The position numbers were made by a program, and so were the translations under genes. The notes under the pieces are model-generated. The model saw only the letters and a list, made by a program, of their open reading frames with translations. It searched no databases and was not told the DNA's origin. A DNA stretch of 42,899 nt from an uncultured bacterium (lineage in GTDB: Bacteria > Patescibacteriota > Minisyncoccia > Phycocordibacterales > UBA2100): assembly GCA_903854215.1 (NCBI GenBank), contig CAINVT010000008.1, forward strand, positions 1 to 42,899, given 5' to 3'. Shown in pieces: positions 1 through 42,899 of this stretch (position 1 is its first letter; each line of letters starts with the position of its first letter).

Positions 1-429
1 AGTGGGCAGATTGCCACTTTGGCGAGCAACACCGTCACGAATATCAACTCGTTGCAAAACACGATAACGGCAGTCAACGCGCTCGTCGCCGGTGTCACCA
101 ACACCGCCTCGCAGGCGGCCCAGACTGCCGCCTTGCAACAGCTCGACCAACTAACCGCAAGCAACAGCTTCCCGACACAGACCAATATGGCACAAGCGAG
201 TCAGCAGGCATCGACCATCAGTTCGACGATGCAGCAGTTGGTAACCAATACGGTACAAAGTTGGGAAGGAATGGACAACAACACGGGAGCGCAAGATCTT
301 TCATGGGATGGCACCGTGGCACCAAATAGTACTGACAGCCACACAACGGTCGGTTGGTGCAACGCTACACCAACTTCCATTGATCCAAAGACCCAGCAGA
401 TGTGGGAGACGGTGTGGGGGAAACAATAG
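1..429 (+). CDS. C-terminal part of a hypothetical protein of the T4SS-like operon (5' truncated by window)
   Basis: Frame is open from base 1 to the TAG at 427-429; Ala/Thr/Gln-rich; directly upstream of a VirB6-like gene. Confidence 0.6.
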   Translation, partial: SGQIATLASNTVTNINSLQNTITAVNALVAGVTNTASQAAQTAALQQLDQLTASNSFPTQTNMAQASQQASTISSTMQQLVTNTVQSWEGMDNNTGAQDLSWDGTVAPNSTDSHTTVGWCNATPTSIDPKTQQMWETVWGKQ

Positions 430-431
430 AT

Positions 432-2927
432 ATGAATGCTCGACAAAAAATCATTACATTTGCGCTCGGCATATTTTTCGCAATGACGCCGATTCTGTCT
501 CAGGGCGGCCAACTACTCGCAATCGTTCACGCGGCCGGCCCGCAATGCTCGGGGTCGAATCTCGAGATTAACAATGCTACGAATGCTTCAGACTTTTCGC
601 AAAATCAGACTGCCACATACAGATGCGCCAACACTGTCACGACTTCTTTAGGAGATAACCAATCTACTTCTGATACCACTTTTACATTCTACAACTCCGA
701 CTGGGGTCCTCCCGTTGGTAGTACAAATTACGATCCCATTGGCAATGTTACTGTCAAAGATCAAAACGGAAAAACCATACCGCCCAACATAAAATGCAGT
801 ACCCTCACTGATTATTTCATCAATATGGGCACCTGTTTGGGTCGATCACTAAGCGCCATTATTGGCTCTCTACTCATAACAGTAGCCGCGTGGCTCCTCG
901 AGGCGATCGGCCTACTGTTCAACTATCTCACGTATTATACCATAATAACGTTTGGTAATTTTAATTCCACGGGAGTGAGCGGATTGGTCAACTTCACAAA
1001 TAATATAAATGTCGGTTGGGGTCTATTTCGTGATCTCTCAAATATCGTTATTATTGGTCTTTTTACCTTCATTTCAATTTCCATCATTCTCGGACTTAAA
1101 GAATACGGTGCCAAAAAAATGGTCGCGCGAGTGCTGATAATCGCTGTCCTCATCAATTTCAGTCTACTTTTCACCAAGATTATCGTTGACGCATCAAATT
1201 TCACCGCGTACCAATTTTATAACGCTGCAAAATTGAACGGCACAGATACTCCAACAGGTGCATTTAATCTTGATACATACTCGCAGTTTTCTCAATCTGG
1301 CGTTGCGGGCGAACTTTTCAAATTCATGGGAATTACGGGGCTTTCAAATACATTCAATCTATTACAACAAGGAGCCGACACGCAACAGAACGGTTGGATC
1401 ATACTGTTGCATGGGCTATTTGCTGCGACGATGCTTCTCGGTGTGGCACTTGTACTTCTCTATGGCTCTTTCCTACTCTTAACACGTGCAATTATGATCA
1501 TAATATTGATGCTCACTGCATCAATTGCATTTGCAACACATCTCGTACCTGCACTAGACAAGAGAGGGTGGAGCTTGTGGTGGGAATCTCTGATCAACGT
1601 GGCAGTTTTCGCACCTGTTCTCATGATTTTTTTGTGGATTACTTTGATGCTCGCAAAATCACTAGCACCGACGAATGGTGGCACACTTGGGGCTCTGGTA
1701 GGGGATCCGACGGGGAGTTCCAATCTAAGCGCACTTTTCAGTTACATCATGATCCTTGGTCTTCTTTATGCATCATTCAAAATTTCAAGCACTTTCGCTT
1801 CGATGGCGAGTGGGATCAGCTTCGCCGGCATGGCCGCTGGTGCCTTGGCTCTCGCGACGGGAGGGGTGACGGGGTTGGCTGGTAGAGCCCTTATTGGGAA
1901 GAGCAGTGCAGGAGGTTTGGCGAGTCTACAACAAAAGATCGAAGACCGAAAGGCTGCTGGTGGGAAGGATGCGTCGAGATTTGAACGCGCTCGAATGCAG
2001 ACGTACGCTTCGCTATCAAAGGCAACCTTTGACCCTACTAAGACTAAGTTAGGTGCTGCGGCAACGAAGGGAGCGCCCGGATCTTCACTCTTTAAAGACG
2101 CAGGGAAGGGAGGCTTCGTGGGCGTTAAGGATCGTCAGGCGGCAGCGGGGATCAAGAAAGCAGCAGCCATCGCGCCGTCCGCGGATCAAGTTAAGGCTGC
2201 GATTGAAAAACAACAAGAGGCGGAGAATGACACACTCAAAGCAGCTATAGATTCCGGTACCGCAAACCTTGCGAGTGCACAAGCAAATAAACCGAAGGCT
2301 GTCGCTGATGTTCGCGCTACTCAAACAGAACGACCGGACATTGAACAGAAGCTCGAGGTACATAAGTCTGAACAAGAAACTGACGCGCAGACGAGACAGA
2401 AAGAAATTGCAGATCATGCAAGTAATATGAATGATATCAAGAGACGTATTGATCGGGCCAGAACCGCGGTGGAACGACAAGAATTAGACACAAAACGTAC
2501 TGCTGCGGAGAGCGGCCATAGCGCTTCTATCAACTTGATAGATGCAAAGATGAGTGCACGTGCTAATGAGATGAAGACAGTCCAAGGTAAACTGGATCAG
2601 CTTAATCAGTCAGCCGAAGCTACCGTCGATGCAACAATCAGTAGTATAAAGAAAGACATTAGCACCGCAAAAGAAAGACAAGTGGAGCTTGCTAGTGCAT
2701 TAGCAAAAGCCGGTAATGCTGCCAAAGAAACCAAGGTGAATCTCGGTAAAATCTATGCGCATCAGCGACTTAGCACTCTGTACGGACTTGTCGGCAGCGT
2801 GGAAAATGATGCGGCTTCAAAGCGGGTCGGGGGTGCACTCAAAAAACATGATAAACAAGAGGAGCGAGAAGCATATCTGAAGATATTTAAAGGTGACGAG
2901 CATGGTGCAGAGGAAAAGAAGTCTTGA
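432..2927 (+). CDS. VirB6/TrbL-like polytopic membrane protein with a long coiled-coil C-terminus
   Basis: Several hydrophobic TM segments, then a Lys/Glu/Ala-rich coiled-coil tail; ATG at 432 preferred over the track start 402. Confidence 0.75.
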   Translation: MNARQKIITFALGIFFAMTPILSQGGQLLAIVHAAGPQCSGSNLEINNATNASDFSQNQTATYRCANTVTTSLGDNQSTSDTTFTFYNSDWGPPVGSTNYDPIGNVTVKDQNGKTIPPNIKCSTLTDYFINMGTCLGRSLSAIIGSLLITVAAWLLEAIGLLFNYLTYYTIITFGNFNSTGVSGLVNFTNNINVGWGLFRDLSNIVIIGLFTFISISIILGLKEYGAKKMVARVLIIAVLINFSLLFTKIIVDASNFTAYQFYNAAKLNGTDTPTGAFNLDTYSQFSQSGVAGELFKFMGITGLSNTFNLLQQGADTQQNGWIILLHGLFAATMLLGVALVLLYGSFLLLTRAIMIIILMLTASIAFATHLVPALDKRGWSLWWESLINVAVFAPVLMIFLWITLMLAKSLAPTNGGTLGALVGDPTGSSNLSALFSYIMILGLLYASFKISSTFASMASGISFAGMAAGALALATGGVTGLAGRALIGKSSAGGLASLQQKIEDRKAAGGKDASRFERARMQTYASLSKATFDPTKTKLGAAATKGAPGSSLFKDAGKGGFVGVKDRQAAAGIKKAAAIAPSADQVKAAIEKQQEAENDTLKAAIDSGTANLASAQANKPKAVADVRATQTERPDIEQKLEVHKSEQETDAQTRQKEIADHASNMNDIKRRIDRARTAVERQELDTKRTAAESGHSASINLIDAKMSARANEMKTVQGKLDQLNQSAEATVDATISSIKKDISTAKERQVELASALAKAGNAAKETKVNLGKIYAHQRLSTLYGLVGSVENDAASKRVGGALKKHDKQEEREAYLKIFKGDEHGAEEKKS

Positions 2928-2969
2928 AGCGGAGGAGAGTATGGATATTAGAAATAATTTTGCACGAAT

Positions 2970-3572
2970 ATGGATGAAACGGTAAAGAAAGATATACAAG
3001 ACAGGCTTGCACAGCTACCACAGGTAGTACGCGACGCGATCTCGTCAGCCGACACAACCACGCACCTTCGTGAACTGTCGAACTTGCACAAACTCCACCT
3101 TGATCAGTGGCAAGAGCTCGAAAACCAAGTAATGCTGACTCTCCTCGCCTTTAAAGAACTCGAGGGCCTACCACAAAACATCGAGAGTGAGGTCGGGGTA
3201 TCCCACGAAACCGCGGTGGCGCTTGCTGCAGACATCTCCCGCATTGTTTTCGAACCGATCCGCGAGGAGCTCGAACGGCAGCTCGAACACCCGGACGCGC
3301 AAGCAAAAGAAGAGACGGGTGTTGAAGCGATGACCGCACAGGTACTTTCAACTTCATCGACTTCAGATGAACAGAATGTTACGCCAATACTAAACGACAC
3401 ACCAACGCCAACGCCGCCACCTACACCTACTCCAATCTCACCACTCGTACCACCGCCGTCGGCACCGGAAACAAAAGCCGTCCGCGCACCGCTATCAGAT
3501 ACGTACAAAGTAGGGGAGACGAGCACCACACGTTCGGATGTTCATGATGATCCGTATCGGGAAACTCCATAG
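2970..3572 (+). CDS. hypothetical protein, helical N-terminus and Pro/Thr-rich C-terminus
   Basis: ORF in operon context; PTPTPPPTPTP tract. Confidence 0.6.
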   Translation: MDETVKKDIQDRLAQLPQVVRDAISSADTTTHLRELSNLHKLHLDQWQELENQVMLTLLAFKELEGLPQNIESEVGVSHETAVALAADISRIVFEPIREELERQLEHPDAQAKEETGVEAMTAQVLSTSSTSDEQNVTPILNDTPTPTPPPTPTPISPLVPPPSAPETKAVRAPLSDTYKVGETSTTRSDVHDDPYRETP

Positions 3573-3600
3573 GTTCTAGTGGCTAGGTTCTAGGTTTTAG
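3573..3600. repeat. family A heptad array, left arm: GTTCTAG TGGCTAG GTTCTAG GTTTTAG
   Basis: Four consecutive in-phase 7-mers read directly; starts at the base after the TAG stop of the upstream CDS. Confidence 0.85.
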
Positions 3601-3603
3601 GCT

Positions 3604-3975
3604 ATGAATACAGGGGTCAAATCACATAAAGATTTGGTTGTGTGGCAAAAGGCGGTCACGCTTTCGCTCGATGTATATAAACTGACGAACAACTTCCCGT
3701 CGCGGGAGATATATGGTCTTTCCTCGCAAATGCGGCGGGCGGCAATTTCAATTCCGTCTAACATCGCAGAAGGAAGCGGACGTTCCACGCGAAAAGATTA
3801 TGCGAATTTTTTACACATAGCATATGGCTCGACCGCCGAACTTGAGACTCAAATGCTGATTGCATTACGGTTATCGTTTTTCGATATCGCGACCTACGAG
3901 TCTGTAAATGCACTACTAGTGGAAGTCAGTAAAATGTTACGTGCTATGATTGAGAAACTAGAGACAGCAGTCTAG
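3604..3975 (+). CDS. four-helix-bundle protein (S23 / 23S rRNA IVP-like family)
   Basis: Family pattern: DLVVWQKAV...LSSQMRRAAISIPSNIAEGSGR...FLHIAYGSTAELETQ. Confidence 0.9.
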   Translation: MNTGVKSHKDLVVWQKAVTLSLDVYKLTNNFPSREIYGLSSQMRRAAISIPSNIAEGSGRSTRKDYANFLHIAYGSTAELETQMLIALRLSFFDIATYESVNALLVEVSKMLRAMIEKLETAV

Positions 3976-3990
3976 TGTTTGCATTGCATA

Positions 3991-4025
3991 CCTAGAAGCT
4001 AGCAACTAGTCCCTAGCAACTAACT
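3991..4025. repeat. family A heptad array, right arm: CCTAGAA GCTAGCA ACTAGTC CCTAGCA ACTAACT
   Basis: Five in-phase 7-mers, opposite orientation to 3573-3600, ending one base before the next ATG. Confidence 0.85.
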
Positions 4026-4026
4026 T

Positions 4027-4515
4027 ATGCAATTCCAAGTTCCACAGTTCATCGAAGTCGAAGACAAGATATTCGGCCCGCTCACATTCCGACAATTTAT
4101 CTATGTCGGCGGCGGGGCAGGACTTTCATATATCCTGTATCGCGTACTTCCGCTATTGATCGCGTTTCCGCTCATCGCAGGTATTCTCGGATTCGCGATC
4201 GCGCTCGCCTTTATGCAATTCAACGGCCGTCCGTTCATTCTCGCGGTAGAAAATGCATTTTTCTATATGCTGCATCCGCGTCTCTATCTGTGGAGCAATG
4301 AACGCAAGCCGGTTGCCCGACAGTTGCGAACGGCGACGCAGGGTACGAAGGGGCCAGACATATACATACCGAAGCTTTCCGAAAGCAAATTGCATGAGCT
4401 CGCCTGGAGTCTCGACATCAAAGAGCGTATCGCAGAAGGTTCCGCCGACAATGAGGATCGTGCGCAATATGATGCGATGAAACCGATCATGACGGCACGC
4501 GATGCACTTAAGTAA
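4027..4515 (+). CDS. PrgI family protein
   Basis: N-terminal QFQVPQFIEVEDKIFGPLTFRQF plus two TM segments, typical of PrgI. Confidence 0.85.
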   Translation: MQFQVPQFIEVEDKIFGPLTFRQFIYVGGGAGLSYILYRVLPLLIAFPLIAGILGFAIALAFMQFNGRPFILAVENAFFYMLHPRLYLWSNERKPVARQLRTATQGTKGPDIYIPKLSESKLHELAWSLDIKERIAEGSADNEDRAQYDAMKPIMTARDALK

Positions 4516-4550
4516 GTAACAAGGCACAAGTGGCAAATAACAAAGTAAAT
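4516..4550. repeat. family B heptad array, left arm: GTAACAA GGCACAA GTGGCAA ATAACAA AGTAAAT
   Basis: Five in-phase 7-mers starting at the base after the PrgI TAA. Confidence 0.8.
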
Positions 4551-4555
4551 TTCAC

Positions 4556-4939
4556 ATGGAAAATATGACTGGAAAAGATGCGGGGCGTCCGAATGATTTA
4601 CAAAATCGGACATTTCGTTTTGCTCGTGATGTTCGGCAATTTATAAGTGCACTACCGAGAAACTTGAGTACGGTGGCTGATGGGTCCCAGGTTATTCGAT
4701 CATCCGGTTCTGTTGGTGCAAATTATATTGAAGCACAAGAGGCATTGAGTAGAAAAGATTTTGCGATGCGAATAAAGATTTGTCGTAAAGAAGCAAAGGA
4801 GAGCAGTTACTGGTTAGAACTTCTCTCAGAACAAACACCAAAGGCAATTGCAACGGAACGCGAGCGCCTTGAACAGGAAGCTACCGCACTCTTGAGAATA
4901 TTTAGTGCGATGGTAAACAAATTGAATGTCTCAGCCTGA
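4556..4939 (+). CDS. four-helix-bundle protein (S23/IVP-like), second and divergent copy
   Basis: VIRSSGSVGANYIEAQEALSRKDFAMRIKICRKEAKESSYWLELL is typical of this family. Confidence 0.88.
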   Translation: MENMTGKDAGRPNDLQNRTFRFARDVRQFISALPRNLSTVADGSQVIRSSGSVGANYIEAQEALSRKDFAMRIKICRKEAKESSYWLELLSEQTPKAIATERERLEQEATALLRIFSAMVNKLNVSA

Positions 4940-4947
4940 TAACCTGT

Positions 4948-4982
4948 TTGCTACTTGTCACTTGATACTTGATACTTACGTG
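4948..4982. repeat. family B heptad array, right arm: TTGCTAC TTGTCAC TTGATAC TTGATAC TTACGTG
   Basis: Five in-phase 7-mers, inverted relative to 4516-4550. Confidence 0.85.
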
Positions 4983-4987
4983 AAGAT

Positions 4988-5653
4988 ATGCCCAACAAAA
5001 CAACCACCCGATCAGCTACCCGAACGACGCAGGAATTCGTGCCTGTTTCTTCGGTGCGCGACGGTGTCGTTGTGTTGAAAAGCGGTGATCTGCGCGCGAT
5101 CCTTCTCGCTTCATCGATCAACTTCGCGCTCAAATCAGACGATGAACAAACGGCATTCATCGTTCAATTCCAGAATTTTCTCAACTCACTCGACTTTTCA
5201 TGTCAGATATTCGTGCAGTCACGTATGCTCGACATCCGCCCGTATCTTGCGACGCTTGAGGTCCAGTACAAGGAACAGCTCGACGACCTCATGCGTGTAC
5301 AGATCCGCGAATACATTGAATTCATCAAGAGCTTCACTGAGGCGGCCAACATCATGACAAAGAATTTCTTCGTCATCGTCCCGTATTCTCCGACCGTTGC
5401 GGTGACCAGAAGCGGCGTGTCAAATTTTAATCCGTTCGGTAAGAAAAATCAGAGTGACGCAGATATCAACAAATCGTTCGAGGAACAGGTCTCGCAGCTC
5501 GAACAACGCATCTCGATCGTGCAGCAAGGACTTATCCGCACCGGCGTGCGCACCGTACAGCTCGGTACCGAAGAGGCGATCGAGCTTCTCTACAAGATGT
5601 TCAATCCGGGCGAGGAGGGTAAACCGATGCCACTGGAAGTAAGTGAAAAGTAA
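4988..5653 (+). CDS. TraC/VirB4 N-terminal-domain-like protein
   Basis: Conserved position before the VirB4-like ATPase; FVPVSSVRDGVVVLKSGDLRAIL... Confidence 0.7.
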   Translation: MPNKTTTRSATRTTQEFVPVSSVRDGVVVLKSGDLRAILLASSINFALKSDDEQTAFIVQFQNFLNSLDFSCQIFVQSRMLDIRPYLATLEVQYKEQLDDLMRVQIREYIEFIKSFTEAANIMTKNFFVIVPYSPTVAVTRSGVSNFNPFGKKNQSDADINKSFEEQVSQLEQRISIVQQGLIRTGVRTVQLGTEEAIELLYKMFNPGEEGKPMPLEVSEK

Positions 5654-5742
5654 CAAGTTTCAAGTAGCAATTATGAATACTTTCAATACTTATACTCCGC
5701 TGTTCGTTTGATATTTGTTACTTGATACTTGATACTTACTTC
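5636..5742. repeat. family B inverted heptad pair without an ORF between the arms
   Basis: Left: GAAGTAA GTGAAAA GTAACAA GTTTCAA GTAGCAA TTATGAA; right: TTGATAT TTGTTAC TTGATAC TTGATAC TTACTTC. Confidence 0.8.
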
Positions 5743-5746
5743 TACT

Positions 5747-7711
5747 ATGGCTCTCACCGATCTCTTAAACTTAAATTTCAGAAAAAGGTCCGACGAAGAA
5801 GGACCGAACATCCTGCCGGTCTTACCTGAAGAGATCTACCAGACCGGCGTCTTGGATCTGCAAGACGTCATCGCACCACATGCATTGAAGGTCAGCTCAC
5901 GCGAACTTGATCTCGGTGAGAAGATCGCGCGCACGTTCTTCGTCATCTCATATCCGCGCTTCCTAACGACCGGATGGTTCGCGCCGATCATCAATATGGA
6001 CAAGGTGCTCGATATCTCGATATTTATCCATCCGATGGATACTAACGAGATGCTCCGTAAATTCCAGAAGAAGGTCGCCGAGGTGCAAAGTCAGATCTCG
6101 ACACGAGAAGAGAAGGGAATGGTACGCGACCCAATGCTCGACACCGCATATTCCGATCTCGAGCAGCTGCGCGATAGCCTTCAACAAGCGCAGGAACGCA
6201 TTTTCGAAGTAGGGCTCTATCTCACGATCTACGGCAATTCTCGCGAAGATATCGACAAGATCGAGACCGAGATTCGCGGCATTCTCGAATCACGCCTCGT
6301 CTATATCCGACCGGCGCTCTTCCAACAAGAACAAGGTTTCCGCTCGGTGTTGCCGCTGTGCACCGATGAACTTGATGTGCATACCAAACTCAACTCCGCA
6401 CCGCTTTCCTCGATCTTTCCATTCATCTCATTCGACCTCACCTCAGATAGGGGTATTCTATACGGGATTAACCGCCACAATTCTTCACTCATCCTCTTCG
6501 ATCGATTCTCGCTCGAGAACTACAATTCGGTGACCTTCGCAAAGTCCGGAGCGGGCAAATCATACATGACGAAGCTCGAGATCTTGCGTAGTCTCATGTT
6601 CGACACCGAAGTCATCGTGATCGATCCGGAACGCGAATATGAATATCTGGCAGAGACCGTCGGCGGGCGTTATTTCAACATCTCGCTTTCTTCCGAGCAC
6701 CACATCAACCCGTTCGATCTTGCGATCCCGCGTGAGGATGAGAATCCGGCCGACGTGCTGCGCAACAACATCATCACACTCGTCGGACTTTTTCGCATCA
6801 TGCTCTCAGGTCTTACGCCGGAAGAAGACGCGATCATCGATCGCGCCATCACCGAGACGTATGCATTGAAAGACATCACCTCGGAAGCGAACTTCGCGCT
6901 GATCGAACCGCCGCTTCTTTCCGACTTCGAGCTCGTGCTCTCCGGCATGGAAGGATCAGAATCACTCGTGCAGCGATTGACCAAGTATACGAAGGGGACG
7001 TGGTCAGGCTTCATGAATCGTCCAACCAACGTCGACATGAACAAGAAGCTCGTCGTGTTCTCCGTGCGCGACATGGAAGACGATCTCAAGCCGGTCGCTA
7101 TGTATATCATTACGCACCATATCTGGAACCAGGTGCGCAAAGAGCTCCGCAAGCGCCTCTTGGTCATCGACGAAGCGTGGTGGATGATGCGTTCAGAAGA
7201 CACGGCGTCATTCCTCTTCGGGATCGCCAAGCGCGGACGTAAATACTATCTCGGCATCTCAACGATCACGCAAGACGTCTCCGACTTCTTGAACTCACCG
7301 TATGGCATCCCGATGATCACCAACTCATCGATCCAATTATTGTTGCGACAAAGTCCGACATCCGTCGACCTCGTGCAATCGACCTTCAAACTTTCCGATG
7401 AGGAAAAGTATCTCCTACTCGAATCCGATGTGGGGGAGGGAATATTCTTTGCCGGTCTCAAACACGTCGCCTTGAAAGTAATCGCAAGCTACACCGAAGA
7501 CCAGATCATCACATCCGACCCCTCGCAGATCCTTGCGATCAAGAAAGCAAAGCAGGACTTAGCAAATGTTTCCGAGGGCGGCCCCGAAGGTGCGGCGGCA
7601 TTGGCCGATCAAGCACCAGCAGGTGGCATCACGACCGAAGCGCACGCCCCCGGTACCGATACTGCCACGCAGGGCGCCACACTCACGAGCGGATCACTCA
7701 AAGAGGTATGA
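5747..7711 (+). CDS. VirB4/TraC-like conjugation ATPase
   Basis: Walker A-like AKSGAGKSYMTK, Walker B-like RLLVIDEAWWMM; ATG at 5747 after the repeat. Confidence 0.9.
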   Translation: MALTDLLNLNFRKRSDEEGPNILPVLPEEIYQTGVLDLQDVIAPHALKVSSRELDLGEKIARTFFVISYPRFLTTGWFAPIINMDKVLDISIFIHPMDTNEMLRKFQKKVAEVQSQISTREEKGMVRDPMLDTAYSDLEQLRDSLQQAQERIFEVGLYLTIYGNSREDIDKIETEIRGILESRLVYIRPALFQQEQGFRSVLPLCTDELDVHTKLNSAPLSSIFPFISFDLTSDRGILYGINRHNSSLILFDRFSLENYNSVTFAKSGAGKSYMTKLEILRSLMFDTEVIVIDPEREYEYLAETVGGRYFNISLSSEHHINPFDLAIPREDENPADVLRNNIITLVGLFRIMLSGLTPEEDAIIDRAITETYALKDITSEANFALIEPPLLSDFELVLSGMEGSESLVQRLTKYTKGTWSGFMNRPTNVDMNKKLVVFSVRDMEDDLKPVAMYIITHHIWNQVRKELRKRLLVIDEAWWMMRSEDTASFLFGIAKRGRKYYLGISTITQDVSDFLNSPYGIPMITNSSIQLLLRQSPTSVDLVQSTFKLSDEEKYLLLESDVGEGIFFAGLKHVALKVIASYTEDQIITSDPSQILAIKKAKQDLANVSEGGPEGAAALADQAPAGGITTEAHAPGTDTATQGATLTSGSLKEV

Positions 7712-8565
7712 GACACCGCGCACAACTCATCGGTATCATCATACTCTCTGTACTATTTTCGACATCTATTGTGTACGCACAAATAGATCTTTCCGGATCA
7801 CTCCCTGGCGGAGACGCTGCACCGTCGCAGAACACCGTGACTCTGCCATCGCCGATCGATCTTCTGGTTGATTCTGATTCATATGTGCCGCCTTTTTATC
7901 GCGGTCGTGCACTGCCATCTGCGGGGACCACCATCCGTTTGCAGGCGATACCGTATTTCAAGAACAGTAGTGGATCGCGTATTCCTTCTTCAGATATCAT
8001 CTTTACCTGGAAGCAGGATGATCGTGTCATCGGCACTATTTCCGGACTGGGGAAAGCTTCGGTCGTGGTGCCGGCCGCATTACTCTATGGATCAACCGAC
8101 ATCGAAGTAGATGCGCGATCGTCCGACGATACGAGTTTTGGCACGGCAACCATTACTGTGCCTTCCGTCGAACCGCCGCTCACACTCTACGAAGATAATC
8201 CGCTTTTGGGCATCACGTACTATCGCGCACTCGATGCCAATACCTCGATCGTCGATTCAGAAATGACCTTCGCCGTCGTTCCATATTTTGCCCAGATCCG
8301 AAGTCCGAACGATCCACATCTCACCTATGCGTGGACGGTAAACGGATCAGACATATCGCCGAACACGCAAGATCCGAGCGAGATCACCTTGAACGCAAAG
8401 AATTCATCGGGGGCCGCGATTATCGGACTCTCGCTCTCACAGTCGAATAATATCTTTATGAACCCGACCGGTTCGTGGAACATGACACTCGGTGGTTCTG
8501 CATCAAATGCATTTACCGGCTCTACCGATGGATCATCGAACCCATTCACCGGACAAAATCCGTAA
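7708..8565 (+). CDS. secreted or membrane-anchored hypothetical protein of the T4SS-like operon
   Basis: Signal-like N-terminus LIGIIILSVLFSTSIVYA; ATGA overlap with the VirB4-like gene. Confidence 0.65.
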   Translation: MRHRAQLIGIIILSVLFSTSIVYAQIDLSGSLPGGDAAPSQNTVTLPSPIDLLVDSDSYVPPFYRGRALPSAGTTIRLQAIPYFKNSSGSRIPSSDIIFTWKQDDRVIGTISGLGKASVVVPAALLYGSTDIEVDARSSDDTSFGTATITVPSVEPPLTLYEDNPLLGITYYRALDANTSIVDSEMTFAVVPYFAQIRSPNDPHLTYAWTVNGSDISPNTQDPSEITLNAKNSSGAAIIGLSLSQSNNIFMNPTGSWNMTLGGSASNAFTGSTDGSSNPFTGQNP

Positions 8566-8569
8566 TCAT

Positions 8570-9871
8570 ATGGAAAATTTCAAAATACCTTCGTTCGTAC
8601 GCATCCTCATCGGGGGAGTCGTTGTCCTTATGCTGGGAGGGCTTGCCGGCTGGTATTTCTATCTGCATTCACAAGGAACTGCGATCAACACGGTCAACGC
8701 CGGCAGAAACCTCGGTACCGTGGCACCGTCATTCGGATCCCCCACGGGCAGTACCCAGGCCAATCAAGCGATCGCCGTGCAGTCATTCGACGCCAACGGG
8801 CAATCATCTCCAGCGGCTTCGTCTTCCTCTCCGCTTTGGAAAATCGATCAAGCACCTGTTGCCGGAATGGGATTCGTCGATACGGCAACTGATGAATATA
8901 TCTACTATATTGAACGTGCCAATGGGTATGTCTTTAGCGCACGGCCGAGTGAGCGCGTGATCGAACGACTCACCAACACCCTCACGCCAAAAATATATGA
9001 GGCGCAATTCGCCGATGACGGCAGTTTTATCGAACGATCGATCGATAGCGGGGGGAGTATAACTACATTTCTCGGCATGCTCTCGACGTCAACCCCCTCG
9101 ACAACATCGGCGCAAGCTGCTTCGATAACCACAACGAACACTACCAATTCCACCCTATTCGATGCCGTTGCGGGTGTCTTTCTTGAGCCAAATATTCAGT
9201 CAATAGCCATCGATCATCTGACGCGTGCGATCTTTTATCTCGTCAAGGATCCGCATGGCGGTGTTGATGGAATCTCGATGCAATGGAACGGCACCAAAAA
9301 ACAACAGGTATTCTCATCGCTCGTCGGCAGTTGGAATCCAATGATCATGGATGATGGTACGATCACGCTTCTTGAAAGCCCGTCCGACAATATGCCGGGA
9401 TATGCATACACATTAAAATCAGGTGGTGTACTTACTCCATTAGTGCGTAATGTGCCCGGACTTACCATTTTACCCAAAACCGCTTCACCGCTTCTTTTGT
9501 ACGGTTCAACATCAGGTACCGGCCTCGCACTGTTTGGAATGTTAACCGGCACGTCGCAAACAATTTCACTCGCGACCATTGCCGACAAATGTGTCTGGCT
9601 TCCCGGCAGCAGTGAGATCGCCTATTGTGCGGTCCCAAACGGTACGATACAGGCAGGCTTCCTTGATAACTGGTACCGGGGGATAGTGCACACGACCGAT
9701 GATTGGTGGAAGATAGACCTTTCGACCGGCTCGACACAGCGCATCTATTCGCCGAGCGCCGATAACGTCTCGTTCGATGTTGAAGATCCGACGATCGATG
9801 CAAGTGGTAACTACATTGCCTTCAAGAACGCAACCGACCAATCGCTTTGGGTCTTACATGTGGCACAATAG
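8570..9871 (+). CDS. membrane-anchored hypothetical protein, possibly beta-propeller-like
   Basis: Single TM near the N-terminus (VRILIGGVVVLMLGGLAGWYFY); repeated beta-rich segments; ATG at 8570. Confidence 0.6.
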   Translation: MENFKIPSFVRILIGGVVVLMLGGLAGWYFYLHSQGTAINTVNAGRNLGTVAPSFGSPTGSTQANQAIAVQSFDANGQSSPAASSSSPLWKIDQAPVAGMGFVDTATDEYIYYIERANGYVFSARPSERVIERLTNTLTPKIYEAQFADDGSFIERSIDSGGSITTFLGMLSTSTPSTTSAQAASITTTNTTNSTLFDAVAGVFLEPNIQSIAIDHLTRAIFYLVKDPHGGVDGISMQWNGTKKQQVFSSLVGSWNPMIMDDGTITLLESPSDNMPGYAYTLKSGGVLTPLVRNVPGLTILPKTASPLLLYGSTSGTGLALFGMLTGTSQTISLATIADKCVWLPGSSEIAYCAVPNGTIQAGFLDNWYRGIVHTTDDWWKIDLSTGSTQRIYSPSADNVSFDVEDPTIDASGNYIAFKNATDQSLWVLHVAQ

Positions 9872-9908
9872 TAAAGATATGCTTCACACTGATATAAAAA
9901 TTATTTTA

Positions 9909-10412
9909 ATGAAAGCAGTACGAGCATTTCTTTTTTCTTTTGTATGTATTCTGATACTGTCTTCTTCAGTTGCATATGCCGACACCTCAGCAAATGGCTC
10001 GTATGGTCCGAGCTATGATTGCAATGGAGGACTTAATGGAACTACTAGTTTTGTCCCGCTTGCTTGTTATTCTCAATCACCGCAGTTCACGACCGCGTTT
10101 AACTCAAGTTCTCTTCCAGAGTATATAAATAACGTCTTTAAGATCATCCTCAGTGTTGGTGCGATCATGGCGGTACTACGCATCGCCTACGGTGGTTTTA
10201 TGTATATGGGCAGCGCCGATATGTGGGGGAATGAGAAAGCAGCAAAGGAGATCATCCAAGACGCGCTCATCGGACTCCTCCTTCTCTTTGCGATCTATCT
10301 GATTCTCTATCAGATCAATCCGAACTTACTTAATTTGAATGTAACGAATGATATTAAGTCGGTGTCGCCGTCTACGAATACTACTAACGGTGGAGCAAGC
10401 GGTAGTTACTGA
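9909..10412 (+). CDS. VirB2/TrbC-like pilin-type small membrane protein
   Basis: Signal peptide plus two TM helices (IILSVGAIMAVLRIAYGGFMYM; ALIGLLLLFAIYLILYQINP). Confidence 0.7.
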   Translation: MKAVRAFLFSFVCILILSSSVAYADTSANGSYGPSYDCNGGLNGTTSFVPLACYSQSPQFTTAFNSSSLPEYINNVFKIILSVGAIMAVLRIAYGGFMYMGSADMWGNEKAAKEIIQDALIGLLLLFAIYLILYQINPNLLNLNVTNDIKSVSPSTNTTNGGASGSY

Positions 10413-10454
10413 TTATATTTTGGTACTGCGAAATAATACTGTGCTTGGCGTTTC

Positions 10455-10949
10455 CTATTGATTAGAATACTTGATCACCACGCGACGATTTCGTCCCTCT
10501 CCTTGTGATTCTGTTTTGATATTCGGTGCATCCTGCAGAGTCGTGTGTATGATGAGTCGTTCGTAAGGTGACATCGGTGTGAGCTCGACATCGTATTCAA
10601 AGCTTCGCGCGCGCTCGGCCATCATGATTGCCTTGGTCTGCAAATCGCGGATTTGTTTGGCACGATGATCATTCACATCGATCAGGAACATGTGGCGGTC
10701 GTGATGATCATGGCTATCCGGCGATACCGATACTTCATGCGGCGGCAATTGCTTCTCAAAAATCTTTTTTACCAACAGATCGAGTGCATGAATCGTGTCG
10801 ATATGATGCCCCAATGGAGTACGATCACCGTCCGGTGTTTCAATCGAATAGATGACTTGACCGACAAGCTCAGAACGGCTGATCTTGGTGTACGGTATCT
10901 TGGTCGCATCAAGTAGGCCTTTGAGGATGTTTTCAACATCGGGTTCCAT
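10455..10949 (-). CDS. jag: Jag/KhpB-like R3H domain RNA-binding protein
   Basis: R3H-like C-terminus (MSPYERLIIHTTLQDAPNIKTESQGEGRNRRVVIKY); next to yidC. Confidence 0.8.
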   Translation of the reverse strand: MEPDVENILKGLLDATKIPYTKISRSELVGQVIYSIETPDGDRTPLGHHIDTIHALDLLVKKIFEKQLPPHEVSVSPDSHDHHDRHMFLIDVNDHRAKQIRDLQTKAIMMAERARSFEYDVELTPMSPYERLIIHTTLQDAPNIKTESQGEGRNRRVVIKYSNQ

Positions 10950-10972
10950 GCTCGGCACTATACCTCAAATAG

Positions 10973-11084
10973 CTTTCTGCTTCCAGCGGTCGGATAGCTT
11001 TCGGGTTTCAGCTGTCAGCTTTCAGAGAAAATACGCTCCAAAATCCGTGCTGAAAGCTGAAACCTGACAGCTGAAAGCTACTTC
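10973..11084. repeat. family C inverted heptad pair between jag and yidC
   Basis: Left: CTTTCTG CTTCCAG CGGTCGG atag CTTTCGG GTTTCAG CTGTCAG CTTTCAG; right: CTGAAAG CTGAAAC CTGACAG CTGAAAG CTACTTC. Confidence 0.8.
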
Positions 11085-11809
11085 ACATCTCCCCCGAATC
11101 GGCGTCCTGCCGCATATTCCTGCAAAATCATAAATGTATTACTGGTCACCCAGTACAAGGGTGCCGCGGCAACGACCGAGTAGGCGATCACTGCAATGAC
11201 AGCGGGAAGGACGAACCGAGCCTGTACATCCATGCTTTTTGCCATATCTTCAGAAAATGAGGCTTCCGTTGCTGTCTTCACACCGCGCGGCCCCATCGAG
11301 AGTCGTGTGTAAGCGAACTGTGTGACACCTGCGAGAAGCGCGAGCACGATGCTGTGGCTCGCCATATTCTGAATACCGAGGAATACCATGTTGGTGGCCG
11401 ATGGCACGTGAACGAATGAATAGAGACGTGCTGCATCTATCGCAGGCAATCCGCCGCGTGAAAAGACCCAGTAGAGACCGATAAGGATCGGGAATTGAAT
11501 GAGCACGAGCAGAACGCTTGAAAATGGATGAATGTTACGTTCTTTATAGAGAGCAAAAATCGCCTTACTCTCGCCCTGCTTGTCGTTTTTGTATTGTTCG
11601 CGAAGCTTCGCCACATCCGGCGCCACTTTTTTCATATCGAGTTGCGCCTGTACCGCACGGCGAGAAAGGGGATAGACGATGACACGCACAACGATCGTGA
11701 GGAGAATGACCGCAATTCCTACATCGTGCGTCGGGATGATACCGACAAAATAGACGAGGCCGTTGTAAAGCGGGTTGTAAATGATGGTATTGAATAGTGT
11801 GCCGATCAT
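11078..11809 (-). CDS. yidC: membrane protein insertase YidC/Oxa1 family
   Basis: VRVIVYPLSRRAVQAQLDMKKVAPDVAKLREQYKND and conserved gene order. Confidence 0.92.
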   Translation of the reverse strand: MIGTLFNTIIYNPLYNGLVYFVGIIPTHDVGIAVILLTIVVRVIVYPLSRRAVQAQLDMKKVAPDVAKLREQYKNDKQGESKAIFALYKERNIHPFSSVLLVLIQFPILIGLYWVFSRGGLPAIDAARLYSFVHVPSATNMVFLGIQNMASHSIVLALLAGVTQFAYTRLSMGPRGVKTATEASFSEDMAKSMDVQARFVLPAVIAVIAYSVVAAAPLYWVTSNTFMILQEYAAGRRFGGDVK

Positions 11810-11847
11810 AGAGGTGTATTGTAGCCCGCAAATGAATTACCCGAAAG

Positions 11848-12189
11848 CTACTTGATGCGTGCAAGAAGTGCTTTTACATCGGTTTCGATCGTTTGGTAGG
11901 AAGCTTTCTTTGCCTCCTTCTTCGCATATAATATCAGATTCAAGGAAGAGAATGCTTCGCTCAGCAGTGTACGAGCTACCTCCCGACTTAAGCGCCGAAT
12001 CCGATTGCGATCTACCGCTCGCACAGCGACCTTTTTCGATACGACACAGGCGAATTTTGGCTTATTTACGGCATTTTTATCCTTATTTCGTGAGACAACA
12101 AGCGTAAAAAGCGCCCCATATACACGATTAGGTCGTGATGAGGCGACTTCTGAGAAATCAGCACGTGAAAGGCGCTGTTTTGAGGGCAT
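11848..12189 (-). CDS. rnpA: ribonuclease P protein component
   Basis: FACVVSKKVAVRAVDRNRIRRLSREVAR; between rpmH and yidC. Confidence 0.9.
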   Translation of the reverse strand: MPSKQRLSRADFSEVASSRPNRVYGALFTLVVSRNKDKNAVNKPKFACVVSKKVAVRAVDRNRIRRLSREVARTLLSEAFSSLNLILYAKKEAKKASYQTIETDVKALLARIK

Positions 12190-12324
12190 TTAAGCAGAGA
12201 GGACCTTGCGGCCTTTTTGGCGACGGCGGCGCAACATAGCGGCGCCCGTCCGGGTAGCACTTCGTTTCAAGAACCCATGGGTTCTTGATCGCTTACGCTG
12301 CTTCGGCTGATACGTTCGTTTCAT
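12190..12324 (-). CDS. rpmH: 50S ribosomal protein L34
   Basis: [44 protein letters not shown]. Confidence 0.95.
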
Positions 12325-12373
12325 ACGCGCCACTATACCCTGTATTTTCTCAACTTTCAACCCAAACCACCGG

Positions 12374-12488
12374 GGAGGCGGCAAGGGGCAGCTGTTCTGG
12401 GGTGTCTCGCAGGCTGTCGAGCCGAGGGGCAGCGCTCCGCGACCACGCGGAGACAGCGACCCCAGAACAGCTGCCCCTTGCCGCCTCC
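12374..12488. repeat. 29-bp perfect inverted repeat (12374-12402 / 12460-12488) around a structured 57-nt centre
   Basis: ggaggcggcaaggggcagctgttctgggg ... ccccagaacagctgccccttgccgcctcc. Confidence 0.9.
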
Positions 12489-12493
12489 CATAC

Positions 12494-12513
12494 TTATCCA
12501 CACCTTATCCACA
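12494..12513 (+). promoter_or_regulatory. two consensus DnaA boxes (TTATCCACA), starts 11 bp apart
   Basis: TTATCCACA at 12494-12502 and 12505-12513, upstream of dnaA. Confidence 0.85.
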
Positions 12514-12635
12514 CCATCAAAAAAGAAAGCATGAAAATCATGTGCTTCCGCATTCATTCACGACGCGTATAATGACGGTGCGCGAAATAAAAATCTTTCA
12601 ATTTCGAACACCATCACACCATTTTTTTATTTTCC

Positions 12636-14018
12636 ATGATAAATTCCGTTGAAAATGAGCGTATGTCGAACAGGGAATTGTGGCAGAACACACTGGTCCA
12701 AATAGAATTGGGAACATCAGAGACAAGCTTTCGCACGTGGTTTAGGAATACCGATATCGTGAATCGTGACGCAAACACCGTACAGATCGCGGTACCGTCA
12801 AAGATTGTGAAGGAGTGGCTGATGGAAAAGCATCACAAACTGATCCTCTCCACCTTGCGCACAATCGACAATACGATACGAAATGTCGAATACAGTGTTC
12901 ATCGAGCGCCGGTGGTACCGGCTGAACACAAAGCATCTCGTGCTGCCGCATCGCCCGAAAACGCCTCATTTGATCTCCAATCACTCTATATCGACAAGCG
13001 TGACAACCTCAATCCGCGCTACACCTTCGATACCTTCGTCGTGGGACCGTTCAATCAGCTCGCACATGCCGCAGCAAAGGCCGTTTTGGACCACCCCGGG
13101 GCAACCTATAACCCGCTTTTCATCTACGGCTCGACCGGGCACGGCAAAACACATCTCATTCAAGCGATCGGTAATCACTTCAAAAAGAACCACACGAGCA
13201 AGAAGGTGCTCTATGTGACGAGTGAAAAGTTCGCTGTTGATTACATCAACTCCGTGCGCGCGGGGAACGCCAACAATTTCAAGAACCAGTATCGTCAGTA
13301 CGATGTCCTCATCATGGATGATGTCCAATTCATCGCAAATACCGAGAAAACACAAGAAGAACTGTTCCATCTCTTCAACGCGTTACGTGACAACAACAAA
13401 CAGATCGTCTTTTCTTCTGATAAGCATCCGATGCTTTTGCCGGGCTTCGAAGATCGTCTTAAGGGACGATTCGCCGGCGGTATGATCGCCGAAATCCCCG
13501 AGCCTGATATCGAATCACGCACCGCTATCATCAAAGCGAAGCTCGAAAGCCATGGTTTTTCAATACCGGAGGACATTATCAAGTTCATCGCGGAGAGCGT
13601 ACGCGGCAATATCCGCGAACTTGAGGGGGTGTTGAATATGATCGTATGCAAGTCGCAACTCAAAGGTAAGACGATTTCACAAGCTGACGTACGCACACTC
13701 ATCAAGCACAATCTCAAACCGAACAGGGGTGTCTCGATCGAGGAGGTAGTACACCGTATCGCCGGTTACTATGATATTCCCGAAAAGAGCATCTATGAGA
13801 AGACTCGTAAGAAGGAGGTAGTGAGGCCTCGCCAGATCATCATGTATATCCTACGTGAGGAATTTAATGTCTCATTTCCATCAATAGGGGAGAAGCTTGG
13901 CGGTCGCGACCATACGACCGTCATTCACTCCTGTGAAAAGATCAAACAAGAGATCAAAACAGACAGTTCCCTCGAAATTGAGATCGACCACCTGCGTGCA
14001 CTTATACACGCATCATAA
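12636..14018 (+). CDS. dnaA: chromosomal replication initiator protein DnaA
   Basis: NPLFIYGSTGHGKTHLIQAIGNH; VLIMDDVQFI; C-terminal GGRDHTTVIHSCEKI. Confidence 0.97.
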   Translation: MINSVENERMSNRELWQNTLVQIELGTSETSFRTWFRNTDIVNRDANTVQIAVPSKIVKEWLMEKHHKLILSTLRTIDNTIRNVEYSVHRAPVVPAEHKASRAAASPENASFDLQSLYIDKRDNLNPRYTFDTFVVGPFNQLAHAAAKAVLDHPGATYNPLFIYGSTGHGKTHLIQAIGNHFKKNHTSKKVLYVTSEKFAVDYINSVRAGNANNFKNQYRQYDVLIMDDVQFIANTEKTQEELFHLFNALRDNNKQIVFSSDKHPMLLPGFEDRLKGRFAGGMIAEIPEPDIESRTAIIKAKLESHGFSIPEDIIKFIAESVRGNIRELEGVLNMIVCKSQLKGKTISQADVRTLIKHNLKPNRGVSIEEVVHRIAGYYDIPEKSIYEKTRKKEVVRPRQIIMYILREEFNVSFPSIGEKLGGRDHTTVIHSCEKIKQEIKTDSSLEIEIDHLRALIHAS

Positions 14019-14020
14019 CG

Positions 14021-14240
14021 TGTGGATAACCTGCGTATATGAATGGTATAACAATAGGAAAAGAAAGTGGTCAGGTGCATAACTTCTCGGGTGTCCGAGT
14101 TATCAACTTTTCATCCGCTTCTTGTCCGAAACTTTTCAACAGGTGCGGTGAGCGAAATTATCCATTATTTTCAATATATAAATCACTTATCCCCACTGTC
14201 CACACCCCTAATAGTAATAATAGTTTTTAATAAAATATTG
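14021..14240. other. candidate oriC segment: DnaA box plus AT-rich dnaA-dnaN intergenic region
   Basis: TGTGGATAA (inverted DnaA box) at 14021-14029; TTATCCCCA at 14187-14195; AT-rich run before dnaN. Confidence 0.6.
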
Positions 14241-14242
14241 GT

Positions 14243-15358
14243 ATGAAGATAGGAACAACAAAGGAACGGCTGCTCAACGCGATACTTCTTGCAGAACGTA
14301 TCGTAGGAAAGAAGGAGTCACTCCCGGTACTTTCCTGTATTCTCATTGAGGCGAATGACAGGGAGGTGACATTGTCAGCGACTAATCTTGAAGCAGGTGT
14401 CGACATCCGACTTCCTGCAGAAGTTGAGGAGTCGGGCGTTGTTGCGGTGAGTGCCCATGTGCTCGCCCAGACGATCCGCTCTATTAGTGGCGACAAGATT
14501 CAGTTGAAAACTGAAGACAGCAACCTCCTCATCGAATCTCGCGGCACGAAGACGCTTATCAAGGCGGTTCCGCATAATGAGTTTCCGGCACTTTCTACCA
14601 GTGTTGAAACAAAAGGAATCGTCGTATCACGTGAGAATCTCCTTCGCGGCATTCAATCAGTATCATATGCGGCATCGCCTTCAATGATCCGTCCTGAGCT
14701 TGGAAGTATATTTATATCTCTCAGTACCTCCGGTATGATTACGGCCGCCACAGACTCATTTAGGCTTGCTGAGAAGGTACTGTCGAACACCGCGATAAAA
14801 GAAGATCAGGATATTCTCATTCCCCTCAAACATGCACTTGAACTCACTCATGTGCTCGAAACGATCGATAGTGAGACAGTGACACTTCAGCTCGACGAAT
14901 CACAGATCGCTGTATTGAGTGATGGTATAAAAATCGGCCATGTGCGCTATGTATCACGTGTTGTCGACGGACAGTTTCCGAATTACAAAGAGATCATTCC
15001 GAAGAGTTTTACCACCGAAGCGACGGTCTTGAAGAATGATTTTGCCGAAATGTTGCGCAAAGCAAGGATTTTTTCCGGCAACGATCAACACGTCGGTCTG
15101 CATATTTACCCGAACCGAAAGATTTTTTCGGCAACAGCACAAAGTAACGATGTGGGGGAGATGTCCGATTCTGTCGATGCAGCGCTCACCGGTGACGACA
15201 TCGACATCAATTTCCATATCGGCTACCTCAATGACTGTTTCACCTCGATCCAATCCGATTCGATCATCCTCGGCTTCTCCGGCCCGGCGCGCCCCGTCGT
15301 CATCCGTGGTGTGTCTGATGCAAACTTTACCTATTTGGTAATGCCGTTGAATAGGTAG
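14243..15358 (+). CDS. dnaN: DNA polymerase III sliding clamp beta subunit
   Basis: Beta-clamp features, C-terminal SDANFTYLVMPLNR; downstream of dnaA. Confidence 0.95.
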   Translation: MKIGTTKERLLNAILLAERIVGKKESLPVLSCILIEANDREVTLSATNLEAGVDIRLPAEVEESGVVAVSAHVLAQTIRSISGDKIQLKTEDSNLLIESRGTKTLIKAVPHNEFPALSTSVETKGIVVSRENLLRGIQSVSYAASPSMIRPELGSIFISLSTSGMITAATDSFRLAEKVLSNTAIKEDQDILIPLKHALELTHVLETIDSETVTLQLDESQIAVLSDGIKIGHVRYVSRVVDGQFPNYKEIIPKSFTTEATVLKNDFAEMLRKARIFSGNDQHVGLHIYPNRKIFSATAQSNDVGEMSDSVDAALTGDDIDINFHIGYLNDCFTSIQSDSIILGFSGPARPVVIRGVSDANFTYLVMPLNR

Positions 15359-15363
15359 ATGGT

Positions 15364-15543
15364 ATGAGTGACATACTCGGAAGCGGAAAAATACGAATCC
15401 GATTTAGCATTCTCTGGTACGATCTGTGGATCGGAATCTTTTATGACCGCGTGAACAAAACAGTCTATTTTTGTCCGTTACCGACGTGCGTCTTCAAAAT
15501 TTGGAGAGATAATCAAGAAAGCAATCAACCTATTGAATCGTGA
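15364..15543 (+). CDS. small hypothetical protein, 59 aa (below the ORF-track cutoff)
   Basis: MSDILGSGKIRIRFSILWYDLWIGIFYDRVNKTVYFCPLPTCVFKIWRDNQESNQPIES*, 5 bp after dnaN. Confidence 0.55.
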   Translation: MSDILGSGKIRIRFSILWYDLWIGIFYDRVNKTVYFCPLPTCVFKIWRDNQESNQPIES

Positions 15544-18001
15544 AGTTAACCGACTGTATCGCGCTGGTGCCGTCGGTGTGTTTCGCTATTGCTTGGAGGA
15601 TCGAGGGGCCACGAGATGCGGGAAGGAACGATATGGAGTACGGGGGTACAGTAGCTGAGCCTAAAGTCGAACCATTGAGAAAATAGGTAACACTGACTAC
15701 AGACTGAGGATTTGGATCTTCTGAAGTGATGGTGAGCGCTCTATCCGCTAAGACAGAGGCACCTGCTTGCGGCGAGGTGATATGGAAACTCTGGGGAACG
15801 ACGGTTGCGATATTTGTTGCCGCGCCTGCAGAGCCCGTACCTCCGGATGCACCATATCCGTTCGATGCTGCCCAGATTTGTACCGGGTATTCCCAATAGG
15901 CGAATTGTGGGTCGCTTGCGGGATTTGTAGGAGCGCCTGCGAGCGGATTGTCCTTTTGTACCCAGTAGAGAATTTCATGGATTCCTCTGGAAGGATCAGT
16001 GTTCGAATTTCCGGTAAGTACCGGCGGCAGGGAATCTTGGTTCGGATTTGGTGCCGGGGCAGGGAATGTATCGGTTGCGGATGAGTATTTTTGCAATGCA
16101 GCAAGTATGATCTTGTGCCACGTCGGTACCACGATCAAGGCCGCGATATTTTTCACCATCGGCGTATTGTCGTTGTTGCCGGCCCACTCACCGACGACGA
16201 TCGATGGTGAATAGCCGATGACCCACGCATCACGTGAATCGTTCGTGGTACCGGTTTTTACCGCGACATCGTATCCCGGTATGACCATCAGGCTGTTCGC
16301 CGCGAACTCGGGCTGACGTGCGGAGTCGTCGGAAAGGATGTCATTCATTTCCCGCGCGATCTGCGGATCGAGGACGCGTGCTGACTGGTCCTGATATTTT
16401 TCGAGCACATTGCCCGACGTGTCGTCCACCTCAAGAATGCCGGTCGGCGGGTTCATCACCCCATCGTTTGCAAATACTCCATATGCTCCTGTCATCTGGA
16501 GGAGGTTGACTTCGCCACCGCCGAGGACAAGGGTGAGACCGTACTGAGACGGATTACCCAAAGTCGTGATGCCCATCGACTGTGCGGTGTTGAGAGAATT
16601 TTGTATACCCGCAAGGTAGAGAAGCTTTACAGCTGGAATATTCTCAGAATTTCCGAGCGCCTTACGTAGTGTCATCGGTCCGAGGAACGCGCCGCTATAA
16701 TTGACCGGCGCATAGCATGGCGGCGTGTTGTTTGTGGTATCTGACGGCGCGCATGATGTGGAGAATTGCGTCTGGAGATCGAAGAGAATAGTGTCCGGCG
16801 TGTACCCCTTTTCGAAGGCTGTCGCATAGATGAACGGCTTGAAGGCGGATCCTGGTTGTCGATTTGCTGTCGTTACATTGACCTGGCCATCTATCGCATT
16901 ATTGAAATAATCCTCCGAACCGATCATGGTGAGGATCTGGCCTGTCTTCGGGTCAATCGCGACGACGCCCGTGTTCGATGCATTGAAATTCGAGAGGAGT
17001 CCCGGTGAATCGGCAGTAACGATACTCTGTGCTTGCTGTTGAAGGTCGTAGTCTAGCGTGGTGATGACCTTGAGACCTCCGTTATCGACTGCATCAACGC
17101 CATACTTCTGCTCAAGATACTGGAGAACATAAAAGACGAAATGGGGAGCGAGCACGCCACCCTCACTTTCCGGTTTAAACTGTACTTGTTCCGCGATGGC
17201 CTGGTTGTACTCATCCGCAGTGATATATCCCTGCGCTTTCATCTGCGCGAGAACGAGATTTTTGCGCGCATCGAGTGCGGTACGGTTGTTGCCATACGGG
17301 GAAAGATAGGTTGGTGCTTGCGGAAGTGAGGCGATGTATGCAGCTTGTGCGAGATCTACCTTGTTGGCATCGACACCGAAGAAGAACTGCGCTGCCGCTT
17401 GGACGCCATAGATCGTGCCGCCATACGGCGATTCATTGAGATAGGTATTGAGGATCTGATCTTTGCTGTACGTCTTCGTAAGACGCAGCGCGAGCACCAT
17501 TTCTTCGATCTTGCGTGAGAGTGTTTTGTCTTGCGTAAGGAGCGCGTTCTTCACGACCTGTTGTGTGATTGTGGAGCCACCCTGTTCATATTTGCCGGAT
17601 GTAAGGTCGACCCAGAGGGCGCGGAGCGATGAGAGCGGGCGAACGCCCGCGTTGTGATAGAAGGTCGTGTCCTCGATGGAGATCGTCGCATCCTGGATAT
17701 ACGGACTGATCTGCGCGAGCGGAACCGATGTGCGCTCTTCCGCGCCGTGTGCATCGTAGAGGACGATATTACCGGTGCGATCATAGATCTTCGTCGACTG
17801 TGCTACTTGACGGTTTTCAAAATTATTGATCGAAGGGATCGGAACGAGCGATGCCCAGATGATGATGCCGCCGATACCAAAAAGTACGATCGCTACGAAC
17901 GCGAGCACAAAGAGTTCGAGCCATTGCGGCACACTGAAGCGCTTGAGGAAGCGTCCGCGTCGCCGGCCGTTTCGGGATTTGTTTTGATCGGTATCTGCCA
18001 T
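15530..18001 (-). CDS. penicillin-binding protein 1A-type (transglycosylase/transpeptidase)
   Basis: Transglycosylase EDTTFYHNAGV, GGSTITQQVVKN; transpeptidase PGSAFKPF and KTGTTNDSRDAW. Confidence 0.93.
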   Translation of the reverse strand: MADTDQNKSRNGRRRGRFLKRFSVPQWLELFVLAFVAIVLFGIGGIIIWASLVPIPSINNFENRQVAQSTKIYDRTGNIVLYDAHGAEERTSVPLAQISPYIQDATISIEDTTFYHNAGVRPLSSLRALWVDLTSGKYEQGGSTITQQVVKNALLTQDKTLSRKIEEMVLALRLTKTYSKDQILNTYLNESPYGGTIYGVQAAAQFFFGVDANKVDLAQAAYIASLPQAPTYLSPYGNNRTALDARKNLVLAQMKAQGYITADEYNQAIAEQVQFKPESEGGVLAPHFVFYVLQYLEQKYGVDAVDNGGLKVITTLDYDLQQQAQSIVTADSPGLLSNFNASNTGVVAIDPKTGQILTMIGSEDYFNNAIDGQVNVTTANRQPGSAFKPFIYATAFEKGYTPDTILFDLQTQFSTSCAPSDTTNNTPPCYAPVNYSGAFLGPMTLRKALGNSENIPAVKLLYLAGIQNSLNTAQSMGITTLGNPSQYGLTLVLGGGEVNLLQMTGAYGVFANDGVMNPPTGILEVDDTSGNVLEKYQDQSARVLDPQIAREMNDILSDDSARQPEFAANSLMVIPGYDVAVKTGTTNDSRDAWVIGYSPSIVVGEWAGNNDNTPMVKNIAALIVVPTWHKIILAALQKYSSATDTFPAPAPNPNQDSLPPVLTGNSNTDPSRGIHEILYWVQKDNPLAGAPTNPASDPQFAYWEYPVQIWAASNGYGASGGTGSAGAATNIATVVPQSFHITSPQAGASVLADRALTITSEDPNPQSVVSVTYFLNGSTLGSATVPPYSISFLPASRGPSILQAIAKHTDGTSAIQSVNFTIQ

Positions 18002-18040
18002 ATGAAACACTGTCATTGTAGCTTTTTGTGGCGAATGTAT

Positions 18041-18532
18041 CTAGCGAGTGGTAGTGCGTGAGCCGACAAAGGCAAGATGTGTGACACCGACCGCGATTGC
18101 ATCGTACTCGTCATCATATTTGATCTTCTTGTCGATTGTCACAAGCATGCGGAGCATCGTGATGACTTGCTGCTTGTCGGCACCGCCCCAGCCCCCCGCC
18201 GCATTCTTTATTTGCGCGGGTGTGTACTCGGCGACTTTGATACCATACGAAGTTGCCGATTGGATCAGGGCGCCCCGTACTTCGGCGACGCGCATCGCCG
18301 TCTTTTGATTGCCGCTGAAGAAGAGCTTCTCGATCGCCATCTCATCAGGTGTAAATTTCTCGATGAGACGACCGCATTCGGTAGCAACAGTACCAAGCCG
18401 CTCGGTGAATTCGGATTGCGCGGAAGTCTCGACGCAGTCCGAATAGATAAGAATATCCTTGCCACCGGGGCCGCGCTCGACGATCGCCATCCCGCAGCGG
18501 CCATATCCCGGATCAATCCCTAGTACACGCAT
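18041..18532 (-). CDS. ruvC: Holliday junction resolvase RuvC
   Basis: MRVLGIDPGYGRCGMAIVE; AIEKLFFSGNQKTA; YDAIAVGVTH. Confidence 0.95.
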   Translation of the reverse strand: MRVLGIDPGYGRCGMAIVERGPGGKDILIYSDCVETSAQSEFTERLGTVATECGRLIEKFTPDEMAIEKLFFSGNQKTAMRVAEVRGALIQSATSYGIKVAEYTPAQIKNAAGGWGGADKQQVITMLRMLVTIDKKIKYDDEYDAIAVGVTHLAFVGSRTTTR

Positions 18533-18576
18533 ATGTTTGTTCGAATCATAGCAAATCGTGCGCTATAGTACGCATC

Positions 18577-19422
18577 ATGCAAGATAAATACAGTGCCGTA
18601 TGGGTGTCGCATTCCTCGATGGGGGATTTCCTCAAGTGTCCGCGACTGTACTTTCTCCATAACGTCTACAAGGATCCCGCGACTGGCCGCAAAATGAGTA
18701 TTGTCACGCCGCACATGTCGCTCGGTATTGCAGTGCATGAGGTGCTTGAAGGTTTGGGTGACTACCCGGCAGAAGAACGTATGAGCCGTGATCTCGATGC
18801 AGATTTTGAACTGGCGTGGCGTGGCGTGGCAGGGAAGCCCGGCGGATTCGCTGATGATACGGAAGAGGTTGCGTTCAAGGCGCGCGGTACTGCGATGCTC
18901 GAGACGGTGAAGCGCGATCCGCGATTTCTCATCAACAAACGCATCAAGCTCAAGAAGGAAACGATGAACCCTAATTTTTTATTGAGTGAGGATGAAAATA
19001 TTATTCTCAACGGTCTCATCGATTGGATTGAATACTTGCCGGAGACTGATTCGCTACACATTGTCGATTTCAAGACGGGACGATACGAGGAAAAAGCCGG
19101 ATCACTCCAGCTGCCGATTTATCTGTTGCTTTGCAATGCGCTCCAGAAGCGCCCTGTATCGAGGGCGAGCTACTGGTATCTCGAGAGCGACAAGTTCGTC
19201 GAGAAGGAATTGCCGGACGCCGAGAGTGCCTATCGCGACGTGCTTGAGGTGGCGCTCAAGGTCAAAGAAGCACGTGTTCGCAAGGTTTTTGAATGTCCGC
19301 AGGGCGCCGGCGGCTGCGCACAATGCCGCCCGTACGAGCTCATTATTGCCAAAGACCCGAGTGTGCAATATGTCGGAGTCGGTGGATTCAAGCAGGATAT
19401 GTATGTGGTCCAGAAGGTTTGA
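18577..19422 (+). CDS. PD-(D/E)XK superfamily (RecB/Cas4/AddB-like) nuclease
   Basis: LKCPRLYFL; IVDFKTGRYEEKAGSLQLPIYLLL; C-terminal CPQGAGGCAQC. Confidence 0.8.
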   Translation: MQDKYSAVWVSHSSMGDFLKCPRLYFLHNVYKDPATGRKMSIVTPHMSLGIAVHEVLEGLGDYPAEERMSRDLDADFELAWRGVAGKPGGFADDTEEVAFKARGTAMLETVKRDPRFLINKRIKLKKETMNPNFLLSEDENIILNGLIDWIEYLPETDSLHIVDFKTGRYEEKAGSLQLPIYLLLCNALQKRPVSRASYWYLESDKFVEKELPDAESAYRDVLEVALKVKEARVRKVFECPQGAGGCAQCRPYELIIAKDPSVQYVGVGGFKQDMYVVQKV

Positions 19423-19502
19423 GACCACGTTGCTTCCGGATCCACCAAAGCAGGATATAGTGCGGATTCTATAGACGTAGTACCATTGTGCGAATAGCCA
19501 GT

Positions 19503-21902
19503 ATGAGTCTCTACGAAAAACTCCAGAAAGCGACCAGCGAGGAAGACGTCAAAGATGCATATATAAAGGCACTCGGATTAAAAGGTGTCAGAAAAAACCT
19601 CATCGACATCCAGACAAAAGAAATCTGGTTCGAGGCCAAAAACGGGTATAAGAATTCGAGTTATGCGATGTTCACGCAGCTTCTCCACTATGTGCAAGTC
19701 GCACTCGACCGTGGCGAGGAGATCCCGCCGTTCCTCGCTGTCGTCGATACTCAAAAAGCCGCATTGATGAAAAGTACCGATGTCATCCCATTTCTCGAGA
19801 AGAAAACTATTAAATGGGGCAAATCCGCGAGCGGTTATACGCAAGAAGCGCTCGATGCTGTTTCCGCATACATCGGCACCTATTTTGTTTCGTTCAAGAT
19901 CGAGACGCATGAGGATGAGTTCATTCAGACTATCAAGGCAGCGATCAAAAGCGGCAATATCATCCGCACCCAGATAACGCCGGACAATCTCAAGCAAGTG
20001 TTCGATAAATGGGTGCAGATGGTCGGCCGGGAAATTAAAGAAGTCCCTGAAACAGACTATGCACTCTTATTCTTCGCGGATATTATGAGCGACGGCACAA
20101 TATCGGCACTCAACGATCTACCGGCCGAATTGCTCCATAAAAATAATGCGCCAGTTTTCAGTCTCGACGGGAAGCTCTACGAACTCGGAAACAAGGAGGG
20201 ATATCGACAGTTCTGGGCGATTTACCATCGTCCGCCGAAAGCAGAATACCGCAACTATCTGCTTGAACGACGTGACAGCCTCATTCCGCTCGATGAGCGC
20301 AGTTTCAAAGGCGCGTATTACACGCCGCTCCAAGTCGTGGATAAGGCATACGACAAGCTAACGGAGACGCTTGGTCCGAATTGGCAGAAGGAATATATCG
20401 TGTGGGACATGTGCTGCGGAGTAGGGAATCTCGAGGTGAAGCACAGCAACCCGCGCAATATCTACATGTCTACGCTCGATCAAGCGGACGTGGATGTGAT
20501 GAAAGCTACCAAGACATGCGTCGCCGCAGAGCGTTTCCAATATGACTACCTCAACGATGACATCACCGATGACGGAAAGATCGACTATTTTCTCACCAAC
20601 AAAATTCCGGAAGGCCTGCGAAAGGCAATCGCGAGTGGAAAGAAAATTTTGGTACTCATCAATCCACCGTATGCAGAGGCATCGAATGCCGGTAACACAG
20701 GGCTTGAAGATGGGGAGGAGAATAAAACTGGCGTCGCTCAAACCAAAGTAGGTACTCTGATGAAAGATAGAGATTTGGGATACGGAGCTCGAGAGTTATT
20801 CGCCCAATTTCTTTCCAGAGTTTCTCAAGAGATTCCAACCGCTACTATCGCGATGTTCAGTACTCTCAAATACGTAAATGCCCCTAATTTTGAGAAATTT
20901 CGTAGCTCATGGAAAGCGGAATATCTGGGCGGATTCATAATGCCGTGTAAGGTGTTTGACGGCCTTTCAGGTGACTTTCCAATCGGTTTTCTTATTTGGC
21001 AAACAAATCAAGCAAGTCGCTCAGCTAAACCAATTACTGAAGTTGCTCTTGAAATCATCGATAAATATGCGAATCCAATTGGCGAAAAGCTACTTGCGAA
21101 TGTTCCGAGCGAAAGATTCTTAACGCACTGGATTCCGCGTTTAAAAACAAATTGTACTTCCATACCCCTAAAAAATGCAGTGACACCACAAAATAATCAC
21201 GCAAAAGTTATCTCTTGGTTTGATTCGGCGATTGGATATATGTATTGCAACAGTAATGATTTACAGCATGCGTCACAACAGACCGTAATTTATTCTTCGG
21301 TCTACGCTGGGGGAAATGGATACTATGTAACACCGGAAAACTTATGGAAAATAAGCATTGCCTTTTCGGTACGCCAGCTAATCAAACACTCATGGATTAA
21401 TCACAATGATCAATTTTTGCAGGCCGATACAGAAATCCCGGACGAATTCAAAACTGACTGCCTCATTCGGATGCTTTTTCATGGAAAGAATTGTTCTGCC
21501 GGTGCGAATGATCTGGAGTGGAACGATAAAAAGTGGTCGATTGTAAACCACTTTATTCCATATAAAGAAGCCGAGGTGAATGCGCCGGAGAGATTTGAAT
21601 CGGACTTTATGGTTCGCTATTTGGTCGACAAGCAACTCTCGAAAGAAGCGATGGCCGTATTGGAGGAAGGAAGAGTTCTCTGGAGATCGTTTTTTGAGCA
21701 TACTGATGCGCGCGATGTCCGTGATGAGTTGAAACTCAATCGCGCCGATGTCGGCTGGTACCAGATCCGCAAAGCACTCGAAAAACGCAACGAGAGCGGC
21801 GATTTTCCACCGGTCAGTTTCAATACGTTCAAGGCTGCATATGCAGCGCTTTCCGAAAAGTTGGAGCCGCAGGTGTATTCGTTGGGATTCCTAAAGAGTT
21901 GA
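19503..21902 (+). CDS. fused restriction-modification protein (type IIG-like: nuclease-like N-terminus plus N6-adenine methyltransferase)
   Basis: N-terminal DIQTKEIWFEAKNGYK; MTase motifs VWDMCCGVGNLE and LINPPYAEA (NPPY). Confidence 0.8.
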   Translation: MSLYEKLQKATSEEDVKDAYIKALGLKGVRKNLIDIQTKEIWFEAKNGYKNSSYAMFTQLLHYVQVALDRGEEIPPFLAVVDTQKAALMKSTDVIPFLEKKTIKWGKSASGYTQEALDAVSAYIGTYFVSFKIETHEDEFIQTIKAAIKSGNIIRTQITPDNLKQVFDKWVQMVGREIKEVPETDYALLFFADIMSDGTISALNDLPAELLHKNNAPVFSLDGKLYELGNKEGYRQFWAIYHRPPKAEYRNYLLERRDSLIPLDERSFKGAYYTPLQVVDKAYDKLTETLGPNWQKEYIVWDMCCGVGNLEVKHSNPRNIYMSTLDQADVDVMKATKTCVAAERFQYDYLNDDITDDGKIDYFLTNKIPEGLRKAIASGKKILVLINPPYAEASNAGNTGLEDGEENKTGVAQTKVGTLMKDRDLGYGARELFAQFLSRVSQEIPTATIAMFSTLKYVNAPNFEKFRSSWKAEYLGGFIMPCKVFDGLSGDFPIGFLIWQTNQASRSAKPITEVALEIIDKYANPIGEKLLANVPSERFLTHWIPRLKTNCTSIPLKNAVTPQNNHAKVISWFDSAIGYMYCNSNDLQHASQQTVIYSSVYAGGNGYYVTPENLWKISIAFSVRQLIKHSWINHNDQFLQADTEIPDEFKTDCLIRMLFHGKNCSAGANDLEWNDKKWSIVNHFIPYKEAEVNAPERFESDFMVRYLVDKQLSKEAMAVLEEGRVLWRSFFEHTDARDVRDELKLNRADVGWYQIRKALEKRNESGDFPPVSFNTFKAAYAALSEKLEPQVYSLGFLKS

Positions 21903-22022
21903 TCATGCAGGACACTCGATAGGGCAGTGGATGCGTGCTGTGGCAAGCGTAGATTCAAAGATGAACCGGAGCGACTGGCGTTTTTGTTTGAACGGTACAA
22001 AGAGTTACCCGGCACACGTTGA
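21903..22022 (+). pseudogene. C-terminal remnant of a second DNA methyltransferase (MmeI/YeeA-like tail)
   Basis: Same frame as the upstream gene after its TGA: SCRTLDRAVDACCGKRRFKDEPERLAFLFERYKELPGTR*. Confidence 0.55.
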
Positions 22023-22043
22023 TGAGATGATATAGTTTCGACT

Positions 22044-22451
22044 ATGAGTGGTGAGGGGTCACACCATACGAAGGATTTTGATGCGTGGAATGCAATCAAG
22101 AAACGCGTCGAATCAAAAGTGCGTACGCCAGTACAGGCTGGTGAAGTATTTTGGTGCCGCCTCGGTCTTAACATTGGCGTTGAACAAGATGGTAAAGAAC
22201 CTGACTATATTCGTCCTGTTCTCATATTAAAAATATTCTCACGCGAAATGGTCCTCATTGCACCGCTTACGAGTCGCGCCAAAAAAGGTGATTGGTATTA
22301 CAGACTCAGTCATTTTGGTGAAACATCTTCAATCATCCTAAATCAGATACGTCCACTCGATACGAAGCGACTTTTGAAGAGTATTGGACAGTTATCAAGA
22401 GCTGAAGTACAAAAGATTCTCAAGGCGTATTTTGAATTGATTTCTCGATGA
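22044..22451 (+). CDS. PemK/MazF-like toxin family protein
   Basis: GEVFWCRLGLNIGVEQDGKEPDYIRPVLILKIFSREMVLIAPLTS; LNQIRPLDTKRL. Confidence 0.8.
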   Translation: MSGEGSHHTKDFDAWNAIKKRVESKVRTPVQAGEVFWCRLGLNIGVEQDGKEPDYIRPVLILKIFSREMVLIAPLTSRAKKGDWYYRLSHFGETSSIILNQIRPLDTKRLLKSIGQLSRAEVQKILKAYFELISR

Positions 22452-22474
22452 AGATTGTCGGGCATACTGTTTAA

Positions 22475-22494
22475 GGCCGTCCTTGCGGACGGCC
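22475..22494. terminator. GC-rich hairpin between convergent pemK-like gene and yebC (no T-tract)
   Basis: ggccgtcc ttgc ggacggcc. Confidence 0.45.
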
Positions 22495-22561
22495 TCGGCT
22501 GGGTTTCCCCACACTTATACTCGTCATGATACGTGCCGTACCTGAAAAGTCAAAGATAAGT

Positions 22562-23092
22562 CTACTCCGCATTCGTGAACACCTCTTCGACATCTTCATG
22601 CGCGTCGATCTCTTCAAGGATTTTCATGAGTGATGCGTGGTCATCCTCCGAAAGAGGAACTGTAGTCTTCGCGACGTAGCCTTCGTGCGTATGCTCGAAT
22701 GCCCATGCGGCGGAGCCGGGGGCGGCGAGCGCGAGACCGTTTTTTGAAAGGAGATGTTTGATCTCCTGCGCGGTGCGATTGCGATTGTCAGTGAGAGCAT
22801 CAATGATGATTGCCGCGCCACCCGGTCCGTATGATTCGTAGGTGATGGATTCCATATCGCCGGCCTCACTCGTGGTGCCTTTGGCGACCGCCTTCTCGAT
22901 CTTATCTTTCGGCATATTGGCTTTATGGGCTTTTTCGATAAAAGAGCGTAACGCGGGAGCGTTCACATCGCCATGCCACGTCTTCGATTCGACGGTGATG
23001 CGGCGCGAAAGTTTGCCCCAGATATCGCTCTTGGCGGCATCTGCGGCGCCTTTTTGATGCTTGATTTGAGACCATTTGTTATGTCCTGACAT
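22562..23092 (-). CDS. yebC: YebC/PmpR family protein
   Basis: MSGHNKWSQIKHQKGAADAAKSDIWGKLSRRI. Confidence 0.92.
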   Translation of the reverse strand: MSGHNKWSQIKHQKGAADAAKSDIWGKLSRRITVESKTWHGDVNAPALRSFIEKAHKANMPKDKIEKAVAKGTTSEAGDMESITYESYGPGGAAIIIDALTDNRNRTAQEIKHLLSKNGLALAAPGSAAWAFEHTHEGYVAKTTVPLSEDDHASLMKILEEIDAHEDVEEVFTNAE

Positions 23093-23142
23093 AGGTGAGC
23101 ATGTCCAAAACCTTCATCTGCGTTGTTGCAGGGCCCCGCGAC

Positions 23143-23175
23143 CATACTCATCGTATCCTAGATACGCCTCGTATG
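23143..23175. repeat. nested perfect palindrome upstream of yebC
   Basis: CATAC tcat CGTATC cta GATACG cctc GTATG. Confidence 0.8.
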
Positions 23176-23273
23176 TTCGCCTCCCCGCGCCTCGCAGCTG
23201 AAAGCTTTTGACCACGCTCACACATTGTATAACTGTAGTCGGGCGACTGCAAAAAATGCGGTATTATAGTGAG

Positions 23274-23528
23274 ATGAATCGATCACATTTTATCGGAACG
23301 ATCCTCGTGATCATTCTTGGTGTGAATCTCGGCGCGTGGACGCTCTCCGTCGCGACGAGCTCCGGACGATCATTCACCTCGCTTTCCGTACCGGTAGGTG
23401 CACCGGCGATTGATGCGCAGTCACAAGCTGCAAGTGTACGTATTGCGATCATACCGGCGACCCCCGCCGAAGTTGCTACGACGACGAGTACCACGAGCGC
23501 GTCGGCCGCCACTGTTCTATCACACTAG
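23274..23528 (+). CDS. small hypothetical membrane-anchored protein
   Basis: N-terminal TM (FIGTILVIILGVNLGAW), Ala/Thr/Ser-rich tail. Confidence 0.45.
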   Translation: MNRSHFIGTILVIILGVNLGAWTLSVATSSGRSFTSLSVPVGAPAIDAQSQAASVRIAIIPATPAEVATTTSTTSASAATVLSH

Positions 23529-23560
23529 CCATTTATGCGCGATTAGTGCAGGATGTCGTC

Positions 23561-24304
23561 ATGCAACGCGAAAAAGTCTACATCTATGGCAAACATGCGC
23601 TCGCTGAGGCGCTTGAGAGTATGCCGCACATCATCAAGAAAGTGTTCGCGGCAGAACATGCACTCGATGCGGATATTGTGCGTATCTTGAAGGAAAAGAA
23701 TATCCCATTTTCACCACTGAAAGGTGAGACCCAAAATGTGGGAAAAGACGCCGCGCACCAAGGTGTCATCGTGACGATTGATCCGTCAGATCTTCTTCTT
23801 GATCTCAAAACATTTCTTAGCGGCCTTGATATGACGAAAAATCCTGCACTTGTATTGCTCGACGAGGTACAGGATCCGCATAACGTCGGAGCCATCATTC
23901 GAAGCGCCGCCGCTTTCGGTATATCGGGCATTTTGATTCCTCAGAATAATCAAGCCCAGATCACCGGAGCGGTTGTGAAGACGTCAGCCGGTATGACCTT
24001 CCGCGTCCCGCTCGTATCAATCGGTAATGTGAACCAGACACTTACCATTTTGAAAGAGCATCATTTCTGGGCGTATGGTCTTGCGATGGAAGGAAGTAAA
24101 GAACTGTCACAGGAGAAGTTCGATGCTCCGGCGGTGTTCGTCGTTGGTAACGAAGGAGAGGGAATCCACCGGCGCACGCTCGAACTCTGTGACGTCGCAC
24201 TCTCGATCCCGATGCACCCGCGTACCGAATCATTGAATGCAGCAGTTTCGACCGCGATTGTCCTCTATTCCTGGTCGCTTCAGCATAAAGATGCGCTTCA
24301 ATAA
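23561..24304 (+). CDS. TrmH/SpoU family rRNA 2'-O-methyltransferase (RlmB-like)
   Basis: YIYGKHALAEAL; LDEVQDPHNVGAIIRSAAAFG; VGNEGEGI; LNAAVSTAIVLY. Confidence 0.9.
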   Translation: MQREKVYIYGKHALAEALESMPHIIKKVFAAEHALDADIVRILKEKNIPFSPLKGETQNVGKDAAHQGVIVTIDPSDLLLDLKTFLSGLDMTKNPALVLLDEVQDPHNVGAIIRSAAAFGISGILIPQNNQAQITGAVVKTSAGMTFRVPLVSIGNVNQTLTILKEHHFWAYGLAMEGSKELSQEKFDAPAVFVVGNEGEGIHRRTLELCDVALSIPMHPRTESLNAAVSTAIVLYSWSLQHKDALQ

Positions 24305-24308
24305 AACT

Positions 24309-25223
24309 ATGGAACGGAAAGATTTGACGACGACAGATTGGCAGGATTATGAGCTTCTCGATTCTGGCAATGGTGCGAAACTTGAGCGCTATGGCGATGT
24401 AATAGTTTCTCGTCCCGAGACACAGGCGATCTGGAAACCATTGCGTCCGGAGTTGTGGAACTCGGCGCAGGCGATATTTGAATGGAAAGACGGAAAAAGC
24501 AAGTGGCAAAAGAAAGGCACCGTTCCCCAATCGTGGCCAGTCGCATGGCGCGACATCACATTCACCGCGCGTCTGACTTCGTTCAAGCACACGGGGATTT
24601 TCCCGGAGCAGGCCGCAAATTGGGAATGGATCGGCGAGTTGGTACAAAAATTGACGAAGCTTAGCCTCGTCAATCCGCAGGTTAAACCTGCGGAAAGCCT
24701 TGCGAAAGAGCCCCCGAAAGTGCTCAATCTTTTTGGTTATACCGGCATCGCGAGTGTCGTTGCGGCGCAAGCGGGTGCCGCGGTCACTCATATCGACGCA
24801 TCCAAGCAATCGCTTGATTGGGCACATGACAACGCGCGATTGTCGGGCATACCCGAAGGTCAGATCAAATATCTCTTTGAGGACGCGGCCGCATTCGCGA
24901 AGCGTGAAGTCCGTCGCGGTAACAAATATGACGGTATCATTCTCGACCCGCCGGCGTTCGGTCGTGGTGCGAAGGGCGAGGTGTGGAAAGTCGAAGAGCA
25001 ACTCCAAGACCTCATCGCGACGACGAAGGAACTTCTTTCTGACAAGCCGGGATCGTTTTATCTATTGAATGGCTATGCAGCGGGATATAATGCGCAGTCC
25101 TTTGCGCAGTTGGTGGAAAGTATTTTTGGTGACGTGAATGGAAACTTTGGAGATCTTTCGATACAAGAGTCAGATTCCAACCGAGTCATTCCGACAGGAA
25201 TTTACGCGAATTTCGTGCAGTAG
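24309..25223 (+). CDS. class I SAM-dependent methyltransferase (RlmI/RlmK-like)
   Basis: VLNLFGYTGIASVVAAQAGAAVTHIDASKQSLDWAHDNARLSG; IILDPPAFGRG. Confidence 0.82.
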   Translation: MERKDLTTTDWQDYELLDSGNGAKLERYGDVIVSRPETQAIWKPLRPELWNSAQAIFEWKDGKSKWQKKGTVPQSWPVAWRDITFTARLTSFKHTGIFPEQAANWEWIGELVQKLTKLSLVNPQVKPAESLAKEPPKVLNLFGYTGIASVVAAQAGAAVTHIDASKQSLDWAHDNARLSGIPEGQIKYLFEDAAAFAKREVRRGNKYDGIILDPPAFGRGAKGEVWKVEEQLQDLIATTKELLSDKPGSFYLLNGYAAGYNAQSFAQLVESIFGDVNGNFGDLSIQESDSNRVIPTGIYANFVQ

Positions 25224-25297
25224 AAAACTTAAGTAGCTAAATGATTTTTTGACGCAACCTTTTGTTTCCTGCTAGACAACGTAAGTTTGGCAGAAAA

Positions 25298-25360
25298 TTA
25301 GCAGAAAGCTGTTATTGCAATATTCTGCTAATTATGCTATTTTTAGCAGCAAGTTAGCAG
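25298..25360. promoter_or_regulatory. cluster of TTAGCAG words including TTAGCAGAA/TTCTGCTAA, putative operator of the fic gene
   Basis: TTAGCAGAA 25298-25306, TTCTGCTAA 25323-25331, TTAGCAG 25343-25349 and 25354-25360. Confidence 0.5.
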
Positions 25361-25379
25361 GATCGATAAAGTTATAATT

Positions 25380-26720
25380 ATGGCCAAATTTGAGAAACCA
25401 CCACAAATGTTTGACTTCTTTACAGCGGATCTGCTTAAAAAGGCTTTGGATTCTGAAGCTTTATCAAATTTGTTAGATAAAGCGCAAAAAGAGTATGTGT
25501 ACTGGGATAAATTTAAACATTACCCAATACCAGAAGGGTTTACACCTGAAGAAGCATGGACCTATCTGAAGTTCTCTAAAAGAATGAATGTTGAAAATAC
25601 TCCAGTTAAGGCTATAAGTGGAAAAAACTTCACTTATATGTTCACGAAGTCTCTATACCAAAAGTTAAACTATATCGACACTAATGGCGCAGGTATTATT
25701 AAAAGTCTGAGTGGCAATCCCACAGAAGCACAGGCTTCAAAGTTTATTATAGGAAGTCTTACTGAAGAAGCTATAGCTTCTAGTCAGATTGAGGGGGCAA
25801 ACACGACACGCAAAGTAGCAAAAGAAATGATCCTTTCACAAAGGGCTCCAAGAAACAAAGATGAACAAATGATCGTCAATAATTACAGGGCGATGCAAAA
25901 AGCGGACGATTGGAAGGACTTACCGATGAGCGAAAAAATTCTTCTCGAACTTCAGGAAATATTGACTGACCAAACGCTCGATAATGTTGATGAAGGAGGA
26001 AGATTTCGAAGTGATAAGGATGAAATTGTCGTACATGATGCGGTTACTGGTGAGATTGTCCACACCCCCCCGAGAGAGGAGGAGATGTTTGTTGAACTCA
26101 AGCGATTGATCGAATATGCAAACACCGAGGAACAAGAAGACGAATTCATTCACCCTGTAATCAAAGCTACAATTCTCCATTTTTGGCTCGCATACATACA
26201 TCCTTTCACTGACGGAAATGGTAGGAGTGCGAGAATTTTATTTTATTGGTACTTGCTGAAGCAAGACTATTGGCTAGTTCAGTATATATCCGTCTCAAAG
26301 GCCATTAAAATTTCGAGAACGGCTTATGATAACGCTTACTTGCATAGTGAAAACGATGACAATGATCTTACATATTTTTTACTGTACATTACAGGCTCAT
26401 TCAAAAAAGCGATTGATCAGTTTCTGGTTTACTTCGAACAAAAAAGTATTGAGGCAAAAGAATTAAAGGAGACTGCTTCCAAATTAGGACACTATAATTC
26501 AAGACAAATTGCATTGTTGAAATATTTTTCATCACATGAAGAGGGTGAATTCACAGAAGTTATTACGCACCAGAATAAGCATGGAATTTCGCGAGCCACA
26601 GCCAATAATGACCTGAGACATCTCGTTAAGGATGCTTTATTGGTAGAACTCAGGAGGGGAAAAAGGCTTCTGTATCTGCCAAACAAAATAAACATTAAAA
26701 AGTTTATGAAGAAGATCTGA
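25380..26720 (+). CDS. Fic family protein (class II-like with N-terminal inhibitory motif) plus C-terminal wHTH-like region
   Basis: HPFTDGNGRSARILFYWYLL; inhibitory-type SSQIEGANTT. Confidence 0.92.
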   Translation: MAKFEKPPQMFDFFTADLLKKALDSEALSNLLDKAQKEYVYWDKFKHYPIPEGFTPEEAWTYLKFSKRMNVENTPVKAISGKNFTYMFTKSLYQKLNYIDTNGAGIIKSLSGNPTEAQASKFIIGSLTEEAIASSQIEGANTTRKVAKEMILSQRAPRNKDEQMIVNNYRAMQKADDWKDLPMSEKILLELQEILTDQTLDNVDEGGRFRSDKDEIVVHDAVTGEIVHTPPREEEMFVELKRLIEYANTEEQEDEFIHPVIKATILHFWLAYIHPFTDGNGRSARILFYWYLLKQDYWLVQYISVSKAIKISRTAYDNAYLHSENDDNDLTYFLLYITGSFKKAIDQFLVYFEQKSIEAKELKETASKLGHYNSRQIALLKYFSSHEEGEFTEVITHQNKHGISRATANNDLRHLVKDALLVELRRGKRLLYLPNKINIKKFMKKI

Positions 26721-26922
26721 CGATAGTCTCAAGAATACACAATTTCACTCAATGCCTCGGTAGTCACCTCATGGCCGACTCGGCGTTACTCGGCTGTACT
26801 GTGAACTGACTTCCCAGAGGACTACTCGGTCTCCTGAAATGGAATATCGAGAAACTGTGCAATTGTTTTTCCCTGCAGAATAGTTCTGTCCAAGGAAAAA
26901 TTATCGATACAACGTCTGTAAT

Positions 26923-27315
26923 TTAGAGTGAATTCAAGATCTTAGCTATAGCTTTTTGGCCACTGATACCAGGCCTCAAAACTAAAACTGTAAAAGTGTC
27001 CCAGGGCAAGCTGACGACAGCTCCATTGATTTCCAAAACCGTTTTAATACCTCGGAATGTAGGCATCTTTAAAGTAATGTCTCGTAAAAGGATATTTTTA
27101 CCACGTATAGTTCCGGAAGCTTGCCTTATTGTGCAGGTCTTACGGTCTGCATTTTTAATCGCTTCTCGCGCGGGGTTGAATTCTTGATATTGAAGCCCAA
27201 ATTCAGTCGATATCTTTTTGAAAGTATTAACCCTCCATTGTTTGATCCACAATTCACTTAAAATGACCAAGACTAGATACAAAACCAACAATGTATCGAT
27301 AACTGTTTCAGTCAT
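26923..27315 (-). CDS. hypothetical protein with N-terminal TM
   Basis: ORF 130 aa; LLVLYLVLVILSELWI. Confidence 0.45.
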   Translation of the reverse strand: MTETVIDTLLVLYLVLVILSELWIKQWRVNTFKKISTEFGLQYQEFNPAREAIKNADRKTCTIRQASGTIRGKNILLRDITLKMPTFRGIKTVLEINGAVVSLPWDTFTVLVLRPGISGQKAIAKILNSL

Positions 27316-27335
27316 TGTCCAATTATACCAAAAAA

Positions 27336-28349
27336 TTATATCCCCAATGACGGTGTCTTCGGCACTTCCAATCCGATATGTTCATACCCACGCGCCGTAA
27401 TGATGCGCCCGCGGGGAGTTCGTTCGATGAGACCGCCCTGCATGAGGTAGGGCTCGTTTACTTCCTCAACGGTTGCTTCTTCTTCACTGAGTGCGGCGGC
27501 GATCGTCTTGAGGCCGACCGGACCGCCATGGAATTTGTCGGCTATGACGGTGAGAATATCGCGATCGGTTTGATTGAGACCGAGCTCGTCAATCTCAAGA
27601 AGCGCGAGCGCCTTCTTGACCGTCTTCACATCGAGCGCCTCTTCGTTCACCTCGGCGAAGTCACGCGCACGTTTCACTAAGTAATTCGCGGTGCGCGGTG
27701 TTGCACGAGATCGGCGTGCGATCTCATGCAAGGAATCATTTCCGATCTCGATGCCGAGAATCTTCGCAGAACGACGGAGGATCTCGGTGAGCTCATCTTC
27801 CGAGTAATATTGCAGACGAAAGGTGCCGCCGGAAAAACGACTGCGAAGCGGCGCGGAGAGCATCGAGATGCGCGTCGTTGCGGCGATCAAGGTGAACGGT
27901 GGAAGTTCTAGTTGCACGGTGCGGGCAGCCGGACCTTTGCCGATGACGATATCAAGAACACCCGCTTCCATAGCAGGGTAGAGGACCTCTTCGATGGTAC
28001 GGTTCAAACGGTGGATTTCGTCTATAAAAAGCACATCACCCGGCGCGAGGTTGGTCAGGATCGATGCGAGATCACCAACGCGTTCAATAGCAGGACCGGA
28101 GGTCGCACGCAGTGAAGTACCGATCTCTTTGGTGATGAGATGCGCGAGGGTCGTTTTACCCAAGCCCGGTGGGCCATAGAGCAAAATATGTTCCGCCTGA
28201 TGATTGCGGCCGCGCGCAGCGGTCAAAAGGATGCGCAGATTCTCTTTAATCGTCGGTTGACCGACATATTGTTCCCACGAATCAGGTCGAAGTGCCTGGT
28301 CGAGCGAGCGCGGACTCTTTTCTATTGTGTGTTTTTCTGATTGTGCCAT
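27336..28349 (-). CDS. ruvB: Holliday junction branch migration helicase RuvB
   Basis: LLYGPPGLGKTTLAHLI; LFIDEIHRLNRTIEEVLYPAMEAG. Confidence 0.96.
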   Translation of the reverse strand: MAQSEKHTIEKSPRSLDQALRPDSWEQYVGQPTIKENLRILLTAARGRNHQAEHILLYGPPGLGKTTLAHLITKEIGTSLRATSGPAIERVGDLASILTNLAPGDVLFIDEIHRLNRTIEEVLYPAMEAGVLDIVIGKGPAARTVQLELPPFTLIAATTRISMLSAPLRSRFSGGTFRLQYYSEDELTEILRRSAKILGIEIGNDSLHEIARRSRATPRTANYLVKRARDFAEVNEEALDVKTVKKALALLEIDELGLNQTDRDILTVIADKFHGGPVGLKTIAAALSEEEATVEEVNEPYLMQGGLIERTPRGRIITARGYEHIGLEVPKTPSLGI

Positions 28350-28515
28350 AGATGGTCGGCTCGTCTGCCACGTTTGACGTGGGGGACGGGGCAACGTGTA
28401 GGGTATTGACTTTTCAATACCATATGCTATACTCCCGCAAGTTCTAATCCTATCGTATCTGAATCATATTTTTCGACGGCCGCCTTCGTCACGTCAAACG
28501 TGACTTCGGCGAGCC

Positions 28516-28657
28516 GACGGCGACATGATTCTCTTAGCAAACGTACCTTTATCGAGGACGGATGCGGTGTACTGGCATAGCCTGTATTACTGCTCCTATC
28601 CTTAGATCCCGGTGCACCTTTCCATGAAAGTCTTGCTAAGAGAATCATGTCGCCGTC
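28516..28657. repeat. 25-bp perfect inverted repeat (28516-28540 / 28633-28657) enclosing 92 nt
   Basis: gacggcgacatgattctcttagcaa ... ttgctaagagaatcatgtcgccgtc. Confidence 0.88.
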
Positions 28658-28819
28658 CTTGCCCCTCATAGCTCGTAAGGGCGACGTAGGTTTTTTCATT
28701 TTTACCTCTTCCTTCAGCGTATCACTCGCAGACGAATTGCAAACTGTCCCCGCTGTGAATAGTGTTGCGTATTCTCAGCGACAGGTTGTCACTTTCTTCA
28801 ATGTTGCCGATGGGTTTTC

Positions 28820-30517
28820 CTATCCGTTTATTCCATCAAGCATCGTCTCGTCGTTGAGATCGACGACACGTGACAGTTCCTCAAAAGAGGTGACACCTTG
28901 CAGTATCTTTACGGCGCCATCCTGTGACATGCGGCGGATTTGTTGTGCGCGCGCTGCTTTCCATATCTCACGTTCGCTCGAGGTGGTGCGGATCGCATCC
29001 TCGATCGCATGATCCATGGTGATGACCTCCACCACGGCGATACGCCCCTTGTATCCGAGACCACCGCACTTTTCACAGCCCTTCGGGATCCACATCGTCG
29101 TGCGATTTTCGGGGAGTTCATCGGCATGCGGGATATTTTTCAACAAGAGATCCATCGTCGCTCGCTGCTCGCCCATGATCGGCGTCGCGACGCGGCAATG
29201 CGGACAGAGGCGACGTACGAGACGTTGTGCCATCGCAACGGTGAGGGATGCGGCGAGTATGTCGGCACTGATACCCATATCGATCAGACGGGGGAAGGTG
29301 CCGGCGGCGTCATTGGTGTGCAAGGTGGAGAACACGAGGTGGCCGGTAAGCGATGCTTGTACGGCGGTCGACGCCACTTCGGCATCGCGGATTTCGCCGA
29401 CCATGATCACATCCGGATCTTGGCGTAGTGTACTGCGCAGACCGAGTGCGAATGTATAATCTTTCGATACCTGTGTTTGAACGACGCCGGGCAGGTGGTA
29501 TTCGATCGGGTCTTCGATGGTGACTACTTTAATGTCCGACGTCGATACCTGGCGGAGGAATGCGTACAGCGTCGTCGTCTTACCACTTCCGGTCGGTCCG
29601 GTGTTGAGAATCATGCCGTTCGGTTTTGCGATCTCATGCTGGAAAAGCGCCATGAGATATTTGTCGAAGCCAAGTGCTTCCATCGGAAGGGCAATCGTTG
29701 TCGGATCAAGGACGCGCATGACGATCGTCTCTGCGTAAGCACCCGGCAATACTGAGGTACGGATCTCGATCTCTTTTTGATTGACCACGATGGAGAAACG
29801 GCCGTCTTGGGCTGCATTCTTTATGTTGAGCTTCAAACCGGATAGCAGTTTGAGACGGGATGAGATCAACACATACGTAGGTATATCAAACGTAAGGACT
29901 TCGACGAGAACGCCATCGAGACGATACCGCATGCGTACATTCTTTTCCTCCGGTTCCAGGTGGACGTCGGAAGCGCCCAGAGAAAGAGCACCCGCCATAA
30001 TGATTTCAAGTACACGCGAAATACGGTGTGTGTCCTTGCTTCCTGCATGTGCGTTGATCTCTGCGCGCACGTCATCCATGGTGCGGAGCCGCTGGAGCAT
30101 TTCGACGATCGTGTCGTTCGAGAGTGTAAGGATGCCGGCCTCGGTCTCTGTGGCATATGAAATGTCATGATAGCGATCCCATGCATGTTCGAGCGATGCG
30201 TGAGACACGATATACCGGCGCACGGCGTATCCCATATGCTCGAGATTGCTCACCGTTGTCAATGAGTCCGACCGCTCAGGGGCGCGCATGGCGACGAAAA
30301 GGTTTTTGTTGACGCGATGGAAGATTGCGAGCTCTGATGCGCGTGCCTCTGCCTCGGTGACGAGACGCAGGGCGTCGGTGTCGATCGATTTGCTGGTGAG
30401 GTCGACATATTCGACGCCGTACTTGCCGGCGAGCATCTCGGCGAGCTGCTCCTCTTCGCGGCTTCGCAGCTCTTGGAGGCGTTCCTCGGACTTTTTTTCG
30501 TTGAACTGTGTCGTCAT
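28820..30517 (-). CDS. type II secretion/type IV pilus assembly ATPase (GspE/PilB family)
   Basis: GPTGSGKTTTLYAFL; RQDPDVIMVGEIRDAEVASTAVQASLTGHLVFSTLHTNDA; LCPHC...CEKCGGLGYKGR. Confidence 0.95.
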   Translation of the reverse strand: MTTQFNEKKSEERLQELRSREEEQLAEMLAGKYGVEYVDLTSKSIDTDALRLVTEAEARASELAIFHRVNKNLFVAMRAPERSDSLTTVSNLEHMGYAVRRYIVSHASLEHAWDRYHDISYATETEAGILTLSNDTIVEMLQRLRTMDDVRAEINAHAGSKDTHRISRVLEIIMAGALSLGASDVHLEPEEKNVRMRYRLDGVLVEVLTFDIPTYVLISSRLKLLSGLKLNIKNAAQDGRFSIVVNQKEIEIRTSVLPGAYAETIVMRVLDPTTIALPMEALGFDKYLMALFQHEIAKPNGMILNTGPTGSGKTTTLYAFLRQVSTSDIKVVTIEDPIEYHLPGVVQTQVSKDYTFALGLRSTLRQDPDVIMVGEIRDAEVASTAVQASLTGHLVFSTLHTNDAAGTFPRLIDMGISADILAASLTVAMAQRLVRRLCPHCRVATPIMGEQRATMDLLLKNIPHADELPENRTTMWIPKGCEKCGGLGYKGRIAVVEVITMDHAIEDAIRTTSSEREIWKAARAQQIRRMSQDGAVKILQGVTSFEELSRVVDLNDETMLDGING

Positions 30518-30620
30518 GACACTATTGTAGCGCACCCGCGGACATGCGCGTAGTCGTGCCGGAGTTGCGCATGGGCACCATGTGCGGGGCGTGGGTGGCC
30601 GAAAATGCTACAATCTCGGT

Positions 30621-31055
30621 ATGAAAATAAGCGGTTTGGTCGCGATGGAAGTAGAAGCGGCGCGATTTGCGCAGCAAATCGCGCCGCACCAGGGTGAATC
30701 AGCCCATGCGACCGTCGTTGCACTACAGGGCGATCTCGGAGCGGGAAAGACGACCTTCACGCAAGGAATTGCTCGAGCTCTCGGTGTTGGAGAAAGTGTG
30801 ACGAGCCCGACGTTCGTCATTGAAAAGATATACGAGCTCACGGAGCAGAATTTTACTCGACTTATCCATATCGATGCCTATCGTCTCACTGATGCACATG
30901 AGCTCGAAGTTCTCGGCTGGCATGAAGTTGTCGCTGACCCACTGAATCTGATCATTGTCGAATGGCCGGAGCATGTCGCCGCACTCATCCCCGAAAACGC
31001 GATCCACATTTCATTTGCGGGGACGGGAGATTCGCGTGAAATCATCTATGGTTAA
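30621..31055 (+). CDS. tsaE: tRNA threonylcarbamoyladenosine biosynthesis ATPase TsaE
   Basis: LQGDLGAGKTTFTQGIARALG; VTSPTFVIEKIYE; HIDAYRL; IIVEWPE. Confidence 0.92.
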   Translation: MKISGLVAMEVEAARFAQQIAPHQGESAHATVVALQGDLGAGKTTFTQGIARALGVGESVTSPTFVIEKIYELTEQNFTRLIHIDAYRLTDAHELEVLGWHEVVADPLNLIIVEWPEHVAALIPENAIHISFAGTGDSREIIYG

Positions 31056-33450
31056 GAAGAACAACAACAAGAAACACCTCGTTCTGCTCGATTCGCATGC
31101 GATCCTGCACCGTGCGTATCATGCGTTGCCGGATTTTTCTTCAAGCAAAGGCGAACCGACTGGCGCACTCTATGGACTGATCACGATGCTCCTGCATATC
31201 GTTGCCGACCTCAAGCCTGATTATGTTGTTGCAACGCGCGATTTGCCCGGTGGTACGCATCGACATCAATTGTTCGAAGCTTACAAAGGCACACGCGTGA
31301 AAGCCGAGGACGAACTCGTGGCACAGCTCAGGCGCGCACCGGATGTTTTCGAAGCGTTCGGTATTCCGATGTATCAAGCGCCGGGATACGAGGCTGATGA
31401 TTGTCTCGGAACGATCGTGCATGAATTAAAAAGTCGCGACGACATCGAGACGACGATCGCATCGGGTGATATGGATACCTTGCAGCTCGTTTCACCGTCG
31501 GTCTCTGTCTATACCATGCGAAAAGGTTTGAATGATACGGTTTTGTACAACGGAGATCGTGTGCGTGAGCGATATGGTTTTGGACCGGAGAGTGTCGTGG
31601 ATTACAAAGCGTTGCGCGGTGATCCGTCCGACAATATTCCCGGGGTCAAAGGTATCGGAGAAAAAACAGCGACGGAGCTTCTCCAACAATTCGGTACGCT
31701 CGAAAATCTCTACATCGCACTCGATTCGGAACCTGAATCACTAAAAAATGCAGGTATCAAGCCGCGCATCATTGAGCTCCTCAAAGAACATCGTGCCGAT
31801 GCACAGATGTCGAAAGTATTAGCGACGATCAGTACGGATGCGCCGATCGAGTTCGTGGTGCCGGAGCGACCGTGGCATCTCGCAGATCACCTCGAAACGA
31901 TTTACAAATTGTGTGATGAGCTCGAATTCAAATCACTGAAAGAGCGAATCAGAATGGCTGCAGAAGGAGCACAAAAATCAGTAGCATCTGAAATCACTGA
32001 CGAACGAGCCGCATCACCTATGCCGGAAGTTGATGAAGAAATGCTTTCGGAGACAGCGGTCGCGCTATGGCTTTTACATTCGGATACGACGAATCCAAGT
32101 TTGGAAGATATACTCACTGCACGTAACACCGAAGACTTCGAGGGCGCGCGCGCCGGTATCTTCAAAGACCTGAAAGATACGGGGCGGCTTGCTGAGGTGT
32201 ACGACGAGATCGAGAAACCACTGATTCCTGTTGTTCGACGAATGAATGAGACTGGCGTGCACGTTGATGCGAGTGCTCTCAAAGCTCTTGCAAAAGAATA
32301 CAGCACCGAGCTCGGCGTGATCGCGGGGCGGATATTTGCTGCGGCGGGACATGAGTTCAATATCAATTCACCCAAGCAGCTCGCCGTCGTTTTGTATGAC
32401 GAGCTCAAGATCGTACCGGAGAAACAGAAGAAGACAGCGACCGGCGCGCGCACGACGCGTGAGGATGAGCTTGCCAAACTCGCGCCACTGCACCCGATCG
32501 TCGGGGACATTCTTGCGTACCGTGAATTACAGAAATTACTTTCGACCTACATTGAAAAGATACCGACCTTGATAGCGCAAGACGGTCGCTTGCATGCGAA
32601 ATTCCTTCAGGCGGGGACAACGACCGGACGCATGGCGAGTGAGGCACCCAATCTCCAAAACATTCCCATCAAGACCGATTATGGACGGCGTATTCGTACG
32701 GCATTCGCAGCAGAAGAGGGGAATACGATCGTCGCGATTGATTATTCACAGATCGAACTGCGTATCGCAGCCGGACTTTCGGGTGATGAAAAGTTGTTAC
32801 GCGTATTCAAAGAGGGGGGCGATGTGCATACGGCGGTCGCATCGGAAGTCTTCGGTGTGACACCGAACAAAGTCGATCGTGAAATGCGTCGGCGAGCGAA
32901 GGTCATCAACTTCGGCATTCTCTATGGGATGGGCGTGAATGCGTTGCGTGCGAATCTTGGGGTGGGCGTTTCGCGCGATGAATCGGCGCAATATCTGTCG
33001 GATTATTTCAAGAACTTCTCCGGATTGCGGGAATGGATCGACAAGACGAAATTCGAAGCGGCACAAAACGGCTATACGGAGACCTTGTTCGGACGTCGCC
33101 GCTATTTTCCAGGATTCAAATCATCGCTGCCGGGGATCGTCGCACAAGCAGAACGCATGGCGGTCAACGCGCCGATACAGGGTACACAAGCCGACATTAT
33201 CAAGCGAGCGATGGTTGCTGCCGATGCGCTCATCGAGAAGAATCAGTGGCGGGAAAAAGTTCGCCTCGTTTTGCAAGTGCATGATGAATTGGTATACGAG
33301 ATTATGGAGAATGGTGCTGAAGATACCGCACGTTTGTTGCGCGATGTGATGGAGAGTGCCGCGCCGACTGAACGATTATCAGATGTTCCTATTCTGGCCG
33401 AAGTATCAGTCGGACATAATTGGGGAGAGATGAAGAAGATTAGTCGCTAG
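31048..33450 (+). CDS. polA: DNA polymerase I
   Basis: 5' nuclease N-terminus (LLDSHAILHRAYHAL); polymerase AIDYSQIELRIAAGLSGD, RRRAKVINFGILYGMG, QVHDELVYE. Confidence 0.95.
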   Translation: MVKKNNNKKHLVLLDSHAILHRAYHALPDFSSSKGEPTGALYGLITMLLHIVADLKPDYVVATRDLPGGTHRHQLFEAYKGTRVKAEDELVAQLRRAPDVFEAFGIPMYQAPGYEADDCLGTIVHELKSRDDIETTIASGDMDTLQLVSPSVSVYTMRKGLNDTVLYNGDRVRERYGFGPESVVDYKALRGDPSDNIPGVKGIGEKTATELLQQFGTLENLYIALDSEPESLKNAGIKPRIIELLKEHRADAQMSKVLATISTDAPIEFVVPERPWHLADHLETIYKLCDELEFKSLKERIRMAAEGAQKSVASEITDERAASPMPEVDEEMLSETAVALWLLHSDTTNPSLEDILTARNTEDFEGARAGIFKDLKDTGRLAEVYDEIEKPLIPVVRRMNETGVHVDASALKALAKEYSTELGVIAGRIFAAAGHEFNINSPKQLAVVLYDELKIVPEKQKKTATGARTTREDELAKLAPLHPIVGDILAYRELQKLLSTYIEKIPTLIAQDGRLHAKFLQAGTTTGRMASEAPNLQNIPIKTDYGRRIRTAFAAEEGNTIVAIDYSQIELRIAAGLSGDEKLLRVFKEGGDVHTAVASEVFGVTPNKVDREMRRRAKVINFGILYGMGVNALRANLGVGVSRDESAQYLSDYFKNFSGLREWIDKTKFEAAQNGYTETLFGRRRYFPGFKSSLPGIVAQAERMAVNAPIQGTQADIIKRAMVAADALIEKNQWREKVRLVLQVHDELVYEIMENGAEDTARLLRDVMESAAPTERLSDVPILAEVSVGHNWGEMKKISR

Positions 33451-33529
33451 GGACTAGGTGCTAGTTTCTAGTAGAATACTTTATATGATCGTCGACCGCC
33501 TAGAACCTAGAACCTAGAACCTAACACCT
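33437..33529. repeat. family A inverted heptad pair between polA and holA
   Basis: Left: AGATTAG TCGCTAG GGACTAG GTGCTAG TTTCTAG; right: CCTAGAA CCTAGAA CCTAGAA CCTAACA CCT|ATG. Confidence 0.85.
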
Positions 33530-34174
33530 ATGCTCTACCTCTACACCGGAACCGATAGAACGAAAGCGCGCACTGCCATGCAAGCCGCAGTTGCGCACGC
33601 ACAAAAGGGTGGCGTATCTATCACGCGTATCAATGATGCAAATACACTCGACGATCTCGCGGCGGCCTTGCACTCGGGCGGCATGTTCGCGACCGAACGC
33701 ATCGTTGTCCTGGAAAATGTTTTTGAGAACGATGAGATGCGGGAAGTTCTGCGCGCAGAACTTCCCACGCTCAAATCATCAACTGATCACTTTTTTCTCT
33801 ACGAGGAGAAACCGGATGCTGCGACGAGGAAATTGATCGAGAAATATGCGGAAAAATCCGAGCGATACGATGCGGCAAAAAAAGCCGATGGGGGAACGAC
33901 TATATTTGCACTTGCGAACGCACTGCGGGCAGGAAATAAGAAGGCGTTGTGGGTCGGATATCAACGCGAACTTTTGAACGATGCCGCGCCGGAGGCGATT
34001 CATGGTGTCCTATTTTGGGCAGCAAAGGATATGCTGCTCAAATCATCGGCTGTGGTGGACAAAACACGAGCAAAGAAACTCATTGCAAGTCTCACTGAGC
34101 TGCCGCATGAGGCACGGCGACGCGGCGAAGACCTCGAATATGCACTTGAGCGGTTTGTGCTCGGAAAATTGTGA
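33530..34174 (+). CDS. holA: DNA polymerase III delta subunit-like protein
   Basis: LYLYTGTDRTKARTAMQ...; position after polA; moderate resemblance to HolA N-terminal domain. Confidence 0.65.
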   Translation: MLYLYTGTDRTKARTAMQAAVAHAQKGGVSITRINDANTLDDLAAALHSGGMFATERIVVLENVFENDEMREVLRAELPTLKSSTDHFFLYEEKPDAATRKLIEKYAEKSERYDAAKKADGGTTIFALANALRAGNKKALWVGYQRELLNDAAPEAIHGVLFWAAKDMLLKSSAVVDKTRAKKLIASLTELPHEARRRGEDLEYALERFVLGKL

Positions 34175-34187
34175 TAATATTATATGC

Positions 34188-35537
34188 ATGCGCGTAGCTT
34201 TTGGACTTATTATCCTGCTGCTTATTTCTGTCCCGCATGAATCATTTGCTGCAGTGACCGCTGCGGCGGCACAAGCCGCTTCTCAAGCCGCAGTAGCTGC
34301 CGGAATGCCGCAGGGTGTGGCGGACGGAATCAATTGGGCTGATCCGAAAATCTCGGATGCAATGTGTACCCCCGTGATTCCTACTTGTTATTGTGGTTAT
34401 ACTATGGGGAAAAATGGATGTGAATCCAGTGGTAATAAGTATCTTTGTCCATGTATGGATCCACGTGGAGTAGTAGGAATATGTATGCCCGCCGGGTGCA
34501 AAGCAGTCTCGGCGGCTGGTCTCAACGGAGCGCAATCCGCCACTGGCTCCGGCTCGATGGATTCTCTGCTCAAGGCGGCGGGTGATTTGCTCGGTAAACT
34601 TATGAGTGGCGGTGGCAGTGGTTCCGGAAGCAGCGCCGCGACGCCCGCGACGACTGCTGCCACCACATGTCCGAATGGTTACTACCAGACATCCACACAA
34701 ACGTCTGATCCCTGCGCGTACTACGTCCCAGTCACGACGATCGCGACAAGTTCCATCGACACCAATGCGCTTCTGAACGCACTCAATGCGAGTTCAACCG
34801 ATCTCACAAACTTAACGAATACCAATACGAACACGAATACAAATCTCAATAGCGATCTTTCCACGACGGCTGATGTGACCGGCACGTTTCAATCACCCAA
34901 TTCGCAGACCGGCACCACGACTCCCGGGCTCTCCGGCAGTATCCAGACGACCGGCACCGGCGCGACATTCATCGCTAATAACGTGCAAAGCAACTCCGAG
35001 ACGTCGGCATTCTTCGGCGGTGAGGGTGTTGCAGGGTTTATCGGCAATCTTGTCGGCGGCTGGTGTACGGCACGTCCGTGGGCGAGCGGGTTCATTGCGT
35101 CCATCATTCCACCCGCATTCTTCGACGGACTCTGCACAAAAGGAGGATTCACCGTCGGGGCACCCGCAACGGCCGCGGCCGTTTCATCTCAGGCATCGGT
35201 CACACTTACACAGACGCCGGTCGCCACACAAGCGGCGCGACCACAATCAACCTTACAACAAGCTATTACGCCGACGGCGACCTTGATTCCACCGCGTGTG
35301 GATATCTGGGCCGTACCATCGACGGTACCGCTGGGCGCACGCGCTGAAATCTTTTGGAATACCGAGAACGTTACCAACTGCACCGAGACGTCACCGGACG
35401 GAAGCTTTACCCAAACTTCGCTCTCTGGCGGCGCAGCAACCGTGCCGCTGACCGGTCCGACCACGTTCACCATCTCATGTCTCGATGCGGGGCAAAATCC
35501 CGTGACCGATTATGTGACGGTCAGTATTTCGGGGTAG
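34188..35537 (+). CDS. secreted hypothetical protein with Cys-rich N-terminal segment and Ig-like C-terminal domain
   Basis: Signal peptide MRVAFGLIILLLISVPHESFA; MCTPVIPTCYCGYTMGKNGC...CPCMDPRG; C-terminal beta-rich FWNTENVTNCTETSPDG. Confidence 0.6.
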   Translation: MRVAFGLIILLLISVPHESFAAVTAAAAQAASQAAVAAGMPQGVADGINWADPKISDAMCTPVIPTCYCGYTMGKNGCESSGNKYLCPCMDPRGVVGICMPAGCKAVSAAGLNGAQSATGSGSMDSLLKAAGDLLGKLMSGGGSGSGSSAATPATTAATTCPNGYYQTSTQTSDPCAYYVPVTTIATSSIDTNALLNALNASSTDLTNLTNTNTNTNTNLNSDLSTTADVTGTFQSPNSQTGTTTPGLSGSIQTTGTGATFIANNVQSNSETSAFFGGEGVAGFIGNLVGGWCTARPWASGFIASIIPPAFFDGLCTKGGFTVGAPATAAAVSSQASVTLTQTPVATQAARPQSTLQQAITPTATLIPPRVDIWAVPSTVPLGARAEIFWNTENVTNCTETSPDGSFTQTSLSGGAATVPLTGPTTFTISCLDAGQNPVTDYVTVSISG

Positions 35538-35550
35538 GATAGAGCCGTAT

Positions 35551-35571
35551 TCCGCAGGTTTAACCTGCGGA
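35551..35571. repeat. palindromic element TCCGCAGGTTTAACCTGCGGA (second copy at 24674-24694)
   Basis: Exact reverse complement of 24674-24694. Confidence 0.9.
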
Positions 35572-35591
35572 GAAACTTACAGAAAAGTTCC

Positions 35592-35914
35592 ATGTCATCA
35601 CGTATCAAGAATGGAGTTCGTGCAAAAGATTTTCCAATCGATTCCACACGATCGAACATCTCGAAAATAGAATTAACGACACGATATCCCGAGACGGGAT
35701 ATGCACTCAATACAAAATCGGAGATGGTCGTGTATGTATTAGAAGGGAAGGTCGTGCTTGATCGTGGAAAAAAACACTAAAGAAAGGCGCTGTTGTATTG
35801 GTTAAAAAAGGTGAACGGTATTTTTGGCAACCACACAATAGCGCAACGCTACTCATTTGTAGTACACCGCCGTGGATGCTAGATCAACAGCGACTACTGC
35901 AACTAGAAACTTAA
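35592..35914 (+). pseudogene. cupin-like protein, reading frame interrupted at an A7 run
   Basis: Frame 0 gives ...SEMVVYVLEGKVVLDRGKKH*; -1 frame from A7 (35768-35774) continues TLKKGAVVLVKKGERYFWQPHNSATLLICSTPPWMLDQQ...*. Confidence 0.65.
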
Positions 35915-36744
35915 ATTGCCAGCAAGATCAATGAAACAATACCGGCGAGAATACAGTAGAAGGCAAAAGGCCTGAGCGTTCTTGTTTGAAAATATTTGGT
36001 AAGGTACCGCACGGAGAAAAACGCAGCGATCGCGGCACAGAAGAATCCGGCGATTGCGGGCGACCACTCTCCATGGTGCGTGATGATATGCGGTACTTTC
36101 AATAGAGCTGCGGCAAAGATGATCGGTGTTGCGAGAAGAAACGCGTAGCGTGCGGCGTTGTCGCGAGAGAAACCGTTCGCGATCCCCGCCGTCATGGTGA
36201 CACCGGTACGAGAAAATCCGGGGATCAAAGCGATGCATTGTGCGAGGCCGACGGTGAAGGATTGTGTCCATGTCATACGCGCGAGCTTGCGATCATCGGC
36301 ACCGATTTGTGTGCCGCGTTGTAAAAGTTCCGCGATGAAAAGAATGATACCGTTGCCGATGAGCATGACTGCAACCAGTCGGGGTGCCGCGAAGAGCGCC
36401 TGCAATTTTGTTTGGAATAGAAGGCCAAACAATCCGACCGGTATTGAGCTTACGACGATAAGAAAACCGAGACGCGCATAGACGGTTTCCATGCGTCGAT
36501 TCATGATCGAACGGATCATGTCACGAACGATGCGCACCCAATCGCGCCAAAAGAATACGAGGAGCGCCAACGCGGTCGCGAGGTGAGTCAAGATGACGAA
36601 CGAAAGAAATGCGTCGCTCGACTGGTCGATATTCCAGTGCAAGAGAGCCGGCAATAGCACCATATGACCGAGACTCGAAATGGGGAACAATTCGGACACT
36701 CCTTGCAAAGTCCCCAGAATGATCGCTTGAAAAATAGTGAGCAT
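35911..36744 (-). CDS. uppP: undecaprenyl-diphosphatase UppP/BacA
   Basis: ILGTLQGVSELFPISSLGHMVLLP; ALIPGFSRTGVTMTAGI. Confidence 0.93.
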   Translation of the reverse strand: MLTIFQAIILGTLQGVSELFPISSLGHMVLLPALLHWNIDQSSDAFLSFVILTHLATALALLVFFWRDWVRIVRDMIRSIMNRRMETVYARLGFLIVVSSIPVGLFGLLFQTKLQALFAAPRLVAVMLIGNGIILFIAELLQRGTQIGADDRKLARMTWTQSFTVGLAQCIALIPGFSRTGVTMTAGIANGFSRDNAARYAFLLATPIIFAAALLKVPHIITHHGEWSPAIAGFFCAAIAAFFSVRYLTKYFQTRTLRPFAFYCILAGIVSLILLAI

Positions 36745-36751
36745 ATCGTGT

Positions 36752-37255
36752 TTAGGATATCACAGAGGGATCAATGTGTTGACGCACGAGACGATACTCA
36801 TGCCAGATGAGCCACATGATAATGACGTCGAATAGTGTAAGCGCGATGAGCAGGATCGAATGTCCTATCGCGATCTGGTAAATCTGATAGACCATAAAAA
36901 GCGCGAGCACTACGAGTGAAGCGGGATATGCCCAGAGCTTATTCTTGAGGAGTGCGATCACGAGCAGGAATTTAATAATGCCGCGGCTCAAGAGATACAT
37001 GGCGAGAAACATTCTCGGTGTGAGTGAGAATTGTTGGGCGAGCGTCAGCGCGTGTGTCGCGATGAAGTTGCCCGGTTCTTCGACGAGTTCATCCTGGCTT
37101 GCTGCAATAATGGCGTTACCGATCGCCGCCGGTGCGATGAAGATCGCCATGGTACCGGCAACTATTTCAGTCGCCGAAAGTATACCCTTGAGGACGATAC
37201 CGGTGCGGAATAGACGATAGATATATTTTTCGCGCAAAGCTCGGATCGTATCCAT
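36752..37255 (-). CDS. DUF2127-like membrane protein
   Basis: Four TM segments; RTGIVLKGILSATEIVAG...LSRGIIKFLLVIALLKNKLWAYPASLVVLALFMVYQIY. Confidence 0.7.
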   Translation of the reverse strand: MDTIRALREKYIYRLFRTGIVLKGILSATEIVAGTMAIFIAPAAIGNAIIAASQDELVEEPGNFIATHALTLAQQFSLTPRMFLAMYLLSRGIIKFLLVIALLKNKLWAYPASLVVLALFMVYQIYQIAIGHSILLIALTLFDVIIMWLIWHEYRLVRQHIDPSVIS

Positions 37256-37457
37256 CGCTCTACGATACTATGATTTCATTTCGTTGTCTGTACCAAGTCT
37301 ACTCCAACGCAAGATGGTGCTGAAATCGGAGACGATTCCAGCGTAAAGGGAGCCCAAGACCCCTGAGCTTCCTGCGCCGTCTCGCCGTACCATGCCGAGT
37401 ATATGACACTAGGTATGAACGACGACAACATTGTGAGTATCACCACGGGGTGCTTCA

Positions 37458-38724
37458 TGTTTCTAAGCCGGAGTACCGGCAAGAAACATTGGTCGCGCAC
37501 AGCTCCGGGAGTTCTTGAAACTCTCGAATAGTGCGACCTTTAGTAGGACAGATCGTGACGAGGCATACGAGTGGATCGGCAAGACATTGGGAAAGTTCGG
37601 ATACCACCGGATAGCGAAGAAGAACAAGGGAGTGGTACGGGCGTATATCCGGAGCATAACCGTGTACTCGGACACGCAGCTCGACCGGTTGATCCGGAGA
37701 AAACGCGAAGTGGGTCGCGTTGTCGCGAAGTCGAGGACACAAACGACGTTCCCGACCATCTACATACCGGAAGACATCGCGCTTCTCGTAGAGGTCGACA
37801 ATGCGGAAGGACGACGTACGGGAGGAGCGTTGAAGAAAACGCTCGTCGATATGTTCCATGTGTATGGCGACACTCGCTTCGAGCGTCTCTCACGTATCTC
37901 GGTCTCGCATCTGTACAACCTGCGCGGGACGCGCGTGTACCAGTCACGGTCTTTGACGTACACAAAGACGATGCCCACATCCGTGGATATCGGTATACGC
38001 AAGAAACCTCGTCCCAAGGGGCAAACTTGATTCCTTCGCGTAGATTCAGTGCATCAGGGCGATCGAGACAAAGAAAAGGGTGTGTACCACATCAATCTCG
38101 TGGACGAGGTGACGCAGGACGAGATCGTGGCCACGGTGGAGGGGATCTCGGAGGAGTTCCTGCGGCCTGCTCTTGAGAGGCACTTGCGGCGTTCCCTGTC
38201 GTGGTACTCAGTTTCCAAGGCCAAGCCACGAGTTTGCTAATTCGTCCGACAACGGCTCGGAGTACCTCAACAAAGTGGTGGCGCGACTGCTACAGAAACT
38301 TCTGATCGAGCAGACGAAGTCGAGATCGCGGCGAACGAATGACAACGCGCTCGCTGAAGGGAAGAACGCTGTGGTGGTGCGCAAGCACTTCGGGTATGCA
38401 CACATTCCGAGGAAATATGCATCTCTCATGAACGAGTTCAACCGCGACTACCTCAATCCGTACCTGCTCAATCATCGGCAATGCGCGTTTGCGGACGAGA
38501 CCATAGACGAGCGCGGCAAGATTCACAAAGTGTACAAGTAATATCTGACTCTGCGTGAGAAGCTCCTGTCGATTGTGAATGTTGAACAGTATCTCAAACA
38601 CGGCATCACGAAAGAATCGCTCCGGATACGTATGATGGTACAAACACATCTCGCCGCCGCGCAGGAAATGCAGCGGGCGAAACAGACATTATTCAAAGAA
38701 ATCAGACGCCGCAAGGTACGCTAG
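37458..38724 (+). pseudogene. decayed DDE integrase/transposase (IS481/ISNCY-like)
   Basis: Fragments in different frames: AQLREFLKLSNSATFSRTDRDEAYEWI..., VDSVHQGDRDKEKGVYHINLVDEVTQ, SSDNGSEYLN...NDNALAEGKN; internal TGA (38028) and TAA (38539). Confidence 0.8.
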
Positions 38725-38759
38725 ATTTCAGCACCATCTACGGATTAGAAAATACTTAG

Positions 38760-38832
38760 TGCGCCCACCTGGATTCGAACCAGGGACAAACTCCTTAAAA
38801 GGGAGCTGCTCTACCAGCTGAGCTATGGGCGC
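38760..38832 (-). tRNA. tRNA-Lys (anticodon TTT)
   Basis: Cloverleaf GCGCCCA TA GCTC AGCTGGTA GAGC A GCTCC CTTTTAA GGAGT TTGTC CCTGG TTCGAAT CCAGG TGGGCGC A; CCA not encoded. Confidence 0.95.
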
Positions 38833-38915
38833 GCTTCGTCCTTCCGTGGCCTTGTGCGGAGGGGGAGCGTTGTGATTGTATGCGCGTCCGGCGGAAACGT
38901 CCACCCCATCCTTGT

Positions 38916-39317
38916 TTACAAGGGAAAATCGAGGCCAAGGGGGCCGGCTCCGGAGATGAGAAGCGCAAGGCACATAAGGAAAAGCAGTGCATACGTACTG
39001 CGTGGCAACGGCCGCAGTGATTCGTACTGTTTCGACAGCGACATGTGTTTGATGACAATGATAATGCCGATAATAGCGGCGGCTTGCGTGCCATACCCCA
39101 CCAGTATCGCGAGGCCGTCGAAGATGGTTATGACTCCGGAGATCCACAGCATCCACGATGCAGGACTGCCGAGAATCGGTAGGCGGATCTTCGTCAGATC
39201 ATTGCGGCGTACGATCAAGAAATAACCGGCATAGATGAACGAGATCCCGACGCCGATGCGTAGGATCGTAGCGGTAAACGGTGCGAGCCAAAGAATTTGT
39301 GGAATGAGTGAAAGCAT
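38916..39317 (-). CDS. DoxX-like small membrane protein
   Basis: ILRIGVGISFIYAGYFLI...SGVITIFDGLAILVGYGTQAAAIIGIIIVI. Confidence 0.65.
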   Translation of the reverse strand: MLSLIPQILWLAPFTATILRIGVGISFIYAGYFLIVRRNDLTKIRLPILGSPASWMLWISGVITIFDGLAILVGYGTQAAAIIGIIIVIKHMSLSKQYESLRPLPRSTYALLFLMCLALLISGAGPLGLDFPL

Positions 39318-39320
39318 ACG

Positions 39321-39355
39321 AACTAGGTTGTAGCTTCTAGCTTATAGGTTTTAGG
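39321..39355. repeat. family A heptad array, single arm: AACTAGG TTGTAGC TTCTAGC TTATAGG TTTTAGG
   Basis: Five in-phase 7-mers; no convincing inverted partner nearby. Confidence 0.8.
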
Positions 39356-39425
39356 AAATACGGCAAGTTCCGTACCGAACATGTCAGTGCTTGTGCATCG
39401 GACATACAATCGCTACATTGCATAT

Positions 39426-39893
39426 ATGCAATATGAGGTCGCGGTGCTTTTGCACAACATTAGGAGTGCGCACAACGTCGGCGCCATATTTCGCACCGCG
39501 GATGCCGCAGGTGTGACGAAGATCTACTTGAGCGGATATACACCGACCCCGATCGATCGTTTTGGCAGACCGCGCAAAGAGATCGAGAAGACTGCACTCG
39601 GCGGAGAGTTTTCCGTCAGGTGGGAATATGCGAAAGCTCCGGCACTGGTTATTTCGAAATTAAAAAAGTCGGGCTGGCATATCGTTGGCGTTGAGCAAGA
39701 TGAGCGCGCGATCGACTACCGAACATTCAAGACGGACAAACCGACGCTCATAATCCTCGGTAACGAGGTGAAAGGGATTTCAAAAAGCCTACGCGATCGA
39801 TGTAACACGCTCGTCGAGATACCGATGCACGGAACAAAAGAATCGCTCAACGTTTCGGTTGCAGCGGGGATCATCCTATTCAGCCTTTTGTGA
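39426..39893 (+). CDS. TrmH family RNA methyltransferase (short form)
   Basis: LLHNIRSAHNVGAIFRTADAAGVTKIYLSGYTPTP; ILGNEVKGI; ESLNVSVAAGIILF. Confidence 0.9.
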   Translation: MQYEVAVLLHNIRSAHNVGAIFRTADAAGVTKIYLSGYTPTPIDRFGRPRKEIEKTALGGEFSVRWEYAKAPALVISKLKKSGWHIVGVEQDERAIDYRTFKTDKPTLIILGNEVKGISKSLRDRCNTLVEIPMHGTKESLNVSVAAGIILFSLL

Positions 39894-39897
39894 AGAC

Positions 39898-40203
39898 TTA
39901 ATAACCGTTCGGATCAGAAGATCCTGTTTGATAGATCGTCGTCGGACCGGCGGATGATGATGTCGCGGTTGAGCTTGGCATCGAGACGGTCGGGTAGGTC
40001 GACGGTGTGCCGGGGATCTTGAAGGTCTCGCCGGTCGTTGATCCGACCTGGAAGAAATAATCGAGGACGCTGTGATATTGGAACGGATTGCGGTAGTGGT
40101 TTACTGCCGCTTTGATGTTTTGGAATCCGCCGCCGAGAATCCAAATGATGATAAAAGCGACGAGCAAGATCGCGACAATTGCAATGAGAATACGTTTTAT
40201 CAT
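39898..40203 (-). CDS. small hypothetical membrane protein
   Basis: N-terminal TM (ILIAIVAILLVAFIIIWILGGG), low-complexity Ser/Thr tail. Confidence 0.5.
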   Translation of the reverse strand: MIKRILIAIVAILLVAFIIIWILGGGFQNIKAAVNHYRNPFQYHSVLDYFFQVGSTTGETFKIPGTPSTYPTVSMPSSTATSSSAGPTTIYQTGSSDPNGY

Positions 40204-40219
40204 ACGAGATGCCCGATCA

Positions 40220-41494
40220 TTATACTGCAGGCTTTGCAGTGGAGCGCTTGGCTAACTCTTCGCGTGCGACTCGTGCATCGCTCCACGGCTCTTTGCTGCC
40301 GCGTGGGCCGCAAATGCACGGATCGGTGCCTTTGCCGCTGATGAGCACTGCGTCTCCGGTATGCGCGAGCGAGAGTGCGTTCGCGATCGCTTCACGCCGA
40401 TCCATGATGATGACCGGCTGGCGTTTCATGCCACGGGCGAGGCCATCGATGATCGACCGAGGATCCTCATCGTAGGGATCTTCGTTCGTAAGGATGACGA
40501 CATCACAGCGCGCATCGGCGATGCTGCCCATCACCGGTCGTTTCCAGAGATCGCGGCCGCCGCCGGTCGAACCAAGCACGCAGATTTTACGGCTGTGATC
40601 ATACGCATCATAGAGAGCAGTGAGCGAATCCGGCGTGTGCGCGTAATCGACGACGACTGTAAAATCTTGGTGCTCCTCGACTCGTTCCGCACGACCGGGG
40701 ATGCGCGTGAGCTTCTCGAATGCGCGCACGATCGTCGATGTCGGTATGTTGAATGCACGTGCGACGGTCGCCGCCGCGATCGCATTCTTGAGCGAGAATT
40801 CTCCCGGCAAGTGGATCTGGATGTCGGTATCGTCAAAACGGAAACGTCCGCCGACCTCGGTGGATTCGTACGGTGCGTTGCCGGAAAGCGAGAAGGGGAG
40901 CGCATGCTCGACGGGGAGCGTGAGATATCGTGTGCTCTCCCTGTCGTCGGCATTCGCAACCATTACGCGCGGGCGCTTGCTGCTTCGCGCCAGATGAAGG
41001 CCGATCTCATACTTGGCGTTAGCGTATGCTTGTAACGATCCGTGCGACTCGATATGCTCGGGTGCGAGATTGGTAAAGACCAGTGCGTCGAGTGCGATAC
41101 CGCGATGTCGGTATTGTCGGGCGCCTTCGGACGTCATTTCAAGAATTGCGACGGTACAGTGCGCACGGACAGCTCGATCCAAGAACCGTTGCATGAAAAA
41201 CCGTCCCGGCATCGACATACGCAACTCGTTCGGATTTGTTTTGTCGCCGATCTTGAATCGAATTGAATCCTGAACGGCAGTCTTGTAACCCGCTTCTTCG
41301 AAGATCGCATTGATCATCTCGGCCGTCGATGATTTTCCTTTGGTCCCAGTGACGGCGATCACGAGCAGTTTGCTCGAGGGGAATCCGTAGAGTAATGCAC
41401 CGAGCTGCGCGACACAAAAATGATAGCCGTTCACGACCGGCGGTGGTGTGAGCTTGTGCAATGCCGCCTTTAGTTTCCAGATGAATGCATTCAT
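40220..41494 (-). CDS. Mur ligase family protein (MurE-like)
   Basis: VTGTKGKSSTAEMINAIFEEAGYK; NLAPEHIESHGS; VVDYAHTPDSL; VLGSTGGGRDLWKRPVMG; TNEDPYDEDP. Confidence 0.88.
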   Translation of the reverse strand: MNAFIWKLKAALHKLTPPPVVNGYHFCVAQLGALLYGFPSSKLLVIAVTGTKGKSSTAEMINAIFEEAGYKTAVQDSIRFKIGDKTNPNELRMSMPGRFFMQRFLDRAVRAHCTVAILEMTSEGARQYRHRGIALDALVFTNLAPEHIESHGSLQAYANAKYEIGLHLARSSKRPRVMVANADDRESTRYLTLPVEHALPFSLSGNAPYESTEVGGRFRFDDTDIQIHLPGEFSLKNAIAAATVARAFNIPTSTIVRAFEKLTRIPGRAERVEEHQDFTVVVDYAHTPDSLTALYDAYDHSRKICVLGSTGGGRDLWKRPVMGSIADARCDVVILTNEDPYDEDPRSIIDGLARGMKRQPVIIMDRREAIANALSLAHTGDAVLISGKGTDPCICGPRGSKEPWSDARVAREELAKRSTAKPAV

Positions 41495-42075
41495 AGATCG
41501 TGCTTGTGCGTACCCAGGATGCGCAGCGATTCGCGTAGCCGTTCACTCGAACCTTCGATCTCAGCAGGGACGTTACGCAATGCCTTGCGAGCCTCATCTG
41601 CTGAATATCCGAGAGCTCGCATTGCCTCGAGTGCTTCCATATCGCCCTTGGGCATCGCAGGGCCAGCACTTCCACCGGCGAGTACCTTGTCTTTAAGCTC
41701 AAGCACGATCTTCTCGGCGGTCTTCTTGCCGATACCGGAGATATTGGTGAGATATGCGGCATTGCCCGATGCAATCGCACTGCGCAGTGTCTCCGATGAG
41801 GCAGCGTCAAGGATGCTGAGCGCGGATTTCGGTCCGATACCGGAAACAGAGAGAAGCAGCATAAAAGAGGCAAGCTCTACTTCGGCAGGGAATCCGTAGA
41901 GATCGAGGATGTCTTCACGCACGGCGAGATGTGTCCAGAATTCAGTCTTTCCATCGAGCGCGAGGCGTGCGAGTGTTTCTTTGGTCGCGAATACCTTGTA
42001 TCCGACACCACCGACAAGGACGATACAATGATTGTCACGTATGGCACGTACCGTACCTTCAAGATAACCAATCAT
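41491..42075 (-). CDS. ruvA: Holliday junction branch migration protein RuvA
   Basis: MIGYLEGTVRAI; FWTHLAVREDILDLYGF; ISGIGPKSALSIL; ISGIGKKTAEKIVLELKDK. Confidence 0.95.
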   Translation of the reverse strand: MIGYLEGTVRAIRDNHCIVLVGGVGYKVFATKETLARLALDGKTEFWTHLAVREDILDLYGFPAEVELASFMLLLSVSGIGPKSALSILDAASSETLRSAIASGNAAYLTNISGIGKKTAEKIVLELKDKVLAGGSAGPAMPKGDMEALEAMRALGYSADEARKALRNVPAEIEGSSERLRESLRILGTHKHDL

Positions 42076-42077
42076 GG

Positions 42078-42172
42078 GAGTAAGTATCAGGCATCAGGCA
42101 CCAAGTATCAAGGAAGCTGATTGCTCCGCGCCGTTTTTGCTACGTGGGGTTTTGAAACTTGATACTTTCGCT
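42078..42172. repeat. family B inverted heptad pair upstream of ruvA (right arm short)
   Basis: Left: GAGTAAG TATCAGG CATCAGG CACCAAG TATCAAG; right: TTGAAAC TTGATAC TTTCGCT. Confidence 0.7.
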
Positions 42173-42195
42173 CCTACAGTGTAGGATGCGACGCA

Positions 42196-42462
42196 ATGGC
42201 AAAGACAAGTTCAGCAAAAAAGGCGCTTCGCGTTTCTGCTCGTCGGAAGGTTTTTAATATTCGCCGCAAGAAGACGATGAAGGACGCCGTCAAAGAGACC
42301 GGTAAACTCATCACCGGCAAAGATATAAAAGGTGCCGCGGCCAGCATGCCGGCCCTGTACAAGGCGATCGACAAAGCTGCGAAGCACGGCACAATCAAGA
42401 AGAATACCGCCGCACGCATGAAGTCGCGCATCGCAAAGCATCTCGGTGCGGCTACGAAGTAG
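42196..42462 (+). CDS. rpsT: 30S ribosomal protein S20
   Basis: MAKTSSAKKALRVSARRKVFNIRRKKTMKDAVKE...AIDKAAKHGTIKKNTAARMKSRIAKHL. Confidence 0.9.
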   Translation: MAKTSSAKKALRVSARRKVFNIRRKKTMKDAVKETGKLITGKDIKGAAASMPALYKAIDKAAKHGTIKKNTAARMKSRIAKHLGAATK

Positions 42463-42495
42463 TGCGTTCGTGGTATAGTACGCGAGTACGTTATA

Positions 42496-42567
42496 GCTCC
42501 CGTCGTTCAACGGATAGGACGCGACCTTGCGGAGGTCGTGATGTAGGTTCGATTCCTGCCGGGAGCA
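42496..42567 (+). tRNA. tRNA-Arg (anticodon GCG)
   Basis: GCTCCCG...CGACC TTGCGGA GGTCG...AGGTTCGATTCCT GCCGGGAGC A; acceptor 7 bp, anticodon loop TTGCGGA. Confidence 0.85.
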
Positions 42568-42899
42568 CAAAACGAGTAAGCGCAGTTTTGTGCTGGCCGC
42601 AACCGCGTCGGCGGTGAGGCGGGGTCGCGCAAAATCTCAGCAGAGATTTATGCGTGACCACAGAGTGAGTTTACGAACGATGTGCTCCCGGCATGGGAGG
42701 GGTGAATAGAGATTCATGCCGCGAGGCTTCGGGGGAACGGGAGTTCCCCGTGGAGGAAGGCAGGCCGCTTTGCGGCCGTTGGAAAACCGTGGGCTACCGA
42801 TTAGCCTACGCTTGCGTAGTTGCAAATCGCAGTACCCATGGGTATTTCCAAGTTGGCGCGGAGCACCCGTCAACGTGATCGATAACAAAATTGCCCCCG

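Follow-up and report, generated by a model that had tools for sequence, protein, structure and literature searches.

The S23 or IVP proteins (PF05635) form a family whose function has been unknown for decades. Avd, to which they are homologous, is the pentameric, nucleic acid-binding partner of diversity-generating retroelements (DGRs), and RNA binding by its relatives is known from the DGR complex (8UB7). The S23 protein of Xanthomonas was described as a homopentamer, and three tandem heptamers (GACAGAT) precede the S23 ORF in the Coxiella IVS (PMC4990558). Intergenic heptads have been described on their own account. In Geobacter metallireducens, paired heptanucleotide sites of class 3 (consensus MTYCTGA) and of the GGACCGG family were ascribed to an unidentified regulator or to IHF/HU (PMC2700814), and the TAACTGA heptamers of Beggiatoaceae, Cyanobacteria, and Bacteroidetes were suggested to be bound by a post-transcriptional regulator still to be named (PMC4679880). 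Among open-access papers, no link between S23 proteins and intergenic heptad arrays was found, and an earlier description may exist elsewhere. The element described here is real and widespread. It occupies operon junctions in co-directional orientation, varies in its presence among sister species, and carries a repeat word that is tied to the clade of its S23 protein.

The locus under study, element B, lies between the PrgI gene and the gene for a 221-aa protein in a T4SS-like operon, i.e., outside rRNA, in the window (the whole 42.9-kb stretch of DNA that was analyzed). The stop codon of PrgI (TAA) is at 4513-4515, and the upstream arm starts in this region, continuing with the heptads GTAACAA (4516-4522), GGCACAA (4523-4529), GTGGCAA (4530-4536), and ATAACAA (4537-4543). 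The downstream arm holds TTGCTAC (4948-4954), TTGTCAC (4955-4961), and two copies of TTGATAC (4962-4968 and 4969-4975), and positions 4948-4977 were detected as a period-7 array with a score of 15. Together the arms form a 33-nt inverted repeat that is 79% complementary. The words and coordinates of the preliminary description were recovered on re-reading the sequence. The last units quoted, AGTAAAT and TTACGTG, depart from the repeat pattern, and the true arms are longer than had been stated. An Rfam scan of the window returned two tRNAs only, with no known RNA family in the region of the element.

The description of ORF 4556-4939 as an S23-like four-helix bundle was upheld by several lines of data. 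Its match to PF05635 (23S_rRNA_IVP) reached 46.9 bits (3.5e-12; Pfam curated cut-off, 33.8 bits), and the AlphaFold monomer was predicted to have four helices with a mean pLDDT of 92. The nearest solved folds in Foldseek were 2RLD and 2GSC, both of the S23 family, followed by Avd (4DWL and 8UB7). The profile match to 2RLD was 1.5e-24, and 2RLD lists five chains. That the adjacent gaps hold two different S23-like subfamilies was also borne out, as the genes of elements A and B were placed in deeply separated clades of the protein tree (clades A and B; support, 100/99).

Table 1. Heptad elements of the window and genes of the host operon
Feature	Position	Strand	Evidence or remarks
Upstream arm of element A	3570-3601	+	CTAGNNN heptads; ORF 2970-3572 uses the first TAG (3570-3572) as its stop codon
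S23/IVP gene, clade A, 123 aa	3604-3975	+	PF05635, 133.5 bits, 4.1e-39
Downstream inverted arm of element A	3990-4016	+	Inverted repeat of 26 nt, 85%
PrgI-family gene of T4SS-like host operon	4027-4515	+	PF12666; in 48/52 genus genomes
Upstream arm of element B	4512-4544	+	GTAACAA GGCACAA GTGGCAA ATAACAA; consensus CAAGTNN; overlaps PrgI stop codon
S23/IVP four-helix-bundle gene, clade B, 127 aa	4556-4939	+	PF05635, clade placement, AlphaFold, Foldseek
Downstream inverted arm of element B	4947-4979	+	TTGCTAC TTGTCAC TTGATAC TTGATAC TTAC
Gene-less mini-element, B words, gap between 221-aa gene and VirB4/TraG-like gene	5636-5742	+	35-nt inverted repeat; short ORF begins in loop
VirB4/TraG-like ATPase gene of host operon	5729-7711	+	PF19044, PF12846
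Gene-less heptad inverted repeat, CAGCTNT words	10996-11080	-	Fold z=-4.4
Gene-less heptad inverted repeat, CTAGNNN words like element A, short loop ORF	33441-33531	+	Fold z=-2.3
Gene-less heptad inverted repeat, CAAGTNN words like element B	42083-42170	-	Fold z=-1.9

Thirty congeners were compared at three gaps of the PrgI operon. The gaps were empty, held an S23 gene, or held a gene-less mini-element (mini), which fills the distance from the stop codon of one cistron to the start codon of the next. For the same gap, both the presence of an element and its word vocabulary differed between sister species. In congeners G009 (L172/L082) and G332 (L166), the gap from the 221-aa gene to the VirB4 gene, which in the window has only a gene-less B hairpin, contains an S23 gene of clade B. 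Short inverted-repeat copies and presence or absence at orthologous sites, both characteristic of MITEs, were thus observed. Empty and filled sites compared by eye displayed no clear target-site duplication, and no integrase or transposase gene was found within the element. Where the gap upstream of PrgI has no element (e.g., L163, L173, L179, and L180), a TATAAT-like box of a leaderless-type promoter was seen ~6 nt before the start codon, and this box is missing where an S23 element fills the gap.

The window contained ten period-7 arrays, whereas dinucleotide shuffles of it averaged 0.05. The four gene-less hairpins of Table 1 were absent from the preliminary description, and the one closest to element B gave an RNA fold of -30.7 kcal/mol (z=-5.8). 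A lone CTAG-type heptad arm with no readable inverted partner was also present at 39316-39355. In ~0.91 Mb of the source genome, 107 period-7 arrays were detected versus 13 in shuffles, and they formed ~34 gene-less inverted repeats. Between 14 and 16 of these minis share CTAG words with the A gene of the window and its orthologues, and three share the words of window B and of L087, a relative of it, while the other clade-B loci of the genus match at most one mini each. For ~12 further minis with TAGTTGN/CAGTTNT words (~8 copies) or CAGCTNT words (~4), no S23 gene with the same words was found in the assembly.

The agreement between minis and S23 genes was also apparent in the congeners. The words of 16 PrgI-operon minis, all from genomes with S23 loci available for comparison, scored 0.864 against the S23 words of their own genome and 0.789 against those of other congeners (P=0.0005); the minis of G006, G003, and G334 S2 had words unlike the S23 loci examined from their own genomes. 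Several features of individual minis were recorded. The loop often opens with an AAAATAC-like sequence in L161, L170, L175, L178, L182, L183, and the window hairpins at 5636-5742 and 33441-33531, and the same minis often have a short loop ORF running from an ATG to a stop codon inside the 3' arm. This short ORF was considered as a defining part of the gene-less elements and rejected, being found in many PrgI-operon minis but missing in other minis whose loops are short. A cluster of three related gene-less CAGTTNT hairpins, spaced ~700 nt apart, lies within 1.5 kb at 12339-13818 of L312 (G000:C14), with no matching S23 gene in that genome. A long pure array of ~8 CTAGCCA copies plus TAGGTTC units occupies 5813-5889 of L369 (G000:C71), near the contig end, which suggests that the assembly breaks at such arrays.

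Genes matching PF05635 were found in 151 of the 297 genomes of the order. A period-7 array (p<0.01) was present in at least one flank of 115 of the 158 order-wide loci (upstream in 77, downstream in 86, and in both flanks in 48), and the remaining 43 had no significant array. No other period from 3 to 13 approached these counts, and other periods gave ~10 loci at most, save 14, which is the double of 7. A clade-B profile led to 80 loci in Planctomycetota, Bacteroidota, Deltaproteobacteria, Omnitrophota, Chloroflexi, Verrucomicrobia, and Patescibacteria. Arrays were present at 87 of 101 further loci, mostly of clade B and many from other phyla, this set being the product of the cross-phylum clade-B profile search and the order-wide clade-B search. 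The S23 gene was co-directional with both neighbors at 142 loci of the order and opposed to both at 6, with corresponding counts of 61 and 0 elsewhere; expression is therefore probably by read-through of the host operon.

Where both arms were readable, their word agreement was 0.91 within a locus versus 0.72 between different loci, and the order of units was mirrored between arms slightly above chance (P=9e-5). Readable arrays had a median of ~4.9 units, a figure that carries a bias from the detection threshold. Within each heptad, two or three core letters are kept while the remaining letters and the number of units vary, and the core positions were steadier than the rest (sd of 0.077 and 0.074 versus null maxima of 0.039 and 0.034). 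Tandem repeats can in general arise by slippage, but slippage alone would not give such steady core letters. Moreover, only period 7 was enriched, the arms are inverted with the same words in both, and the word is tied to the protein clade. Chance or generic slippage beside a gene is already refuted by these tests of period, arm, and clade, and we assign it practically no probability. A separate observation concerned an Avd-like four-helix-bundle gene of the source genome (L005; G000:C17:13416-13715), which lies near a reverse transcriptase gene (C17:14315-14998) in what is probably a DGR. Its flanks have no heptad arrays, and the arrays are therefore not general to the four-helix-bundle fold.

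The preliminary description had proposed a match between protein subfamily and repeat vocabulary, which a lack of correlation between protein clade and flanking-word family in a larger sample would have contradicted. The correlation was present, and it reached beyond Patescibacteria. Over 182 loci, the distances between proteins and between words were correlated with a Mantel r of 0.478 (P=0.002, the lowest value attainable with 500 permutations), which was 0.475 once pairs whose flanking DNA or proteins were homologous had been removed and was left unchanged by GC. Within clade B and between phyla, r was 0.33 (P=0.0005; 0.30 as a partial correlation for GC). Clade-A words contain AG (TAG or CAG) and clade-B words AA (AAATCCG, TAAATTC, CAAATTC, and AATTTNN), with AG/AA counts of 69/7 in clade A versus 4/82 in clade B when the split was placed at the branch with the best word agreement. 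Repeating the count on clades drawn from the tree blind to words gave 66/8 versus 1/15 (P=1.5e-10). In the genus alone, 30 AG and 1 AA were counted versus 1 AG and 11 AA, and 10 changes between AG and AA were required on the protein tree versus 54 after shuffling. Out of sample, the clade-A loci from other phyla comprised 11 AG and 1 AA, with 3 unclassed and 14 having no usable array. The mechanical AG/AA label misclasses the window B word, CAAGTNN, which holds both AA and AG, and the phase-free Mantel test is independent of this label. The closest protein relatives of window B use AAGTAC/CAAGTAN words, and CAAGTNN is also used at clade-B loci of Verrucomicrobia.

Covariation alone is no proof of recognition, because protein and arms are inherited as one unit, and part of the correlation comes from this co-inheritance. 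It was considered whether linked inheritance could account for the whole pattern, the gene and arms being a single mobile or vertically inherited unit whose words go unread by its protein. Gene and arms are indeed physically linked, common descent gives a clade-level correlation of this kind, and some genomes have heptads with no matching S23 gene. We nevertheless deem this unlikely, as the same two or three core letters stay while unit number and variable letters change, the word class is kept across phyla in non-homologous contexts, and unlinked minis match the S23 words of their own genome, although such minis may descend from full elements. From these patterns we infer that the S23 protein probably recognizes its own heptad words. 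The steady core letters argue for such recognition, and the gene-less arrays matching in trans agree with it, though descent could also produce them.

The element might alternatively act at the RNA level, as an IVS or regulator. Either the arms would pair in the transcript, as in 23S rRNA, and an RNase III cut would separate the cistrons, or an S23 ring bound to the heptads near the start codons would control translation. The strong co-orientation with host operons, the span of the minis from stop to start codon, hairpin folding with z down to -5.8, and the RNA binding of Avd relatives (8UB7) are consistent with this, as are the protein family and inverted-repeat anatomy, which are those of the RNase III-cut rRNA IVSs, including the heptameric repeats of the Coxiella IVS (PMC4990558). 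If the RNA stem were the selected feature, G-U pairs would be expected in excess among the arm mismatches of the sense strand, and no such excess was seen (472 sense versus 478 antisense). The RNA stem was rejected as the selected feature on this test, and the earlier suggestion that the protein recognizes its own stem was not supported by it. Furthermore, the operon minis paired better on the antisense strand (31 versus 12; the sense strand was better in 4 of 19), and presence and word vary at the same site between sister species, unlike a conserved regulon. The RNA-level reading is accordingly rated as unlikely. Given that there is no G-U bias and that the antisense strand of the operon minis folds better, word recognition is therefore favored over conservation of an RNA stem.

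A Y1 (IS200/REP-associated) transposase or a reverse transcriptase of the host could also act in trans to mobilize the heptad hairpins, with S23 as a passenger or accessory. Y1 transposases are found in 45 of 52 genus genomes, and the homology of S23 to a DGR accessory protein, Avd, fits such a role. Reverse transcriptase, however, was found in only 18 of the 52, three Y1-bearing contigs of the source genome that were inspected (L376, L327, and L366) had no gene-less hairpin among those listed, and the word follows the S23 clade. Mobilization of this kind is regarded as very unlikely, and on the first two of these counts both enzymes were rejected as obligate partners.

In our preferred reading, the B gene belongs to a small repeated element, of which it marks the copy that bears a gene. 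The layout comprises the stop codon of the upstream cistron, three to five tandem heptads, an S23 gene or a short loop, the same heptads in inverted orientation, and the start codon of the next cistron, and the element is probably expressed by read-through of host operons. By analogy with solved S23 and Avd relatives, the S23 protein is presumed to form a pentameric ring, in which each subunit may take one heptad unit. In nucleic acid, the ring would bind the heptads that belong to its family one word at a time, both in cis, on the element that encodes it, and in trans, on the gene-less copies, and this binding would maintain or help spread a selfish IVS-like or MITE-like family. Because we know of no catalytic site in the S23 protein, and because reverse transcriptase was undetected in most of the genus, any movement would need other enzymes, presumably supplied by the host from outside the element. 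That the elements are an IVS-like or MITE-like family whose own words are bound in cis and in trans by a putative S23 pentamer, which would maintain the family or help it spread, is given about an even chance.

More tentatively, and with a probability short of even, the S23/IVP proteins may be a large class of putative pentameric readers of 7-nt words, with clade-specific cores, one unit per subunit, and several mutually blind S23/word pairs per genome acting in trans on dozens of gene-less arrays at operon junctions. If this is true, the orphan heptad arrays described from 2009 onward in Geobacter, Beggiatoaceae, and other groups would be accounted for. Both the S23/IVP proteins and the intergenic heptad arrays have long been orphans. 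They are now tied across many phyla, and with each protein clade given a word, both are open to a simple binding experiment. Should the protein indeed read the words, a function could be assigned to many proteins annotated as "four helix bundle proteins", and a partner protein to a large set of small intergenic elements.

Compared to the known systems, the S23 genes of the window share the fold of Avd (4DWL and 8UB7) and differ in having no adjacent reverse transcriptase, the single reverse transcriptase of the source genome being on contig C17 and not on C8. The Geobacter sites, likened here by their published description, likewise consist of five tandem 7-nt units in opposite-strand, intergenic pairs (PMC2700814), while no link to S23 was reported for them. 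The TAACTGA repeats are also intergenic 7-nt direct repeats near start codons (PMC4679880) but are mostly direct arrays with no inverted partner. A direct link of TAACTGA arrays to an adjacent S23 gene was rejected, since no S23 gene was found within ~1.5 kb at any of nine places in Bacteroidota. Two of six TAACTGA genomes have S23 loci with related words, namely, CAGTTTA/CAGTATT at L469 (G497) and GCTGGAT, matching a neighboring gene-less array, at L466 (G651); this tie is only suggestive. The REP/RAYT and MITE families resemble the present family in combining one gene-bearing form with many short, palindromic, gene-less intergenic copies (PMC2817692). They differ in that S23 is no tyrosine transposase, the arms of the window element are heptad arrays, and its movement is putative. 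There is also a likeness in anatomy to the rRNA IVSs, such as those of Coxiella burnetii and Leptospira, which have a PF05635 protein, inverted repeats at both ends, a length of ~0.45 kb, and a sense-oriented ORF. Element B likewise has inverted repeats around an S23 ORF, but whereas the IVSs are located in rRNA genes, it is located between the protein genes of an operon and is accompanied by numerous gene-less copies.
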